Source: Bacteroidota bacterium (GTDB taxonomy: Bacteria; Bacteroidota; Bacteroidia; B-17B0; Aurantibacillaceae). Taken from it: 64,000 nucleotides of DNA. A program made the position numbers and the translations under genes. The notes beneath the pieces are model-generated. The model was not told where the DNA came from, made no database searches, and saw only the letters and a program-made list of their open reading frames with translations. Every line of letters begins with the position of its first letter. Position 1 is the stretch's first letter. The stretch is from contig CANFTW010000003.1 of the NCBI GenBank assembly GCA_947450025.1, positions 1 to 64,000 of the forward strand, given 5' to 3'. Shown piece by piece: positions 1 to 64,000 of this stretch.

Positions 1-170
1 TTATTTTGAAAATTAAAAATATACTCTCCTGTTGTTTCATCAGTAAAATAATCATCGACGGAAAAAACAGGATAAGTATTGTTTTCGGAAAGAACTTTAG
101 CTAAAGTAGTTTTACCACTTCCTGGAAGTCCGCGTAAGAGTATTAAAGAGTGAGTTGGTAACATAAACAT
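1..170 (-). CDS. P-loop ATPase/kinase, AAA_33-like (3' end cut by window)
   Basis: Partial gene missing from the ORF track because it runs off the left edge. Reading leftward from the ATG at 170 gives MFMLPTHSLILLRGLPGSGK, continuing into TTLAK. GLPGSGKTT is a textbook Walker A motif directly after a hydrophobic beta strand. It is followed about 20 residues later by VFSVDDYFTDE, the acidic strand seen in small kinase-like P-loop proteins (AAA_33, N4BP2-type). An in-frame second ATG at 164 is an alternative start. About 56 codons are visible. The substrate cannot be judged; a cytosolic nucleotide or RNA kinase role is typical of the family. Confidence 0.75.
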   Translation of the reverse strand, partial: MFMLPTHSLILLRGLPGSGKTTLAKVLSENNTYPVFSVDDYFTDETTGEYIFNFQN

Positions 171-230
171 TTTCTAATTTTCAATATAAAGCTAAATAAT
201 TTACTACATAAATATATATTATTTCCCTAC

Positions 231-2648
231 CTATAATTTATATCTTAAGCTTACAATAAAATTTCTACCAGGTGCGTTTATTCCACTAGCAAAAACACGA
301 TAACGATTATCAGTCATGTTTTCATAAGCTGCGTTTAACCGTAAGTTTTTTGTAATGTTAATGCCAATTCTAACATTTAAAGTAAACCAACTTGGCATAT
401 ACCCGTTAATTTTATCTGCTGAATAAGAGGCGTTATCTTCTCCACTTGGACTATAATCTGCTGAAGATTTTTTACCATTATATCTCACAAAAAATTCACC
501 ATCAATATTTTTGTTTTTATAAATAACACTTGTTTGCCCAAATATAGGGGCGATATGGTCTAAAGGAACAACTGTATCAGTCTTAGAGTCGATATATCTA
601 CCATATGTATAATTTAAAACACTTTTAAAAGACACATTGGAATTAAAATCAAATTGCACACCGCCATTTAATCCATATACATAAGCTCTATCTACATTTT
701 GAGTTGCTTGAACCTTACTCATACTTCCATTATACATAGCAGAATCATTCCCATTTAATTTAAAATCTTTAACCACAAGTGCATTTGTTAAATTGGTATA
801 ATATCCGGTAAGATCAAATTTATAACGACCCTGTATCACCTTACTTAAATTACATTCAAAATTATAAGTATACTCTGGTTTTAGAGTTGGATTTGGAACA
901 ATGACTGTATTGCCAGAGCTTTCGAAAACTTTACTCATATCATCCACATTTGGTGAACGAAATCCAGTACTTGTATATAAACTTAATTTATAATCATTAT
1001 CTGACTTCCATGTAAATCCTAAATTACCTGTAAGAGATTGATTATTTTGTTTTGCTGTGGTAAATGGAAATTTAAAAAAAGTAGTGTCTTTAAAATGACA
1101 CGTTAAACTTGTATTAGTAAAACGCAATCCATCTGTAATCACAAAATTTTTATTGACTTCCCATGAATGTGATACATAAATAGCCATCGTATTCATTTTG
1201 CTTCCCCCATCCGCATAGCGAGTATCAGCTGGCGATTCAGCCTCTGTAAGTATATTAATGAATTTAGCTGATGATTTCACATCATTGCTAGTAATTTCCA
1301 AGCCATAACGTAACTCATGCTTTTCCTTTATTTGTTTATAGGCATCAATATTTACGGATAAGACAGAAACATCTTCGTTTTGGTATTTTCGATTATTGCT
1401 TTGGAATCTCCGGGTTATACGATCTTGATCAACTTTTTGATAAGCAAAGATTACTTTTATATTATCTGTTATAACTGTCTTAGCATCATAATTCAAAGTA
1501 TATGCAGTTAATAAACGATTTTGTGGGCCATATCCATTTTCGGCAAATTTTAAATTACTTCCGGAATAATCTCCTGCTAATCGATCGTATCTTGGAACAA
1601 AAGAAGAGGTGCTATACTGTAAATTTATATTATGAGAAAGATGCTCGCCAGTTTTTATATGAAAGCGTTGCATAAGATCGATTTGCTTATATCCACTTCC
1701 TAGTTGCAAATTATTATTAGTATTTTTTACCATACTATCGCGATTATCAAAACGCTTTACATAATAATTTCTATCCCATGTGTTTGTATAACCATTTAAT
1801 TTAGTTGAACCACTCATTACATCTCCAAAATCTGAATAAGTAATATTTGTTAAAGACGCCACTTTCTTCCATCCTAAATTAAAGTCTAAATGCCCTGTCT
1901 TTTCTTGCGCTGCTGAAGCGTATCGTAACATAGCATTAGCTTTTACTAATAGCTTATCATCTGAACTTAACTGAGCATTTTTAGTATAAAAATGCATCAC
2001 TCCTCCAAGTGCATCACTTCCATAAATACTCGAGGAAGATCCAAATAGCACTTCTGTTCGTTCAAGCATATTAGGATCTAATGTCATAATATCTTGCAAG
2101 TGTCCGCCTCGGTAAATAGCATTATTCATCCGAACACCATCTACCACCAATAAAACTTTATTTGCTTCAAACCCTCTCATGCTTGGACTTCCTCCTCCTG
2201 CTTGACTTTTTTGAACAAATACTTGTCCTGTATTTTGCATCATGTCTCCACTAGTGGCAGGATTGGTGAATTCTATATCTTTTTGTTTTATAACCTCTAA
2301 TGTATAGGGTATGTCCATTTTTGACTCCGCTTTTCGATTAGCAGATAAAATAATTTCATCTAAATTCACAGACTTAGCAACTAAATCTAATGAGATTATT
2401 GAATTGTCTGTCAAAACTATTTTTTTAGTTGAATATCCAAATTGAAACACTAATACTGAATCTCCTTTTAATAAATTAGATACGTTAGCCGTTCCTTTGA
2501 TGTCTGTTTTGACTTGTGCGAAATTTTTATCTTGAATGATAACGTTTTGTAATGGTTCTCGTGTTGATTGATCGCGAACAGAAATTGTTTGAGCATAGAC
2601 TGTAAATGAAAGCCCGCTCAAAAACATAAGTAAATAATGTTTTTGCAT
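231..2648 (-). CDS. TonB-dependent outer-membrane receptor, heme/hemoglobin-type
   Basis: About 805 residues from the ATG at 2648. The longer track ORF adds 17 residues in front of a complete signal peptide (MQKHYLLMFLSGLSFTVYAQ), so the internal start is preferred. A carboxypeptidase-D-like domain (about residues 20-100) precedes the plug, which carries SPSMRGFEANKVLLVVDGVR and ERTEVLFGSSSSIYGSDALG. A 22-strand-type barrel follows, ending in VSLRYKL. The plug resembles Bacteroidota heme/hemoglobin receptors (MRGFEAN, RMNNAIYRGGHLQ), so iron-porphyrin uptake is the likeliest substrate, but this is inference. The next gene upstream (2725-3279) is on the same strand 76 bp away and may share its transcript. 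Energy would come from TonB-ExbBD, not encoded here. Confidence 0.9.
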   Translation of the reverse strand: MQKHYLLMFLSGLSFTVYAQTISVRDQSTREPLQNVIIQDKNFAQVKTDIKGTANVSNLLKGDSVLVFQFGYSTKKIVLTDNSIISLDLVAKSVNLDEIILSANRKAESKMDIPYTLEVIKQKDIEFTNPATSGDMMQNTGQVFVQKSQAGGGSPSMRGFEANKVLLVVDGVRMNNAIYRGGHLQDIMTLDPNMLERTEVLFGSSSSIYGSDALGGVMHFYTKNAQLSSDDKLLVKANAMLRYASAAQEKTGHLDFNLGWKKVASLTNITYSDFGDVMSGSTKLNGYTNTWDRNYYVKRFDNRDSMVKNTNNNLQLGSGYKQIDLMQRFHIKTGEHLSHNINLQYSTSSFVPRYDRLAGDYSGSNLKFAENGYGPQNRLLTAYTLNYDAKTVITDNIKVIFAYQKVDQDRITRRFQSNNRKYQNEDVSVLSVNIDAYKQIKEKHELRYGLEITSNDVKSSAKFINILTEAESPADTRYADGGSKMNTMAIYVSHSWEVNKNFVITDGLRFTNTSLTCHFKDTTFFKFPFTTAKQNNQSLTGNLGFTWKSDNDYKLSLYTSTGFRSPNVDDMSKVFESSGNTVIVPNPTLKPEYTYNFECNLSKVIQGRYKFDLTGYYTNLTNALVVKDFKLNGNDSAMYNGSMSKVQATQNVDRAYVYGLNGGVQFDFNSNVSFKSVLNYTYGRYIDSKTDTVVPLDHIAPIFGQTSVIYKNKNIDGEFFVRYNGKKSSADYSPSGEDNASYSADKINGYMPSWFTLNVRIGINITKNLRLNAAYENMTDNRYRVFASGINAPGRNFIVSLRYKL

Positions 2649-2724
2649 AATTTTTAAATAATTAGTAATGAAAAAAACATGAACTAGAAAATAGCTCACT
2701 TTAAAAAATAACCTTCCTGTTTAC

Positions 2725-3279
2725 TTAAGCTAAACAGTTGCAAAAAACATCAGGGGGTGGAGAATGTTTTGTAAAATATCCTTTATTAGTCTTCAGAATA
2801 AGCGAGAAAGAAACTAAACTTAAAGATAATTCCTGTGGTTTTAAATTAACTTTATACGAATCAACAATATACTTTAAAGCCATTAAACTTTTTAAAATTT
2901 GAAAAGGTACTTTAGTTGAATGTGAAGAATCGGCATCAAATAAAACAGCAAATTGTTGTTTTAATAACATTTCCTGAGAATCAGATACTAAACTTAAAGA
3001 AATTGACAGACCATTGTTATGAATAGAAATAACATCATATAACTCGCCTTTATACAACACTTCTTGATTACGATCTTCCCAAACTATACGTGTTGAATTT
3101 GTATACAATTCACTAGGATTGATTTGTATAACAGAAGTTGTTTTAGGAATTTGATTATTTTTTAAAAAAGCCTTAAACTCTTTTTTGTAAGATTTTAAAT
3201 AAAAAGTATAAACAAAAAAACTTCCTGCTGAAAACACAGAAATCAATAAGAAACAAAATATAACAATTGCTTTTTTCAA
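2725..3279 (-). CDS. small membrane-anchored protein of unknown function
   Basis: 184 residues. One N-terminal hydrophobic segment (about residues 5-27, IVIFCFLLISVFSAGSFFVY) is followed by basic residues and a soluble, mostly beta region, so the bulk probably faces the periplasm. The C-terminus ends in HSPPPDVFCNCLA with two cysteines. I do not recognise a named family. Small exported proteins with a late proline triplet are frequent next to TonB receptors in this phylum, which suits its position just upstream of the receptor gene. That link is inference only. Confidence 0.7.
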   Translation of the reverse strand: MKKAIVIFCFLLISVFSAGSFFVYTFYLKSYKKEFKAFLKNNQIPKTTSVIQINPSELYTNSTRIVWEDRNQEVLYKGELYDVISIHNNGLSISLSLVSDSQEMLLKQQFAVLFDADSSHSTKVPFQILKSLMALKYIVDSYKVNLKPQELSLSLVSFSLILKTNKGYFTKHSPPPDVFCNCLA

Positions 3280-3362
3280 AAAATTACTTAATAGAAAATA
3301 GTTGCGCTAAATATAAAGCAAAAAAATGAAAGGAAATTTATTTTATTTAATATGGTATGTAT

Positions 3363-3392
3363 AAAAAAAGCCCTTGAAAATCAAGGGCTTTT
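3363..3392 (-). terminator. intrinsic terminator of tRNA-Val
   Basis: On the minus strand the sequence reads AAAAGCCCTTGATTTTCAAGGGC followed by TTTTTTTAT. The stem is eight GC-rich pairs (GCCCTTGA/TCAAGGGC) plus flanking A:T pairs, with a 3-nt loop and a U run. It begins 5 nt after the tRNA 3' end, so it ends that transcript. Confidence 0.85.
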
Positions 3393-3397
3393 GGTTG

Positions 3398-3472
3398 TGG
3401 GAGATACAGGGTTCGAACCTGTGACCCCCTGCTTGTAAGGCAGGTGCTCTGAACCAGCTGAGCTAATCTCCC
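3398..3472 (-). tRNA. tRNA-Val (anticodon TAC)
   Basis: The minus strand folds as a cloverleaf of 75 nt. Acceptor GGGAGAT pairs with ATCTCCC, and the discriminator is A. The D arm is GCTC..GAGC. The anticodon stem-loop CCTGC-CTTACAA-GCAGG places TAC in the anticodon. The T arm contains GGTTCGAACC. CCA is not encoded (ACAA follows), as is usual in Bacteroidota. Promoter and terminator sit on either side, so this is a single-gene unit. Confidence 0.96.
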
Positions 3473-3483
3473 GAATCGGGTTG

Positions 3484-3514
3484 CAAATATAAAGGCTTTT
3501 TTTAAACTAGCAAA
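3484..3514 (-). promoter_or_regulatory. Bacteroidota promoter of tRNA-Val
   Basis: On the minus strand TTTG (3511-3514) is followed after exactly 19 nt by TATATTTG (3484-3491). This is a full match to the phylum's TTTG/TAnnTTTG primary sigma promoter. The tRNA 5' end lies 11 nt downstream of the -7 element, leaving only a very short leader. Confidence 0.85.
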
Positions 3515-3539
3515 AAAAAATCGATTTTTTTTAAAAAAT

Positions 3540-5810
3540 TTACTGTTTTATTAATTTACCGACCCTTAAAGTAGTGTTTTTGCTTTGTAATTTATAGAAA
3601 TAAACTCCTGATAATAACTCCTCAACGCTAATCACAGAGTGTTTTTCGAATAATTCTCTTTTAAGGACTATTTCTCCTAATGAATTTGTGATTTCTAACG
3701 AAAATGTCAATTTATCTTCATTTACATCAATGTTTAATTGACTTTTAATTGGGTTTGGATAAACCGATAATTGCCCATCAATTAGTTCTTCAATCCCAAT
3801 TGCACATGGTAAAACTAAAATTGAAACATTTGTTGTTGGAAAACAAATTCCATCATTTGAACCAGTAAGGACATAGTTAGTGCTTGTTGTTGGCGACACC
3901 ACAACTGAAGTTGAAGATGAACCAATAGGACTCCAAGTGTAATTTGCAGCTCCTTGTGCCGTTAATGTTGCTGTTTGTCCAACGCATAAAGTATCTGAAG
4001 TAGTAACCGCACTAATGCTTGGATTTAAACAAACCATTCTAATGGATAAACTATCAATACCTAAATCACTGACGCCATTATCTGCATTTCCTTTAAATTT
4101 AACAACACAAGAAGGCGTATTAACGGCGTCATAATAAATCGTTTTTTTAGCCCAAGTAGATTGCACAGGATAATATCCTTTTATACTAAATGAAATACCA
4201 GCGTCTGTAGATAATAAAACATTCAAGAAATCAGATCCATTAGAGTTTATATAATAGAAAGAAATAGCGTATTTAGCATTTTGACTAAAATTTACTAAAA
4301 CATCTAAATCGCCTTTAGCATTTGCTAAAGCTTGAGTAGAATGAAAATTAGCACATCCAGCACCACTATATGGAGTCACATTAGCAGCCAACGGAGATGT
4401 CCAATTTGCAGAAATCCCATCATTTTGTTGTCTCCATGCATTGTCTCCAGTTAATGGACTACTTCTCCAATACATATTATTAGGAACATTTCTAGTAGCG
4501 CAACCATTTTGCCAAATATTATCAAACGTTTCATAATAAGGTAAATTGGCATAAGTAACAGGAACTGCAGATGCAATATAAACCGATGTTGAAGCTACAG
4601 AATTACTTCCGCAAGCAAGAACGCATCGATAATAAGTTGATGAATTTACAACCTGAGATGTATTAGCTCCTAAAGCCCCCGAAATATTTGTCCAGTTAAC
4701 ATTATTAACAGAGGATTGCCATTGAAAATTAGTTCCTGACCATGATGAATTTCCAACTAAACTAAATGAAATTGTATTCCCCGCGCAGGAAGTGGTAGAG
4801 CTTGCAATTGCAGTTCCACCAATGGGAATGCCGCCTAACGTTACTAATTTGGATACAGAATTTGCAGAAAATGTTCCGCAAGAAACAACACACCGGTAAT
4901 AGGTATTAGAACTAACTAACTGAGTCATGGAAGAATTAGTAAAAGTTGGCAAACTTGCCCAACTAGTATTATTTAAAGAGGATTGCCACTGATAAGATAA
5001 TCCCGTAGCTAATGTGACACCAACTAAACCAAAGGAAACATATTGAGATCCACAAATGGTTCCAGAACTTACTGCAGTAGTTCCTGCATTAGGAGTTCCT
5101 GAGCATGGAGTATTTACGCAACTATAACTAGTTGTTCGACAGGTATTGTCTGTAGCGCATGAAGAATTTGCTGAAACATGTAATCTATAGTTTCCTGCGG
5201 TGGTTATATTTGTTAGTAAAGGTGTTGTTCCAAAAAACAATATATTATTTGAGGCATCCGTTAAGGTTAAATAATCTGTTGAAATTGATGACGAGAAAGT
5301 AAAAAATCCGGATGTTCCAATGTTTAATTGACTATACTCTCCTCCCCAATTACATGTAGTAATCGTTCCTGCACTGCAGGTTGTAATTGTGGCAGAACCG
5401 AATGCAGACGTGCTTATACAGCCGCCTGAAGTTGAAGAACCGCAAGAATAAGAGGTTGTTCTACAAACATTATCACTTCCACAAGAGGAATTTGTATTTA
5501 CATGTAATCTATAAATTCCATTAGATGGGACAATCGCTACTAACGGAACGCTTCCTGCTGCTATTACAACATTTGAAGCGTCTGTTAAGGTTAAATAATC
5601 AGTGCTGATAGATGAATTAAATGTATAAGTGCCAATTGTATTAAAAGTTAAAGTGCTGTATTCAGTTGCCCAATTGCATGTAGTAATTGTTCCATTAGAA
5701 CATGAACTAATTGTTGCTGTGCCGTATGCCGTTGAATTAATACACTGACCCCACCCGTTACTAAAAAACAACATGGACATAAGCAATAAAAATAAAGGTT
5801 TCTTAATCAT
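3540..5810 (-). CDS. T9SS-secreted multidomain adhesin-like protein
   Basis: 756 residues. Signal peptide MIKKPLFLLLMSMLFFSNGWGQ. Two adjacent cysteine-rich repeats (about 23-124 and 131-231) share TITTCNW and ISTDYLTLTDASN. Two Ig-like/PKD-like modules follow (about 240-325 and 330-415, both with YQWQSS or FQWQSS). A jelly-roll/MAM-like region starts at LPYYETFDNIW (about 420-595), then a last Ig-like module. The T9SS type A sorting domain starts at LSVYPNPIKSQL. This should be exported by T9SS and attached to the surface or released. It is the last gene of a five-gene leftward operon. No catalytic motif was seen, so a structural or adhesive role is inferred. Confidence 0.85.
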   Translation of the reverse strand: MIKKPLFLLLMSMLFFSNGWGQCINSTAYGTATISSCSNGTITTCNWATEYSTLTFNTIGTYTFNSSISTDYLTLTDASNVVIAAGSVPLVAIVPSNGIYRLHVNTNSSCGSDNVCRTTSYSCGSSTSGGCISTSAFGSATITTCSAGTITTCNWGGEYSQLNIGTSGFFTFSSSISTDYLTLTDASNNILFFGTTPLLTNITTAGNYRLHVSANSSCATDNTCRTTSYSCVNTPCSGTPNAGTTAVSSGTICGSQYVSFGLVGVTLATGLSYQWQSSLNNTSWASLPTFTNSSMTQLVSSNTYYRCVVSCGTFSANSVSKLVTLGGIPIGGTAIASSTTSCAGNTISFSLVGNSSWSGTNFQWQSSVNNVNWTNISGALGANTSQVVNSSTYYRCVLACGSNSVASTSVYIASAVPVTYANLPYYETFDNIWQNGCATRNVPNNMYWRSSPLTGDNAWRQQNDGISANWTSPLAANVTPYSGAGCANFHSTQALANAKGDLDVLVNFSQNAKYAISFYYINSNGSDFLNVLLSTDAGISFSIKGYYPVQSTWAKKTIYYDAVNTPSCVVKFKGNADNGVSDLGIDSLSIRMVCLNPSISAVTTSDTLCVGQTATLTAQGAANYTWSPIGSSSTSVVVSPTTSTNYVLTGSNDGICFPTTNVSILVLPCAIGIEELIDGQLSVYPNPIKSQLNIDVNEDKLTFSLEITNSLGEIVLKRELFEKHSVISVEELLSGVYFYKLQSKNTTLRVGKLIKQ
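5114..5744 (-). repeat. tandem intragenic repeat of about 100 codons (two copies)
   Basis: Residues 23-124 and 131-231 of the adhesin-like protein align along their whole length, with shared cysteines (CNW, SSC, CRTTSYSC). Stretches of near-identical DNA occur too, such as tctgttaaggttaaataatc in both copies. The copies are separated by a short SSTSGG linker. The similarity suggests a fairly recent internal duplication. Confidence 0.8.
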
Positions 5811-5820
5811 GTTATCTAGA

Positions 5821-7014
5821 TTAATTAATTTTTGTAAATCGGTTTATTGAAGTTTGTTGCTTTTCATCAAAAACGTAAATAAAATAGGCTCCAGAGGGTA
5901 AATGAGAAACATTGACATTAGATAATGAATGATTTAAATCTGATTCAAAAACTACTTCTCCTTTGATATCGAAAATTTTCATTTTCGCGTTTTTCATTTT
6001 TTCTGAAAGTTCGATAGTTACAATAGTTGAAGCGGGATTAGGATATACATTTGAAATAATATTATTATTCATAATTTCATTTATACCAACATCTAAATTT
6101 GGAGTATACTTCCAAACATCATATTTAAATAAATTATCATAACCTAAAGCAACATAAGCTTCGCCATTTAAGACATACGCTATCGATCCCTCTCTAGCAG
6201 TTCCACCAAAGTTTGCCATTTGAGTCCAGGAGTCTATGTATGGATTATATTGCCAGACGTCTTTAGTATATGATAGTGTATTATCATATCCCAATCCTAT
6301 AAACCCTGTATTTCCAATCACAAAATTAACAGCATCATAACGAGGAGTTCCTAAGAAGCTTGCTTTAGTAATCCAAGTATTGGTAATGGGATCATACGCT
6401 TTTGTGTCGTTTTTAAATCCTCCATCAAAACCACAGGTAATAAAACACATGCCAATAGAAGCAAATGCTGAAGCTTGTCTTCTAGGTGTTCCAGTATAGT
6501 TTGCTTTAGCTGCCCAAGCATTATTGCTTGGATCATATTCCCACCAATCATTTAACAAACCTGTTGAAGATTGACCTAAACCTACATATCCTTTGCCATT
6601 GATTGCAAGGCCATTTGCACCATTCCGAGCGGGGCCAGGAATATTGGCAACTTGTGTCCATGCTAAGGTTGTTGTATCAAACTCCCAGAAATCTTGACTA
6701 TATTGTAATAATCCTTGTCCCGTTCCATAATATGCTTTGCCATTAATTGAAAAAGACACGGCTTTATTACGGGGCATAGCTGGAAAATCCGTAATTTTTT
6801 CCCAAGTATCAAATGGTTGAATATATCGATGCAAACTTACCTTGTAAGAATTACCATCATAGCCACCACATAAATAGGCGGTATTTCCAACAACAAATGC
6901 TGACGCTGCAGAAACTCCAGAACCAGTATAATCTGCTATTTTTGACCAAGAATTTGGTTGAGCAAAAAACAATAATGTTTGAGTGGCAAATATTATTAAT
7001 AAAATACGTTTCAT
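5821..7014 (-). CDS. Kelch-repeat T9SS-secreted protein (copy 1)
   Basis: 397 residues with signal peptide MKRILLIIFATQTLLFFAQ. Successive Kelch-type blades of about 48 residues carry GYDG or GLG turns and a W..Y.P..N.W strand (for example WEYDPSNNAWAAKANYTG), giving roughly a six-bladed beta-propeller. The C-terminal T9SS sorting domain begins VYPNPASTIVTIEL and ends in the SGAYFIYVFD strand region. The gene lies 10 bp upstream of the adhesin gene and 17 bp downstream of the next Kelch copy, in one operon. The propeller probably binds a surface partner or glycan. No galactose-oxidase copper residues were recognised, so no enzymatic role is claimed. Confidence 0.88.
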   Translation of the reverse strand: MKRILLIIFATQTLLFFAQPNSWSKIADYTGSGVSAASAFVVGNTAYLCGGYDGNSYKVSLHRYIQPFDTWEKITDFPAMPRNKAVSFSINGKAYYGTGQGLLQYSQDFWEFDTTTLAWTQVANIPGPARNGANGLAINGKGYVGLGQSSTGLLNDWWEYDPSNNAWAAKANYTGTPRRQASAFASIGMCFITCGFDGGFKNDTKAYDPITNTWITKASFLGTPRYDAVNFVIGNTGFIGLGYDNTLSYTKDVWQYNPYIDSWTQMANFGGTAREGSIAYVLNGEAYVALGYDNLFKYDVWKYTPNLDVGINEIMNNNIISNVYPNPASTIVTIELSEKMKNAKMKIFDIKGEVVFESDLNHSLSNVNVSHLPSGAYFIYVFDEKQQTSINRFTKIN

Positions 7015-7031
7015 GAATTTCTAACTGTGTT

Positions 7032-8249
7032 TTAAAGAAGTATGATTTTTTTTGTAGCCACTAATTGCTGCTTATCAAAAAGTTTAATAAAATATGTGCC
7101 ATTTGGCAGGTTTGTTCGGTCAATCGTTTTATCAATGGTTGTTATTTCTTGTGTTTTAATGAATCGACCATCTATACTAAATAACTGAAGCGTTAGTAAT
7201 GAAAATGGTTTTAAATATTGAATCGAAAATTCGTTACTTGTAACAGGGTTTGGATAAACAACTACTTGATTACTGTTTTTGAATTCTTGAAATCCTACAT
7301 CGGCATCTAATTTATAAAAATCTTGTTTTGAACCCCCACCTGATTTACCAGTTCCCATATACCCTACATTTCCTATCACAAAATAAGCAGCGCCTCGCCG
7401 AGGAGCACCACTAAACGAAGTTGTATAATTCCAACTATCATTAGCTATATTATACCACCATGTATCATCATTATATGAGCCATCACTTCCCATTCCGGCA
7501 CAAGGAGTATTGTTTAAAGTAAAGGCAAATGCGCCAGTGCGGCCAGAAACAGGAAAATTAGCTTTTTGAATCCATATGTTTGTTGTTGGATCATATTCCC
7601 ACCAATCATTTTGAAAAAAACTATCATCTTTTCCTGTTCCGAAATAAATTTTAGTGTTTGCAGAAGTTGCTACACCACCATCTCTTCCGCCGCTGCTTGT
7701 GGCTAAGCCAGGAAAAGTTGTTTTTATAATCCAATTATTAGAAATTGGATTATACTCATACACTGAACTCGATGCACTAAAGCCTCCGTTTACACCGCAG
7801 ATCACATAACCCTTATTGTTACAATTTGTAAATGCAGCTCTAAAAACAGAAGTAGGGCAATTTGCCTTCATCGTCCACAAATTAAGAACAGGGTCATACA
7901 TCCAAAAATCTGACAAAATAGTTCCTCCATCCGATGTGGCATCATCCGTTCCTCCTCCTAAATAACCTTTGCCATTCAATTCAAATCCATAAGCCCCTCT
8001 TCTATATGAAGCAGGAAGATTTGCTTTTTGTGTCCAATAATCAAAAACCGCATTATATTCCCATAAATCATTATAACAATTATCATTAGTATCAACCCCA
8101 CAACTAATATATCCTTTACCATTTATACTAAAACCTGTTGCTTCAAAACGTTTACCATTGTCCAAGGCATGCACTTTAGTCCATTTATAAGAACCAAATC
8201 CGTAAACCGTTATCAATAAAAAAAATAATGTATATATGTGTTTTATCAT
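7032..8249 (-). CDS. Kelch-repeat T9SS-secreted protein (copy 2)
   Basis: 405 residues. Signal peptide MIKHIYTLFFLLITVYGFG. Propeller blades show LWEYNAVFDYWTQKANLPAS, FWMYDPVLNLWTMKANCP and WWEYDPTTNIWIQKANFP, with GYxGxG turns. The T9SS sorting domain starts at VVYPNPVTSNEFSIQYL. It is homologous along its whole length to the genes on either side, so the three arose by tandem duplication and then diverged. It lies 5 bp downstream of copy 3, consistent with a single transcript. Surface location is expected from the sorting domain; the ligand is unknown. Confidence 0.88.
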   Translation of the reverse strand: MIKHIYTLFFLLITVYGFGSYKWTKVHALDNGKRFEATGFSINGKGYISCGVDTNDNCYNDLWEYNAVFDYWTQKANLPASYRRGAYGFELNGKGYLGGGTDDATSDGGTILSDFWMYDPVLNLWTMKANCPTSVFRAAFTNCNNKGYVICGVNGGFSASSSVYEYNPISNNWIIKTTFPGLATSSGGRDGGVATSANTKIYFGTGKDDSFFQNDWWEYDPTTNIWIQKANFPVSGRTGAFAFTLNNTPCAGMGSDGSYNDDTWWYNIANDSWNYTTSFSGAPRRGAAYFVIGNVGYMGTGKSGGGSKQDFYKLDADVGFQEFKNSNQVVVYPNPVTSNEFSIQYLKPFSLLTLQLFSIDGRFIKTQEITTIDKTIDRTNLPNGTYFIKLFDKQQLVATKKIILL

Positions 8250-8254
8250 GACTT

Positions 8255-9433
8255 TTAATATTTAATAATTTTTTTGGAAATTAAAACTTCATGATTTTCG
8301 CCTAAAACAAGAGCGAAGTATATGCCTTGATCAATTTTACTGAGGTCGACCTTTGTTGTTAAACTAGGTATTTTGTATGACATCACTTCTTTGCCATCTA
8401 ATTGAAATAACTTAAAAATAGATTCGCTAAACTGTGATTCGTTATTAAACTGGATATTTAAAATAGTAGTTATTGGATTTGGGAATAAATTGATATTAGT
8501 ATTTTTTTGAAATTCTTCTGTACCAACCGATAGTTTCCATTCATATCCCCATACATCTACAAGATTTGTTCCATTAGACCCTGTTCCAAAATACGCATTA
8601 TCTCCAATGGTAAATGATGGAACATAGTCCCTGCGCACTCCTGGAAATGATTTTGGAATCGTGTCCCAACTATCTGCTATTGGGTCATATTGATAGAAAT
8701 CTTTAAGCATCGAACTACTTGTCCATGAGTAGCCTAGGCCGATGTATCCTTGGCCTCGAACAGCAAAACTACATGCTGCATACCTTGCATCACCAATAAA
8801 TGGTGCTTTTACAGCAGTAATGCCAGTTGAAGGATCAAACATATACAAGGTATTAGATCCTTGTGGTAATACATATACTTGATTGTTAATCACAAATGAT
8901 GAACTATAATCTTGAAAAGGAATAGTACAAGGAACTGGCGACCAAGTGTCAGTAATCACATTATAGGAATATAAAGAAGTTGCTAAAGCCATATATCCAA
9001 CTCCGTTAATCGAAAAACCTAGCCCTCCACCATTTGCAACTGGTAATGTTGCTTTTGGTGTCCATGTATTATTTATAGGATCGAATTCATAAAATTCATC
9101 TCTATCACCAAAATTTTGCTCGTTACCGCCACCCAAATATCCTTTGTTTCCAATAACAAAGCCTGCACAGGCAAAACGCTGTTGAGGATAATCTGCTTTT
9201 TGCGTCCAAGTATTCGATGATGGATCATATTCCCACCAATCACTATATGCTTGAGAAATAGAACCTGAATTTACATGTCCCGTCCCCATATATCCTTTAT
9301 TACCAATAGCAAAGGCTGCGCAACGATGTCGTCCAAAATTAGGATAAGGTGTTTTGGAATTCCATACATACTTATCGCAAAATCCATTCATGGAAATCAG
9401 CAAACATATGATAAAGGCAAATTGTGTTTTCAT
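8255..9433 (-). CDS. Kelch-repeat T9SS-secreted protein (copy 3)
   Basis: 392 residues. Signal peptide MKTQFAFIICLLISMNGFC. Kelch blades include WWEYDPSSNTWTQKADYP and FYEFDPINNTWTPKATLP. The T9SS domain starts at NLFPNPITTILNIQF. It is the first Kelch gene after the DUF4907 lipoprotein gene (10 bp gap). A middle blade (SLYSYNVITDTWSPVPC) is less regular than the rest. The function is likely the same class as copies 1 and 2, a secreted beta-propeller on or outside the cell surface. Confidence 0.88.
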   Translation of the reverse strand: MKTQFAFIICLLISMNGFCDKYVWNSKTPYPNFGRHRCAAFAIGNKGYMGTGHVNSGSISQAYSDWWEYDPSSNTWTQKADYPQQRFACAGFVIGNKGYLGGGNEQNFGDRDEFYEFDPINNTWTPKATLPVANGGGLGFSINGVGYMALATSLYSYNVITDTWSPVPCTIPFQDYSSSFVINNQVYVLPQGSNTLYMFDPSTGITAVKAPFIGDARYAACSFAVRGQGYIGLGYSWTSSSMLKDFYQYDPIADSWDTIPKSFPGVRRDYVPSFTIGDNAYFGTGSNGTNLVDVWGYEWKLSVGTEEFQKNTNINLFPNPITTILNIQFNNESQFSESIFKLFQLDGKEVMSYKIPSLTTKVDLSKIDQGIYFALVLGENHEVLISKKIIKY

Positions 9434-9443
9434 TAGTTTTTTA

Positions 9444-9818
9444 TTATTTAGTTAAAACACCTAGGCTATCAAGCTCTCTTGGTGTTACAGACGGAGGCAT
9501 TATATTATGTTCAAGCTTATAAATAATATATTTAGCGGATATTTCAGCTTTTTGTTTCGAAGAAAATCCTTTATTTCCTGCAATAGAAGGGATAGATGGT
9601 TGATGGATAAAAATATGATTATCCATAATAATATTATACCCAAATCCTAAGTTTGGCTGAGCGCTGTCTGTCAAGAAAATAGCTAAGCTAAAAACTGAAA
9701 CTGATTTTGATGATGAAGTCGATAATGCTTCTGCATGCTTAACAGCCTCCTCTTTTGGTTGCTGAGTGCATGAAGAAAAAAATAGTAGAAGTAAAAATAA
9801 AAGTATTGGTTTTAGCAT
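9444..9818 (-). CDS. DUF4907-type lipoprotein
   Basis: 124 residues. MLKPILLFLLLLFFSSCTQQ is a type II signal peptide with lipobox FSSC, so the mature protein is lipidated at that cysteine. The C-terminal 70 residues (GFGYNIIMDNHIFIHQPSIP, GNKGFSSKQKAEISAKYI, PPSVTPRELDSLGV) fit DUF4907, a Bacteroidota family of unknown function. It heads the Kelch operon. I infer that it works with the secreted propellers, for example as a periplasmic or outer-membrane partner. Family assignment is from memory of the motif, not a search. Confidence 0.8.
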   Translation of the reverse strand: MLKPILLFLLLLFFSSCTQQPKEEAVKHAEALSTSSSKSVSVFSLAIFLTDSAQPNLGFGYNIIMDNHIFIHQPSIPSIAGNKGFSSKQKAEISAKYIIYKLEHNIMPPSVTPRELDSLGVLTK

Positions 9819-9847
9819 ATAATTTCTGTTGTAAATAAAATGTTAGC

Positions 9848-9855
9848 CAAAAGTA
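9848..9855 (-). promoter_or_regulatory. candidate -7 element of the Kelch operon
   Basis: The minus strand reads TACTTTTG (TAnnTTTG) 29 bp upstream of the DUF4907 gene start. No good TTG is found at the expected -33 distance, so it is a weak call. The rest of the 223-bp gap to 10041 holds only a short GGCCT-TTCG-AGGCC hairpin at 9964-9977 without a T run. Confidence 0.35.
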
Positions 9856-10041
9856 AATTTATAAAAAAAATATGGCTTATTTAGACTAATGAGTGAATCA
9901 GTCGAATCACTACTCAATCATATGATTAACAGAAAACTGTAGTATGTCCCCTCAGTAAAATAAGGCCTTTCGAGGCCAATACATAATGAGATTTTTAATA
10001 AACCCTAAAATGAATGAGCGAAGAAGAAATAAAACGAAAAT

Positions 10042-10689
10042 TTATTTATCGTGGTAATAAATTTTAATCTGTGCAGCATCCTTTAAAAAATCAATTTTGT
10101 GGATTGAATATCGGTGCACATTAAATCCAGTTCTTAATTTTAAATCCGCAAGTAATTCAGCTTGTTTACCTTCTTTAATCATTTCAATATTTTCGTACAA
10201 AATAGTTTTCACATTTTCTTTTTTCATGAAAATATTACTCTCTAATAAATAAGTAATAATTAATACTACAGCATTAATTCCAATCAAAAAGATATACTCG
10301 ATACCGTCCGAAGTATCTTTGATTTTTGTAACAGCAGAAATAAGGCCAACGGCAATAACTAAAAACAAATAGGTCATATCTTTTATAGCAATTTCTTCGG
10401 TCTTATACCTCAACATACTAAATACCGCAAATAAACCAAAAGCAGCTCCCATCGATAAATCAACTTTATTTAGTAAAAAAGAAATTAAAAATATGATAAT
10501 ATTAAAAATGAAATATGTGAAAAACAATTCACGGTGCTTATATATTGGATAATAGATAAATCGGATTAAAATAAATATAGAACTTAAGTCAATTAATAAT
10601 CTAAAAATTAACTTGGTAGACATTTTTTGAAACTCTTCGTAGCCTGAAAAACTTGTTACTGTATCATTTGCAATTTGTAATAGTGTCAT
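10042..10689 (-). CDS. DUF4956 membrane protein, partner of VTC polymerase
   Basis: 215 residues with about four transmembrane helices in the N-terminal 150 residues (LIFRLLIDLSSIFILIRFIY, FNIIIFLISFLL, YLFLVIAVGLISAV, IFLIGINAVVLIITYLL). The helices are separated by a conserved-looking GAAFGLFAVFSMLRYKTEEI loop. A cytosolic tail of about 60 residues ends in AAQIKIYYHDK. This matches DUF4956, a family commonly found beside VTC-domain proteins. The ATG overlaps the TGA of the VTC gene (ATGA), which implies translational coupling. A role as membrane anchor or channel for the product of the polymerase is inference. Confidence 0.85.
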   Translation of the reverse strand: MTLLQIANDTVTSFSGYEEFQKMSTKLIFRLLIDLSSIFILIRFIYYPIYKHRELFFTYFIFNIIIFLISFLLNKVDLSMGAAFGLFAVFSMLRYKTEEIAIKDMTYLFLVIAVGLISAVTKIKDTSDGIEYIFLIGINAVVLIITYLLESNIFMKKENVKTILYENIEMIKEGKQAELLADLKLRTGFNVHRYSIHKIDFLKDAAQIKIYYHDK

Positions 10690-11438
10690 AGATTAATGAT
10701 TTTTTTTACGTTAGACAATTTTCGTTTAAAATTATTTTTTTTCACTTCTTGGAATGAACTTGCCACACCAAAACAATATTTACTGATAGAGCCTTGACGA
10801 ATATGATTTTTCTTCATAATTGTAATAAACGGTGAACCAATTTTGCTGTCTTGTTTTACTTCTGCAATTACCAACTGATCTAAAAGCTCTGTTTTTCCAT
10901 CCTTTTCAAATTCTAAATTTAAATCCAATGTTAATCGCTCTGCAGATTTTTTATTAACTAAGGTGATTCGACTATAATTTATCCAAATTTTCGGCAGTAA
11001 AATTAATGGGTCAAATGGTAATGTCTTTTTTAAAAACTCAAAAGCTTTTCCGGAATGCAATTCAGGAACTTCGACTTCTTTAATTCGCGTTTTTAATGTT
11101 CTGCCTTTATTATTCTTAAATTTTACTTCTAAAAATCCAATATTGCTTTCTACATAGGTTCGATGTCTGATTTTATAGCGGTTTAATTTTCCGCTATGAT
11201 GTTCGTTGTACAAATCAAAATCTTGGGTATCAAAATATAAGGTCTTATATCGACTAATACGATTTCCTTCAATATTTAATATTTTATAGTACTCCGTTGC
11301 TTCTTTTAAAATAATAGGAAGTGACTGAATATTAAATGTGAATTTAGTATCCGTTCTATCCATTAATTTTACCCCTTCCATTTCTTCGAGAGTAATTGGA
11401 TGAAACTGATGCAACATATTTGAAATATCTTGATTCAT
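10686..11438 (-). CDS. VTC-domain polyphosphate polymerase
   Basis: 250 residues with the tunnel-forming VTC catalytic motifs in order: RTDTKF (28-33), RYKTLYFDT (63-71), RYKIRHRTY (87-95), LEVK (103-106), LKTR (115-118) and AEVK (192-195). The basic residues would line the tunnel that holds polyphosphate, and the glutamates would bind metal. VTC proteins make polyphosphate from nucleoside triphosphate. There is no SPX domain and no membrane span, so membrane attachment would come from the DUF4956 partner encoded by the overlapping gene. The gene abuts the YD-repeat gene upstream with no gap. Annotation as polymerase is by family; activity on another substrate cannot be excluded. Confidence 0.85.
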   Translation of the reverse strand: MNQDISNMLHQFHPITLEEMEGVKLMDRTDTKFTFNIQSLPIILKEATEYYKILNIEGNRISRYKTLYFDTQDFDLYNEHHSGKLNRYKIRHRTYVESNIGFLEVKFKNNKGRTLKTRIKEVEVPELHSGKAFEFLKKTLPFDPLILLPKIWINYSRITLVNKKSAERLTLDLNLEFEKDGKTELLDQLVIAEVKQDSKIGSPFITIMKKNHIRQGSISKYCFGVASSFQEVKKNNFKRKLSNVKKIINL

Positions 11439-11915
11439 TTATTTTGTTATGTAAATATGTTTTTTTATGGAAATAACTTTCCCTTCAGCATCTAACGTTT
11501 TTCGTTCTATTTTCAATCCTTGACTATCATAAACATAGACATGTTTTTTAGTTAACTTATCATTGGCATCATAAAATACTTCTTCTGTCTTCTCCCCTAG
11601 CATATTGTATTTAGTCAATTTTTTCTCAACTAATTTATTTGCAGCATCATATTGAAAATCTTCCGTTTCGTCGCCTTCACTATTATACTTAAATTTATGA
11701 ATGCTTTTCACTATCCCTTCTTTAGTATAATCAGTCACTTCAACTTCGTTGCCTTTGGCATCAAAAATGGTCTTTTTTTCGGTGATTGTTTTTCCGTTTT
11801 CAGTGGAGGTGACCGCTGAAGCTTTTATTTTATGTTGTTTAACTTCTTTTTTAGTTTGGGAAAAACCTTGAAAAGAAGCCGTTAGTAAAAAAAAACTAAT
11901 TATTAAAAATCTCAT
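11439..11915 (-). CDS. secreted YD/RHS-like short-repeat protein
   Basis: 158 residues with signal peptide MRFLIISFFLLTASFQGFSQ. The mature part is a run of about six hairpin repeats of some 20 residues (KFKYNSEGDETEDFQYDAAN, KYNMLGEKTEEVFYDANDK, VYDSQGLKIERKTLDAEGK). It resembles RHS/YD or MORN-like beta hairpins and is very rich in Lys and Glu. It is periplasmic or surface exposed; no enzymatic motif was seen. It sits directly upstream of the VTC polymerase in the operon, and the charged repeats could bind an anionic polymer, but that is speculation. Confidence 0.72.
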   Translation of the reverse strand: MRFLIISFFLLTASFQGFSQTKKEVKQHKIKASAVTSTENGKTITEKKTIFDAKGNEVEVTDYTKEGIVKSIHKFKYNSEGDETEDFQYDAANKLVEKKLTKYNMLGEKTEEVFYDANDKLTKKHVYVYDSQGLKIERKTLDAEGKVISIKKHIYITK

Positions 11916-11921
11916 AGTATA

Positions 11922-12329
11922 TTATTGATTAAGGGTATCTAAACCTATATCTTTGATGTCTTTACGTTTATTAATATTTACAATTGTTTCAACTGCAAAC
12001 TCATTTGGTGTGCTAGTTGTATTTTGTAATTGCTTACTGTAGGCTATAACTTTATATTTTCCTTTACGAAGATATTTAAATTCAAATTCGCCGTTTGCAT
12101 TTGTTTTAACAGAAGTTCCAGGAGAAGTATCGTCTCCAAAAAATAAATATACGGTTGTATTAACTGCAGGATATCGTCCTTGGACGATTTGGAAAAAGGG
12201 ATCATAATTTCTTACCCAATACACCCCCTTAATTTGAGCATTTCCTCCCTCGCCTGGTGTTTTTTGACATCCAGAACTTAGGCCAAGAAATGTTATAAAA
12301 AAAGTAGCGAAAGTAATTTGTTTCAACAT
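11922..12329 (-). CDS. lipoprotein with one carboxypeptidase-regulatory-like beta-sandwich (paralogue A)
   Basis: 135 residues. MLKQITFATFFITFLGLSSGC is a lipoprotein signal (SSGC). The mature part starts TPGEGGNAQIKGVYWVRNYD and is a single transthyretin-like/SdrD-B-like fold: the core TSVKTNANGEFEFKYLRKGKYKV is the hallmark strand pair of carboxypeptidase-regulatory domains. It is clearly homologous to the lipoprotein at 15518-15913 (GEGG, VKNYDPFF, TVY..YGD, GNTVKT..G.F.FNYL.KGKY). It is translated from within the VTC operon, 2 bp from the T9SS gene and 6 bp from the YD-repeat gene. Confidence 0.78.
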   Translation of the reverse strand: MLKQITFATFFITFLGLSSGCQKTPGEGGNAQIKGVYWVRNYDPFFQIVQGRYPAVNTTVYLFFGDDTSPGTSVKTNANGEFEFKYLRKGKYKVIAYSKQLQNTTSTPNEFAVETIVNINKRKDIKDIGLDTLNQ

Positions 12330-12331
12330 AT

Positions 12332-13993
12332 TTATTTAATTGAGATAAAACTTCCTTTAGAGATAGAAGTGCCATCTTTGAGATGTAAAAAATAAAAATA
12401 GATACCAGCTTCAAAATATTCTATATTCAATAAATATTGATGAGAGTTAAAGTGATCAGTTTTAATAAGATGACCATAAGCATCATATATTTTAATACTA
12501 GGCACTTCATTCAACATTTCATTATTTTTAATTTGAATCACCGAAGTTGAATTAATTGGATTTGGAAAACAAATAGATTCAAAGGTTTGTGAGGCGGTTA
12601 ACTCATGAATACCAACTACACTTGATCCATTTGAATATAAATGGTGTGCGTAGATATCATAATCAACAGTGTTTCTATGATCATCCCAAGCGTAAATAGC
12701 GCCACCATTGCCATCTGAAACTTGTGAAACATTAATTTGATTGTCAGTAGCATCTGAAACAACTACGCCGCCGTTAGCCCATTGAATTGCCCCTGTTGAA
12801 TTTAATTTTTGTGAAGAGATGTTCCACTCTATACCAACGGAATCTTGCCAAGCAATAATTGCTCCTCCATTACCATCGCTAACCACGTTAGGATTAATTG
12901 ATTTTAAGGCATTAGAAATTTTTATACCATCTGATACTAGTTGAGGTGTACCTGATAATGACACTAATTGAGAATAAATAGCATTTGAATTTACTCGGTC
13001 ATCTTTCCAACTGAATATAATTCCTGAACTGCCTATATATTTCATGTCCAAAGCGCTTTGGTTATTTATAGCAGAACAAATTGAAAGTCCATTACTTGTC
13101 CATTGAACATTACCCGAACTATTAATGCGCTGAGAATAGACATTATAATCTGTTCCATTACGTTTATCTACCCATCCAATTACAGCGCCATTAAGTCCAT
13201 CTGGTTCTATCCTCGGATTACTTTGCGTATTTATCGCATTACAAATTAATACCCCATTAACTGTCCATTGAGCAGTCCCTAGAGCATTAACACGTTGAGC
13301 GTATATATCATAGTCAATATTATTACGTTTATCCTGCCATGTGAATATTGCGCCACCTAAACCATCAATATCTAATTTTGGATTTGCTTGCGTATTAGGC
13401 GCAGCACAAACCGCAACTCCACCAGTTGGCCAAAGTAAAGCACCTGAAGAACTTATTCGTTGCGCATACACATCCCAATAAAAACTTAAAGAGTCTTCCC
13501 AAACAATAATCGCTCCACCAGCAGCATCAGAAACAATTTTAGGATTTTTTTGGGTAGTGGTTTTACTACAAACTGCAATGCCATCTAAAGCCCATAAAAT
13601 ATTACCTGAAGAGTCTATTTTTTGAGCATAAATATCATCATTTCCTGCACGACCATCCTCCCAAGTAATAATCGCACTTCCATTATCAGATTCAACAATA
13701 GAGGGCGATTTTTGAACTCCTAAAGCTGAACAAATAGAGGTTCCATAAAGAATCCATTTTCTCATACCGCTTGCACTGAAACGTTGAGCATAAATATCAT
13801 CTGCAGTAGTTAAAGAATTTCTATTATCATCCCAGGTCATAATAATACCTCCTTTTGAATCAGACACACTATGCACATTACTTTGCGACTTTGTTGCCAT
13901 CGCTACCGTAGTATTAATAGTTGTATTATTACTCCATTGAGAAAAAGCCCCAAATGAAAAAAGTATTAATAAGTAAAAAATCGTTTGTTTCAT
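12332..13993 (-). CDS. T9SS-secreted eight-repeat (propeller-like) protein
   Basis: 553 residues. Signal peptide MKQTIFYLLILFSFGAFSQ. Eight repeats of about 51 residues follow the pattern NP.IVSDG.GGAII.W.D.RN....DIYAQRI.SSG...W...G..IC, which suggests a closed eight-bladed beta-propeller. The seventh repeat is the most diverged at its D/R positions. The C-terminal T9SS domain starts at CFPNPINSTSVIQI and ends GIYFYFLHLKDG. It is the first gene of the operon leading to the VTC polymerase and is divergent from a DUF2490 gene across a 119-bp gap. The ligand and role are unknown. Confidence 0.85.
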   Translation of the reverse strand: MKQTIFYLLILFSFGAFSQWSNNTTINTTVAMATKSQSNVHSVSDSKGGIIMTWDDNRNSLTTADDIYAQRFSASGMRKWILYGTSICSALGVQKSPSIVESDNGSAIITWEDGRAGNDDIYAQKIDSSGNILWALDGIAVCSKTTTQKNPKIVSDAAGGAIIVWEDSLSFYWDVYAQRISSSGALLWPTGGVAVCAAPNTQANPKLDIDGLGGAIFTWQDKRNNIDYDIYAQRVNALGTAQWTVNGVLICNAINTQSNPRIEPDGLNGAVIGWVDKRNGTDYNVYSQRINSSGNVQWTSNGLSICSAINNQSALDMKYIGSSGIIFSWKDDRVNSNAIYSQLVSLSGTPQLVSDGIKISNALKSINPNVVSDGNGGAIIAWQDSVGIEWNISSQKLNSTGAIQWANGGVVVSDATDNQINVSQVSDGNGGAIYAWDDHRNTVDYDIYAHHLYSNGSSVVGIHELTASQTFESICFPNPINSTSVIQIKNNEMLNEVPSIKIYDAYGHLIKTDHFNSHQYLLNIEYFEAGIYFYFLHLKDGTSISKGSFISIK

Positions 13994-14098
13994 TTAAAAT
14001 AATAAATTAATAACGTTAAATATACATGATTTTATTAGTATGTTTTTTAGAATAATTGAAAATTAATAAATTTTCCATTTTTGATAAATTTATTATTA

Positions 14099-14106
14099 TA
14101 AATTTG
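14099..14106 (+). promoter_or_regulatory. candidate -7 element of the DUF2490 gene
   Basis: TAAATTTG matches TAnnTTTG exactly and ends 6 nt before the ATG at 14113. A TTTTTG lies 15 nt upstream, short for a -33. If used, the mRNA would be nearly leaderless. Its position also argues against the longer ORF start at 14056. Confidence 0.5.
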
Positions 14107-14112
14107 TTTTGC

Positions 14113-14814
14113 ATGAATGCAAAATTGAAATATCTGCTAACATTAAGTTCCCTTATTTTGTCCGTACAACTTTTTTCTCAAAAAGCAGATAAAGATTTTC
14201 AGATATGGGGCAACTTTGAGGTGGAGTCTCCTATTAATAAACGATGGATGGCTCATGTTCAGCATCAATCAAGATTTATTAATAATGCAACACAATATGG
14301 TTATTCATATTTTGATGCTGGTGCACTGTATAGAATAGGTAAAAATTTACGTTTTACATTTAACTATATTTTTGCTGATAAAAAACGAACTGATGTTTCA
14401 TTTAGTTATCGTCATCAGTTTGAGGGATATTTTACATACAGAAAAAAATTTGGAAAATTCACATTCTTTGACCGTTTTTTAAGCGACATGCAATTCAAAG
14501 ATTTTGGGTCAGACGCTCAAGGAAAACGATTGCGAGACTTCTACTTAAGAAATAAAGTAACCGCAAGATATAAATTACCTTACAAATTAACTCCATATGT
14601 TGCTGTTGAGGCTTATTATAAAATTGACGGCATGTATTACGAAAGAGGGTATTATGGTTTTAATCGTTTTCGCTTATTTTACGGACTGCTTTATAATGTT
14701 ACTGAGCATTGGTTAGCAGAAGTTTCATTTACCAATGAATTTAATCATGATGCTCCTATTCCAACGAATAATTATATGCTATCATTTGGATTAGTGAAAA
14801 CATTTTTTCAATAA
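14113..14814 (+). CDS. DUF2490 outer-membrane beta-barrel protein (copy 1)
   Basis: 233 residues from the ATG at 14113. The track ORF begins at 14056, but a full signal peptide (MNAKLKYLLTLSSLILSVQLFSQ) starts at residue 20 of it. The mature protein alternates amphipathic strands: DFQIWGNFEVESPINKRW, FTFNYIFADKKR, SFSYRHQFEGYF and LRDFYLRNKVTARYKLP. This is the DUF2490 pattern, a predicted small barrel that ends in an aromatic (VKTFFQ). It is convergent with a second DUF2490 gene 8 bp away. Function is unknown; an outer-membrane role in the VTC locus is inferred. Confidence 0.82.
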   Translation: MNAKLKYLLTLSSLILSVQLFSQKADKDFQIWGNFEVESPINKRWMAHVQHQSRFINNATQYGYSYFDAGALYRIGKNLRFTFNYIFADKKRTDVSFSYRHQFEGYFTYRKKFGKFTFFDRFLSDMQFKDFGSDAQGKRLRDFYLRNKVTARYKLPYKLTPYVAVEAYYKIDGMYYERGYYGFNRFRLFYGLLYNVTEHWLAEVSFTNEFNHDAPIPTNNYMLSFGLVKTFFQ

Positions 14815-14822
14815 CACGTTAT

Positions 14823-15515
14823 TTATATTGATACCGAATATGCAACGCCAAAAATATAAATAGTTTCAGGTGTTGAAATATTAAATTCTGTTTGAAATAA
14901 ATAATATAGATTAACCGAATTCTTCTTGTTAATTTCATATTCTATCCCTAGTACATTTCTAACTCGATGAAATCCATTATCATACATCGAACCATCGCCA
15001 CGTGGTGCATGGATTTGATATCGTACTTCGCAAGAAATATATGGTGTTACTTTTTCGAAAGCAGTGTATTTTAAATCTGTTTTAAATCGCAAAAACTGCT
15101 CTGCTAATTTTCCCTTTTTACTGGAATAAAAATCTTGCACCTCAGCTTGATACCTAATTCTTTCGCTCACTATGATTTTTTGAATCTTTTTTTTAATTGA
15201 CACATCTAACATAAATCTATGTCGATAACTATATGAATCTTCCAGCCTCTTCTTTTGAATGAAGCGATAGCTAGGGCTAATTTTTAAAAATTTATTGATT
15301 TTATAATCAATGCCTACGTTAGTGTAAAATAAATTAATTCGCTGATAATTTTCCTTTAAACGAAGTTCTTCATCAATAACTAAACTTATTTTTTTTGTCA
15401 AAGCATGCTGAATACTTAATGTGTTCCACATTCCTGCATCATTGCGTTGCTGGGAATAGCCAATAACAACTATCAAAACAAAAGAATAAAATAATACTGC
15501 TCTTTTTAAACACAT
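14823..15515 (-). CDS. DUF2490 outer-membrane beta-barrel protein (copy 2)
   Basis: 230 residues. Signal peptide MCLKRAVLFYSFVLIVVIGYSQ. The mature part follows the DUF2490 pattern (MWNTLSIQHALTKKISLVID, SPSYRFIQKKR, SYSYRHRFMLDVSIKKK, RYQIHAPRGDG) and ends IFGVAYSVSI. It is a distant paralogue of the convergent gene at 14113-14814. It begins 2 bp after the stop of lipoprotein paralogue B, so the two are co-transcribed, echoing the lipoprotein and VTC pairing of the neighbouring operon. Confidence 0.82.
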   Translation of the reverse strand: MCLKRAVLFYSFVLIVVIGYSQQRNDAGMWNTLSIQHALTKKISLVIDEELRLKENYQRINLFYTNVGIDYKINKFLKISPSYRFIQKKRLEDSYSYRHRFMLDVSIKKKIQKIIVSERIRYQAEVQDFYSSKKGKLAEQFLRFKTDLKYTAFEKVTPYISCEVRYQIHAPRGDGSMYDNGFHRVRNVLGIEYEINKKNSVNLYYLFQTEFNISTPETIYIFGVAYSVSI

Positions 15516-15517
15516 GA

Positions 15518-15913
15518 CTATTTTAAAATAACGAGGTCAGATAAAGATTCAGATTGTTTTTTAGAAGTGATTGTAACTTCTCTTAACTCTATCTTAGGAT
15601 TTGATCGATTAGCTATACTTGAATCCTCACCAATAACATAAATAGTATACTTACCTTTTTGCAAATAATTAAATTTAAATGAACCATCATACGATGTTTT
15701 AACAGTATTGCCTACATCCTTATTATCGCCATATATTATGTAAACTGTCTCTCCAGGTAAATAATATTGAGAAGTAATAAATGAAAAAAATGGGTCATAA
15801 TTCTTTACATATACTTTTCCTTCAATAGAAGCAAATCCTCCCTCGCCTGCCTCTTTTTTACAAGACAATAGGAATGCAGCAGTTAGTACCACTAAGTAGT
15901 TTAGTTTTTTCAT
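15518..15913 (-). CDS. lipoprotein with one carboxypeptidase-regulatory-like beta-sandwich (paralogue B)
   Basis: 131 residues. MKKLNYLVVLTAAFLLSC is a lipoprotein signal (LLSC), followed by KKEAGEGGFASIEGKVYVK. The domain core is NTVKTSYDGSFKFNYLQKGK. Sequence and length match paralogue A at 11922-12329. The two copies head or sit in two separate leftward units of the same locus, so the locus probably grew by duplication of a lipoprotein plus partner. It is expected in the outer membrane, periplasmic side or surface. Confidence 0.78.
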   Translation of the reverse strand: MKKLNYLVVLTAAFLLSCKKEAGEGGFASIEGKVYVKNYDPFFSFITSQYYLPGETVYIIYGDNKDVGNTVKTSYDGSFKFNYLQKGKYTIYVIGEDSSIANRSNPKIELREVTITSKKQSESLSDLVILK

Positions 15914-16031
15914 AGTTTTTAAAAATTAACGCTTTGGTTAAATATCATATTAAAAGTAATCAAATTTCATATATTTTCATTATTTTGCATTACTTATTGA
16001 AATAAATTAAATATCTATAAGGTTAAACATA

Positions 16032-16373
16032 TTGATTGCTGTTTTAAGACATACTTTTATTTTTGTATTTATGTTGAGCGTGTTTGCCTTAACCATGCAA
16101 GCTACAATTATACAAATTTGTAAAGAATCAAATATTTTTAAAGATCAAACTCAGCAAAACCCGATTAGTGATGATGAGGAAGAGCAATCATCTGACGGAG
16201 ATGAATCCATTGATGAAGATATAATATGTTTAAATGATGTAGAACATTTTTATTCATCAGAAAATATCTGCGTATACAATTGGAAAATATTTAGTTTAAA
16301 TCTGACTTCAATATCACTTGATATTCAAATTCCACCCCCTAAGCATAAATTAATTGTTTTAACTCTATTATAG
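16032..16373 (+). CDS. small exported protein with acidic stretch
   Basis: 113 residues if translated from the TTG at 16032. The alternative ATG at 16071 would cut away half of the hydrophobic leader (HTFIFVFMLSVFALTMQAT), so TTG is preferred but not certain. The leader is followed by DEEEQSSDGDESIDEDI, an acidic serine-rich linker, and a beta-rich end with IQIPPPKHKLIVLTLL. I recognise no family. It lies 38 bp upstream of the SulP transporter gene and may be co-transcribed with it. The acidic stretch could bind cations, which is speculative. Confidence 0.55.
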   Translation: MIAVLRHTFIFVFMLSVFALTMQATIIQICKESNIFKDQTQQNPISDDEEEQSSDGDESIDEDIICLNDVEHFYSSENICVYNWKIFSLNLTSISLDIQIPPPKHKLIVLTLL

Positions 16374-16411
16374 AGTATCCTAAAATATTAATTAATAAAA
16401 TCGCTTTGTTT

Positions 16412-17935
16412 ATGTTTCAAAAAAAATTATTTGCCGATATTAAGGCAGGGGTTGTCGTATTTTTAGTGGCCTTACCACTATGTTTAGGAATTGCAATGGC
16501 CTGCAAAGTTCCATTGTTTTCAGGAATTATGGCAGGAGTTGTGGGTGGTATTTTAGTCACAATTTTTAGCGGTTCTAAGTATAGCGTTTCTGGTCCTGCT
16601 GCTGGCCTAACAGCTATTGTTTTAGCGTCTGTATCGCAACTGGGAAGCTACCAGGCTTTTTTAGCTGCCGTGGTATTTGCAGGGGTGTTTCAGTTAATCT
16701 TAGGTATTTTAAAAGCAGGAACTATTGGAAACTATATACCAAATGCGGTCATAAAAGGAATGCTTGCAGGCATTGGTATCATTTTAATCATTAAACAAAT
16801 ACCTCATTTATTTGGTTACGATAAAGATCCAGAAGGTGATGAACAGTTTATTCAAATGGACGGAGAAAACTCATTTACTGAACTCGTGCATATGATAAAT
16901 TTCATAACACCAGGTGCTATTATCATTGGGATTGTTTCTATCCTGATACTCATTATTGCCGAAAAACCTTTTTACAAGAAAGATAAAATATTATCCAACA
17001 TTCCAGGTCCTCTATTGGTTGTCATATTTGGCATACTTCTAACGTTGTCTTTTAATAGTCATTCATTTTTATTAATTGATCCTCAACATTTAGTAAACTT
17101 ACCAACCATAACTTCAATAACTGATTTGCAAGACAATTTATTTTTTCCTGATTTCAGTCTAGCCAATACTAGCCAATTTTGGACGATTGTTTTTACATTA
17201 GCAATTGTTGCTAGCTTAGAAACATTACTTGGAATTGAAGCTATTGATAAATTAGACCCAGAAAAAAACGAATCAAATACGAATAAAGAACTTTTAGCAC
17301 AAGGCATCGGCAATATCGCCTGCGGGTTTTTAGGAGCTTTACCTATAACCTCAGTCATTGTGAGAAGTTCTGCCAATATCAACTCTGGTGCTAAATCAAA
17401 ATTATCTTCAATTATCCACGCAGCACTATTAATCATAAGTGTTGTCTTACTCCCTAATATGCTAAAATTAATCCCAAATGCATGCTTAGCAGCTATATTA
17501 ATCGTTACTGGATTTAAATTAACTAAGCTTGCCATTTTTAAAGAACAATGGAAATTTGGAATGGAACAATTTATACCATTTACTATTACCGTTATTGTCA
17601 TGCTTGTGACAGACCTGCTCAAAGGTGTTTGCGCAGGATTGATTATTGCCGTAATTTATATTATTAGAGACAATATTAAATCTTCATTTGAAGCAAGCAG
17701 TGATACCATTGACGGACAATTATATTACTTAATTAAATTACCACAGCACGTTACTTTTTTTAATAAGGGTTACTTAATAAAATGTTTTCGCAATATAGAA
17801 CCAAATAGTAAAGTTATTATCGATGGTACTATTAATAAAAAAATTAACAGAGATTCTAAAGATGTGATTGATGACTTTATTTCCACATCAAAAATTAGAA
17901 AAATAAATATTGAACTCATAAAATATAAACACTAA
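16412..17935 (+). CDS. SulP-family anion (probably bicarbonate) transporter
   Basis: 507 residues from the ATG at 16412; the ORF track adds two codons from a TTG. The start MFQKKLFADIKAGVVVFLVALPLCLGIAMA and the SGPAAGLTAIVLASV segment are diagnostic for SulP. Eleven to twelve membrane helices follow. The last 75 residues (LYYLIKLPQHVTFFNKGYLI, KVIIDGTINKK) look like a short or degenerate STAS domain. The beta-carbonic anhydrase gene starts 4 bp downstream. Such pairing supports bicarbonate as substrate (BicA-like), although sulfate cannot be excluded. It acts in the inner membrane, usually with sodium. Confidence 0.9.
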   Translation: MFQKKLFADIKAGVVVFLVALPLCLGIAMACKVPLFSGIMAGVVGGILVTIFSGSKYSVSGPAAGLTAIVLASVSQLGSYQAFLAAVVFAGVFQLILGILKAGTIGNYIPNAVIKGMLAGIGIILIIKQIPHLFGYDKDPEGDEQFIQMDGENSFTELVHMINFITPGAIIIGIVSILILIIAEKPFYKKDKILSNIPGPLLVVIFGILLTLSFNSHSFLLIDPQHLVNLPTITSITDLQDNLFFPDFSLANTSQFWTIVFTLAIVASLETLLGIEAIDKLDPEKNESNTNKELLAQGIGNIACGFLGALPITSVIVRSSANINSGAKSKLSSIIHAALLIISVVLLPNMLKLIPNACLAAILIVTGFKLTKLAIFKEQWKFGMEQFIPFTITVIVMLVTDLLKGVCAGLIIAVIYIIRDNIKSSFEASSDTIDGQLYYLIKLPQHVTFFNKGYLIKCFRNIEPNSKVIIDGTINKKINRDSKDVIDDFISTSKIRKINIELIKYKH

Positions 17936-17939
17936 AATA

Positions 17940-18584
17940 ATGGACAAGGCATATCAAAAATTAATAGATGGGAATAGACGTTTTTCCTTGGAGAAAAGAT
18001 TTGAAGACCCAGAATACTTTAAAAAATTATCACTAGGACAAAAGCCAGATTACTTATGGATAGGCTGCAGCGATAGTCGTGTGCCTGCTAATGAAGTAAC
18101 CAGTACAGAAAGTGGGGAAATGTTTGTGCATAGAAATATTGCAAACTTAGTAGTTCACACAGATGTCAATTTAATGAGTGTTTTAGAATATGCCGTAACC
18201 GTATTAGGTGTTAAACACATTATAGTTTGCGGACATTACGGATGCGGAGGAGTTAGAGCAGCCATGGGAAATGGTAGTTATGGATTAGTAGATAATTGGC
18301 TAAGAAACATAAAAGATGTATACCAAAAACATGTGGTAGAATTAGAAGCCATCACTGATGAAGACAAACGCGCAGATCGATTAACAGAATTAAATGTGAT
18401 TGAACAAGTTCAACATTTAGCTAAAACAAAAATAGTTCAAGGCGCTTGGGCAAATGGTAAACAACTAGCTGTTCACGGTTGGGTATACGGATTGAATAGC
18501 GGATTGATTACCGAATTAAAAGCAGTGTACGATGATAAAGGAGATATTGAACCTATTTACAGGTATGAGTTTAGTAAACAATAA
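17940..18584 (+). CDS. can: beta-class carbonic anhydrase
   Basis: 214 residues. Interconverts CO2 and bicarbonate in the cytosol. Zinc ligands and catalytic dyad are visible: Cys43 and the Asp45/Arg47 pair in CSDSR, then His99 and Cys102 in CGHYGCGG. HRNIANLVVHTD and the C-terminal WVYGLNSGLITEL are also typical of the beta class. Length is normal. Translation follows the SulP gene by 4 bp, so transporter and enzyme form an operon that supplies and equilibrates bicarbonate for carboxylases. Confidence 0.95.
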   Translation: MDKAYQKLIDGNRRFSLEKRFEDPEYFKKLSLGQKPDYLWIGCSDSRVPANEVTSTESGEMFVHRNIANLVVHTDVNLMSVLEYAVTVLGVKHIIVCGHYGCGGVRAAMGNGSYGLVDNWLRNIKDVYQKHVVELEAITDEDKRADRLTELNVIEQVQHLAKTKIVQGAWANGKQLAVHGWVYGLNSGLITELKAVYDDKGDIEPIYRYEFSKQ

Positions 18585-18629
18585 TTCAAAACAGTTTTAT
18601 TAATCGACCTACTTTTTTGATTAAGTAAT

Positions 18630-19313
18630 TTATTCATTAAAATATTTCATGACTTCACTTTCGTAACTATTTCCAACGGGAATTTTTTTGTCTCCTAACA
18701 GTAAAGTTTTATTGCGAAGACTTTCTACCTTTTTGATAGGAACAATAAACGAGCGATGCACTCTTATAAATTCAGATGAAGGCAATTTTTCGAACATCGC
18801 CTTCATCGTCATTCGAGCAACAATCGTTTTTTGTTGATATAAATTAATTTTCAAATAATCATCTAAAGCTTCAATGTAAGTAATATCATCTAGCATGATT
18901 TTCTGCAAACTATAATCAGCTCTTACAAAGATATGTTGTGATTTTGAATTAATGTTCGAAGAAAAATACTCTTGAGCTTTATCGGTAGCTTGTTTAAATC
19001 GTTCAAATGTAAAAGGCTTTAATAGGTAGTCCAATGCATTTAAATTAAATCCTTCAACCGCATAATCTGCTCGTGAAGTAATAAATATCACTAAAGTATT
19101 CTGCTTAATTTGCTTGTATAAATCGATGCCATTCAAATTAGGCATTTCAATGTCTAAAAAAATAATATCGGTAGGAAATTTTTTAAGATGTTTCAATCCA
19201 TCTTCCGCATTGCTAAAGGTTTTTTCTAAACTAATGGTTTCTATTTCATGACAAAAATTTTCAATCACTTTAAGAGCAATTGGTTCATCATCTATAGCGA
19301 TAGCCTTTATCAT
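18630..19313 (-). CDS. LytTR-type response regulator
   Basis: 227 residues. The receiver domain (1-120) has acidic pocket DDE at 8-10, phospho-acceptor Asp54 in FLDIEMP, and the conserved Lys in YLLKPF. The LytTR DNA-binding domain follows (about 125-227; FVRADYSLQKI, EALDDYLKINL, RVHRSFIVPIKKVES). The usual partner is a LytS/YehU-like kinase with a His_kinase domain, but none is adjacent, so it is an orphan in this window. It faces the acyltransferase gene divergently across 160 bp. Confidence 0.92.
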   Translation of the reverse strand: MIKAIAIDDEPIALKVIENFCHEIETISLEKTFSNAEDGLKHLKKFPTDIIFLDIEMPNLNGIDLYKQIKQNTLVIFITSRADYAVEGFNLNALDYLLKPFTFERFKQATDKAQEYFSSNINSKSQHIFVRADYSLQKIMLDDITYIEALDDYLKINLYQQKTIVARMTMKAMFEKLPSSEFIRVHRSFIVPIKKVESLRNKTLLLGDKKIPVGNSYESEVMKYFNE

Positions 19314-19443
19314 AAATGTTTATATAAAAAGTTCAACATCAAAACATCAAATAATACACTAAGTTAACTAGCTTTTATAAAAATAACAACTAGTGAGGTG
19401 AATACCCTTGTTTAATAGGTAAAAGTAATGCTCAATTAGGTAT

Positions 19444-19451
19444 TATTTTTG
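19444..19451 (+). promoter_or_regulatory. candidate -7 element of the acyltransferase gene
   Basis: TATTTTTG matches TAnnTTTG and lies 22 bp before the ATG at 19474. No TTG occurs at the usual upstream distance (the nearest, 19408-19410, is too far), so the call is tentative. Confidence 0.35.
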
Positions 19452-19473
19452 TAAATTTATTACAACTAGAATT

Positions 19474-20505
19474 ATGATCAAAAGAACAGAAACAGCAGAT
19501 GCACTAAAAGGTATTGCGATCCTTTTAATGATTCAGGTTCACATCCTGGAGTTGTTTGCCGTGCCAAAAATAGTTGAAAGTCATTTAGGTAAACTCGTTT
19601 TGTTTTTGGGAGGGCCTCCTGTGGCTCCTTTATTTATGGTCATTTTTGGCTATTTTTCACTTTCAAATCAACATTCTTTTAAACAACTTTTCGTTAGAGG
19701 ATTAAAAATATTTAGTTTAGGAGTGCTGTTAAATATTGGGTTAAATTTTAATTTAATTCTTTCTAACTATCAAGGTCTTATAAATATTAATTTATGGACA
19801 TACATATTTGGTGTTGATATTTTACAATTAGCTGGGATCAGTTTGATAATTATTGCTTGTATCAAGCCTATTCTTCAAAAAAATAATTATGCTAGTTTAT
19901 TATTGATTCTTACCGTAATTCTCTTAACTAACTTAACAGCTAACTTAAAAATAGAAAACGCTCCATTGAAATATATAAGTGCATTTATTTATGGTAATGC
20001 AAACTGGTCATACTTTCCTATACTGCCTTGGTTATGCTATCCATTATTTGGTGTTTGGTTCTATCAGTTTCATCAACAGTTTAGTTTCATTTTCCTCAAA
20101 TTCAAAAAGATAAAATATATCCTATATATTTCATTTACATTTTTTTTGTTTGAAACATATCATTATACTATTTCTATTACATCACATTTAATATCTTACT
20201 ATCATCACCATGATTTATTTTTTTTATGGGTAGTTATGTTTTTAGGATTTTACACTTTATTAGTAAACGATCTCAATATGTTAGTCGGTCACACAATGGC
20301 AATGAAATTTATAAAATGGTTAGGACAACATGTGACGTTAATTTATGTCATACAATGGCTTATTATAGGGAATATAGCTACTGAAATCTATAAAACAGAA
20401 TCGAATCTATTTAATTTAGGATGTTGGTTTACTGGAATAACCATAGCTTCTTGTGGATTAACCTACATGATGTTATTGATTAAACCTTTTTTTGGTCGTA
20501 AATAA
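19474..20505 (+). CDS. membrane acyltransferase (HGSNAT/OpgC-like)
   Basis: 343 residues with about nine to ten membrane helices. The N-terminal RTETADALKGIAILLMIQVH carries the Arg, Asp and His that mark the acyltransferase-3/HGSNAT/DUF1624 superfamily. It is followed by FLGGPPVAPLFMVIFGYF, again typical of the DUF1624 group. Such enzymes move an acyl group from a cytosolic donor to a sugar or lipid across the membrane. Substrate is unknown. It converges with the ATP-grasp gene with 5 bp between stops. Confidence 0.75.
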   Translation: MIKRTETADALKGIAILLMIQVHILELFAVPKIVESHLGKLVLFLGGPPVAPLFMVIFGYFSLSNQHSFKQLFVRGLKIFSLGVLLNIGLNFNLILSNYQGLININLWTYIFGVDILQLAGISLIIIACIKPILQKNNYASLLLILTVILLTNLTANLKIENAPLKYISAFIYGNANWSYFPILPWLCYPLFGVWFYQFHQQFSFIFLKFKKIKYILYISFTFFLFETYHYTISITSHLISYYHHHDLFFLWVVMFLGFYTLLVNDLNMLVGHTMAMKFIKWLGQHVTLIYVIQWLIIGNIATEIYKTESNLFNLGCWFTGITIASCGLTYMMLLIKPFFGRK

Positions 20506-20510
20506 AAACC

Positions 20511-21977
20511 CTACATCATTTTAAAATCACCGGCTTCTAATAAATCTTCTTCACTTAACATACTAATGTCAATTAAATCAGATTTATATTGAGAACGAAT
20601 AGCTTTAATCCAGCGTTTTGCCCTTTCTGATAACTGAAAATCATCCGACATTAATCGGCCACGTAATACCATGATTCCTAAATCGGCTCCTTCATATAAA
20701 TAATCGTCCTTTTGTGTAATTTGTAAAAAGAACGCCTCGTTATCATCTTTCACAGATTGACGATGCGCATCCATTTTTTTGAATTGAATGTTGCCATTTT
20801 TTTTCATTTCCCATATCCCAGACTCAGGAACTTTTGTAGCTAATTCTAATGATTTTTTGGTATGCTTTATAACTAATTGACTCCAGCTATCCATGTTTTC
20901 AGCTTTCATCCATCGCTCTACTAATTCATTAACGTTTATGGTGTATGGCACATCCATCCATTCTAATAAGTGAAATAAAAACATGGGTACATCCATCATC
21001 CCAAATTTCGAATGATTGGTTAACGAACTTACTCCAGATACACGTGGATTTAATTCTCCCAAATAAATTTCACCATTATCTTTATCAATTAAAAAATCTA
21101 ATTCAAAATATCCTTTGTATCCCTCTTTGCGTAATTGATCTCCAAATTTTTGTGTGTATGATTTTGCTTTTTCTCTAATATCTGCATTAAAGGCATTACC
21201 AAAAATTTCGTTACCACACCAACCACCTTTGTAAGGTGTTAACTCCTTAAAACCTACTAACTCAGTCATTAATGGCGCTACTAAAGTTCCGTGTTGTGTC
21301 ACGCATCCTTCAATAGCAGTGCCATAGCAGTTAATGCGTTTCATGATTTTCACTTCTTTTTCTTTCGTTATTTCTTCAGCATAAGTATTAAACTCATCTT
21401 CGTTTGAAATGAAAAAGGTTGTGTGTCCCGAATCACCAAATGGTGTTTGTACCACTAAGTTTTCTCCTAAATTTTCAGATAATTTTCTTAGATGCTTGTA
21501 ATCTGTTACTGGTGATAGTACATTTGGAACACAAGCTACTCCCGCTTTTTCAGCTATACGATTGGTGTTTACTTTGTTGTCTAAAAAGGTGCGCAATTCT
21601 GCTGATGGAAAACACACATCCAACCCAATTGCTTTTGCTAGTTGTTCCGTTTTCTCATCAAACATTAAGAACAAAGCTTTACCCATTTCCCCATTAACAG
21701 CATTTGACTTGATGTAATGAATGACTTCTGGATGTTGTAACAAATAATTGTTAATGTCTTCAATGCTAGTAAATTCATCATGTGGCATTTCTTCTTTTGG
21801 AGAAAATAAATTTGGATGTTGCCCATCATAAGAATCAATATGACTGATGTATTTAAAATTATTTACCCATTCGTCTATGCCTAATAAATTAAAATTGGTA
21901 GCACTAATAAAGTAAATAGGAGTTGCGTTAGATTTAAAAAAATCTTTTATGTCAGTTATGCTATTTAGAGTTTTCAT
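20511..21977 (-). CDS. ATP-grasp ligase-like protein (biotin-carboxylase annotated family)
   Basis: 488 residues. ATP-grasp fold: pre-ATP region with NTNRIAEKAGVACVPNVLSP, glycine/His loop QTPFGDSGHTTFFI (about 180), KIMKRINCYGTAIEG strand, and metal-binding FELDFLIDKDNGEIYLGELNPRVSG (about 290-315) with Glu and Asn ligands. It forms a carboxyl phosphate intermediate and joins it to a nucleophile; the real substrates are not known. It lies 23 bp downstream of the Orn/Lys/Arg decarboxylase gene, an association I recall from other Bacteroidota. True biotin carboxylase is unlikely because no biotin carrier gene is near. Confidence 0.8.
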   Translation of the reverse strand: MKTLNSITDIKDFFKSNATPIYFISATNFNLLGIDEWVNNFKYISHIDSYDGQHPNLFSPKEEMPHDEFTSIEDINNYLLQHPEVIHYIKSNAVNGEMGKALFLMFDEKTEQLAKAIGLDVCFPSAELRTFLDNKVNTNRIAEKAGVACVPNVLSPVTDYKHLRKLSENLGENLVVQTPFGDSGHTTFFISNEDEFNTYAEEITKEKEVKIMKRINCYGTAIEGCVTQHGTLVAPLMTELVGFKELTPYKGGWCGNEIFGNAFNADIREKAKSYTQKFGDQLRKEGYKGYFELDFLIDKDNGEIYLGELNPRVSGVSSLTNHSKFGMMDVPMFLFHLLEWMDVPYTINVNELVERWMKAENMDSWSQLVIKHTKKSLELATKVPESGIWEMKKNGNIQFKKMDAHRQSVKDDNEAFFLQITQKDDYLYEGADLGIMVLRGRLMSDDFQLSERAKRWIKAIRSQYKSDLIDISMLSEEDLLEAGDFKMM

Positions 21978-22000
21978 ATTTCTCTTTTTTTAAACTAAAT

Positions 22001-24745
22001 TTATTTTTTTACTTTCACTTTAGCTTCAGGTATTTGCATGGCATGCATAGCACCCATTGCTGAAATAGTATTTTTACGATTCAATGCTTCAGGTGTAAAT
22101 ACTTTTAAACCTAATTCAGCTCTATAACCGTGTATTTCTTTTACATCCAAAGCAATCATAAATCGTAATATTTCTTCGCTAACAACTTGTCCGGGTACTA
22201 AAATTGGGAATCCCGGAGGATATGGTATTACAAAGGATGTCGAAACTAATTCTTTGTTATCTAATAATTCTTTTAAGCAATCTTTTAATAAAATGTATTC
22301 ACATAATTCTTCCTCATAAGCTAAGAAAAATGCTTCGCGAATGTTCCCGCCTGGTACGCCAGGAGATGCTTGAAAAGAGCGATGAAAATAGCTAAAATCA
22401 GGAAGAGGTGGGACATCTTTAATTAAAGAGTTAATGTGTTTTTTAGAAATTTCTTCTTCGCGTTTATTTAATGAACGTCTGCTTTCATCTAACTCATCTG
22501 CAATTTGTAAAAGTGCATTTATCAAAAAAGTAACACTTCCACGAGTTGTTCCAATATTAGTCATAAACAACACGGTATTGCGAGATGTTTTATTGACTTG
22601 AATATTAAAACGATCCATTAGGTAGGAGTTTTTAAAAGCGTCTCCTGTAATCCCAGCCATACCTACTGAAAGCGTTACCTTGGTTGGATCTAAAACAAAT
22701 TCATCTTTTTCCCAAGCTTCTTCCATTCTATCCCAACCATCTTTCTCAGTATAATATTCACTTAAACCACATTGACGAAATTCAGAAGGAATGATATCTT
22801 TTACATTTAACACATGAAAGAATTTACTCAATTTTGGATGGTCTTGAATTTTTGATCGCAACACCATCGCCATTTCAATGCTTTTTTCTACTAACTCATA
22901 CCCTTCTAACTCCACTTGTCGGCGGCCAATATCCAGTGAAGCTAAAATTTGATAATTAGCCGAAGTCGTTGTATGTGTCATATATGCTTCTTGAAAATTA
23001 TCAGCTACACGACGATTAAATTCTTCGTCCCAAATTTGAATCATAGAACCTTGACGAAAACAAGACAATGTTTTATGAGTGCTTTGGGTTGAGTATACTC
23101 TTATTTTTACTTTATCAGGATCGGGCATTGTAGGTATATCGCCTGGTTTTAAAGTTGCCACATAAGCTTTGTATTTTACTCTATACTCTTCGCTATGATA
23201 TTTATGAAATAATTTTTGTGCTACATACATTCCAGTGCGCTGTTTGTATGTGTATGTAAAGCTTGCAAATGCAAACCAAGCTTCGTCCCATAAAAAAACC
23301 ATATCAGGTTTAATAGCGAGTACTTCTTCCATCACACGTTCAACATTATATACTAAACCATCAAAAGTGCAGTTAGTAAGCAATAACATTTTTACTTTAT
23401 CTAAACGTCCCGCTTTACTTAAAGCAATTAATCGTTCCTTAATAATGCGCAAAGGTACAGCTCCATACATTGAATATTCTTCAATAGGATAAGAATCCAA
23501 GTATGCCGGAAATGCGCCAGCTAATACCATTCCGTAATGATGCGACTTATGACAATCTCTATCAATTAATACTACGTCTCCTGGTTTGATTAAAGCTTGT
23601 TGTACAATTTTATTAGCCGTACTGGTTCCGTTAGTCACATAAAAGGTATGTTCGGCTCCAAATGCTTTAGCTGCTTTTTCTTGAGCTCTTTTTAAAGGGC
23701 CTTTTGGTTGTAATAAAGAATCCAATCCTCCATTCGTTGCTGATGTTTCTGCCAAGAATACATTACGTCCATAAAAATCACCAAAATCAGAAATCCAACG
23801 AGATTTAAAAACGGAGTTTCCTCTTGAAATTGGCATCGCATGAAACACACTTGTTGGTTTTTTACTATACTCTGTTAACGCCGAATAAAAAGGTGCGTCA
23901 TAGCGCTCATTGATGCCACTTATAATTGTTAGGTGTAGTTCTTGAACATCTTCCATACGATAAAAAATACGACGGAAAGATTTTAACGTCGTGTCTTCTA
24001 AATGTGTTAATGATGTATCAGTGATATAATAAATATCTAACTCAGGACGAAACTGATGAATGTATTTACCTAATAAAGGTCCTAAATCTCCATCAGATAT
24101 ATTAGTAATATCAATTTTTAGAACATTTTGAATAAAAGGCTTGATATGTTTAGTAATGTTAGTTGATAAATGCAAAGGAGCGTATCTAATGCAGGCAGCT
24201 TGAATATTATAGTTAAAAAATAAACAAATTAAAGCATCTTGAAATGAACGTTGAACAACGACATCATACACTAAATGATCATTTGGTGTTACTAAATCTT
24301 TGAATTTATTTTTTAAAATCTCTTCTTCTTTTGAAGATAAATCTTCAACATACAATACTTCAAAATAATTTCGTTTTGGTCCGCTAGATAATTTTTCTTT
24401 ATTACCATCAACACTGTAACTACCTTTTAATTTTTCTCCTAAAACCTCAGGATGGGTTCGGTAATTATCACTTACTAATAGATATACTATTTCAGCTACT
24501 TGATTACTGACAGCTTTTAACTCACGTTTCTCAACAGATTTAATAATCTTACGAACCAAAGGCGCGCCTGGTAAAGAAAAATATTGTTCAATGCTCAATA
24601 AATTTTGAAGAACATCGTTCATGTCATTTAAACTTGAATCAAATGAAGGCTCTTGTTGTATTCGTGTAATATGATTACTTTTTTCTTTTAGCTCGTTCCA
24701 TAAATCAATTCTTAATTGATTGATGTTATAATGTTTTGAGTTCAT
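22001..24745 (-). CDS. PLP-dependent Orn/Lys/Arg decarboxylase, long form
   Basis: 914 residues, longer than the roughly 715-755 of classic inducible Arg/Lys/Orn decarboxylases. The additional length is N-terminal (about 1-250, with a receiver-like wing region). The fold-type I core has FYVTNGTSTANKIVQ (phosphate-binding), FLWDEAWFAF (Asp to the pyridine nitrogen) and STQSTHKTLSCFRQGS with Lys558 as PLP lysine. The C-terminal domain has YPPGFPILVPGQ. It makes a polyamine or diamine; the substrate amino acid is not readable. It is co-transcribed with the ATP-grasp gene. Confidence 0.88.
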   Translation of the reverse strand: MNSKHYNINQLRIDLWNELKEKSNHITRIQQEPSFDSSLNDMNDVLQNLLSIEQYFSLPGAPLVRKIIKSVEKRELKAVSNQVAEIVYLLVSDNYRTHPEVLGEKLKGSYSVDGNKEKLSSGPKRNYFEVLYVEDLSSKEEEILKNKFKDLVTPNDHLVYDVVVQRSFQDALICLFFNYNIQAACIRYAPLHLSTNITKHIKPFIQNVLKIDITNISDGDLGPLLGKYIHQFRPELDIYYITDTSLTHLEDTTLKSFRRIFYRMEDVQELHLTIISGINERYDAPFYSALTEYSKKPTSVFHAMPISRGNSVFKSRWISDFGDFYGRNVFLAETSATNGGLDSLLQPKGPLKRAQEKAAKAFGAEHTFYVTNGTSTANKIVQQALIKPGDVVLIDRDCHKSHHYGMVLAGAFPAYLDSYPIEEYSMYGAVPLRIIKERLIALSKAGRLDKVKMLLLTNCTFDGLVYNVERVMEEVLAIKPDMVFLWDEAWFAFASFTYTYKQRTGMYVAQKLFHKYHSEEYRVKYKAYVATLKPGDIPTMPDPDKVKIRVYSTQSTHKTLSCFRQGSMIQIWDEEFNRRVADNFQEAYMTHTTTSANYQILASLDIGRRQVELEGYELVEKSIEMAMVLRSKIQDHPKLSKFFHVLNVKDIIPSEFRQCGLSEYYTEKDGWDRMEEAWEKDEFVLDPTKVTLSVGMAGITGDAFKNSYLMDRFNIQVNKTSRNTVLFMTNIGTTRGSVTFLINALLQIADELDESRRSLNKREEEISKKHINSLIKDVPPLPDFSYFHRSFQASPGVPGGNIREAFFLAYEEELCEYILLKDCLKELLDNKELVSTSFVIPYPPGFPILVPGQVVSEEILRFMIALDVKEIHGYRAELGLKVFTPEALNRKNTISAMGAMHAMQIPEAKVKVKK

Positions 24746-24751
24746 AGTACT

Positions 24752-24787
24752 AATTTAATAATTTGACAATTCGAGAATTGGTTAATG
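24752..24787. repeat. AATTnnnn octamer array, left flank of four-helix-bundle gene
   Basis: AATT recurs with exact 8-bp spacing at 24752, 24760, 24768 and 24776, then AATG at 24784. The last unit (AATTGGTTAATG) overlaps the TAA stop of the four-helix-bundle gene. An equivalent array with the same phase lies on the other side of that gene, exactly 392 bp away. Confidence 0.75.
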
Positions 24788-25135
24788 TGTAGTCTTTGAT
24801 GATGCTATAATCTTAGATAAGATTTTAATGATCTCTTCTAGTTTTTTCTGAAGTTCTTCGCAGTTTGGATATGATTTTGAAAGATGACATAATAATAACC
24901 AATATTCTGTTTCATCAGCTTCTTTAGCTGCTATTTTCATTTTATGAATAAAGTCTTGTTTGCTTTCTGCGTTTTGAGCTTCTCTGATATTTGCTCCTAC
25001 TGATGTTCCAGATTTTAATAATTGATTTGCAACAATAAACTTTCTTTTAGATTCTAATAACTCAGTATACTCAATTATTAGTAAAGCGAATTCAAGCGTT
25101 TTTTCTACAATGATATTTGGTTTATTATTCTGCAT
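24782..25135 (-). CDS. four-helix-bundle protein (23S rRNA intervening-sequence family)
   Basis: 117 residues, nearly all alpha-helical. LEFALLIIEYTELLESKRKF, LLKSGTSVGANIREAQNAES and FIHKMKIAAKEADETEYWLL are the signature helices of the S23/IVP four-helix-bundle family. This family was first known from insertions in 23S rRNA genes and is related to diversity-retroelement Avd proteins. Here it stands alone between metabolic genes, on the same strand as both neighbours, and is framed on both sides by AATTnnnn octamer arrays. That suggests a mobile or recently inserted cassette. Molecular function is not known; nucleic-acid binding is plausible. Confidence 0.88.
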   Translation of the reverse strand: MQNNKPNIIVEKTLEFALLIIEYTELLESKRKFIVANQLLKSGTSVGANIREAQNAESKQDFIHKMKIAAKEADETEYWLLLCHLSKSYPNCEELQKKLEEIIKILSKIIASSKTTH

Positions 25136-25143
25136 AGTATTTT

Positions 25144-25179
25144 AATTTTCAAATTAACTAATTTTCAAATTGATTAATG
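25144..25179. repeat. AATTnnnn octamer array, right flank of four-helix-bundle gene
   Basis: AATT at 25144, 25152, 25160 and 25168 with exact 8-bp spacing, then AATG at 25176. Within it TAATTTTCAAATTAAC and TAATTTTCAAATTGAT form a 16-bp tandem repeat (25143-25174). The terminal AATTGATTAATG overlaps the stop of the VOC gene, just as AATTGGTTAATG does for the neighbouring stop on the left. Confidence 0.75.
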
Positions 25180-25611
25180 CTTAGAATGCAATGCTAAACG
25201 ATTTCCTTCGGAATCAATAAATAAAGCGAAGTATCCAGCAGATTCACTTAAAAATGTTTTTTCCAATACCACTCGGCCTCCTGCTTCATTTACTTTTGAC
25301 AACACTTTGTTTAAATCATCGCCTGCGTTTAAATATATTAATGGCCCTACCTCACTTGGAACACATCCATTTCCTGTAACAATAGCTCCACTAATGCCAT
25401 TTTCGGCAGGAAAAAATCCCATATAAAATCCATTCAATTCTACGGTTGTCATTTCAATACCATAGATATAATTATAAAATGCCACTGAACGATATAAATT
25501 ATATGCTGGAATTTCAAACCAATTCACAAAATTTTTAATAGCTGCTTGTTCCTTAATTTTTTGAAGATTTGCCTCTTTAATTCTATTTTTTAAATTAACC
25601 GTTGATCCCAT
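25174..25611 (-). CDS. VOC-family protein (glyoxalase/bleomycin-resistance fold)
   Basis: 145 residues. After about 25 residues the sequence enters a single VOC module pair: NFVNWFEIPAYNLYRSVAFY, GISGAIVTGNGCVPSEVGPL, VVLEKTFLSESAGYFALFID and SEGNRLALHSKH. The final EGNRLALHS is the usual end of the glyoxalase-like beta-alpha-beta-beta-beta repeat. Metal ligand positions are incomplete, so this is probably one of the many VOC proteins of unknown substrate. Its stop codon overlaps the right AATT array. Confidence 0.85.
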   Translation of the reverse strand: MGSTVNLKNRIKEANLQKIKEQAAIKNFVNWFEIPAYNLYRSVAFYNYIYGIEMTTVELNGFYMGFFPAENGISGAIVTGNGCVPSEVGPLIYLNAGDDLNKVLSKVNEAGGRVVLEKTFLSESAGYFALFIDSEGNRLALHSKH

Positions 25612-25825
25612 AATAATTAAATTTAATAGATTTTATAAAGAAAATTATAAAGCCTGTTTCCAAATAGTTGTACGTAAAGATCATTTATTTAGTTGATAAT
25701 ATATAATAATTTCAACCGCACATTTAGCCCTTTTACCTCAAATCAATAATTTGATGGTATATGAGGTGAAACCACATTGTATATATTAGTAAATTTATGA
25801 TGTCATTACATGTCATCTATACACC

Positions 25826-28036
25826 ATGTTTAAATCGTTAACCGACAATCTAAAATCTAATTACTGGCTTCAATGTATATTGAACAGCTACAGCTTAATG
25901 TTTTTTTCATTAAATAATGTTTTTGCTGCGATGATTATTTTAGTCACTTTTTTTGTGCCAACGATTGGGATATGTGGTTTCTTAGCAGTTATCTTAATTA
26001 ATCTATCGGCGTATATTATTGGCTTCAATCGTGATGAAATCAAAAATGGGTTATTTGGATTTAACGCCTTGTTTTTGGGATTATCGCTAGGTTATGAATA
26101 TGCATTTAATAATACGTTTATTGTTTTATTCGTGACTTCAATTCTAATTTTATTACTAATTACAGTATGGCTAAAGGGTTTGTTCGCAATTCACAATTTA
26201 CCATTTCTGTCGTTCCCATTTATTCTTACCTATTGGATTATTTCGTTATCCTCATCCAATTTCACACACATTCATTTGGATGAATCACACATTTATACAA
26301 TCAATGAAATTGCAAAAAATCAGTCATCATTATGGTATCAAGTTATACATTCATTAGATGACATCTCTATTTCCCCATTTGCGTTAAGTTTTTTTAAAAC
26401 ACTTGCTGGCACATTTTTTCAAACTAGCGTTTTAGGAGGCATCCTCATTGCTTTAGGATTATTGTATTTTTCTAGAATCGCTTTTTCTTTAAGTGTCATC
26501 GGGTTCTATTTGGCTTATGTTTTTTACACGATATTTGGAGCTGATGTTAACGATTTAAATTATAATTTGTCAGGATCGAATTTTATTTTTATTGCCATTG
26601 CAATAGGCTGTTTCTTTTTAATTCCAAATGCCTATAGCTACATCACGGTTATTATTTTAGTGCCTATTTTATTATTGGTTTTATTGGCATTAGGAAAACT
26701 GTTAACGATATTTCAATTAAAAGCTTATTCATTATCATTTAGTGTGGTATGCACAGCATTTTTATTTTCTTTAAATCAACGTTGGCTTCACAAATATCTA
26801 CATTTAACGACTATACAATATTTTTCTGCTGAAAAAACAATTTATAAATATCTAAATTCAATGCAAAGATTTAAGTATGATCATTTGTATAAATTAGCGT
26901 TACCTTTTTCTGGAGAGTGGAACGTTAGTCAAGGATACAATGGGAAAATTACACATTTAGGAGACTGGAGTAAAGCATTAGATTTTGTGATCATTGATTC
27001 TAAATCCAACAGCTACAAAGAACCTTCTACGAATAGAGAAGGTTTTTCAAAAGAAAATTTTTACTGCTATAATAAAGAGATTTTAGCTCCATATGATGGC
27101 TATGTCTATGATATTATTAATACTGTTGAGGATAATGATGTAGGAGATGTTGATACCGAGCATAATTGGGGAAACACAATAATTATTAATCATTTAAATG
27201 GTTTGTTTTCTCAAATTAGCCATATCAAAAAAGATTCATTTGGAGTATTTATTGGACAGTATATAACCAAAGGGACATATTTAGCAGCATGTGGGAATTC
27301 TGGCCGATCGCCTGAACCTCATATTCATTTTCAATTACAAACACAACCAACCGCAGGAACTACAACGCTTGAATATCCGATCTCCTATTTCATTGAAAGA
27401 AAAGGTGTTTCTAAAACTTTAAAAATTTCTGAAATTCCAACAGAAGGTTCATTTATTAGTAATGTTCAGGTCAATGAATTATTAGTTGTTGGTTTTTCAT
27501 TTTTACCAGGGCAAAAAATAAATTTTAAAAATGAACGAACTGGAGAACTTATTGCTTGGGAAGTTTTTACGGATGCTTATAACAGATCTTATATTTATTG
27601 CAAAGAATCTAAGTCATATGCCTATTATGTAAATGATGGTGTAATGTTGTATTTCACTGATTTTGAGGGGGACAAATCTTCTGTTTTATTTAATTTTTAT
27701 TTAGCAACATACCGACAATTATTGGGTTATTACGAAAACATGCCCATTCAAGATAACATTCCACTAATACATTTTAATCAAAAATGGATTCAGTTTTTTC
27801 AAGATTTCGTGGCACCATTTTATTTATTCACTAAAGCAATTCACACATCCTCTTTCTCCTTTGTTGATAATATCTATGCGCCACAAAAAATAATTATTAA
27901 CTCAGAGGTTGAAACTAAATTTATTAATTATTCTTTTAAAAAAATAAATTTCGAAATAGAATTAAAAGATCATAAAATTCAAAGATTTACAGTTCATCAT
28001 AAAAATAAATCCGAAAGTTTTATTCAAGTTGTTTAA
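25826..28036 (+). CDS. urea transporter fused to M23 metallopeptidase
   Basis: 736 residues. Residues 1-310 form a urea-transporter (UT) fold of about ten helices, with NGLFGFNALFLGLSLG and the UT signature-like NLPFLSFPFILTYW. A later segment repeats the pattern (GADVNDLNYNLSGSNFIFIA), as expected of the two UT halves. Residues about 360-505 are an M23 (LytM) peptidase: SQGYNGKITH with His377, KALDF with Asp386, HWGNTIIINHLNGLFSQISH, and Cys-Gly-Asn-Ser then PHIHF (His499, His501). About 235 further residues are of unknown fold. Metal ligands are complete, so the peptidase is probably active, presumably on peptidoglycan. First gene of an operon with two TPR proteins. No urease gene is in the window. 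Confidence 0.88.
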   Translation: MFKSLTDNLKSNYWLQCILNSYSLMFFSLNNVFAAMIILVTFFVPTIGICGFLAVILINLSAYIIGFNRDEIKNGLFGFNALFLGLSLGYEYAFNNTFIVLFVTSILILLLITVWLKGLFAIHNLPFLSFPFILTYWIISLSSSNFTHIHLDESHIYTINEIAKNQSSLWYQVIHSLDDISISPFALSFFKTLAGTFFQTSVLGGILIALGLLYFSRIAFSLSVIGFYLAYVFYTIFGADVNDLNYNLSGSNFIFIAIAIGCFFLIPNAYSYITVIILVPILLLVLLALGKLLTIFQLKAYSLSFSVVCTAFLFSLNQRWLHKYLHLTTIQYFSAEKTIYKYLNSMQRFKYDHLYKLALPFSGEWNVSQGYNGKITHLGDWSKALDFVIIDSKSNSYKEPSTNREGFSKENFYCYNKEILAPYDGYVYDIINTVEDNDVGDVDTEHNWGNTIIINHLNGLFSQISHIKKDSFGVFIGQYITKGTYLAACGNSGRSPEPHIHFQLQTQPTAGTTTLEYPISYFIERKGVSKTLKISEIPTEGSFISNVQVNELLVVGFSFLPGQKINFKNERTGELIAWEVFTDAYNRSYIYCKESKSYAYYVNDGVMLYFTDFEGDKSSVLFNFYLATYRQLLGYYENMPIQDNIPLIHFNQKWIQFFQDFVAPFYLFTKAIHTSSFSFVDNIYAPQKIIINSEVETKFINYSFKKINFEIELKDHKIQRFTVHHKNKSESFIQVV

Positions 28037-28060
28037 AAGTTAATACCTAACATTTACCTT

Positions 28061-28678
28061 ATGAAAATTTTTCAAATCATCTTTTTAAGTTTATCCTTGA
28101 GTTTCTGTTCAGTCATTTATGGTCAATCCAATAAGCCATTAAATAATACTTTTAAACTTTCATACGACTATGAGGCTACTAAAAATTATGAGGCTGCCAT
28201 CAATATTATTTCTAGCGTATATTCAGAAACTTCTTATGAACTAAATTTAAGACTAGGATGGTTGTATTATATTTCTGGAAAGCACAAAGAATCTGTTTCC
28301 TATTACCAAAAAGCTTGTTCCATTATGCCTGCAGCAACTGAGCCCTTATGGGGAATAATTAACCCCTATATAAAATTGGAAAATTGGAATGAAGTAGAAA
28401 AAATTTATCATTCAATTTTAAAAATTGATGTTAAAAATTCAAAAGCAAATTATAACCTTGGGTTAATATACTACTATCGAAAAGAATATAAAGAGGCAAA
28501 AAAATATTTTGATGTTGTATTAAACCTTTCACCTTTTAATTATAATCATTTACTAATGAGTGCTTGGACAAATTATTATCTAGGTAATAAAAATGAAGCT
28601 ACGATTTTATTTAATAAAGTTTTATTATATAGTCCCAATGATAAGTCAGCCTTAGAAGGACTCAATCTTATAAAATAA
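28061..28678 (+). CDS. periplasmic TPR protein (paralogue of 32213-32809)
   Basis: 205 residues. Signal peptide MKIFQIIFLSLSLSFCSVIYGQ. Five TPR-like repeats follow (YELNLRLGWLYYISGKHKES, SKANYNLGLIYYYRKEYKEA, and so on). It aligns along its length with the TPR protein of the kinase operon opposite: both have NLRLGWLYYxS and a final YNPQSEEA or YSPNDKSA repeat. It is 24 bp after the transporter-peptidase and 4 bp before the TPR-barrel gene. A scaffolding or adaptor role in the periplasm is inferred. Confidence 0.8.
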   Translation: MKIFQIIFLSLSLSFCSVIYGQSNKPLNNTFKLSYDYEATKNYEAAINIISSVYSETSYELNLRLGWLYYISGKHKESVSYYQKACSIMPAATEPLWGIINPYIKLENWNEVEKIYHSILKIDVKNSKANYNLGLIYYYRKEYKEAKKYFDVVLNLSPFNYNHLLMSAWTNYYLGNKNEATILFNKVLLYSPNDKSALEGLNLIK

Positions 28679-28682
28679 TTCG

Positions 28683-30008
28683 ATGATCTATTTAAAAAAA
28701 CATAGTTTTATTCTGTTGCTAGTGTTATTCATCAACACCTGTTGGTCTCAGGAGGTAATCAACTCTGCAAGTGTTGAGCAAAAAACTTATCAGCTCTTTC
28801 AAGAAAAAAACTGGACAGAACTCATCACTTATGGAAACCTTGCTATAAGCGAAGGAATAGATTATTATTACTTGCGAGTTAGAATTGGAATAGCCTATTA
28901 TGAAAAGAAAAATTACAGTTTAGCTGTTATCCATTTTATAAAAGCATTACACTACAATAGCGACGATGAATTAACTCAAGAGTATATTTATTATTGTTAT
29001 TTGTTTAATGGAAGATACGAAGACGCGCGTGTTTTTAGTAAACAATTTAGCGCATCTCTTTCCGAAAAAATAGGAACAACTAAACAACAACCAATTTCTT
29101 TAATTTTTATAGAAACGGGTTCTAAAAAAACAAATCAAAAAGATTATTATAATGAAGGCTCAAAGTCGAATACAAATTACTTTAAATCACCATTCTATTT
29201 ACAAATTGGGTTAAATCATTACGTTAAAAACAAAGTGTCGATTTTACATGCAGTCACCGTTTTTGATCAAAAAACATTTGTCAATAAAGTCAATCAATAT
29301 CAATATTACCTCAAAGGAACGATTCCTTTAAAACATAATCTTTTAATATCTCCGTCGGTACATTTCATAAATGTCAAAGTATCCAATGAATTTATAAATA
29401 CAAGAATAGATACTTTGTGGCCTATTGGAGTTCCTCCTCATACACTTCCACCTCCAGGAGCAGCTCCATACAAAACGGTCACCACTACTAATTCGATTAC
29501 AAATAGTCAACGATCAACTTATTTTGTTGGCTCATTGGCGGTTCAAAAAACCATACGTAAATTTGTTTTTGGTATTGGAACTAGCTTTTCAAATATGAAT
29601 AATGTCAATCAATTTATACATAGCGGGTCTGTGTCCTATGCTCCATTTGGAAATCCTAAATTAATGTTGGGCTGTACGGCATATATTCACACTTCCGATA
29701 GTTACAACACAACATATACCTCTCCCTTACCCTTTATTTATTTTCAACCCACAAATCAATTATCATTCAAAATCTCCTATTTATATAATAAAAGAAATAA
29801 TATTATAGAGGATAATGGTTACTTAATTAATAATTCAGCGGATTTAACAAAATCTCGATATTCTGCATTACTAAATTACAATATCAATAATCGAGTTGCT
29901 ATCTATGGCCTATATCAATTAGAATATAAACAAGAAAACGTTCAACAATTCAATTATCAATATCATGTATTTATGGCTGGTATTAAATTATTTCCGACAA
30001 GAAAATAA
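28683..30008 (+). CDS. exported TPR plus outer-membrane beta-barrel protein
   Basis: 441 residues. Signal peptide MIYLKKHSFILLLVLFINTCWSQ. The N-terminal 120 residues contain two to three TPR-like helical pairs (DYYYLRVRIGIAYYEKKNYS, ELTQEYIYYCYLFNGRYEDA). From about residue 165 it switches to alternating amphipathic strands (SPFYLQIGLNHYVKNKVSIL to YHVFMAGIKLFPTRK), fitting a small outer-membrane barrel. A proline-rich loop (PPHTLPPPGAAP) interrupts it. The layout recalls YaiO-like TPR-barrels. The TPR part would lie in the periplasm and could meet the TPR protein encoded just upstream. Confidence 0.75.
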   Translation: MIYLKKHSFILLLVLFINTCWSQEVINSASVEQKTYQLFQEKNWTELITYGNLAISEGIDYYYLRVRIGIAYYEKKNYSLAVIHFIKALHYNSDDELTQEYIYYCYLFNGRYEDARVFSKQFSASLSEKIGTTKQQPISLIFIETGSKKTNQKDYYNEGSKSNTNYFKSPFYLQIGLNHYVKNKVSILHAVTVFDQKTFVNKVNQYQYYLKGTIPLKHNLLISPSVHFINVKVSNEFINTRIDTLWPIGVPPHTLPPPGAAPYKTVTTTNSITNSQRSTYFVGSLAVQKTIRKFVFGIGTSFSNMNNVNQFIHSGSVSYAPFGNPKLMLGCTAYIHTSDSYNTTYTSPLPFIYFQPTNQLSFKISYLYNKRNNIIEDNGYLINNSADLTKSRYSALLNYNINNRVAIYGLYQLEYKQENVQQFNYQYHVFMAGIKLFPTRK

Positions 30009-30017
30009 AAGGGTAAA

Positions 30018-32213
30018 TTAAATTAATTTTAATTCAAATCGTGCCTGAGCGCAAACCACTTTAACTTGACTAAAAACAGATTGGATACTATTCAATTCAC
30101 TCTCATTAAGTGCTAATTTTTCAATTTTAGTTAACTCTGGAAGCAACTGATCAATCCCTATAAAGCCAATCGATGTTTTCATTTTATGAGAAACAGTTCG
30201 TATAGTTAAAAAATCTTTGGTATTAATCGCTGTTTCTAATTCATCAATTTCAATGGGATTTTGTTCTAAAAAAATATCAATAATTTCTTTTATAAACTTT
30301 GCATTTCCTCTTGATAATGTTTTTAAATGATCATGATTAATAATAGATTCTGAGGAAGTAACATTAGATTGATGAGGTGGGGCATGAACATCTATTTTGT
30401 CTTTATTACCTATATACTGATTAACGATATTGTATAAATCTACTTCTTTAAAAGGCTTTGATAGATAATCATTCATTCCGAAGCTATAACATTTCTCACG
30501 TTCATCTGCCATAATATTTGCTGTCATAGCAATGATAGGCACTGTTGATTTTAAATCCCTTCGAATTTGCTGAGCGGCATGATACCCATCTAATACGGGC
30601 ATCTGAATATCCATTAAAACTAAATCATACAATTTTGTTTTAAATTTTTCAATCGCCTCTAACCCATTTTCAGCTAAATCTACTATTAAACCGAAATTAG
30701 TTAAATACGTCAATGCTAATTTTTGATTTAGGATATGGTCTTCAACCAATAGAACATAAAGAGGTCTCTTTGTTGCTATTTTAAAAAAATCATTTCCATC
30801 TTCTATTTTCTGGATTTGATTTTCTTGAGAAATAGGATACTTCAACTTTACTAAAAACTCTGAACCTAAGCCTTCCTTACTATTTAAACTGATGTCGCCT
30901 TGTTGGATTTCGACGAGTTGTTTAACAATAGCCAAGCCAAGCCCATTTCCTCCATATTTACGCGTAGTTTCTGTATTACCTTGATTAAAGCGTTCAAACA
31001 CGGAATTAATTTTATCTTCAGGAATTCCAATGCCAGTATCTTTTATTTTGAAAACTAAAGAAACCTCTTCGGAATTTAACTCGCTCACTATACAAGTTAA
31101 AGAAACTTCACCATGATGAGTAAATTTAATAGCATTACTAATTAGGTTGACCAAAATTTGAGTTAATCGTGTAGGATCTCCAAATATAAACGTGGGAGTT
31201 TTAGCATCTATATTTACGACTAATTGTATTTGCTTCTCCTGAGCTTTAGGAATAAACATAGATTTCAAAGAATCTATTAAATCTATTAAATTAAAAGAAA
31301 TTTTTTCAATGTTTAATTTTCCCGCTTCTATTTTCGAAAAATCTAAAATGTCATTAATGATAGTTAAAAGATTAGCGCCACTCGTTTTCACAGCGCTTAA
31401 ATATTCTGACTGTTGTTTGTCTAGGGTTGTTTTATCGAGTAAATCAGAAAATCCTAATATCGAATTCATTGGGGTTCTAATTTCATGGCTCATGTTTGCC
31501 ATAAATTGCTCTTTTAAAATGGCATTTTGATCTGCTTGACGCTTAGCAATTCGTAATTGTTTTTCTAATTTATTTCTAGTATTAACATCTGCTATTAATA
31601 TAACTACAGCAGCAATTGCTGTCATAATACCTAAAGCAATCTCTAAGACACTCCAGTTTTTGGATGCGCTAACGTACTCTACACTGTTATCTATTAAGGT
31701 TTTTGTGGTTCTACTTAAACTATCATTTATTTCGTCAACTGTTGTGGTAATTTCAGTCATGGTATTAATCCCAACGTCTTCTGATGAATGATTACCACCT
31801 GGAATGCCTAATGAATTAATGTTGCTGTTTAAATCTTTAGCTTCCATTAATTTTTTATAGGTCAATTCTTTTAATTTATAAAAAGCTTCTTCTTCAGGTT
31901 TCCCTGAAAAATACTTTTCCATACTTTTTAAATATGTTTTAGTTTCGGTTTCCTTAAACTTATATTCTTCTAAAAATTTAGCATCTCCTGTCACAATATA
32001 TCCTCTTTGCTTATTTTCTAGGATATTAATGTTACTTTTAAAAGACTTCATTAATTCGGAAATACGGTATGCATTATACAACTCAGTATTGTTTTTAGAC
32101 ATCCGTGTGATGTAATAATTAGCGCTGAAGGCAATAAATAACACTAAACAAATACTAATCAGCGAACTGACAATAATAATTGATTTAGTATATTTTTTAA
32201 ACTTATTGTTCAC
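30018..32213 (-). CDS. hybrid histidine kinase: CHASE3-type sensor, HisKA, HATPase, receiver, HPt
   Basis: 731 residues from a GTG start at 32213, which shares its G with the TAG stop of the TPR gene upstream (TAGTG). Two membrane helices (about 12-32 and 190-208) bracket a helical periplasmic CHASE3-like sensor (RGYIVTGDAKFLEEYK is a hallmark). The HisKA box is MSHEIRTPMNS with His243. The ATPase N and G boxes are LISNAIKF, DTGIGIPED and GGNGLGLAIV. The receiver has Asp535 in LMDIQMP, and the HPt has His676 in SHKMKT. This is a full phosphorelay except for the final output regulator, which is not nearby. It converges with the urea-transporter operon (9-bp gap). Confidence 0.93.
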   Translation of the reverse strand: MNNKFKKYTKSIIIVSSLISICLVLFIAFSANYYITRMSKNNTELYNAYRISELMKSFKSNINILENKQRGYIVTGDAKFLEEYKFKETETKTYLKSMEKYFSGKPEEEAFYKLKELTYKKLMEAKDLNSNINSLGIPGGNHSSEDVGINTMTEITTTVDEINDSLSRTTKTLIDNSVEYVSASKNWSVLEIALGIMTAIAAVVILIADVNTRNKLEKQLRIAKRQADQNAILKEQFMANMSHEIRTPMNSILGFSDLLDKTTLDKQQSEYLSAVKTSGANLLTIINDILDFSKIEAGKLNIEKISFNLIDLIDSLKSMFIPKAQEKQIQLVVNIDAKTPTFIFGDPTRLTQILVNLISNAIKFTHHGEVSLTCIVSELNSEEVSLVFKIKDTGIGIPEDKINSVFERFNQGNTETTRKYGGNGLGLAIVKQLVEIQQGDISLNSKEGLGSEFLVKLKYPISQENQIQKIEDGNDFFKIATKRPLYVLLVEDHILNQKLALTYLTNFGLIVDLAENGLEAIEKFKTKLYDLVLMDIQMPVLDGYHAAQQIRRDLKSTVPIIAMTANIMADEREKCYSFGMNDYLSKPFKEVDLYNIVNQYIGNKDKIDVHAPPHQSNVTSSESIINHDHLKTLSRGNAKFIKEIIDIFLEQNPIEIDELETAINTKDFLTIRTVSHKMKTSIGFIGIDQLLPELTKIEKLALNESELNSIQSVFSQVKVVCAQARFELKLI

Positions 32214-32809
32214 TATAATTTTTTAAGCAGCGTTTTCGCTTCCTCAGATTGAGGATTGTACTCCAAGGCTTTGGTAATGTACTTTTTAGCTTCTATATTT
32301 TTAGCTTGGGCAATCAGTATTTTTCCTGAAAGCAAATTACTATCATAATCAAATGGATATAGCTTTAAGACTTTAGAGACATACAATTTAGAATTCACAT
32401 AATCCTTTCTTGCAAAATAAATACTGCCTATGCGGTAATTAGCAATAGAGTTGTTAGGGTCAAGTTTTACAATCTCTAAATAAACCAACAATACACTGTT
32501 CCAATTACCAAGTGTTGATAAAGGTAGCACTAAACCGAAACGCGCTTCGATTGATGACGGCTCTGCTGTTACTGCCTTTCGATAACATTGTTCAGATTTG
32601 ACGTAATCTTTACTCAAATAATACAACCATCCTAATCTCAAATTAATTTGATAAGAATCAAGATGCAAATCTGTTAGCGCAGTGATGGCTTTAGCGTATT
32701 GTGTTTCATATTCAAATGAATAACTTTTAGAAAATGCTGCTTCAGATGTTTGTTGTGCACTTAGTTTCCAGCTAGATAAAATGAATGATAAAATGATGAT
32801 GCTTTTCAT
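32213..32809 (-). CDS. periplasmic TPR protein in kinase operon (paralogue of 28061-28678)
   Basis: 198 residues from the ATG at 32809. The track start adds 18 residues before a clean signal peptide (MKSIIILSFILSSWKLSAQ). TPR repeats include QINLRLGWLYYLSKDYVKSE, SIANYRIGSIYFARKDYVNS and AKKYITKALEYNPQSEEAKT. It is clearly homologous to the TPR protein of the convergent operon. Translation coupling to the kinase (TAGTG) suggests that it feeds into or binds the CHASE3 sensor. Confidence 0.85.
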   Translation of the reverse strand: MKSIIILSFILSSWKLSAQQTSEAAFSKSYSFEYETQYAKAITALTDLHLDSYQINLRLGWLYYLSKDYVKSEQCYRKAVTAEPSSIEARFGLVLPLSTLGNWNSVLLVYLEIVKLDPNNSIANYRIGSIYFARKDYVNSKLYVSKVLKLYPFDYDSNLLSGKILIAQAKNIEAKKYITKALEYNPQSEEAKTLLKKL

Positions 32810-32933
32810 AACAATAGTATTACGTGTTCTATTAATAAAATTAATAATCTCAACGATTAACACATTTTAAAGTTACAATTTTAGAGAACAAAGTGAATTA
32901 TCATAGGTAAATAAATAACTTTTGTAGGCGAAC

Positions 32934-33710
32934 TTATTTTTTTATCGCTAATTCAATGTCATTTGTTAGGGCGACAAAATCAGCAACCGACAACTGCTCA
33001 GCGCGTTTATCTAAATAAATAGAATTAACAACGGCATTACCACTTAATACCTTTACTGAGTTACGAACTGTTTTGCGACGTTGATTAAAAGATGCCTTAA
33101 CCACTTTAAAAAACAAATCTTCATCACAATTTAATTTATCCGTAGTGTTTCTGGTTAAACGAATCACTGCCGATTTAACTTTCGGCGGAGGATTAAACAC
33201 ATGCTCACTAACCGTGAATAAATATTCAATTTTATAAAAAGCTTGCAGCATCACACTTAATATTCCATAGGCTTTAGAACCTGGTTTTTCAGCAATTCTA
33301 ACAGCTACTTCTTTTTGAAACATTCCCACTAAAGCTGACACGTCTGAACGATGTTCTAATACTTTAAACATAATTTGCGTAGAAATATTATACGGGAAGT
33401 TTCCAATTACTTTAAAATTTCCTTGACTAGCAAATGGCTTTAAGTCCGCTTCTAAAAAATCCTGAAAATGAATTTTATGGGCATATTGGGGATATTTTTC
33501 TTTTAAAAATTCTATAGATTCTTGATCAATATCAAATGCCGTGAAGTTATCTTTCTCAATCATATATTGAGTCAAAACTCCTGTACCTGGACCAATTTCT
33601 AATATCGTTAAACCATCTTGAGGCAACGCATTAACTATTTTTTGTGCAATATTAAGGTCAGTTAAAAAATGTTGTCCTAAGTGTTTCTTTGCTTTTACCG
33701 GTGATCCCAA
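32934..33710 (-). CDS. rsmA: 16S rRNA (adenine1518-N6/adenine1519-N6)-dimethyltransferase
   Basis: 258 residues, normal for RsmA/KsgA. It dimethylates the two adjacent adenines in the terminal hairpin of 16S rRNA. Visible motifs: KKHLGQHFLTD (N-terminal), EIGPGTGVLTQ (SAM motif I), FQDFLEADL, the catalytic NFPYNIS (NLPY-type motif IV), VFNPPPKVKSAVI and SFNQRRKTVRN. Last gene of a five-gene leftward operon, 4 bp after the preceding stop. Confidence 0.96.
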   Translation of the reverse strand: MGSPVKAKKHLGQHFLTDLNIAQKIVNALPQDGLTILEIGPGTGVLTQYMIEKDNFTAFDIDQESIEFLKEKYPQYAHKIHFQDFLEADLKPFASQGNFKVIGNFPYNISTQIMFKVLEHRSDVSALVGMFQKEVAVRIAEKPGSKAYGILSVMLQAFYKIEYLFTVSEHVFNPPPKVKSAVIRLTRNTTDKLNCDEDLFFKVVKASFNQRRKTVRNSVKVLSGNAVVNSIYLDKRAEQLSVADFVALTNDIELAIKK

Positions 33711-33714
33711 TTCC

Positions 33715-34212
33715 TTATTTATTTATGTTTTGATAATTCGTATCTAAAATTCTTATTGTAACATTTTTGCGAATATACACATGTTTATCCTGAATTCGTT
33801 TGACAATGATGCCCGATATCATTAAAATAGAACTCGCCAAAACCACTTGTTCATGGACGATTTTGGCATTTTCATTAGCGAGATTGTTACCCGTATCAAT
33901 TATAAAAAACAATGCTCCTGCCGCAAACAACCATTGACTAATTTTTGCTCCTCTAATCTTAATCACTTTTAAATCACTCACTTTCACAACCTCGTCATTG
34001 TCAAATACCAACAAGCTATCATTCATATTGACGAGTTTGTGGGTTCTGTATACTAAATCTCCTTTTAATTTATAGTCAAAAATGGAGTTATTAAAAAACT
34101 GATATGATTTTTCTTTACCAAATATTGAATAGTAATGTAGGTCTAATATCTTTTGTGAAAAACAACCGCTAAAGCATGTTCCAAAAAAAAATATTAGACT
34201 ATATCTTATCAT
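33715..34212 (-). CDS. envelope protein of unknown function
   Basis: 165 residues. N-terminal MIRYSLIFFFGTCFSGCFSQ is a signal sequence with a possible lipobox (FSGC). A second hydrophobic stretch (ISQWLFAAGALFFIIDTGNN, then VVLASSILMISGIIVKRIQD) may span the membrane. Small beta-rich parts lie on either side. The start overlaps the TGA of the DUF4286 gene (ATGA). I recognise no family; conserved company of RsmA in this phylum is likely but unverified. Confidence 0.7.
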   Translation of the reverse strand: MIRYSLIFFFGTCFSGCFSQKILDLHYYSIFGKEKSYQFFNNSIFDYKLKGDLVYRTHKLVNMNDSLLVFDNDEVVKVSDLKVIKIRGAKISQWLFAAGALFFIIDTGNNLANENAKIVHEQVVLASSILMISGIIVKRIQDKHVYIRKNVTIRILDTNYQNINK

Positions 34213-34508
34213 ACGATTTCTAATAAAGTTCTAAACGCAGCATATTTGCCTTCATAGCGCTGACTATGCTCAGCTTGTAATCGTGTTGCGTGATTTTTTT
34301 GATAGTCTTCAATGTCTTGCATATTTTCAAAAGTATATTGCACTGAAAACGTTTCACCTTCATCATTCACATTTAACACCTTGCAAATTTTATTCTCAGT
34401 AAAGTGCCCAGTATTTAAAACATCTGGCACATGAACTGTTTTCATCCAATTTAACCAATCTTCGGCTAAGGTTTTATCAATACTTACTGTAACATTATAG
34501 ATGTACAT
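34209..34508 (-). CDS. DUF4286 family protein
   Basis: 99 residues, complete. MYIYNVTVSIDKTLAEDWLN, HVPDVLNTGHFTENKICKVL and FSVQYTFENMQDIEDYQ are the ferredoxin-like (dimeric alpha/beta barrel) features of DUF4286, a small cytosolic Bacteroidota family of unknown function. The C-terminus carries RYEGKYAAFRTLLEIV. It overlaps the next gene by 4 bp and follows the TPR gene by 12 bp. Confidence 0.88.
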   Translation of the reverse strand: MYIYNVTVSIDKTLAEDWLNWMKTVHVPDVLNTGHFTENKICKVLNVNDEGETFSVQYTFENMQDIEDYQKNHATRLQAEHSQRYEGKYAAFRTLLEIV

Positions 34509-34520
34509 GATTTCATTTTT

Positions 34521-36341
34521 TTAGTTAACACTATCTCCTCTTAAATCTCTAAATCGCTTTCTAGCTTCTACCACATAAATACTTCCTGGATACTTTACCA
34601 TCATATCCTGATATAATTGCTTAGCTTTTTCTTTGTCATTTAAATATCGCTCATACAATTCAGCTTCTTTAAATAGGGCATCATCACCATACAATTCATT
34701 TGGATAAAATTCTAAAATATTTTCATACATCTTCACAGCGTCAGCATAGCGATTCATGCGTTTAAAAATGTCGGCTTTCTTGTAATAAATATCATCCCCT
34801 AAGGTGTGTTCACTAAATAACAAGTTAATACTATCTAATCTTGCTAGTGCTCTATCATATTGATGTTGCAAAACAGATAACTCTGCAGAGGCAAACATGC
34901 TTAATGGAACAGCGTTAGTGTCAACGCCTATTGCATCTGTAATAATTAATGACAAATCTAAGGCATCGTTAGCAATTGTTTTAGTAGTAGCTCCTTTTAA
35001 AACATCACATTGAGTTTTTGCCCAGGCAAAATCAGAAGCATAATAACTTAATTTAGCATTTCTAAATTTAGCAGCCTGCCCTACTGGTTCGTATTTAAAA
35101 TCTTTTTCTACTTGAGAATAAAGCAACGATGCATCCCAAATATTTCCAACTAATAAATTCATGTCTCCTAAATCTAATTTGATTTCTGCTAAAATAGATT
35201 TATCAAATGTATACTCTGTGATAACTTCTTCTAAAGACTGAATAGCCTCTTGAGGACTATTTAAAAAATAAGCCTTTAATAAAGCTGCCTTTTTAATTAA
35301 TGGCAGTGTTGTGTTGCTTATACCATATTGTTTTATGGCTGCCTCCATACTAGCATGCAATGTTTTGATTTCAATCGTAGTAGGATTTGTTTGATTAGTA
35401 AGTTGTAAATAATTTGCATTTAGTTTTTCAATACTGGCAATATCATAATAGGGGTTTTCTTTTCCTTTTGAAATAATATATTGATAACACTTTTCGGCAG
35501 CTATATAATTTTCGTTACTAATACATAATTTAGCTAATTCCATGATGCGCGTTCCATCTCCTTTTTGTCTTCTATCTAAGGCTTTAGATTGAATAAATGC
35601 TCCATCAAAATCTTTTTGCTGAATTAATAAAAAAATTAAAAACTCAGAAAAAACAGTTTTATCTGGTTTCTGTTGTATCCGTTTTTGTAACTCTTGTTTT
35701 AAGATGGGATTATTAAATCCTCCGTTTTTATCATCGTACCCCAAAGACTGTTGCAGATTAGCTTGTGCCGTATACAGCTCACTTTCTCTAAATTCAACGG
35801 CATCTAAATACTCATTCACCATTGATTTTAAATCTCCCTTTTTTTTATACAAATCGGCAATTTCATAAAAATAGGGATAGGTCGTAGGTGTCTCTTTTCT
35901 CCCTTTTTTATAGACCTCAATGGCATAGTCATATAATTCGGCTTCTTCAAAAGCATGAGCTAACGGAAAGAGGGTGCTCTGCTCAGGAGTTACTTCTTTC
36001 ACGGCTTTGTTGTACTGGTCTTTCTCTTTATCTGTATTACCCATCAGTTTATAAACCATTCCTAACTTCACATACAAATACGTATTTGAATCGCTATGTT
36101 TAATATGGCGCTTCGTAATTTTTTCTGCGGTTTTATAATCTTTTGTTTCAATTAAACATTTAAAATAATATGAAAAATAAGTGTCTGGTGTTCGGTCATA
36201 CAATTTCTCGAAATAAATAACGGCTTTATCATATTGTTTTTGCTCATAAAACTGCATGGCTAATTTATCATCCGTTGCTTTTTGAGCACTCGCTGTTATT
36301 ACCGACATGACAAACCATATGACTATAAAAAATTGTTTCAA
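34521..36341 (-). CDS. large TPR protein, exported
   Basis: 606 residues with signal peptide MKQFFIVIWFVMSVITASAQ. At least nine helix-turn-helix TPR motifs run from residue 25 to the C-terminus, for example YEQKQYDKAVIYFEKLYDRT, YDYAIEVYKKGRKETPTTYP and KKADIFKRMNRYADAVKMYE. The C-terminal three are YbgF/BamD-like (YPNELYGDDALFKEAELYER, YPGSIYVVEARKRFRDLRG). It is periplasmic and a likely scaffold for envelope assembly. In the rsmA operon, 8 bp after the lipoprotein gene. Confidence 0.85.
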   Translation of the reverse strand: MKQFFIVIWFVMSVITASAQKATDDKLAMQFYEQKQYDKAVIYFEKLYDRTPDTYFSYYFKCLIETKDYKTAEKITKRHIKHSDSNTYLYVKLGMVYKLMGNTDKEKDQYNKAVKEVTPEQSTLFPLAHAFEEAELYDYAIEVYKKGRKETPTTYPYFYEIADLYKKKGDLKSMVNEYLDAVEFRESELYTAQANLQQSLGYDDKNGGFNNPILKQELQKRIQQKPDKTVFSEFLIFLLIQQKDFDGAFIQSKALDRRQKGDGTRIMELAKLCISNENYIAAEKCYQYIISKGKENPYYDIASIEKLNANYLQLTNQTNPTTIEIKTLHASMEAAIKQYGISNTTLPLIKKAALLKAYFLNSPQEAIQSLEEVITEYTFDKSILAEIKLDLGDMNLLVGNIWDASLLYSQVEKDFKYEPVGQAAKFRNAKLSYYASDFAWAKTQCDVLKGATTKTIANDALDLSLIITDAIGVDTNAVPLSMFASAELSVLQHQYDRALARLDSINLLFSEHTLGDDIYYKKADIFKRMNRYADAVKMYENILEFYPNELYGDDALFKEAELYERYLNDKEKAKQLYQDMMVKYPGSIYVVEARKRFRDLRGDSVN

Positions 36342-36349
36342 GGATGCTT

Positions 36350-36940
36350 TTATTTTGAATAGTTAATGCCAGGATTTTGTAGTGGAGGTAAAACTCCTTG
36401 ATTTAGCTCCCTTATCAACTCTTCACAAATAGGAAGAGATTGATGAAAGTGATCTAGAATTTTCCTCATCGTTTCGGTATTCACATTCAACTCATCGATG
36501 ATAGTTTTTGCCTGAATTTTTTCGTTATGAATAAACTCAACAGCTTCTTCATCGTCAAGACTGCCATTTTTTAAATCATGGGATAGTGTTTGCAACTGAT
36601 GTGCTGTGAAATCAGCCTCTATCAGCCATGAAGAACGTGTGGCGATATAATCATGTAATCCTTTTTCTAAAGCAAAAAAAGATTGCAAATTTAGGGCGGT
36701 ATTTTTAGATACAGTGTCTTGTAAATGCGAATTGAGATACATGGAATAAGTATACTGTTTAGAATAAGCTTGCATACAACTAGCACTATCAAGCGTTTTA
36801 AAATTCTGAACAGATTGTTGCAAAACCACTTTTAAGCTATCCAATTCTTTCACGGATTTTTCATAAGCCTTGGTATGTTGACAAGAAGAAAATATTCCGC
36901 TTGCAACAATCACTATCAATATAGAACATAAAAACTTCAT
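36350..36940 (-). CDS. helical lipoprotein of unknown function
   Basis: 196 residues from the ATG at 36940. The track start at 36997 would put 19 residues before the signal peptide and upstream of the predicted promoter, so it is rejected. MKFLCSILIVIVASGIFSSC is a lipoprotein signal (FSSC). The rest is alpha-helical and coiled-coil-like (KSVKELDSLKVVLQQSVQNF, LQTLSHDLKNGSLDDEEAVE, MRKILDHFHQSLPICEELIR). First gene of the rsmA operon. No family recognised. Confidence 0.75.
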   Translation of the reverse strand: MKFLCSILIVIVASGIFSSCQHTKAYEKSVKELDSLKVVLQQSVQNFKTLDSASCMQAYSKQYTYSMYLNSHLQDTVSKNTALNLQSFFALEKGLHDYIATRSSWLIEADFTAHQLQTLSHDLKNGSLDDEEAVEFIHNEKIQAKTIIDELNVNTETMRKILDHFHQSLPICEELIRELNQGVLPPLQNPGINYSK

Positions 36941-36958
36941 GATGAAATCATTAAAAAT

Positions 36959-36988
36959 CAAATTTAAGTTTAATTGGTCATAAACAAA
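36959..36988 (-). promoter_or_regulatory. promoter of the lipoprotein-TPR-rsmA operon
   Basis: On the minus strand TTTG (36985-36988) is followed after 18 nt by TAAATTTG (36959-36966), a full consensus match. The ATG at 36940 is 18 nt downstream of the -7 element, giving a leader of about a dozen bases. Confidence 0.7.
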
Positions 36989-37154
36989 AACGCACATGGA
37001 TTTTAAATCTTAAAAAAGACTAATCCTTTTGGGCAAATTCGATGGGTTGGGATGACTCTTTGAATATTTAGAAGTTAAACTCCCTTTATCCACTGGCATT
37101 ACCGTTAAAACAAAAACTACAAGATATTCATCTTTTATCAATTATATTTACATC

Positions 37155-38399
37155 ATGGTATTAACCTTATTAAAAGAAAGCGTCGTATTTGCATGGAGCT
37201 CATTAGTGGCTAATAAACTCCGAACTTTTTTGAGTTTATTAGGCATTACCATCGGAATCTTTGCTATTATTACGGTGTTTACCATTGTAGATAGCTTAGA
37301 ACGAAACATTAGAGGTAGTGTACAAAGCTTAGGCGATAATGTGGTGTTTGTGATGAAATGGCCTTGGACCTTTGGCCCTGATTACCCTTGGTGGAAATAT
37401 ATGAACCGACCTGTTCCCGAGTATAAAGAACTGGGAGAAGTAGAAAGAAAGGCGAAAAGCATTCAAGCTATTGGCTTTAGAATAGGCGCCAAAAAAACGC
37501 TCAAGCATAACAATAATACCGTTGAAAACGCCATCGTATCAGGATGGTCTTATGGATTTGGACAGGTAAAATCTTTTGAAATTATTGATGGCCGCTATTT
37601 TAGAGAAGATGAAGCTGAGGGGGGCTATAATGTCGTTTTATTGGGGCACACCATTGCCGAAGGATTATTTCCTAATAATGAATATCCAATAGGAAAAACC
37701 ATAAAGGTGGCTGGAAGAAACTGTAAAGTCATTGGCTTATTTAAAAAAGAAGGAGAAAGCATGCTTGGTAACTCCATGGATAACCAAGCTGTGGTGCCTT
37801 ATAATTTTGCACGCTTGTTTATGGATGTTAAATCGGAAAATAACGACCCATTTATTGCCGCTAAAGCCAAACCGGGTGTTACCAATGACCAGCTTAAAGA
37901 AGAACTAACAGGGATTATGCGTAGCGTGAGAGGACTGAAGCCACTGGCGGATGACGATTTTGCTTTAAATGAAACCAACTTACTAAGCCAAAATTTTGAT
38001 GGTTTATTTGATATTGTGGGCATTGCTGGTGCAATCATTGGCGGGTTTTCGATATTGGTAGGTGGATTTGGAATTGCGAACATTATGTTTGTATCGGTTC
38101 GCGAACGCACTAACTTAATAGGTATACAAAAATCTTTAGGGGCGAAAAATTATTTTATTTTAGCTCAATTTTTATTTGAAGCAGTATTTTTATCGTTAAT
38201 GGGAGGGATTATAGGATTATTGCTCATTTACCTTCTCACCTTTGCCGCCGATGGCGTGATTGACATGGAAATTACCCTCACGCGTTCAAATATTATTTTA
38301 GGTTTAACCATTTCCGTTTTAATTGGTATCATTAGTGGCTTTATCCCTGCCTATGGCGCTTCCCAATTAGATCCTGTAGAAGCAATTAGAACAAATTAA
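37155..38399 (+). CDS. MacB-like ABC transporter permease (FtsX fold)
   Basis: 414 residues. The N-terminal helix follows the MacB/LolC pattern (ESVVFAWSSLVANKLRTFLS, LLGITIGIFAIITVFTIVDS). A large periplasmic MacB-PCD domain spans about 60-275, and three C-terminal helices form the FtsX domain (FVSVRERTNLIGIQKSLGAK, PAYGASQLDPVEAIRTN). ATPase and membrane-fusion partners are not adjacent, so it would have to find them elsewhere in the genome. It probably moves lipoproteins, peptides or another efflux substrate. A degenerate -7 motif (TATATTTA, 37143-37150) ends 4 nt before the ATG. Confidence 0.88.
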   Translation: MVLTLLKESVVFAWSSLVANKLRTFLSLLGITIGIFAIITVFTIVDSLERNIRGSVQSLGDNVVFVMKWPWTFGPDYPWWKYMNRPVPEYKELGEVERKAKSIQAIGFRIGAKKTLKHNNNTVENAIVSGWSYGFGQVKSFEIIDGRYFREDEAEGGYNVVLLGHTIAEGLFPNNEYPIGKTIKVAGRNCKVIGLFKKEGESMLGNSMDNQAVVPYNFARLFMDVKSENNDPFIAAKAKPGVTNDQLKEELTGIMRSVRGLKPLADDDFALNETNLLSQNFDGLFDIVGIAGAIIGGFSILVGGFGIANIMFVSVRERTNLIGIQKSLGAKNYFILAQFLFEAVFLSLMGGIIGLLLIYLLTFAADGVIDMEITLTRSNIILGLTISVLIGIISGFIPAYGASQLDPVEAIRTN

Positions 38400-38450
38400 A
38401 AACAATCATAACGCGGGTATCTGAACCTGCCGAAGACAGAACCAATTAAT

Positions 38451-38798
38451 ATGGCATTAGTACATCGACCAAAAACTATTAGTATTATAACGGTAATTGC
38501 CATTGTACTCGTTTTACTCGCTTTTCCAATGCTATTTATGCCCTCTATTAAGCGCATGGGCGACTTTGTTCCCATGATTTTAGGAATTATCATCACCTTG
38601 CAGTTTGTATCCTTAATAGGTATTTGGCACATGAAACAATGGGGAGTACAATTGTTTATCATTATGTTTTGTGTGAGAGTTATCACCTTTATGTTTTTAG
38701 AGATGTATACCTTTCGCTTTTACTTTAATATTTTTTATTCCATCATTTTTATCATTTTCTTTTTAATCCATTATCGCAAGATGGATAACAACTTGTAA
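38451..38798 (+). CDS. small inner-membrane protein
   Basis: 115 residues with four predicted membrane helices (ISIITVIAIVLVLLAFPMLF, FVPMILGIIITLQFVSLIGI, VQLFIIMFCVRVITFMFLEM, FNIFYSIIFIIFFLIHY). No family recognised. It follows the MacB-like permease by 51 bp and may share its transcript, so it could be an accessory of that transporter. A gap of 179 bp separates it from recQ and holds the recQ promoter. Confidence 0.75.
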   Translation: MALVHRPKTISIITVIAIVLVLLAFPMLFMPSIKRMGDFVPMILGIIITLQFVSLIGIWHMKQWGVQLFIIMFCVRVITFMFLEMYTFRFYFNIFYSIIFIIFFLIHYRKMDNNL

Positions 38799-38888
38799 AA
38801 ATGTGCCCATTTTTTTCTTTCTAAATTATTCCATTCATCGTTTCAAAAAGTTAATTAGTCTGAAAATGCTATTTAACTGTCAAATTGT

Positions 38889-38921
38889 TTTGTTTTATTC
38901 GAAAATTTAATTATATCTTTA
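38889..38921 (+). promoter_or_regulatory. promoter of recQ
   Basis: TTTG (38889-38892), 21-nt spacer, TATCTTTA (38914-38921): one mismatch (final A for G) to the phylum consensus. The ATG at 38978 follows after 56 nt. Confidence 0.55.
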
Positions 38922-38977
38922 TATAGAATTAACGCTAACGTTTACTCAACAAAACATATATTTTAATCAATAAAGCA

Positions 38978-41185
38978 ATGGTTGCAGAAGTTGAAACCCA
39001 TAATTTAGTAGAACCCTTAAAAGCCTTTTTTGGCTTTAATGGCTTTAAAGGAACCCAAGAAGCTATTATCAATAATATCCTCAATAAACAAGATACATTT
39101 GTTATTATGCCTACTGGTGGCGGTAAATCACTTTGCTACCAATTACCTGCCATTATGAGCGAGGGAACGGCCATTATTGTTTCGCCATTAATAGCTTTAA
39201 TGAAAAATCAGGTAGATGCTATTCGTGGCTTTAGCAACGAAACCGGCATTGCACACTTTTTAAACTCTTCTTTAAATAAATCTGAAATTGCTACCGTTAA
39301 AAAAGATGTATTATCAGGTAAAACCAAATTACTATATGTTGCTCCTGAAACCTTAAATAAAGAGGACAATGTTGAGTTTTTCTCAGAATTCAAAATCTCG
39401 TTTTTTGCCATCGATGAAGCGCATTGTATCTCAGAATGGGGTCATGATTTTCGTCCTGAATACCGTCGTTTGCGTCCTATTATCGATAAATTAGGCTCAG
39501 TGCCAGTAATGGCTTTAACCGCTACGGCAACGCCTAAGGTTCAGCAGGATATTCAAAAAAACTTGGGCATGCTAGATGCTGGTTTATTTAAATCATCATT
39601 TAATCGTGAGAATTTATATTACGAGGTGCGCGCCAAACAAAATGTAATTAAAGAAATTATTAAATACGCGAAGCAAAATACTGGAAAATCTGGTATTATT
39701 TACTGCTTAAGTCGTAAAAAAGTAGAAGAAGTTGCCCAAGCACTGATTGTTAATGGCGTTAAGGCAGCTCCATATCACGCAGGTTTAGATGCTAAGGAAC
39801 GCGCTAAAACACAAGATGCCTTCTTAATGGAAGACGTTGATGTGATTGTAGCAACCATTGCCTTTGGAATGGGGATTGATAAGCCAGATGTGCGTTATGT
39901 GATTCACCATGATATTCCAAAATCATTAGAAGGCTACTACCAAGAAACTGGACGTGCTGGTAGAGATGGTGGCGAAGGCAATTGTTTAACTTTTTATAGT
40001 TATGACGATATCATGAAACTCGAAAAGTTCATGAAAGACAAGCCTGTAAATGAGCAAGAGATTGGTAAACAAATGTTATCCGAAACTGCTTCGTTTGCCG
40101 AAACATCATCTTGCCGTCGTAAATTTATTTTACATTATTTTGGCGAAGAATTTAATGACGCAAAATGTAACGAGATGTGCGATAACTGCCGTCATCCAAA
40201 ACAAAAATTTGAAGCACAAGATGATTTATTGTTAGCGATCAAAGCTGTTAAAGAAAGTAAAGAGAAGCATAAAGTAAAAGACATCATCAACATATTAATC
40301 GGAAATTTAACGGCTACCGGAAAATCATACAAACACAACGAGATGAAAACTTGGGGAGAAGGTGTTGAGTCTGATAAAGACGACAAGTTTTGGAATGCCG
40401 TGATGCGCCAAGCCATTGTGAATGGTTTCTTTGCAAAAGATATCGAAAACTATGGTTTAGTAAAAATCACAGATAAAGGAAAAGAGTTCTTAAAAAATCC
40501 GTTTAGCATTAAATTTACCAGAGACAACGACTTTAGTAATGCCGAAAGCGATAACGACGAGGATATTATTGGTGGAAAAGGAGCAAATAGTACGGATGAA
40601 GTATTATATGCTATGTTAAAAGATTTAACTAAGAAAACAGCTAAGCAACATAATTTACCACCGTACGTTATTTTTCAAGAAACATCCTTAGAAGAAATGT
40701 CTATCAACTATCCCATTACGATGGAAGAGATGACAAAAATTACTGGGGTCGGGGCTGGGAAAGCTACTAAATATGGTAAACCATTCTTAGACTTAATTAA
40801 AAAACATGTCGAGGAAAACGATATCGAACGCCCGAGCGACATGGTCATCAAATCGGTAGTTAATAAATCTGGCTTAAAAGTATTTATCATTCAAAACATT
40901 GATAGAAAAGTGAGTTTAGAGGATATGGCTAAGAACAAGAATTTAAAAATGAACGATTTGTTAACGGAAATTGAAACCATAGTAACATCGGGAACAAAAG
41001 TGAATATAAATTATTATATCGATCAAGTAATTGATGAAGATAAAAAAGATGAGATTTATGAATGCTTAAGGGAAGCCGAAACCGATGATATTAATGCCAT
41101 TTTAAAAGAATTAGGAGAAGATGAGTACAGTGAAGAAGAAGTAAGATTAATGCGTATAAAATTCATTAGTGAATTTGGGAATTAG
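38978..41185 (+). CDS. recQ: RecQ-family ATP-dependent DNA helicase
   Basis: 735 residues. Superfamily II core: FIVMPTGGGKSLCYQ region (Walker A, MPTGGGKS), AIDEAHCISEWGHDFRPEYR (DEAH plus RecQ aromatic loop), ALTATATPKVQ (motif III), ATIAFGMGIDKPDVR and YYQETGRAGRDG (V, VI). The RecQ zinc-binding cysteines (CRR, CNEMCDNC), winged helix and an HRDC-like C-terminal domain follow (residues about 535 onward). It unwinds DNA in recombinational repair. The acidic tail (ELGEDEYSEEEVRLM) is longer than in E. coli RecQ (about 610 residues). Confidence 0.95.
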   Translation: MVAEVETHNLVEPLKAFFGFNGFKGTQEAIINNILNKQDTFVIMPTGGGKSLCYQLPAIMSEGTAIIVSPLIALMKNQVDAIRGFSNETGIAHFLNSSLNKSEIATVKKDVLSGKTKLLYVAPETLNKEDNVEFFSEFKISFFAIDEAHCISEWGHDFRPEYRRLRPIIDKLGSVPVMALTATATPKVQQDIQKNLGMLDAGLFKSSFNRENLYYEVRAKQNVIKEIIKYAKQNTGKSGIIYCLSRKKVEEVAQALIVNGVKAAPYHAGLDAKERAKTQDAFLMEDVDVIVATIAFGMGIDKPDVRYVIHHDIPKSLEGYYQETGRAGRDGGEGNCLTFYSYDDIMKLEKFMKDKPVNEQEIGKQMLSETASFAETSSCRRKFILHYFGEEFNDAKCNEMCDNCRHPKQKFEAQDDLLLAIKAVKESKEKHKVKDIINILIGNLTATGKSYKHNEMKTWGEGVESDKDDKFWNAVMRQAIVNGFFAKDIENYGLVKITDKGKEFLKNPFSIKFTRDNDFSNAESDNDEDIIGGKGANSTDEVLYAMLKDLTKKTAKQHNLPPYVIFQETSLEEMSINYPITMEEMTKITGVGAGKATKYGKPFLDLIKKHVEENDIERPSDMVIKSVVNKSGLKVFIIQNIDRKVSLEDMAKNKNLKMNDLLTEIETIVTSGTKVNINYYIDQVIDEDKKDEIYECLREAETDDINAILKELGEDEYSEEEVRLMRIKFISEFGN

Positions 41186-41204
41186 ATTTTAAAATTTTTG
41201 TTAG

Positions 41205-41241
41205 AAGAAGCCGTTTGTAACCCAAACGGCTTCTTTGTTTT
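41205..41241 (+). terminator. intrinsic terminator after recQ
   Basis: AAGAAGCCGTTTG-TAACC-CAAACGGCTTCTT followed by TGTTTT. Thirteen perfect pairs and a short loop make this a strong terminator, 20 bp after the recQ stop. Confidence 0.88.
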
Positions 41242-41311
41242 AAGCATTTAACCGTTAATAAAACACTAAGTCAATTTTAACACATCATTGATTTTTAGTA
41301 AATTCGCACAT

Positions 41312-42745
41312 ATGACAACTTTAATCAAAAAATCACAATCCGACAGCAAACAAAGCATTGCTATTATTTGCTCAACTTTTAAAAATAATTCTAGTTATGC
41401 CTTAACGAAGGAGCAAGCAGAATATATTAATCATGACATCAAAACAAACGATAAAAAATTTATTTGTCTAAATACCCTCTCACGAATAGTGTGTGTGATT
41501 TTAGTTGATGATAAAAAAAATCATTACTCTTCGCTCGAATCTATTCGTAAAAATGGAGCTGTTATAACAGATTCCCTCAATGCCGAAAAACGAACCACTG
41601 TTTCCATTATCAATGAATTAAGCAATGTTGATTATTCATTGGCCTTGGCAGAAGGAATGGCTTTAGCCAATTACCAATTTATAAAACATAAACCAAGCGC
41701 TAAAAAAACTACAAATACCTTAACGTCAATTCAGGTTGTGGATGCCAAGGTGACTACTCAACATTTATCAAATTTATCTATTGCCATAGATGCAAACTTA
41801 AAAGCTCGCGATTTGGTGAACGAGCCTGTCAATCATTTAAATGCAAGTGGTTTAGCTAATGCGTTTAAAAAAATGGGTAAATCAGCAGGATTTAAAGTGG
41901 ACGTATTGAACAAAGCAAAAATTAAACAATTGAAAATGGGCGGCTTATTAGCTGTGAATGCGGGAAGTGTAGATGAACCAACATTTTCTATCATGGAATA
42001 CAAACCTAAAAATCCTAAAAATAAAAAGCCCTATGTTTTAGTTGGTAAAGGCGTGGTGTATGATACTGGTGGATTAAGCTTAAAGCCAACGCCAAATAGC
42101 ATGGATTTAATGAAATGTGATATGGCAGGGGGAGCAGCCGTTGGTTGTACAATGTATGCTATTGCGAAAGCAAAATTAAATATTCACGTCATTGCCTTAG
42201 TGCCAGCTACAGATAATCGCCCAGGATTTAATGCCTTTGCTCCTGGAGATATTATTACCATGATGGATGGCAGTACAGTAGAGATGTTGAACTCAGACGC
42301 AGAAGGTAGAATGATTTTAGCAGATGCGCTTCACTATGCAAAACGTTATAATCCCGAAATGGCAATTGAACTTTCAACTTTAACTGGAGCGGCAGCGGCA
42401 GCTATTGGGCAATACGGCATTGTGAGTATGGGAACGGCAACCGATGAGCAAAAAACGAATTTAACGGTAAGCGGCCTGCGTATGCATGAACGTTTAGCAG
42501 AGTTTCCTTTTTGGGACGAGTATGATGAATTAATAAAATCTGATATTGCGGATCAAAAGAATTTAGGTGGTCCGTATGGTGGTGCTATTACGGCTGGTAA
42601 ATTTTTAGTAAAATACACAAACTACCCATATATGCATTTTGATATTGCTGGGCCTGCATTTGTTACAGCAAAAGATAGCTACAGAGGAAAAGGTGGCACA
42701 GGATATGGTGTGAGATTACTATTTGATTTTTTCTCGAATCTATAA
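41312..42745 (+). CDS. pepA: leucyl aminopeptidase (M17)
   Basis: 477 residues from the ATG at 41312. The track ORF begins at a TTG eight codons earlier and upstream of the predicted -7 motif (TAAATTCG, 41299-41306), so the ATG is chosen. M17 hallmarks: LVNEPVNHLNA, GKGVVYDTGGLSLKP with lysine/aspartate ligands, MKCDMAGGAAV, and the signature NSDAEGRMILADAL. It removes N-terminal amino acids from peptides, with two metal ions, in the cytosol as a hexamer. The next gene starts directly after its stop. Confidence 0.94.
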   Translation: MTTLIKKSQSDSKQSIAIICSTFKNNSSYALTKEQAEYINHDIKTNDKKFICLNTLSRIVCVILVDDKKNHYSSLESIRKNGAVITDSLNAEKRTTVSIINELSNVDYSLALAEGMALANYQFIKHKPSAKKTTNTLTSIQVVDAKVTTQHLSNLSIAIDANLKARDLVNEPVNHLNASGLANAFKKMGKSAGFKVDVLNKAKIKQLKMGGLLAVNAGSVDEPTFSIMEYKPKNPKNKKPYVLVGKGVVYDTGGLSLKPTPNSMDLMKCDMAGGAAVGCTMYAIAKAKLNIHVIALVPATDNRPGFNAFAPGDIITMMDGSTVEMLNSDAEGRMILADALHYAKRYNPEMAIELSTLTGAAAAAIGQYGIVSMGTATDEQKTNLTVSGLRMHERLAEFPFWDEYDELIKSDIADQKNLGGPYGGAITAGKFLVKYTNYPYMHFDIAGPAFVTAKDSYRGKGGTGYGVRLLFDFFSNL

Positions 42746-43852
42746 ATGAAGTTTTTAATTCATATCTTTTTATTATGTTCAGGATGGTGTTGTTCACAAA
42801 ACAACACCACTGAATCGTTAATAGTAGTTCATTATGACGAGGGGAATAAAACAACCCTGGGGCAGGTGATTTACCGTTATAATTTCACCAACAACGTTTA
42901 TGCTGGACGAGAAGAAATTATGACGATTGTAGGTAAAAAAAACGGAAGGGACTATGTGAGATGTGATGTTGGAGAAAATACACTTTATAAAAACAGATAT
43001 CTTATTTCTGGAATTGGCAATATAATTGATTTACAAGAAAAAAAAGTGTTGTTTGATGGTTCAGCAAAATTAATTCGCTGCTCAAATGACAGTATTATTT
43101 TTTATACCAATGATGTGTTTAAAGGTAAATTTTATTCGTACTATAACTTATCCTCCAATACCTATTCCGAAATCAAATCTTTAACATTTAATATTATTGT
43201 AGGACAAGATGTTGAATTTGACAGAAGAAAATCTCCCTATAAATTAGAGTATTTTCCTAAAAACAAGCCAAAAGTTGTTTTAATGGAAGATGCAGGACAC
43301 GGATGGGTTTCCTCAAATACTTATAAATCAGAAATTCCTATTTACTGGATTGATGATAATACTTTTTTATTTCCAAATATTAAAATTACTGACCTAGAAG
43401 GCAGTATTGTGAAATACAACTTACTTACTAAAACTTCTAAAGTATTGGGCACTTTTTCATCTGTATCAAAATTACCTGCAACATACCAATTTCGAAAAAG
43501 CTCTAATTCTTTTGTTGAATTTTATTTTAAAGAAAAATTATTTTTAATTAATCCTATTAAGGAAACCATGCTGATTTCTGCTTACAAAGAAATAGACTCC
43601 AACTTTTCTGTAGAAGTAGAGTCCAAATCAACTGGAAGAACAGTCTATTACAAAGGAAAAGAAATTGGTAAAAATCATTTTCATTTAACTAACTTTAAAT
43701 CAACGGTAAATTTTGCAGCCATTGTAAAAGAAATTGTGATGGGTGATGAATCATACCAACAAGGGCTATCTGTATTTAATGTTTCTAAATTAAAATGGGA
43801 GAACATAGACGCAGAAGAAGTTGCTGCTTTAGTTGGATGGATAAAACAATAA
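42746..43852 (+). CDS. exported protein of unknown function
   Basis: 368 residues. Signal peptide MKFLIHIFLLCSGWCCSQ. The rest is beta-rich with repeated strand pairs, for example YLISGIGNIIDLQEKKVLFD, IYWIDDNTFLFPNIKITDLE and LAINPIKETML-like segments, so a propeller-like fold is possible. No catalytic motif recognised. ATG directly abuts the pepA stop and is 7 bp before pdxA, so it is made with those enzymes, though a functional link is not evident. Confidence 0.72.
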   Translation: MKFLIHIFLLCSGWCCSQNNTTESLIVVHYDEGNKTTLGQVIYRYNFTNNVYAGREEIMTIVGKKNGRDYVRCDVGENTLYKNRYLISGIGNIIDLQEKKVLFDGSAKLIRCSNDSIIFYTNDVFKGKFYSYYNLSSNTYSEIKSLTFNIIVGQDVEFDRRKSPYKLEYFPKNKPKVVLMEDAGHGWVSSNTYKSEIPIYWIDDNTFLFPNIKITDLEGSIVKYNLLTKTSKVLGTFSSVSKLPATYQFRKSSNSFVEFYFKEKLFLINPIKETMLISAYKEIDSNFSVEVESKSTGRTVYYKGKEIGKNHFHLTNFKSTVNFAAIVKEIVMGDESYQQGLSVFNVSKLKWENIDAEEVAALVGWIKQ

Positions 43853-43859
43853 TAAAATT

Positions 43860-44912
43860 ATGATAGACAATAAAATAGTAGTTGGAATATCTCAAGGAGA
43901 TTTAAATGGCATAGGCTTAGAAATTATTTTAAAAACATTGTCAGACCCTGCTTTATCTGAGATCTGTGTGCCTGTATTATTTAGCTCTCAAAAAACAGTT
44001 TCTTATTTCAGAAAAATGTTGAACCTTGAAGAATTCAACTTTAATCCAATCAGAGATTTCAATCAATTACATACAAAAAAACCAAATGTGTTTATTTGTT
44101 ATGAGGAAGAAGTGACGATTGAATTAGGAAAAGCAACAACATTAAGCGGCAAATACGCCAAACTTTCTTTAGAAGCAGCTACTCAAGCATTATTGGAAAA
44201 ACATATTGATGTTTTAGTAACGGCACCTATTAACAAACATTCTATGAATGAAGCTGGGTTTAATTACCCTGGGCATACAGAATACCTAGGAGAAAAACTA
44301 GGCGGTAAACCTTTAATGCTTTTATGCTCTAACGATTTACGAGTTGCTGTTGTAACTGGACATGTTTCTGTTAAAAACATAGCTCAACATATTACTGTGG
44401 ATAATGTGCTGTCAAAAATAACACAACTACATGCCTCATTAGTAAAAGATTTTGGAATACGTAAGCCTAAAATCGCTGTTTTAGGACTAAATCCGCACGC
44501 AGGAGAAAATGGAGCAATTGGTGATGAAGAAAAAACAATCATCATTCCTGCCATCAATAAAGCCAAGGAATCAATGTTAGTATATGGTCCATATTCAGCC
44601 GATGGTTTTTTTGGAAACAATACACAATCACAATTTGATGGGGTATTAGCCATGTATCATGATCAAGGCTTAATACCATTTAAATCCCTGGCATTTGGTC
44701 ATGGTGTCAATTTTACAGCAGGTTTAAATTTTGTTCGAACTTCACCGGATCATGGAACAGCTTACGAAATTGCAGGAAAACAAATAGCTGATGAGTCATC
44801 ATTTAGAGATGCTCTCTATGCTGCGATTGATATTTACAGAAAACGAGAATTATTAGAAGAAATCTCCGCTAATCCATTAGCCTTTACACCCATTAAAAAA
44901 GAAAGGGGATAA
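43860..44912 (+). CDS. pdxA: 4-hydroxythreonine-4-phosphate dehydrogenase
   Basis: 350 residues. Pyridoxine biosynthesis enzyme: oxidises 4-phosphohydroxy-L-threonine with NAD, giving the amino ketone used by PdxJ. Motifs: IVVGISQGDLNGIGLEIILK (N-terminal), TAPINKHSMNEAG, FNYPGHTEYL (His metal ligand), LGLNPHAGENG, and MYHDQGLIPFK (second His). Third gene of the pepA cluster, and a terminator follows. Confidence 0.95.
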   Translation: MIDNKIVVGISQGDLNGIGLEIILKTLSDPALSEICVPVLFSSQKTVSYFRKMLNLEEFNFNPIRDFNQLHTKKPNVFICYEEEVTIELGKATTLSGKYAKLSLEAATQALLEKHIDVLVTAPINKHSMNEAGFNYPGHTEYLGEKLGGKPLMLLCSNDLRVAVVTGHVSVKNIAQHITVDNVLSKITQLHASLVKDFGIRKPKIAVLGLNPHAGENGAIGDEEKTIIIPAINKAKESMLVYGPYSADGFFGNNTQSQFDGVLAMYHDQGLIPFKSLAFGHGVNFTAGLNFVRTSPDHGTAYEIAGKQIADESSFRDALYAAIDIYRKRELLEEISANPLAFTPIKKERG

Positions 44913-44931
44913 GCAAAAACTTTCTATAAAA

Positions 44932-44963
44932 AAACGCATCAACTTAATTGTTGATGCGTTTTT
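44932..44963 (+). terminator. intrinsic terminator after pdxA
   Basis: AAACGCATCAAC-TTAATT-GTTGATGCGTTT followed by TT: 12 perfect pairs and a U run, 19 bp after the stop. The A run on the other side makes it usable from both strands. Confidence 0.88.
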
Positions 44964-45084
44964 GATTTTACAGATATAGAACATTTTTTACTCTTTAATG
45001 AATTTTCCAATTTTTAGTAGTTTGTTTAATGCCAAAATAGAATAAACCTGGTATTATGCGCTGGGTTTTTCTTTGAAGCTAATA

Positions 45085-45117
45085 CAAAAAACAACGGTCG
45101 AACAAATTTGTCCGACC
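45085..45117 (-). terminator. intrinsic terminator of the exported-protein gene
   Basis: On the minus strand GGTCGGACAAATTTGTTCGACC (45096-45117; one internal mismatch) is followed by GTTGTTTTTTG. It lies 10 bp beyond the stop of the 45128-45700 gene. Between it and the pdxA terminator (44964-45084) nothing else was recognised. Confidence 0.7.
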
Positions 45118-45127
45118 ATTATTTAAT

Positions 45128-45700
45128 TTACAATATGCATTTCGTTAATTCTATTATGTCATCTTGATTTTTCTTTTTAACTTCATTATCGATAAAGTCC
45201 TCTTTACCGTTACTTTCAGTTCTATAGAAACGTATGTTTTTAACTTTAGATTTAAAGAAAGCATCGATTTGATTTTTTGTTACCGGATAACTTACATTCG
45301 TTAAAAAACATTCATAAACTGGCGGAATTCCAATCACTGTTTTTTTAGTTCCTTTTATTTCGTCGGCGGATTTTAGTGTAATCATTTCACCATTTTCTAA
45401 AAGAAACATTAATTGTGCTCCTTTATTAATACTATATGGATCAAAGTTTTGATAGCTTGATAACACATAATCAAAGATAAAATAATAAGCAGTGTCAATT
45501 CGTCTAACGCTAAATTCTCCTGCGGTAAAAAATGTACTAATTACCTTTTCCGGTTTAGTTTGTTTTGTAAATTTATTAGTAAACTTATCCATCTCGTTTA
45601 CTTTATATTTACAATTTTGAGCATTAAAAGATGCTGTTGTTAAAATAGTCAAAGCTACTCCTACTATTAACTTCGTCATTGTTTGTTTTTTGTTTGTCAT
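45128..45700 (-). CDS. exported protein of unknown function, divergent from XRE regulator
   Basis: 190 residues (183 if the second Met is used). The signal peptide is TKLIVGVALTILTTASFNAQ. The mature part is a mixed alpha/beta domain with EKVISTFFTAGEFSVRRIDT, QLMFLLENGEMITLKSADEI and IDAFFKSKVKNIRFYRTESN. It has no recognisable motif beyond a weak resemblance to stress-type exported proteins. It has its own consensus promoter whose -33 lies inside a pair of 14-bp palindromes, so it is probably controlled by the divergent XRE protein. Confidence 0.72.
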   Translation of the reverse strand: MTNKKQTMTKLIVGVALTILTTASFNAQNCKYKVNEMDKFTNKFTKQTKPEKVISTFFTAGEFSVRRIDTAYYFIFDYVLSSYQNFDPYSINKGAQLMFLLENGEMITLKSADEIKGTKKTVIGIPPVYECFLTNVSYPVTKNQIDAFFKSKVKNIRFYRTESNGKEDFIDNEVKKKNQDDIIELTKCIL

Positions 45701-45731
45701 AACTATATTGATTTTATTTAAATATTTAAAA

Positions 45732-45762
45732 CAAATATAAAAAAATAATCGGTTATATGCAA
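45732..45762 (-). promoter_or_regulatory. promoter of the 45128-45700 gene
   Basis: On the minus strand TTG (45760-45762) is followed after 20 nt by TATATTTG (45732-45739), a full -7 match. The -33 lies within the first of the tandem palindromes. The leader is about 25 nt. Confidence 0.7.
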
Positions 45763-45778
45763 CCGATTATATGTAATC
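45751..45778. promoter_or_regulatory. two abutting 14-bp palindromic operator candidates
   Basis: GGTTATATGCAACC (45751-45764) is followed without a gap by GATTATATGTAATC (45765-45778). Both fit GRTTATATGYAAYC and each is an imperfect palindrome. An overlapping perfect inverted repeat, ATAATCGGTT-ATATGC-AACCGATTAT, covers 45745-45770. The site covers the -33 of the leftward promoter and lies 34 bp before the rightward XRE start. It suits a dimeric XRE repressor. Confidence 0.65.
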
Positions 45779-45812
45779 ACTTTATTCTATCAGATTGAAG
45801 GTATTTTTAAGA

Positions 45813-46070
45813 ATGATTACTAAGAATGTTAAAAAGAAAATGCCTGATGAAGTGATTAAGCTTGGCACTAGAATTTCTGAAATAATCAAAGAGAAAAAAT
45901 ACAAAACAAGAGAAGTTGCACATGATGCAGATATGGACGTTGAAAATTTACGAAAGTACATTAAAGGCAGACAAGAAATGCGCGTAACAACCTTAATCAA
46001 AATTGCAAAATCTCTTGATGTTACTATGGACGAACTTTTTACTTTCCTTAAATCAAAAAAAAGAAAATAA
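45813..46070 (+). CDS. XRE-type helix-turn-helix regulator 1
   Basis: 85 residues from the ATG at 45813; the ORF track starts at a TTG six codons upstream. The HTH_3 domain fills residues about 17-75: GTRISEIIKEKKYKTREVAH, then recognition helix region DMDVENLRKYIKGRQEMRVT and LIKIAKSLDVTMDELFTF. It has no ligand or peptidase domain, as in phage-like or antitoxin-like repressors. It is 43 bp from the exported-protein -7 side, and its likely binding site is the tandem palindrome upstream. Confidence 0.85.
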   Translation: MITKNVKKKMPDEVIKLGTRISEIIKEKKYKTREVAHDADMDVENLRKYIKGRQEMRVTTLIKIAKSLDVTMDELFTFLKSKKRK

Positions 46071-46160
46071 CTAATTTCTTCTATTAATTTTACTGTTAAA
46101 TTAGTCCTTAAAAATGGTTAAAAAACAATCTTATTTTCTTATCGGCACATATTGGTATTA

Positions 46161-46430
46161 ATGAAAAAGAAAAATCAGGTCAACACTTTTTTGCAACAAA
46201 TAGGCGATAACATTCGTAAAGAGCGAATAAAAAAAGGCTACACGCTTGCTGGCTTAGGAGAAGATATTGGCTTAGATAAATCTAACATGAATAAAATAGA
46301 ACAGGGTAAAAATATTACTCTAATAACCTTATTAAAAATTGCCGCTTTTTTAGAAATTCATCCAACAAAATTATTTTCTCAAACATCGGAAGTCACTATC
46401 CAAGATGTTGAGAATTATAATTCGCAATAA
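46161..46430 (+). CDS. XRE-type helix-turn-helix regulator 2
   Basis: 89 residues from the ATG at 46161, preceded by a TTG start in the track that is less likely. HTH_3 core: GDNIRKERIKKGYTLAGLGE, IGLDKSNMNKIEQGKNITLI and LLKIAAFLEIHPTKLFSQ. It resembles the SinR/anti-phage style XRE domain more than regulator 1 does, so the two are not recent duplicates. It is 90 bp downstream of regulator 1 on the same strand and converges on peptidase T with 1 bp between stops. Confidence 0.85.
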   Translation: MKKKNQVNTFLQQIGDNIRKERIKKGYTLAGLGEDIGLDKSNMNKIEQGKNITLITLLKIAAFLEIHPTKLFSQTSEVTIQDVENYNSQ

Positions 46431-46431
46431 T

Positions 46432-47685
46432 CTATTTACTTTTCTCTTCCCAAATTGCCACTAAATGCACAATGGTTTGTGTAGCCTTTTCCATGTCTTG
46501 AACACTTACCCACTCTAACTTACTATGAAAAGCATGTTCTCCAGCATAGATATTAGGACAAGGTAAGCCCATAAATGACAAACGTGATCCATCTGTTCCT
46601 CCTCGGATACTTGACAAAACAGGCTTTACACCTGTTCTACCGATTGCTTCTAGGGCATAATCCACAACAAAATAGCAAGTATCCAACATATCTTTCATAT
46701 TACGATATTGTTCTGATACTTTAAATTCATAACTCGATTTTTTGTAATTTGATAAAACCGATTTGGTGATTTCTTCTAATTCATTTTCCAGAGCCTTTAA
46801 TGTAGGAGTATCAAATGCACGAATAATAAATTTTATTTCTACTTGTTCCAAACCTCCATTGATAGCAACTGGGTGCATAAAAGGTTGTTTCTTCTCAGTT
46901 GTTTCAGGTGTTTTATCTTTTGGAATGCGATTAATAATTTCAGCAGCTATTTTAATAGAATGCTCCATTTTATTTTTTGCAAATCCAGGATGAGTTGGTA
47001 TTCCATGAATTGTAATGGTAACGCCATCAGCACTAAAGGTTTCATTTTCGATATGCCCTAATGATTCGCCATCCATGGTATAGCCATATTTCGCTGCGAG
47101 TTTTTCGATATTGACCTTATCTGTCCCTCTTCCAATTTCTTCATCTGGTGTAAACAAAATTCTAATAGCACCGTGTTTTACTTCGGGATGTTGAATGAGA
47201 TAGTTAACCGCATCCATAATCTCTGCAATACCAGATTTATTGTCGGCACCCAATAATGTTGTTCCATCAGTCGTGACAATATCATTACCAATTTGTGCTG
47301 CTAAATCAGGATGTTCAGCAAATTTGATAATTTGATTTTTATCATTTGGTAATACAATATCCTTTCCATCATACTTTGTATGAATCATAGGATTAACATT
47401 TTCGCCGCTACAATCTGGAGAAGTATCCATATGTGAACAAAAACAAATAACAGGAACTTCCTTAGATGTGTTAGAAGGCAATGTTGCATAAACGTAACCG
47501 TGTTCATCTAACTCTGCATCTTTGATTCCCATTAATTTTAACTCCTCAACTAATAATTTCCCTAAGTTCTTTTGCTTCATGGTACTAGGGCAAGTTGTTG
47601 AATTTGGATCTGACTGTGTGTCAATTTTTGCGTAACGTATAAAACGCTCAGTAACTGTATGTTTGTATGTTGTAAAGTCCATCAT
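46432..47685 (-). CDS. pepT: peptidase T (M20 tripeptidase)
   Basis: 417 residues, usual for PepT (about 410). It releases the N-terminal residue from tripeptides. Visible: start FTTYKHTVTERFIRYAKIDTQ, SHMDTSPD (zinc ligand His and Asp), GADNKSGIAEIMDAV (bridging Asp), FTPDEEIGRG (catalytic and zinc Glu), YTMDGESLG, and SIRGGTDGSRLSFMGLPCPN. First residues MMD leave two start choices one codon apart. It is 48 bp downstream of the DPP-IV gene on the same strand. Confidence 0.95.
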   Translation of the reverse strand: MMDFTTYKHTVTERFIRYAKIDTQSDPNSTTCPSTMKQKNLGKLLVEELKLMGIKDAELDEHGYVYATLPSNTSKEVPVICFCSHMDTSPDCSGENVNPMIHTKYDGKDIVLPNDKNQIIKFAEHPDLAAQIGNDIVTTDGTTLLGADNKSGIAEIMDAVNYLIQHPEVKHGAIRILFTPDEEIGRGTDKVNIEKLAAKYGYTMDGESLGHIENETFSADGVTITIHGIPTHPGFAKNKMEHSIKIAAEIINRIPKDKTPETTEKKQPFMHPVAINGGLEQVEIKFIIRAFDTPTLKALENELEEITKSVLSNYKKSSYEFKVSEQYRNMKDMLDTCYFVVDYALEAIGRTGVKPVLSSIRGGTDGSRLSFMGLPCPNIYAGEHAFHSKLEWVSVQDMEKATQTIVHLVAIWEEKSK

Positions 47686-47733
47686 GGAAATTTAAAAGTT
47701 AAGTTTAATCAGTCTTTTGTCTTTAATCTCTTT

Positions 47734-49878
47734 CTATAAATTATCAATAAAGTAATTCGTTATTTTTTCCATCAAATGCGCTCTATCTTTTCCTAAGACA
47801 TTGTGCTCGTGACCTGGATATAAATAGTAATCTAATTGAATGCCTTTGTCAACAGCTTTCTTTTGATACATGACACTGTGTTGCCAAACAACCACAGGAT
47901 CTTGTGCACCATGAATCATTAATAATTTGCCTTTCAATTTATCAACGTAGTTCAATAAATTATTTTTGTCATACCCTTCTTTATTATCTTGAGGTGAGTC
48001 CATATAACGTTCTGTGTACATAATCTCATAATAAGTCCAGTCAATAACTGGCCCGCCTGCTGCTCCAACTTTAAATGTTCCTGGAGAACGCGTCATTAAG
48101 GTGGTTGTCATAAAGCCACCAAAACTCCAACCATGAACACCAATTCTGTTTGCATCCACATATGGTAATGATTTTAAATACTCCACGCCTTTCAATTGGT
48201 CTTCCATTTCTTTAGTTCCTAATTGGCGGTGCGTCGCTTGCTCAAAAGCCTTTCCTCTGTATGAAGTGCCTCTTCCATCTAATGTAAATACTATAAATCC
48301 TTTTTCTGCCATGTATTGGTACCATAATTCTCCACCTGCCATCCAAGTATTAGTTACCATTTGTGAATGTGGCCCATTGTATAAATAGACTAATACAGGA
48401 TATTTTTTGGTTGAATCAAAATTAACTGGTTTAAATAAACGGCAATATAAATCTGTGCCTTCAGAATTTTTAATCGTAAATAAATTCCAACTACCTGTTT
48501 TATATTCTTTAATGGGATTGTCTGCTTTATAGATCAAACTAGACTTTTTTGTATTTGTATTAATCACATAATAGTCGCGTGGGGTAGTTGTATTAGAAAA
48601 GTTATCAATCACATAATTACCTTTTTCATCTAACACGCATGTATGATATCCATTTCCACTAGTAATTCGTTTTATTTCTCCGCTTTTTAAATGAACACTA
48701 TAAAAATCTTGATTGACTGGACTTTGATCATTGCCATGGAAAAATAAACGTTCTCCTTTTTCATCAAAGCCATTTTCTGCTTTTACTTCCCAATTACCTT
48801 TAGTTAACTGTTTGATTAATTTACCACTGATATCATATAAGTAAAAATGAGTAAACCCATCTTTGCGGCTCTGCCAAATAAACTGAGAAGGATTATTTTT
48901 TACAAACAACATGGGATGTAAAGGCTCAGTGTATTTGTCATCGTGCTCTTCAAATAATGTACGAACAAAAGTTCCAGTTGCTGCATCATATTCATTTAAC
49001 TTCATATCGTTTTGGGTACGACTTAATACCGCAATATAAATATGCTTTTCATCAGGACTCCAAGCAACGTTGGTTAAATACTGCTCTCTATCACCTTCTG
49101 TCTTTACATAAATTGTTTTATTAGATTTTATATCATAAACCCCAAGTGTCACATAATGACTTTTATTACCAGCCATTGGATATTTAATGTTTACATTTTT
49201 TGCAGGGCGTGTTGTCCAATCTATAATCGGATAATCCGTTACATCACTTTGATCCATTCTGTAAAAGGCTAAATAATTTCCTTTCGGGCTCCAAAATGTT
49301 CCTCCATTAATTCCAAACTCATTTTGATGAACATTTTTTCCTGTGTAAACTATCTCATAGGAGCCGTCGGCCGTTACCTGAACTTCTTTACCATCCTTTA
49401 GCACATATAAATTATTGTTTTTACAATACGTTTGAGCTCCTGTCACTGGATCTTTTTCAAAAGCTTCTAGACTAACATCATCCGCTTTTTTATCACTATC
49501 AATAATTGTTTTTTTATCGATGTCATAAATTAATTCACCTTTTTTATTTGAAAAATAAAACTGGCTTAAGTTTTTCCAAGAAATATTTGTCAAACTTACT
49601 AAGGTGTCTTTATTTAAGGATTTTAGTTTAGTATTCAATTCTTGCAAAGACATTAACTTCGCAACATTCCCATTCTTTTTATCTCCAACATAAATCACGT
49701 CATTATTGATATAAGAAAATTGGTCGTGATTAGGAATAAATCCTAAAGACTGTAATCGTTTAGGGGCTAAACTCGTACGGCCTTTTAATACTGCCTCTTG
49801 TATTGTTAACAGTTTGTCTTGAGCAAAGGCCGTGCTTGCAATTATGAAAGCACTAATAATTAAAATTTGTTTTCTCAT
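47734..49878 (-). CDS. dipeptidyl-peptidase IV-type S9 serine peptidase
   Basis: 714 residues. Signal peptide MRKQILIISAFIIASTAFAQ, so exported to the periplasm or beyond. An N-terminal eight-bladed beta-propeller (DPPIV_N; about 80-430) with VAWSPDEKHIYIAVLSRTQN leads to the alpha/beta hydrolase domain: VHGWSFGGFMT with Ser585, IHGAQDPVV with Asp and YPGHEHNV with His. It should remove X-Pro or X-Ala dipeptides. The ATG begins 1 bp after the M1 peptidase stop, so both are translated from one transcript. Confidence 0.94.
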   Translation of the reverse strand: MRKQILIISAFIIASTAFAQDKLLTIQEAVLKGRTSLAPKRLQSLGFIPNHDQFSYINNDVIYVGDKKNGNVAKLMSLQELNTKLKSLNKDTLVSLTNISWKNLSQFYFSNKKGELIYDIDKKTIIDSDKKADDVSLEAFEKDPVTGAQTYCKNNNLYVLKDGKEVQVTADGSYEIVYTGKNVHQNEFGINGGTFWSPKGNYLAFYRMDQSDVTDYPIIDWTTRPAKNVNIKYPMAGNKSHYVTLGVYDIKSNKTIYVKTEGDREQYLTNVAWSPDEKHIYIAVLSRTQNDMKLNEYDAATGTFVRTLFEEHDDKYTEPLHPMLFVKNNPSQFIWQSRKDGFTHFYLYDISGKLIKQLTKGNWEVKAENGFDEKGERLFFHGNDQSPVNQDFYSVHLKSGEIKRITSGNGYHTCVLDEKGNYVIDNFSNTTTPRDYYVINTNTKKSSLIYKADNPIKEYKTGSWNLFTIKNSEGTDLYCRLFKPVNFDSTKKYPVLVYLYNGPHSQMVTNTWMAGGELWYQYMAEKGFIVFTLDGRGTSYRGKAFEQATHRQLGTKEMEDQLKGVEYLKSLPYVDANRIGVHGWSFGGFMTTTLMTRSPGTFKVGAAGGPVIDWTYYEIMYTERYMDSPQDNKEGYDKNNLLNYVDKLKGKLLMIHGAQDPVVVWQHSVMYQKKAVDKGIQLDYYLYPGHEHNVLGKDRAHLMEKITNYFIDNL

Positions 49879-49879
49879 G

Positions 49880-52576
49880 TTATTTTTTAATAGAATTGTA
49901 TAAATCTAAAATTTGTTTTTTAGTGTCAGAAACTGTTTTCAATTCTTCTGTCATTTTAGTGACATCTCCAACTGAAGCATCTGTTTTAGCTTTTTCGATT
50001 TTTGCTTTCAATTTATCTTCTTTGTCTTGCCATACATTCACAAGGTTATCTTTCATGACTTTTTGAGCTGCAAACTTAACATACTTGTTGTCGCTTGCTC
50101 CCATTTTAGCTAATTCTTGGGCACCATCAATAGCAGTCTCTGGTTTTGTACATCGTTTTAAAAATTTACCATAAAGATTTCCATAAGCCATTAATTCAAA
50201 TCCACTAAATTGTTTTTTAACTTTTTTGAAGTAGGCATGATTTTCATCTGTACCATGTTTGGCATATAAATCTGCAATAGAGTATATAATTTCTTTCGAC
50301 GTTTCATTTTCTAGAGCAACTGCCTTTTTCATTGCTAAATCAGGGTTGTTTTTAGCAATCGCATCAAAACCCTCAGAAACAATAGCATACGATTGTTCAT
50401 TTAAGGCTTTTTCATATAAAGCATTTAAATCCTCTCCTTTATAATTTGTTGCTAAAGCCTTAATTGCTGAAGCCCTTACTTTAGTGTTAACATCCTTTTC
50501 TGAAATAGACATAAACAATGGTTTAAGGTCGGCCTCTTTATCTTTTGCAATTTCACTTAACGCATTAATAGCATCCGATCTAAATTTTCTCCATGGATCA
50601 TTTTGTGCAATGGATTTCATAAGCTCAACGATTACTTTATCATCCATGTGTTCTTTAAAATAATCAATAGCTTCGTCTCTATCTCCCCATAACGGCGCAT
50701 TTTTATATTGAAAAATTAACTCATCTTTAGTTTTTTCAAATGTTGTTTTAGCTAATAATTGGCGTTCTGCATCAAAGTTCACTAAATCAGGGTTAACTGC
50801 TACATCAAACGTATACGTGTTTTTTACATCATCAATCCAAATACGGTTGCGTTCCTTTTTTCCATTTGCATAAATATCAATATACACCGGTAATTTATAC
50901 AATGGCGACACTTTAAAATCTTGTTGTTGTGTAATATCTATTTTTAATTTTTTAGTATTAGGGTCATACGATTTTTTAATAGCTAATTCCGGATGCCCTT
51001 TTGCATAATACCATTCGTTAAAGAACCAATTTAAATCTTCACCTGTCACTTCTTCAAAAGCTAAACGTAAATCATGAGCCTCAGCCGTTTTAAATTTATT
51101 TTTTTCTAAGTATACTTTTAAAGAGGCAAAAAAAGCATCATCACCAACGTATTTGCGTAACATGTGCAATATTTGTCCGCCCTTATTATAACTAAACGCG
51201 TCGAACATATCTTCGCGTTCTTCATAATCAAAGCGCACTAAATCTACTTGTTTTTGACCTGATTGCGCAAAATATCCAAATCGCGAGCCTGCATGATGAT
51301 CATCAGCAGCATCTCTACCATACTCATATTCTTCCCATAAATATTCGCCATAGGTAGCAAAAGATTCATTTAAAGTTAAGTTACTCCAACTTTCGCAACT
51401 TGCTAAATCGCCAAACCATTGATGAAATAATTCGTGTGCAATTGTACTTTCGCCTTTAGCACCATCAATAATTTCTCTGGTTGTTTGATAACAAACAAAA
51501 TCGCCATGTAAAGTAGCAGTTGTGTTTTCCATAGCGCCACTAACATAATCTCTCGCCACAATTTGTGCATATTTTTGCCATGGATAAGCAACACCTAAGC
51601 GAGTAGAATAAAATTCAATCATTTTCTTAGTTTTTCCGAAAATTGCTTTAGCGTGTGGTTCAAATTCTTTCTCTACATAATACGATATCTCTTTCCCGTT
51701 CCAGGGCTCATCTGTTACCTTTTTAAATTCTCCTACACCCATCATTACTAAATACGGTGCATGAGGTAAATCCATTACCCAATGATCGGTACGAGTACCG
51801 TCTGCATTTTTTTTAGAGTCTGTTAACAAACCATTAGACAAAGTTGTGTATTTATCATCTACAGTCATATAGATTTCATTGGTCATTTTCTCAGTTGGAT
51901 TATCAATAGTTGGGAACCACGCAGAGTTTGATTGAGTTTCGCCCTGGGTCCATATTTGAGGCATTTTATCAGGGTCAGCACCTGTTGGATTAATAAAATA
52001 TAATCCTTTATCATCACTAATTGCAGAACTGCCGCCAGACTTTAATTCGTTGGGCTTAGAAACGTATTCAATAGTCACATAATAGATATCTTTAGCTGTA
52101 TATTCTTTGCCTAAATTAATTTTAAGAGAATCATTCTCGTATTTAAAAGTCACTGGTTTCTCCACAAATACCTCTTCTGTTACCACTGATTTAACTCGAG
52201 TTTTAACATTGACTTCTTTTACTTGTTTCTCAGCTAATGTGATGGATTTAATATCCATCCCGCGCGCATTTAAATACAACATGTTTGTTGGATAGAAATA
52301 GGGTTTTACTTGCAATTCAGCTTTTCCCATTAAATACGATTTTTGCCAATCAAAACTTACCCATAATTTTGTATGGATAATATCGCTGCTTTTTGTATTC
52401 GCTGCTTGATATATTTTCTTTTTAGGAGGTTCTTCTGCTAATACTTTAATCGTATCCAAATCAATAGCTGGTTCGGCGATTGAACTAGTAGAATTTGTTT
52501 TAGTTTTTTTAGAAGTTGAACAAGCGACAATAAAGCCAAAAATAGCTGCAGTATAAATAAAATGTTTATAGTTCAT
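49880..52576 (-). CDS. M1-family zinc aminopeptidase, lipoprotein
   Basis: 898 residues from the ATG at 52576. The upstream in-frame start at 52606 lacks a leader. MNYKHFIYTAAIFGFIVAC is a lipoprotein signal (IVAC). M1 features: GAMENTTAT exopeptidase (GAMEN) motif, HELFHQW with His381, Glu382 and His385, the downstream NESFATYGEYLWE glutamate, and a transition-state Tyr in FSYNKGGQI. The C-terminal 350 residues are alpha-helical HEAT-like repeats, as in ERAP-type members. It likely digests peptides on the outside of the outer membrane or in the periplasm together with DPP-IV. Confidence 0.93.
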   Translation of the reverse strand: MNYKHFIYTAAIFGFIVACSTSKKTKTNSTSSIAEPAIDLDTIKVLAEEPPKKKIYQAANTKSSDIIHTKLWVSFDWQKSYLMGKAELQVKPYFYPTNMLYLNARGMDIKSITLAEKQVKEVNVKTRVKSVVTEEVFVEKPVTFKYENDSLKINLGKEYTAKDIYYVTIEYVSKPNELKSGGSSAISDDKGLYFINPTGADPDKMPQIWTQGETQSNSAWFPTIDNPTEKMTNEIYMTVDDKYTTLSNGLLTDSKKNADGTRTDHWVMDLPHAPYLVMMGVGEFKKVTDEPWNGKEISYYVEKEFEPHAKAIFGKTKKMIEFYSTRLGVAYPWQKYAQIVARDYVSGAMENTTATLHGDFVCYQTTREIIDGAKGESTIAHELFHQWFGDLASCESWSNLTLNESFATYGEYLWEEYEYGRDAADDHHAGSRFGYFAQSGQKQVDLVRFDYEEREDMFDAFSYNKGGQILHMLRKYVGDDAFFASLKVYLEKNKFKTAEAHDLRLAFEEVTGEDLNWFFNEWYYAKGHPELAIKKSYDPNTKKLKIDITQQQDFKVSPLYKLPVYIDIYANGKKERNRIWIDDVKNTYTFDVAVNPDLVNFDAERQLLAKTTFEKTKDELIFQYKNAPLWGDRDEAIDYFKEHMDDKVIVELMKSIAQNDPWRKFRSDAINALSEIAKDKEADLKPLFMSISEKDVNTKVRASAIKALATNYKGEDLNALYEKALNEQSYAIVSEGFDAIAKNNPDLAMKKAVALENETSKEIIYSIADLYAKHGTDENHAYFKKVKKQFSGFELMAYGNLYGKFLKRCTKPETAIDGAQELAKMGASDNKYVKFAAQKVMKDNLVNVWQDKEDKLKAKIEKAKTDASVGDVTKMTEELKTVSDTKKQILDLYNSIKK

Positions 52577-52729
52577 AGGTAATACGTTTGGATAGTAAAA
52601 ATGCAATTAATTTACTGATTTACAAAAAAACAAAGACCATAGTATATAAGCGGTTTAGGTTAATGATTGATGGGTTTTACTGTGTTATTTTTATGCTGAA
52701 TTTATTTATGAGGTTTGTGGTTAAATCCT

Positions 52730-52737
52730 TACATTTG
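52730..52737 (+). promoter_or_regulatory. candidate -7 element of panD
   Basis: TACATTTG fits TAnnTTTG exactly and ends 4 nt before ATGATG. No good TTG is found at the expected -33 distance. Initiation about 6 nt downstream would give an essentially leaderless panD mRNA. Confidence 0.45.
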
Positions 52738-52744
52738 CGGCATG

Positions 52745-53095
52745 ATGCAAATTCAAGTGATGAAATCTAAATTGCATTGTGTCACTGTAACACAAGCTGA
52801 ATTAGATTATATAGGCAGTATTACCATTGATGAAGATTTAATGGATGCCGCTAATTTTATTGAGAATGAACAAGTTCATATTTTAAATAAGAATAATGGT
52901 CAGCGTTTTATAACTTATGTAATTAAAGGCGAACGAGGAAGTGGAGTGATTTGTTTAAACGGCCCAGCTGCTAAATTAGTAAGTTTAGGAGATGTCGTGA
53001 TTGTTATTTCCTATGCCACATTGGAGTTTGAAACGGCAAAAACCTTTAAACCATGGGTTGTTTTTCCTGATACCAAAACTAATCATTTAAAATAA
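52745..53095 (+). CDS. panD: aspartate 1-decarboxylase, pyruvoyl type
   Basis: 116 residues from the second of two adjacent ATGs. With this start residues align one-for-one with E. coli PanD: the self-cleavage site falls at Gly24-Ser25 (YIGSITID), where Ser25 becomes the pyruvoyl group. Other motifs: Lys9 in [17 protein letters not shown] with catalytic Tyr region, and [20 protein letters not shown]. It makes beta-alanine for pantothenate and CoA synthesis. First gene of an operon with a UPF0104-type membrane protein and heptose-phosphate adenylyltransferase. Confidence 0.95.
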
Positions 53096-53099
53096 ATTT

Positions 53100-54116
53100 A
53101 TGAATAAACGTGCCAAATCCATCATTCAATTCATTGTGTTGCTTGGTGTTGGCATTTTATTGGCTTGGTTGTCCATTAAGTCGGTATGGACAGAAAGGGA
53201 TAAAATAGTTGATTCTTTTAAAACAGCAAATTATTTTTGGGTAGGTATTTCTTTGTTGATTTCATTTGTGAGTCACTATTTAAGGGCTTTTCGGTGGAAC
53301 TATTTATTAAAACCTGCTGGGTATTCTGTAACACCTACGAATGCCTTAGGTGCAGTATTAGTTGGTTACTTTGCAAATTATGGACTTCCTCGCATGGGTG
53401 AATTAACTCGCTGTACCATTGTTGCAAAATATGATGATGTTCCATTTGAAATTGCTTTAGGAACGGTTATTACCGAAAGAATAGTAGATATGCTCTTACT
53501 TCTTGTTATTTTTATTTTAACTCTTTTTGCTCAATTTTCTCAGCTAAAAAAATTAGCCATTGAATATATTGTTGATCCAATGATGGAAAAATTAACTGGC
53601 ATTGCCGAGCAACCTACTAAACTCATCATCTTAATAGTTTTAATGTTAATGGTGTTTGTTACCTTTTTATTCCTTCGCAGAAAAATATCAAACCTATTAA
53701 CCGGAAAATTCGGAAATATTATTCAGGGGTTTGGCAAAGGTTTAAGTTCAGTAAAAGACATTGACAAAAAATTTCAATTCATTGCTTTAAGTGTGGCTAT
53801 TTGGGCATCTTACTTCTATAGCTTATATGCTTGTTTTTTTGCTTTCTCAGGCACCTCGTCTCTTGGCCACTCTGAGTGTTTAGTTTTATTATTATTCGGA
53901 ACTTTTGGTGTAGTATTTTCGCCAGGTGGCTTAGGAGCTTATCCTGCAATCATTACAGCGTTATTAACGTATACTTATCATATCGAAAAAATTTCCGCGG
54001 TAGCGTTCCCATGGATGGCATGGAGCTCTCAATTTATTTTAATCGTAGTCTTGGGAGTGTTAAGTCTTGTTTTATTACCCATCATTCACAAATCAAAAAA
54101 CGATGTCGTATCATAA
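53100..54116 (+). CDS. UPF0104/lysylphosphatidylglycerol-synthase-TM-domain membrane protein
   Basis: 338 residues with about eight membrane helices. RAFRWNYLLKPAG, NALGAVLVGYFANYGLPRMGELTRC and TEIAVDMLLLL-type segments are the signature of the AglD/MprF flippase-like family (UPF0104). There is no C-terminal lysyl transferase domain, so it is a stand-alone flippase-like part. The start is 4 bp after panD, and the stop overlaps the next gene by 14 bp. Members are suspected lipid or glycolipid flippases; substrate unknown. Confidence 0.85.
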   Translation: MNKRAKSIIQFIVLLGVGILLAWLSIKSVWTERDKIVDSFKTANYFWVGISLLISFVSHYLRAFRWNYLLKPAGYSVTPTNALGAVLVGYFANYGLPRMGELTRCTIVAKYDDVPFEIALGTVITERIVDMLLLLVIFILTLFAQFSQLKKLAIEYIVDPMMEKLTGIAEQPTKLIILIVLMLMVFVTFLFLRRKISNLLTGKFGNIIQGFGKGLSSVKDIDKKFQFIALSVAIWASYFYSLYACFFAFSGTSSLGHSECLVLLLFGTFGVVFSPGGLGAYPAIITALLTYTYHIEKISAVAFPWMAWSSQFILIVVLGVLSLVLLPIIHKSKNDVVS

Positions 54117-54594
54117 AAAACTATCAGAAAAACTTCACACTAAAGATTCACTAAAAACTCTGTTAAGCCAATGGCAAGAAGATGGAAAAAAAATAGTGTT
54201 TACTAATGGCTGCTTTGATATTTTGCATCGTGGGCATGTAGAATATTTATGTCACGCTCGTGATTTGGGCAACAAGTTGATTTTAGGACTTAATACCGAT
54301 GCATCAGTTAAACGATTAGGGAAATCGCCCGAAAGGCCTATCAATTCTGAAAGTACACGAGCGATTATTTTAGCTGCCCTTGAATGTATTGACGCTATTG
54401 TGTTGTTTGATGAAGACACTCCATTAGAGCTGATCACCTTTGTTCAACCAGATATTTTAGTAAAAGGGAATGATTACAAAGCCGAAGATATTGTGGGTTA
54501 TGATATAGTAAAAGCAAAGGGTGGACAGGTCATCACAATTCAATTAGTCGACGGATTTTCAACAACGAAACTTATCGAAAAAATGAAACAATAG
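54103..54594 (+). CDS. rfaE2: D-glycero-beta-D-manno-heptose 1-phosphate adenylyltransferase
   Basis: 163 residues from the ATG at 54103; the track ORF starts inside the UPF0104 reading frame. Only the nucleotidyltransferase half of HldE is present. VFTNGCFDILHRGHVEYLCH has the HxGH-type motif (HRGH), GNDYKAEDIVGYD is the substrate loop, and STTKLIEKM the ending. It makes ADP-heptose precursor from heptose 1-phosphate for LPS or glycan. The kinase half would be elsewhere in the genome. Overlap with the preceding gene suggests coupling. Confidence 0.93.
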   Translation: MSYHKKLSEKLHTKDSLKTLLSQWQEDGKKIVFTNGCFDILHRGHVEYLCHARDLGNKLILGLNTDASVKRLGKSPERPINSESTRAIILAALECIDAIVLFDEDTPLELITFVQPDILVKGNDYKAEDIVGYDIVKAKGGQVITIQLVDGFSTTKLIEKMKQ

Positions 54595-54737
54595 TCGTTA
54601 CTTGTTGTTTACCGTTCCATGCCCATAAAATAAGATTTACACAATCCACCATTACTCACTAAGCAAGGTTAATATCTTAGAAAATAGCTAAACTGTATTT
54701 ATGATAAAAGACCTATTTTTAGTCATATTATTAAAAA

Positions 54738-56222
54738 GTGTCTAATCCCTTAAAAAAACTAGCGTCTCAAACAGCCGTTTATGGTTTAGGAAGCATTCTT
54801 CCTCGTGTCATTACGTTTTTATATTCTTTTGTTTTAACCTACATTTTTAAACAACCATCTGAATTATCTGCCAATACAGAGTTTTACGCCTATATCAGTT
54901 TTTTAAATATATTGTTTACTTATGGGATGGAAACCGCTTTTTTTCATTTCTCAAATAAACATGAAGAAAAAGAACGCGTGTATTCAACGGCTTTAATATC
55001 CATATTCGGAAGTAGCATAGGACTATCTTTATTATTTATATTATTTTCAGGCTCCATTGCCGATTTTATTAAAGAACCTGAGCATATCAATTATATTATT
55101 TGGTGCGTATTAATTGTTGCCACTGATGCCATGATGGCCATTCCTTTTGCACGATTAAGATTAAACAACCAAGCTAAAAAGTTTGGGGCACTCAAATTAT
55201 TAAACGTCTTTATATTTATATTAATTTGTATTTTTTATTTCAATATCTGTAAGCCTGCTTATTATAGCGAACCAGACTCCTTCTTTGCAAAATTTTATAA
55301 TCAGCAAGTTGGTGTAGGCTACATGTTTTTAGCAGGGCTTTTAGCTAACCTTGTGAGTTTATTGTTTTTAGCAAAGGAATTTATTGATGTTCAATTTGTA
55401 TTTGATAAAGATTTATGGAAACAAATGTTACGTTATGCTTTACCTCTTTTAATACTGGGTTTTGCAGGGATGATTAATGAAACTTTTGACCGATTTATTT
55501 TAAAATATTTACTGCCCGAAGATATCGCCAAAAGCGAATTAGGAATTTACGGACAATGCTATCGCATTGCCATGTTCATGACCATTTTTACAACCGCTTT
55601 TAAATATGCAGCTGAACCTTTCTTTTTCAACCATGCCAAACATCAGGATTCAAAAAAATTAAATGCCATGGTGATGAAATACTATGTCTTATTTTGTTTG
55701 TTTTTATTTTTAGGGACCATGATGAATTTGCCATGGTTACAATATGTGATCAGCGAAAAATTTAGAACGGGGCTAGGCGTTGTACCTATTTTGTTATTAG
55801 CCAATTTATGTGTTGGCGTATATTGGAATTTATCAATTTGGTTTAAGCTCACTGGGCAAACAAAATTTGGCGCGATGATTACCGTAATGGGTGCCTTGAT
55901 AACGTTGATTATTAATTTTGTAGGGATTCCTAAATTTGGCTATATGGCTTGTGCGTGGGCAACTTTGGCATCTTATAGTTTAATGATGGTTACATCCTAT
56001 GTCTTAGGACAAAAATATTATCCTATTAAATATAATTTACGAAGCATTTTTGTCTTTACTTTTTTAGCCCTTGGATTTTATTTTATATCAACCTTATACA
56101 CTGGCATTGAAAGCACAACCATTAAGTTAATATTGAATAATATATTGTTAGGCTTATTTGCCTATATATTTTATAAATTAGAATTTGATAATTTAAAAAA
56201 ATTAAAACATTTAGAATTATGA
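54738..56222 (+). CDS. lipid-linked polysaccharide flippase (MATE/MVF superfamily)
   Basis: 494 residues with about 12-14 membrane helices from a GTG start at 54738. The opening [22 protein letters not shown] is the usual start of Wzx/polysaccharide biosynthesis proteins. [10 protein letters not shown] and [23 protein letters not shown] are typical internal segments. It likely flips a lipid-linked sugar across the inner membrane for surface polysaccharide or O-antigen. Its stop overlaps dut (ATGA), so the two share a transcript. Confidence 0.85.
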
Positions 56223-56653
56223 TCATCAGAGTTGTTAATCAATCAAAACACGAGTTACCACAATACGCTACCGAACTATCTGCAGGCCTTGACTTAAGAG
56301 CCAATATCGATACACCCATTGAATTAAAACCATTGGAAAGAACTTTAGTGCCAACAGGTTTGTTTATTGAATTACACAAAGGCTATGAAGCCCAAATTCG
56401 TCCACGCAGTGGTTTAGCATTCAAAAATGGTATTACCGTTTTAAATTCTCCAGGCACGATTGATGCTGATTACAGGGGAGAAATAAAAGTATTGTTAGTA
56501 AACTTATCAAATACGCCTTTTATGATTAATGATGGAGAGCGCGTAGCTCAAATGGTGATTGCTAAGCACGAACAAATTACATGGGCTCCAACGTCTTCTT
56601 TAGATGAAACTGAAAGAGGTGCTGGTGGCTTTGGACATACAGGCACTAAATAA
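56219..56653 (+). CDS. dut: dUTP diphosphatase
   Basis: 144 residues, normal length. All five dUTPase motifs: [41 protein letters not shown] and [11 protein letters not shown]. It hydrolyses dUTP to dUMP, keeps uracil out of DNA and feeds thymidylate synthesis. It overlaps the flippase gene by 4 bp, and its 3' end overlaps the convergent YkgJ gene by 8 bp. Confidence 0.97.
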
Positions 56654-57128
56654 TTTTCTTCAATCTTTCGGTAATTTCTAAAACTGCTGGACAAACAATC
56701 GTATTGCGATAGGTCAAATCTAAAATCTGTTCCATCCGTTTTCTATCAGTATGAGGATATTCTCTACAAGCATTTGGCCTAGCTTCATAAACAGAACAAT
56801 AATTATCGGAACCTAAAAAAGGGCAAGGCGCTTGACGAAGAACATAGTCCTTGTCTTCATCAATACGTAAATATTTATCAATGAATTCGCCTGGTTTCAT
56901 TCTAAGATGTTTTGCCAAACGCTCAATATCTCTATTATAAAAAATGGGTGAAGTGGTTTTGCAACAATTAGCGCAGGCTAAGCAATCTATTTCTTCAAAG
57001 ACTTCTTCATGAAGATGATGAAACTGATGATCTAAATTTTTTGGTTTAGTACGCTTGAGTTTGTCAAAAAAAATCCTGTTCTCTTTCTTAAGAGTAGAAG
57101 CTTTTTGATTATGTTTTTCAATATCCAA
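56646..57128 (-). CDS. YkgJ-family cysteine-cluster protein
   Basis: 160 residues. The cysteine pattern [11 protein letters not shown], then [26 protein letters not shown] is the CxxCxxCC plus CPFL..CxxY..RPxxCRxYP signature of YkgJ/UPF0153, thought to hold zinc or an Fe-S cluster. The middle part ([20 protein letters not shown]) is helical. Function is unknown. It lies 40 bp downstream of truB on the same strand. Confidence 0.9.
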
Positions 57129-57168
57129 GATACAACGTGTAAATTAGAGTTAAGCAGATTAACGGTTT

Positions 57169-57873
57169 TTAATAAGGATTTTCAGTAATAAATTCTTCGG
57201 GTGTTTTAGCATCTTCTAAATTAAAATGCCCAATTTTAGTACGACATAAAGCATCTAAATAAGCACCGCTATTTAAAGCTAAACCAAAATCACGAGCAAT
57301 GCTACGTATGTATGTCCCTTTTGTACAAGCAATTCTAAAATCAACCAAAGGCAGTTCGCAACTCGTTATCTCAAATTCCAATATTTCAATTGGTCGAGCT
57401 TTTAACTCAATTTCTTCACCTATGCGAGCTAATTTATATAATCGCTTTCCATCCACTTTCACAGCGCTAAACATGGGAGGAACTTGTTCTTGCTTACCAA
57501 TAAAAGATTTAGCCGTTTCGTAAATAAGTTCTTTAGTAATATGTTCTATTGGAAATGTCTCATCTACTTCTTTTTCTTTATCGTAGCAAGGAGTTGTTGC
57601 TCCAATAAAAAAAGTGCCTGTATATTCTTTTGGTAAATCTTGAAATGAAGAAATTTCTTTTGTTTTTTTTCCTGTACAGATAATTAATAAGCCTGTTGCC
57701 AAAGGATCTAAAGTACCTGCATGCCCAATTTTTAAATGCACAAATTTATCATCCAATAATAATGATGGATGTTTTTTTAAAGCATGTTTTAATTTATTGA
57801 CAGCATGAAACGAGGACCATGTATATGGTTTATTAATGAGTAATAATTCGCCGCTTCTGTAATCTGTTGACAT
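57169..57873 (-). CDS. truB: tRNA pseudouridine(55) synthase
   Basis: 234 residues, the short bacterial form. It converts U55 of the T-loop to pseudouridine. Catalytic Asp is in [14 protein letters not shown]. Other motifs: [15 protein letters not shown] (N-terminal), [20 protein letters not shown] and [16 protein letters not shown] -7 candidate (TATCTTTG, 57878-57885) ends 4 nt before the ATG. The gene follows the glycosyltransferase by 14 bp. Confidence 0.95.
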
Positions 57874-57877
57874 TGGG

Positions 57878-57885
57878 CAAAGATA
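57878..57885 (-). promoter_or_regulatory. candidate -7 element of truB
   Basis: The minus strand reads TATCTTTG, matching TAnnTTTG, 4 nt before the truB ATG. No TTG lies at the expected distance upstream. It would give a nearly leaderless transcript. Confidence 0.35.
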
Positions 57886-57887
57886 AA

Positions 57888-59816
57888 TTAAAAATCAGAT
57901 AATAAACCGAAACGATAAGGATTATTATCCCAGGTATAAACCGAAAAATCTGAAATCAGAAAATGTTCTTTCTGATTGTTCCAAACAAAAATAGTTAGTT
58001 CATTTTCAGGATTATTAAAATGAGCGTCTACATATATAGATAAATAAGCTGTTTGTATCGTTGATGTCTGCTTATAAAATGCCTCCATATTATTAGATGC
58101 CCAATGTGTATTTTTCTTTAAAGCATCGGTACTACCACATAACAGTCCTTTTACTGGCTTATCAGAATGATACTTAATTTCAGCAACAATGGTTTGCCCT
58201 TCTTTAACATGTAAATCAGTATTTTTTACTTTATAAGAAATAGGATACTCATTTAAACTATCTATTTGATAAGCCTTTTTAGAACCTTGAGCTATAATTA
58301 AATCTTTATTGACATTAAAACATGAGGGAATGTTATCGAAATTTGTAGTAACAATATTCTGTTTCTCTCTATTTAAACCATCTCTAGTTGGTTTTTTACT
58401 CAGCACATATAATTCATAACCATATCCTTTTATCTTTTGATAGACAAAAGGATAATAAGCAGACGCTTGAAGTAATTGGGATGCTGTAAAATCTCCTAAG
58501 ATTAAATAGTCTGAAGATAAAGTGTCGTAAAGCGCTTGATAATCCATTAAACCGAATGCCTCGTTTTCGATGACTTGAAATCTTGCTTGACTTTGATACT
58601 TTTTTTTATAAAAATTCAAAAACCAAGTTTCTCCTTTAAATAAACTATAAACGTTGGTGTTTCCTTTTTCAAGTATTAGTTGGTCCGCTGTTTGAATATA
58701 AGTGTCAAACGATTGTCGAAAAATTAAATCATAATATTTTCTTTTAAAAACCAAGGTACCTATTCCTACAATTAATAACCCTGTCATAGCGATCCACTTT
58801 AATTTTAAATTCAACTCTCCAGCAAATGAGGCGGCAAATAGTAGTAAACAAGGAGTGGCAAAAATTAAGGTTGAATATTGAATAACTGGATTTACTTTTT
58901 GAGAATAAAAAAAGCCAATTAAAAATGAAACTAAAAACAAGGCAAATAGAGAAAATCGGATTTTGTATTGTAATAAAGAAACATGATGCTTCGCTTTAAA
59001 ATGCGCCCAAATAATAATGGTGATAAAGATTAATCCGAATGCATAAGAGTAATGAAACACGTACTTTATAAATTTTATAATGAAATCATTTTCTGGTGGA
59101 TTTAACCAACCGCCACTTGCTGCGCCAATGCCACCAACTTGTAATTGATACCATAAAATTGGAAAATGTGGGGAATATAGGATAATCGCTCCAAAACAAG
59201 CGATGATGTAATTTTTGAGCCACGCTTTAGAAATAAAAAACAATCCAATAATGGCACATAACGCAACAAACATCATACTAAAGTGATGGTTTAAAGCAGA
59301 CAGTGTCACAAATATTGAAAACCATAGATAATGCGTTTTATTGACCTTGTCATCAAATAAAATATCCAACCAATATTTTAAACTTAGTAAACACAACAAC
59401 AATCCGCTGACATATGGCCGCGCAACCACACTATAAAAAACAAAGTATTGTGCGCAGGTTAAGATAGTCGCTGTTAAAAGGCCAGTAGTTTCATTAAACC
59501 ATTTTTTAGCTATCAAATAAATAATATATACGGAGCTAATACCAGCTAAAATAAACGGAAGTTTTACCACCCACTCTGCTGTACCAAACAATTTGCAGTA
59601 ATAATATAAAAAAACTTGAATTAGAGCTGGATGGGCATCTAATTTCACGCCTTGAGAAATTAATTCAGAAAAAGAATGGTATTCAATACGATTTAAAGCA
59701 CTTAATTCGTCAAAGGTGAACTCTAGATGGAAAACATTAAAAAGTCGTAATGCGCTTGCTATGATTAGCAGAAACAATATAGCATAATTGTTTTTTATAA
59801 AGTTAACTGCTTGCAA
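57888..59816 (-). CDS. GT39/ArnT-type membrane glycosyltransferase
   Basis: 642 residues. About eleven to twelve membrane helices in the first 380 residues and a soluble C-terminal part of about 230. The first luminal loop holds HLEFTFDELSALNRIEYHSF, with the acidic pair (D-E) expected as catalytic base region in the GT-C/PMT fold, and LDAHPALIQVFLYYY as the conserved helix. It moves a sugar from a polyprenyl donor to an acceptor in the periplasm. It lies between ribBA (25 bp upstream) and truB (14 bp downstream). Acceptor unknown. Confidence 0.78.
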   Translation of the reverse strand: MQAVNFIKNNYAILFLLIIASALRLFNVFHLEFTFDELSALNRIEYHSFSELISQGVKLDAHPALIQVFLYYYCKLFGTAEWVVKLPFILAGISSVYIIYLIAKKWFNETTGLLTATILTCAQYFVFYSVVARPYVSGLLLCLLSLKYWLDILFDDKVNKTHYLWFSIFVTLSALNHHFSMMFVALCAIIGLFFISKAWLKNYIIACFGAIILYSPHFPILWYQLQVGGIGAASGGWLNPPENDFIIKFIKYVFHYSYAFGLIFITIIIWAHFKAKHHVSLLQYKIRFSLFALFLVSFLIGFFYSQKVNPVIQYSTLIFATPCLLLFAASFAGELNLKLKWIAMTGLLIVGIGTLVFKRKYYDLIFRQSFDTYIQTADQLILEKGNTNVYSLFKGETWFLNFYKKKYQSQARFQVIENEAFGLMDYQALYDTLSSDYLILGDFTASQLLQASAYYPFVYQKIKGYGYELYVLSKKPTRDGLNREKQNIVTTNFDNIPSCFNVNKDLIIAQGSKKAYQIDSLNEYPISYKVKNTDLHVKEGQTIVAEIKYHSDKPVKGLLCGSTDALKKNTHWASNNMEAFYKQTSTIQTAYLSIYVDAHFNNPENELTIFVWNNQKEHFLISDFSVYTWDNNPYRFGLLSDF

Positions 59817-59841
59817 ATTGATTAAAGTTTATTAAAAAAAA

Positions 59842-61047
59842 TTAAAAACGATGTCCCATTTTATCTTTTTTAGTCTGCATGTATTTTTCGTTATGGGGAT
59901 TAGATGGAATAATGATTGGAATGTTTTCTACAACTTCTAATCCATAACCTATTAATCCAACTCTTTTAACGGGATTATTAGAAATCAATTTCATTTTACT
60001 AATTCCTAAATCTCGAATAATTTGAGCACCAACGCCATAATCGCGTTCATCCATTTTAAAACCAAGTTCTAAATTAGCTTCAACAGTATCTCTACCTTGC
60101 TCTTGGAGTTTATAAGCTTTTAATTTATTTAATAAACCAATGCCTCGCCCTTCTTGATTCATGTATACAATAGCCCCTTTACCTTCTTTTTCAATTAATT
60201 CCATGGCTTTATGTAACTGTGGTCCACAATCACATCTACAAGAACCAAAAATATCTCCAGTTACACAAGATGAATGCACACGAACAAGCACAGCTTCCTC
60301 TTTTGTCCACTCGCCTTTAACTAAAGCCATATGCTCCTCACCATTCGTATCAACTTTATAAGCAACTAATTTAAAATCGCCCCACTGGGTTGGCATATCT
60401 ACCTCAACTTGACGAGTTACGATGCTTTCCGTACTTAATCTATATGAGATTAAATCTTTAATAGTAACAATTTTTAAATCTAATTTTTTGGCAATTTTCA
60501 CTAAATCAGGTAAACGAGCCATGGTTCCATCTTCATTCATGATTTCGACCAATGCCCCACATGGCTCAAAACCTGCTAAACGAGCAAAATCAATGGTTGC
60601 TTCTGTATGGCCAGTACGGCGCAATACACCACCTGTTTTAGCAATTAAAGGGAAAATATGTCCTGGTCTTCCAAAATCGGAAGCTTTAAAATTTGGATCA
60701 ATTAATGCCTGCACTGTTTTGGAACGATCAGATGCTGAAATGCCTGTTGTGCAACCGTGACCTAATAAATCTATAGAAACCGTAAATGCGGTTTCATGCA
60801 ACGCTGTGTTAGAAGAAACCATTAATTCTAATTTCAATTCCTTGGCTTTCTCTTGTGTTACAGCAGCACAAATTAAACCACGTCCGTGAGTAGCCATAAA
60901 GTTAATGACTTCAGGTGTTACATTACGAGCAGCAGTTAAAAAATCTCCCTCGTTTTCGCGATCTTCATCATCAACTACAATAATCACTTTTCCTGCTTTT
61001 ATATCAGCAATAGCTTCTTCAATGGTGTTTAATTTGATTGTTTCCAT
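59842..61047 (-). CDS. ribBA: bifunctional 3,4-dihydroxy-2-butanone-4-phosphate synthase / GTP cyclohydrolase II
   Basis: 401 residues, normal for RibBA, both halves complete. DHBPS (1-200): [12 protein letters not shown] acidic loop, [20 protein letters not shown] cyclohydrolase II (205-400): [21 protein letters not shown], whose cysteines bind zinc, and [18 protein letters not shown]. It supplies both precursors of riboflavin. No FMN riboswitch was found in the 136-bp upstream gap, which holds a promoter-like TAAATTTG and the nitroreductase terminator. Confidence 0.96.
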
Positions 61048-61061
61048 GGGTCGTAAAATTA

Positions 61062-61069
61062 CAAATTTA
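61062..61069 (-). promoter_or_regulatory. candidate -7 element of ribBA
   Basis: The minus strand reads TAAATTTG (TAnnTTTG) 14 bp upstream of the ribBA ATG. The corresponding -33 is weak. It lies downstream of the nitroreductase terminator, consistent with a separate unit. Confidence 0.45.
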
Positions 61070-61125
61070 ATAGCACTTAATAGAACAGTATTTTTGCTTT
61101 TTAGTTTAGCATCTCATATAAAAAC

Positions 61126-61162
61126 AAAACCGCCATTGCACAAATAGGAACAATGACGGTTT
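61126..61162 (-). terminator. intrinsic terminator of the nitroreductase gene
   Basis: On the minus strand AAACCGTCATTG pairs with CAATGGCGGTTT (one G-U pair), followed by TGTTTTTAT. It lies 21 bp after the nitroreductase stop and 79 bp before ribBA. Confidence 0.75.
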
Positions 61163-61183
61163 GCTTTTAATAATTAAAATTTA

Positions 61184-61816
61184 TTATTTAATTTCTGTGA
61201 TGAATTTTTCTTTTGGGGTACGTACTTTTTTAAGTTTTACTAACCAATCGGTTGCTTCATCTCTGTAACCTAAAGGTAAAATAACTGCCGATCTTAACCC
61301 TTTTGCTTTTAAGTTCAAAAGTTCATCTAATCCTGCATAATCAAATCCTTCCATCGGCGTCGCATCTACTTTTAATTCAGCGGCAGCTACCATCGCAACA
61401 CCTAAAGAAATATAAGCCTGTTTTGCCGCATGGTTATAATTTACTTCTTCCGGGCGGCTAGGGTATGCGCCATTCAACATATTTCTATAGCCATCTGTAG
61501 CGCTATCAGGCATGCCACGTTCTGCATTGGTTCGTTTAAAAACTTCATTAATACGTTCTTCTGTGTATGTACCCCAAGCTGCAAATACTAATAAGTGAGA
61601 ACAGTCGGTGATTTGGCTTTGACCATTTGATACAGCTTTAATTTTCTCTAATAATTCTTTGTTAGATACAACGATAATCTCGAATGGTTGTAAGCCTGAG
61701 GAAGAAGGCGCTAAACGAGCCGCTTCTAAAATAGTATCTACTTTGTCCTGAGGAACAACTGTTCCGTTCATTTTTTTAGTGGCGTAACGCCAGTTTAAGT
61801 TGTCGATGATGCTCAT
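61184..61816 (-). CDS. nitroreductase-family NAD(P)H flavin oxidoreductase
   Basis: 210 residues. NfsB-like fold: NWRYATKKMNG (FMN phosphate region), ARLAPSSSGLQPFEIIVVSN, and a C-terminal LNLKAKGLRSAVILPLGYRD. It is an FMN-dependent dimer that reduces nitro compounds or quinones. The divergent HxlR regulator across 154 bp is a classic arrangement for such enzymes. Its start is the ATG at 61816. Confidence 0.93.
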   Translation of the reverse strand: MSIIDNLNWRYATKKMNGTVVPQDKVDTILEAARLAPSSSGLQPFEIIVVSNKELLEKIKAVSNGQSQITDCSHLLVFAAWGTYTEERINEVFKRTNAERGMPDSATDGYRNMLNGAYPSRPEEVNYNHAAKQAYISLGVAMVAAAELKVDATPMEGFDYAGLDELLNLKAKGLRSAVILPLGYRDEATDWLVKLKKVRTPKEKFITEIK

Positions 61817-61857
61817 ATGTTTATTTATTATTTGTGAATTTGCTTACTAAAATATTA

Positions 61858-61900
61858 TTACTTACTTTTAGAGAGTCAAAAGTAAATAGTAAGTAACTAT
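61858..61900. promoter_or_regulatory. inverted repeats, putative HxlR operator
   Basis: TTACTTACT (61858-61866) and AGTAAGTAA (61888-61896) form a 9-bp inverted repeat. ATAGTAAGTAACTAT (61886-61900) is itself an almost perfect palindrome. Similar TTACT motifs recur toward the HxlR start (ACTTACTAAAAAGTTACT). The spacing suits the short palindromes bound by HxlR-family dimers such as YodB. Confidence 0.6.
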
Positions 61901-61970
61901 TTTACAAGAAGGCACAATTTGGTGCTATACTTACTAAAAAGTTACTATTACTGATAATCAACATTATAAA

Positions 61971-62336
61971 ATGAAAAAAGTTGAAGAAAATATTCATCAA
62001 TTAGACAAGTGCCCAATTAGAACTGTATTAGATCGCTTTGGAGATAAATGGTCTATTTTAGTCATTATGATTTTATCAGGGAAAGGCAAATTACGTTTTA
62101 ATGAAATTAATAAGCTCATGCCTGATGTGTCGCAAAAAATGTTAACCGTTACCTTAAGAACTTTAGAGGCAGATGGTTTGGTGTCTAGAGAAATATTTCC
62201 AGAAATTCCTCCTCGTGTTGAATATGAATTAACTCATATGGGAGAAACTCTAGTGCCGCATATTAAAGGGTTAGCATCATGGGCAAATGAGCACTTAGTT
62301 GCTATCAAAAAATCTCGCAAAAAATTTGCAGCCTAA
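61971..62336 (+). CDS. HxlR-family winged-helix regulator
   Basis: 121 residues. The HxlR core DRFGDKWSILVIMILSGKGK, EINKLMPDVSQKMLTVTLRT and EFPEIPPRVEYELT-like segments are clear. Cys14 in LDKCPIRTVLDRF matches the conserved N-terminal cysteine that senses quinones or aldehydes in YodB-type members. It is divergent from the nitroreductase and probably represses it until oxidised. Its end overlaps the SRPBCC gene by 4 bp. Confidence 0.93.
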   Translation: MKKVEENIHQLDKCPIRTVLDRFGDKWSILVIMILSGKGKLRFNEINKLMPDVSQKMLTVTLRTLEADGLVSREIFPEIPPRVEYELTHMGETLVPHIKGLASWANEHLVAIKKSRKKFAA

Positions 62337-62800
62337 TGATTAGGAAACTGTTTTTCTAAAATCTTTGTTCTGTATTCAAAAATGTACTCAATACGTTTTC
62401 TTACAAAGAGTTTATGTGCAATAGCCCCCAATATACCAAAAGGGAGAACGTAATTGACTTCGTCACACATTTCAACGCCTGTTTCCGTTTTTTTAAATGA
62501 ATGTCTATGATGCCATAATTTATAAGGACCAAAGCGTTGCTCATCAATAAAATAGTCTCCTTCTTTAACATGTGTAATTTCTGTCATCCATTTCACTGGA
62601 ATACCTAGCATAGGTTTAATAATATATGTGATAATTTGTCCTGCATACATCTTTTCTCCATCCTGCTTGTCTGAGGTAATCATAAATCCCATATCGGGTG
62701 GTGTTATTTTTGGCAAGTTGTTTGGCGATGAGAAAAAATTCCAAGCGTCTTCTAATGAAATTGGTAAATGTTGTGTGCTCTTAATGCTATAGAAGTTCAT
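62333..62800 (-). CDS. SRPBCC-fold protein
   Basis: 155 residues. Starts with the beta strand MNFYSIKSTQHLPISLEDAW and FFSSPNNLPKITPPDMGFMI, the helix-grip pattern of SRPBCC (START-like) proteins, followed by GPYKLWHHRHSFKKTETGVE. The C-terminal helix is FVRKRIEYIFEYRTKILE. Such proteins bind small hydrophobic ligands. It converges on the HxlR gene and is divergent from the Nudix gene. Confidence 0.88.
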   Translation of the reverse strand: MNFYSIKSTQHLPISLEDAWNFFSSPNNLPKITPPDMGFMITSDKQDGEKMYAGQIITYIIKPMLGIPVKWMTEITHVKEGDYFIDEQRFGPYKLWHHRHSFKKTETGVEMCDEVNYVLPFGILGAIAHKLFVRKRIEYIFEYRTKILEKQFPNH

Positions 62801-62807
62801 AATGTTA

Positions 62808-62815
62808 TATCTTTG
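62808..62815 (+). promoter_or_regulatory. candidate -7 element of the Nudix gene
   Basis: TATCTTTG fits TAnnTTTG and lies 25 bp before the ATG at 62841, and just inside the longer ORF that starts at 62802. This supports the downstream start. The -33 is weak. Confidence 0.45.
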
Positions 62816-62840
62816 CTATAAAGACAATCAATTGCCCTCA

Positions 62841-63476
62841 ATGTTTCAGCTATTCATTAATAAATTAAAAAACAATTTACAAAAGCCGCTCCCTGGCGTA
62901 ACCGCACAGTTTGAAATGGCACATGTGAAACGTGAAAAAATATTAGCAAATTCAAATGAATCTGAGCATTACAGGCCAAGTGCTGTTTTAATATTGTTAT
63001 TTCCAAATGAACAACAACAAACCTCCGTATTGCTAATTGAACGCATGACTTATAATGGCCATCATAGCGGTCAAATTGCTTTTCCTGGAGGCAAAGCCGA
63101 GCCTGATGATGTTGATTTAGAAGCCACAGCTTTAAGAGAATTTTTTGAAGAAACTGGAGCCGATATAACTCCATTAGTAATTGGCCAATTAACTCCAGTT
63201 TATATTCCTGTGAGCAAATTTATGGTACAACCATTTGTATCCTATGTTGAACAAAAACCAAATTTTTCGGTAAGTGCCTGTGAAGTTCGCGACATCATTG
63301 AATGGGAAATTAATGACTTGCTAAATCCACAAACGATAAAAGAAACGACTATTGAGCCCACGCCAGGTTACAAATTAACAACTCCATATTTTGATGTGCA
63401 TGGAAAGGTGCTTTGGGGGGCTACAGCCATGATGCTAAATGAATTAAAGCATGTTTTAATAACAACCCATCCATAA
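62841..63476 (+). CDS. CoA pyrophosphatase, Nudix (NudL-type)
   Basis: 211 residues from the ATG at 62841. IERMTYNGHHSGQIAFPGGK is the UPF0035/NudL signature that precedes the Nudix box. The box reads GGKAEPDDVDLEATALREFFEETGAD, with the catalytic REFFEE glutamates intact. The family cleaves CoA and related disulfides to 4'-phosphopantetheine and ADP. The longer track start at 62802 would precede the promoter-like TATCTTTG. Confidence 0.9.
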   Translation: MFQLFINKLKNNLQKPLPGVTAQFEMAHVKREKILANSNESEHYRPSAVLILLFPNEQQQTSVLLIERMTYNGHHSGQIAFPGGKAEPDDVDLEATALREFFEETGADITPLVIGQLTPVYIPVSKFMVQPFVSYVEQKPNFSVSACEVRDIIEWEINDLLNPQTIKETTIEPTPGYKLTTPYFDVHGKVLWGATAMMLNELKHVLITTHP

Positions 63477-63480
63477 ATAA

Positions 63481-63507
63481 AAAAGCCTTCTAGTTTAGAA
63501 GGCTTTT
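63481..63507. terminator. bidirectional intrinsic terminator
   Basis: AAAAGCCTTCTA-GTT-TAGAAGGCTTTT: a perfect 12-bp stem with a 3-nt loop. It has A and T runs on both sides and lies between convergent genes (Nudix and solute-binding protein). Confidence 0.88.
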
Positions 63508-63527
63508 TAGAATAGATTGTATTCTTA

Positions 63528-64000
63528 TTATTTTTTAGGCATTTTATCCTTAGGTACTAAATACACCACCGATAAATCCATGTAATTCATAGCGTTTTCA
63601 GGGAAATTTCGAACGTTTAATTGTTCTAGACGGAAATTTTCATCATAAAAAACAGGCATAATAGGTGCTTCATCTAAAACAATTTGCTCTGCTCTAGATA
63701 ATAAAGCATATCGCTTAGCCTTATCAGCTTCAACAAAAGATGCTGCAAATAAAGAATCAAACTGTGCATTTTGAAAACGAGAATAGTTTACAAACGACTT
63801 GTCTGTTGTGTTTTTAGGAACATGTTTTCCGTAAAAAACAGTTAAAAATGTTTCTGGATCTGGATAATCTGCTACCCATGCAAATCGGAAAAAATCTGAT
63901 TTTCCTGAAGACACATTTTCAATATGCTCTGCAAATGGCACTATGTTAATATCAATATCTACATTTAAATTTTCCTTTAACATCTTCTGAATAACTTCAG
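63528..64000 (-). CDS. ABC transporter solute-binding protein, family 5 (C-terminal part)
   Basis: Partial; runs off the right edge, and the reading frame is open to 64000 (EVIQK precedes the first Met of the track). The visible 156 residues are the C-terminal lobe of a DppA/OppA-type protein: FFRFAWVADYPDPETFLTVF with the conserved W.ADYPDP stretch, then YSRFQNAQFDSLFAASFVEA and APIMPVFYDENFRLEQLNVR. Peptide or nickel uptake is typical. Transport partners are not in the window. Confidence 0.9.
   Translation of the reverse strand, partial: EVIQKMLKENLNVDIDINIVPFAEHIENVSSGKSDFFRFAWVADYPDPETFLTVFYGKHVPKNTTDKSFVNYSRFQNAQFDSLFAASFVEADKAKRYALLSRAEQIVLDEAPIMPVFYDENFRLEQLNVRNFPENAMNYMDLSVVYLVPKDKMPKK

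Follow-up and report, generated by a model that had tools for sequence, protein, structure and literature searches.

An S23/IVP gene framed by inverted, phased octamer arrays: a putative slowly mobile module of operon junctions in Bacteroidota

INTRODUCTION

The S23/IVP protein family is familiar from insertions into rRNA genes. Its members have been recognized since the 1990s but, to our knowledge, have no known function, and the way in which intervening sequences enter 23S rRNA is unsolved. In a 64-kb stretch of a Bacteroidota genome (contig CANFTW010000003.1, positions 1 to 64,000; here, the window), a gene of this family lies between two protein-coding genes rather than in a 23S rRNA helix and is framed by two arrays of AATTnnnn octamers. 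Do these arrays belong to the site or to the gene, and how are they related to the protein? A sequence-only reading regarded the gene as a mobile cassette and the arrays as its recognition or insertion sites.

Two published observations bear on the question. The 23S rRNA intervening sequence (IVS) of Coxiella comprises an S23p ORF, terminal inverted repeats and a heptamer tandem upstream of the ORF and is excised by RNase III (PMC4990558), and MacGregor (2015) described unexplained intergenic tandem heptamers, TAACTGA, just upstream of start codons (PMC4679880).

RESULTS

All ten AATT or AATG tetramers of the sequence-only reading lie where it had placed them, in each array with exact 8-bp spacing: AATT at 24752, 24760, 24768 and 24776, followed by AATG at 24784, and AATT at 25144, 25152, 25160 and 25168, followed by AATG at 25176. 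These are the only 8-bp-phased AATT runs of at least three units in the window, each having four; first-order Markov simulation predicted 0.34 runs of at least three and 0.013 of at least four per window, against two of at least four observed, and no AATT run of four was found in the window at other periods from 5 to 15. The two arrays are real, not chance. The 392-bp offset between them (49 x 8) is also exact, but their in-phase relation is a one-in-eight coincidence that carries no information; the offset is set by gene length. As claimed, both arrays end over stop codons, those of the VOC-like gene (25174-25176) and the IVP gene (24782-24784). Octamer pairs elsewhere in the window, at 22946, 41172 and 47321 (the first and last inside genes), are weak two-unit matches near chance level; five such matches, including the window array, were seen where 1.7 were expected.

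Table 1. Coordinates of the module and of neighboring genes in the window
Feature	Position	Strand	Remarks
S23/IVP four-helix-bundle gene, 117 aa, intact	24782..25135	-	PF05635, 82.5 bits; TIGR02436, 97.6 bits
5' arm (gene sense), VOC stop to IVP start	25136..25179	-	Octamers AATTTGAA AATTAGTT AATTTGAA AATTAAAA; matches RATKWGNN x3
3' arm, 5'-arm unit inverted, IVP stop to decarboxylase start	24746..24787	-	Read on the + strand: AATTTAAT AATTTGAC AATTCGAG AATTGGTT AATG
Upstream host gene, VOC/FosG-like, 145 aa	25174..25611	-	Weak FosG match, below model cut-off
Downstream host gene, Orn/Lys/Arg decarboxylase-like, 914 aa	22001..24745	-	PF01276
Next gene of operon, biotin carboxylase-like	20511..21977	-	NF005096, over cut-off

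Assignment of the intervening gene to the S23/IVP family was correct, both matches exceeding the curated cut-offs (33.8 bits for PF05635 and 24 bits for TIGR02436), and the gene had no PHROG or PADLOC match indicative of phage or defence identity. The AF2 model of its product (pLDDT 91) was matched by Foldseek to the solved S23 relatives 2RLD and 2GSC, both five-chain structures, and also resembles Avd (4DWL, 8UB7). The cluster runs from the VOC-like gene through the IVP and decarboxylase genes to the biotin carboxylase-like gene, all four on the minus strand. Together with both arrays, the IVP gene spans ∼430 bp of the VOC-decarboxylase junction, and IVP is the only protein encoded there; unlike a DNA transposon or insertion sequence, the element encodes no transposase.

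VOC and decarboxylase orthologues adjoin in nine relatives (decarboxylase identity, 81 to 96%), none of which has an intact IVP gene between them. Six junctions are clean and have no octamer array (G004, 11 nt; G007, 4 nt; G010, 12 nt; G002, 17 nt; G020, 10 nt; and G035, 37 nt), one array persists in G017, both ends and the first IVP codons remain in G001 together with a different inserted palindrome, and G014 has another palindromic repeat. A single array at an empty site, proposed earlier as a check, is therefore seen in G017 and in none of the six clean relatives. Because these six junctions, of 4 to 37 nt, lack arrays, the arrays are ends of an inserted module and not pre-existing targets. 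The clean, remnant and full junctions of congeners bear out the mobile-cassette part of the sequence-only reading, in that the cassette is gained or lost as a unit to which the arrays belong; parsimony requires three changes at this site and fits gain or loss alike. The palindromes in G001 (L008) and G014 (L010) represent two other families, CCCGCTGATTACGCAG... and TTCTCGCGG...CTGCGAGAA, and this site either attracts hairpins of several families or tolerates them.

The same pattern recurs at other sites. Between HisA and HisF, two genomes have a 425-nt insert where the genes of four close relatives overlap, and G001 has a 91-nt internal deletion with both ends kept; here HisA gains a C-terminal tail and a stop codon from the arm. 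At NuoD-NuoE and HGD-HPPD, the sites of the two other modules of the window genome, relatives variously have a full module, an arm-only hairpin or neither. No target-site duplication was evident in comparison with the empty sites, which are too diverged for a firm reading. Two copies that are 85% identical occupy neighboring junctions of one operon (L039), their homology beginning at the 5' arm and ending after the 3' arm, so that arms are common and flanks are not; two further candidate relocated pairs had no clean boundaries. Near-identical elements nearly always share a junction, and relocation is therefore rare.

The window arrays look direct because AATT is palindromic. In the family as a whole, a single directional unit builds both arrays, one being the inverse of the other; in octamer elements the 5' arm consists of RATKWGNN and the 3' arm of its inverse. 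The window pair has an ungapped identity of 24/36 either way and local scores of 19 (direct) and 25 (inverted), and its arms are weakly complementary (−14.2; rank 0.36). For the family, the inverted local score was 27.6 versus 15.5, and own-flank duplexes reached −23.9 kcal/mol versus −14.0 kcal/mol for swapped partners (0 of 10,000 permutations); a direct-repeat reading was weaker than the inverted one. Own-pair complementarity was slightly raised in control genes with short spacers too (17.9 versus 13.9; 24 genes), and the effect is therefore judged by its size. Element arms repeat at a lag of 7, 8 or 14, and period 7 or 8 was found in 45% of IVP spacers versus 10% of control spacers. A pentamer reading five units is just suggestive, as units per arm, although most often 4 to 5, vary between 1 and 12. 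Stop codons abound in the sense unit, and each 7- or 8-bp step moves them to another reading frame, with the result that all three frames are often blocked by the arm: stops in every frame were present in 51% of the first 30-nt stretches of sense arms, compared with 18% when the 3' arm was read in the sense direction. Three-frame closure is a plausible explanation of the fixed orientation of the arm.

The family sample comprised 94 IVP genes from 60 related genomes, at 61 distinct junctions. Both neighbors were co-directional for 78 of 87 IVP genes, compared with 30/58 window genes and 26/39 other genes of the loci. Several recurrent junctions lie in what, from the sequences of the neighbors, we take to be conserved operons (his, nuo, pyruvate dehydrogenase, CoA transferase and MurE-MraY type), and modules of two distant protein clades share the MurE-MraY-type junction. 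In the protein tree, the clade of the window protein has 22 members (SH-aLRT, 84). All 14 of its members scored as period 7 or 8 have period 8, versus 2 of 44 outside it (Fisher, 1e-11), the other 42 having period 7; unit length changes three times on the tree, whereas 200 shuffles needed at least 10 changes. As the clade had been picked after the labels were seen, the association was retested on another 79 genes from across Bacteroidota, which had been identified solely by sequence: period 8 held in 56 of 57 scored, 68 of 71 were co-directional, and inverted arms were again element specific.

At different junctions, arm similarity followed protein similarity (rho, 0.198; 0 of 1,000 permutations), whereas similarity of DNA 200 nt away did not (rho, 0.005). 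The arms belong to the module. The claim that the arrays are pre-existing insertion sites is unsupported on two counts, since clean empty junctions are array free and arms are similar when proteins are similar, even at unrelated junctions; that they are recognition sites is indirectly supported, as unit length tracks protein clade. The sequence-only reading had counted homologues without phased AATT against itself; these do exist, since in many homologues the 7- or 8-bp unit is a different one.

Arrays also occur without the gene. Genomes contain 0 to 352 matches to RATKWGNN x3 and 0 to 7 to the reversed pattern, and at least four matches were found in 18 of 19 genomes with a clade-8 IVP gene versus 10 of 41 without one (P = 4e-7, kinship ignored). 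G001, G017 and G037 depart from this pattern in having arrays with no clade-8 gene detected; the arrays of G037, with 352 matches, are GATKAGNN-like. Among 58 sampled gene-less loci, 44 of the 53 scorable for neighbors lay between co-directional genes, where the upstream stop codon marks the start of the sense array (median, −1.5 nt; 28/30 within 15 nt), and the inverted partner was present at 18 of the 58.

Some individual loci of G029 are recorded here. A gene-less octamer hairpin (L319:1231-1308) precedes a gene resembling pyruvate dehydrogenase E2, a junction that holds heptamer-class IVP modules in other genomes; octamer hairpins flank two tRNA-like genes ∼400 bp apart (L305:1229-1653); and at L022/L321 an IVP gene has a complete arm-arm hairpin, not a single arm, on each side.

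DISCUSSION

We propose that the IVP gene and its two phased arrays constitute one compact module of ∼430 bp, settled between two operon genes, with a probability of roughly 60% for the reading in which this module is slowly mobile and its S23/IVP protein recognises the phased units. The 5' arm would be a sense tandem of RATKWGNN starting from the upstream stop codon and the 3' arm inverted RATKWGNN, ending just before the next start. Inheritance would be mostly vertical, with rare changes of place, and gene-less derivatives (single arms and arm-arm hairpins) would be present at many further junctions between operon genes. The octamer unit, and in other clades the heptamer, is most likely what the S23/IVP protein recognises, a prediction drawn from the match between protein clade and period; recognition may help the module to copy into, or persist in, transcribed junctions. 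Arrays that travel with the gene, match the protein lineage and are scattered in gene-less form suggest a type of bacterial selfish element not described before.

An mRNA version of the 23S rRNA IVS would account for part of the pattern: the arms would pair in the transcript and loop out the IVP message, RNase III would cut, and the insertion would be neutral for the operon. This analogy gains from the element-specific inverted arms, the strong co-direction with host genes and the same plan in Coxiella (PMC4990558), yet sense-strand G.U pairs among arm mismatches are not in excess (138 versus 177, slightly opposite), the window arms pair poorly and several relatives keep only one array, and we consider it unlikely. 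A selected mRNA stem was rejected on the same negative wobble asymmetry test. A reverse transcriptase or Y1 (REP/RAYT-type) transposase residing in the genome and spreading hairpins and modules in trans, with IVP as passenger or accessory, is more doubtful still: the dispersed hairpin-like repeats resemble REPINs and the fold resembles Avd, the partner of a reverse transcriptase, but the window genome has neither an RVT_1 nor a Y1_Tnp match, both enzymes are missing from six genomes with IVP genes, and array counts correlate with the clade-8 gene (rho, 0.67) and not with reverse transcriptase (0.005) or Y1 (0.19; P = 0.14). As wobble pairs are not enriched and these enzymes are absent and do not track the arrays, recognition of the phased unit by the IVP protein is favored.

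Equally improbable is that IVP is an ordinary operon gene beside local regulatory or translation-insulating repeats that arose by slippage. The all-frame stops of the sense arm (51% versus 18%) and the intergenic heptamer repeats reported near start codons (PMC4679880) would fit, but empty sites, arms shared between different sites, clade-specific unit length and the association of gene with gene-less arrays would all be left unexplained. Least credible of all is the earlier proposal that the arrays were pre-existing hotspots that received a mobile gene cassette; gene-less arrays at other junctions agree with it, whereas the array-free empty junctions already largely refute it, at unrelated sites similar proteins have similar arms, and the L039 pair has common arms in different flanks.

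The proposed module shares features with several known systems. Like the 23S rRNA IVSs of Leptospira and Coxiella, it has an S23/IVP ORF, a length of ∼430 nt and complementary ends, evident for the family and weak in the window element; sense orientation within a transcribed host gene and, in Coxiella, heptamer tandems beside the ORF are further likenesses (PMC4990558). In contrast to those IVSs, it is hosted by a protein-coding operon junction, has phased octamer arrays as arms and has dispersed copies that lack the gene. It resembles REP/REPIN-RAYT systems in having few protein genes, many dispersed short intergenic hairpins and a repeat class tied to protein lineage, but Y1 (PF01797) is unmatched in the window genome and in five other clade-8 genomes, the protein is a four-helix bundle with no known catalytic site, and the repeat is a tandem 7- or 8-bp unit. 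Avd of diversity-generating retroelements has the same four-helix-bundle fold, but a reverse transcriptase and a template/variable repeat are absent here. Some Bacteroidetes sites of the TAACTGA heptamers are likewise absent in close relatives, but no protein partner, inverted arm or element structure was proposed for them (PMC4679880). The literature searched was open access, with subscription journals mostly outside, and contained no account linking S23/IVP to operon junctions or phased arms; novelty is therefore provisional.

As a wider and tentative view, possible rather than probable, S23/IVP rings may read sequence on behalf of a new class of selfish elements that spreads phased 7- and 8-bp arrays through operon junctions without a known transposase or reverse transcriptase, and 23S rRNA intervening sequences would be the particular instance in which such an element entered rRNA operons. 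The finding ties the S23/IVP protein to a definite nucleic acid signature, the clade-specific repeat period, and the many pairs of empty and occupied sites make questions of binding and mobility testable. In these genomes, the usual home of S23/IVP is in protein operons, and the proposed module would explain where a large group of Bacteroidota intergenic hairpins came from.
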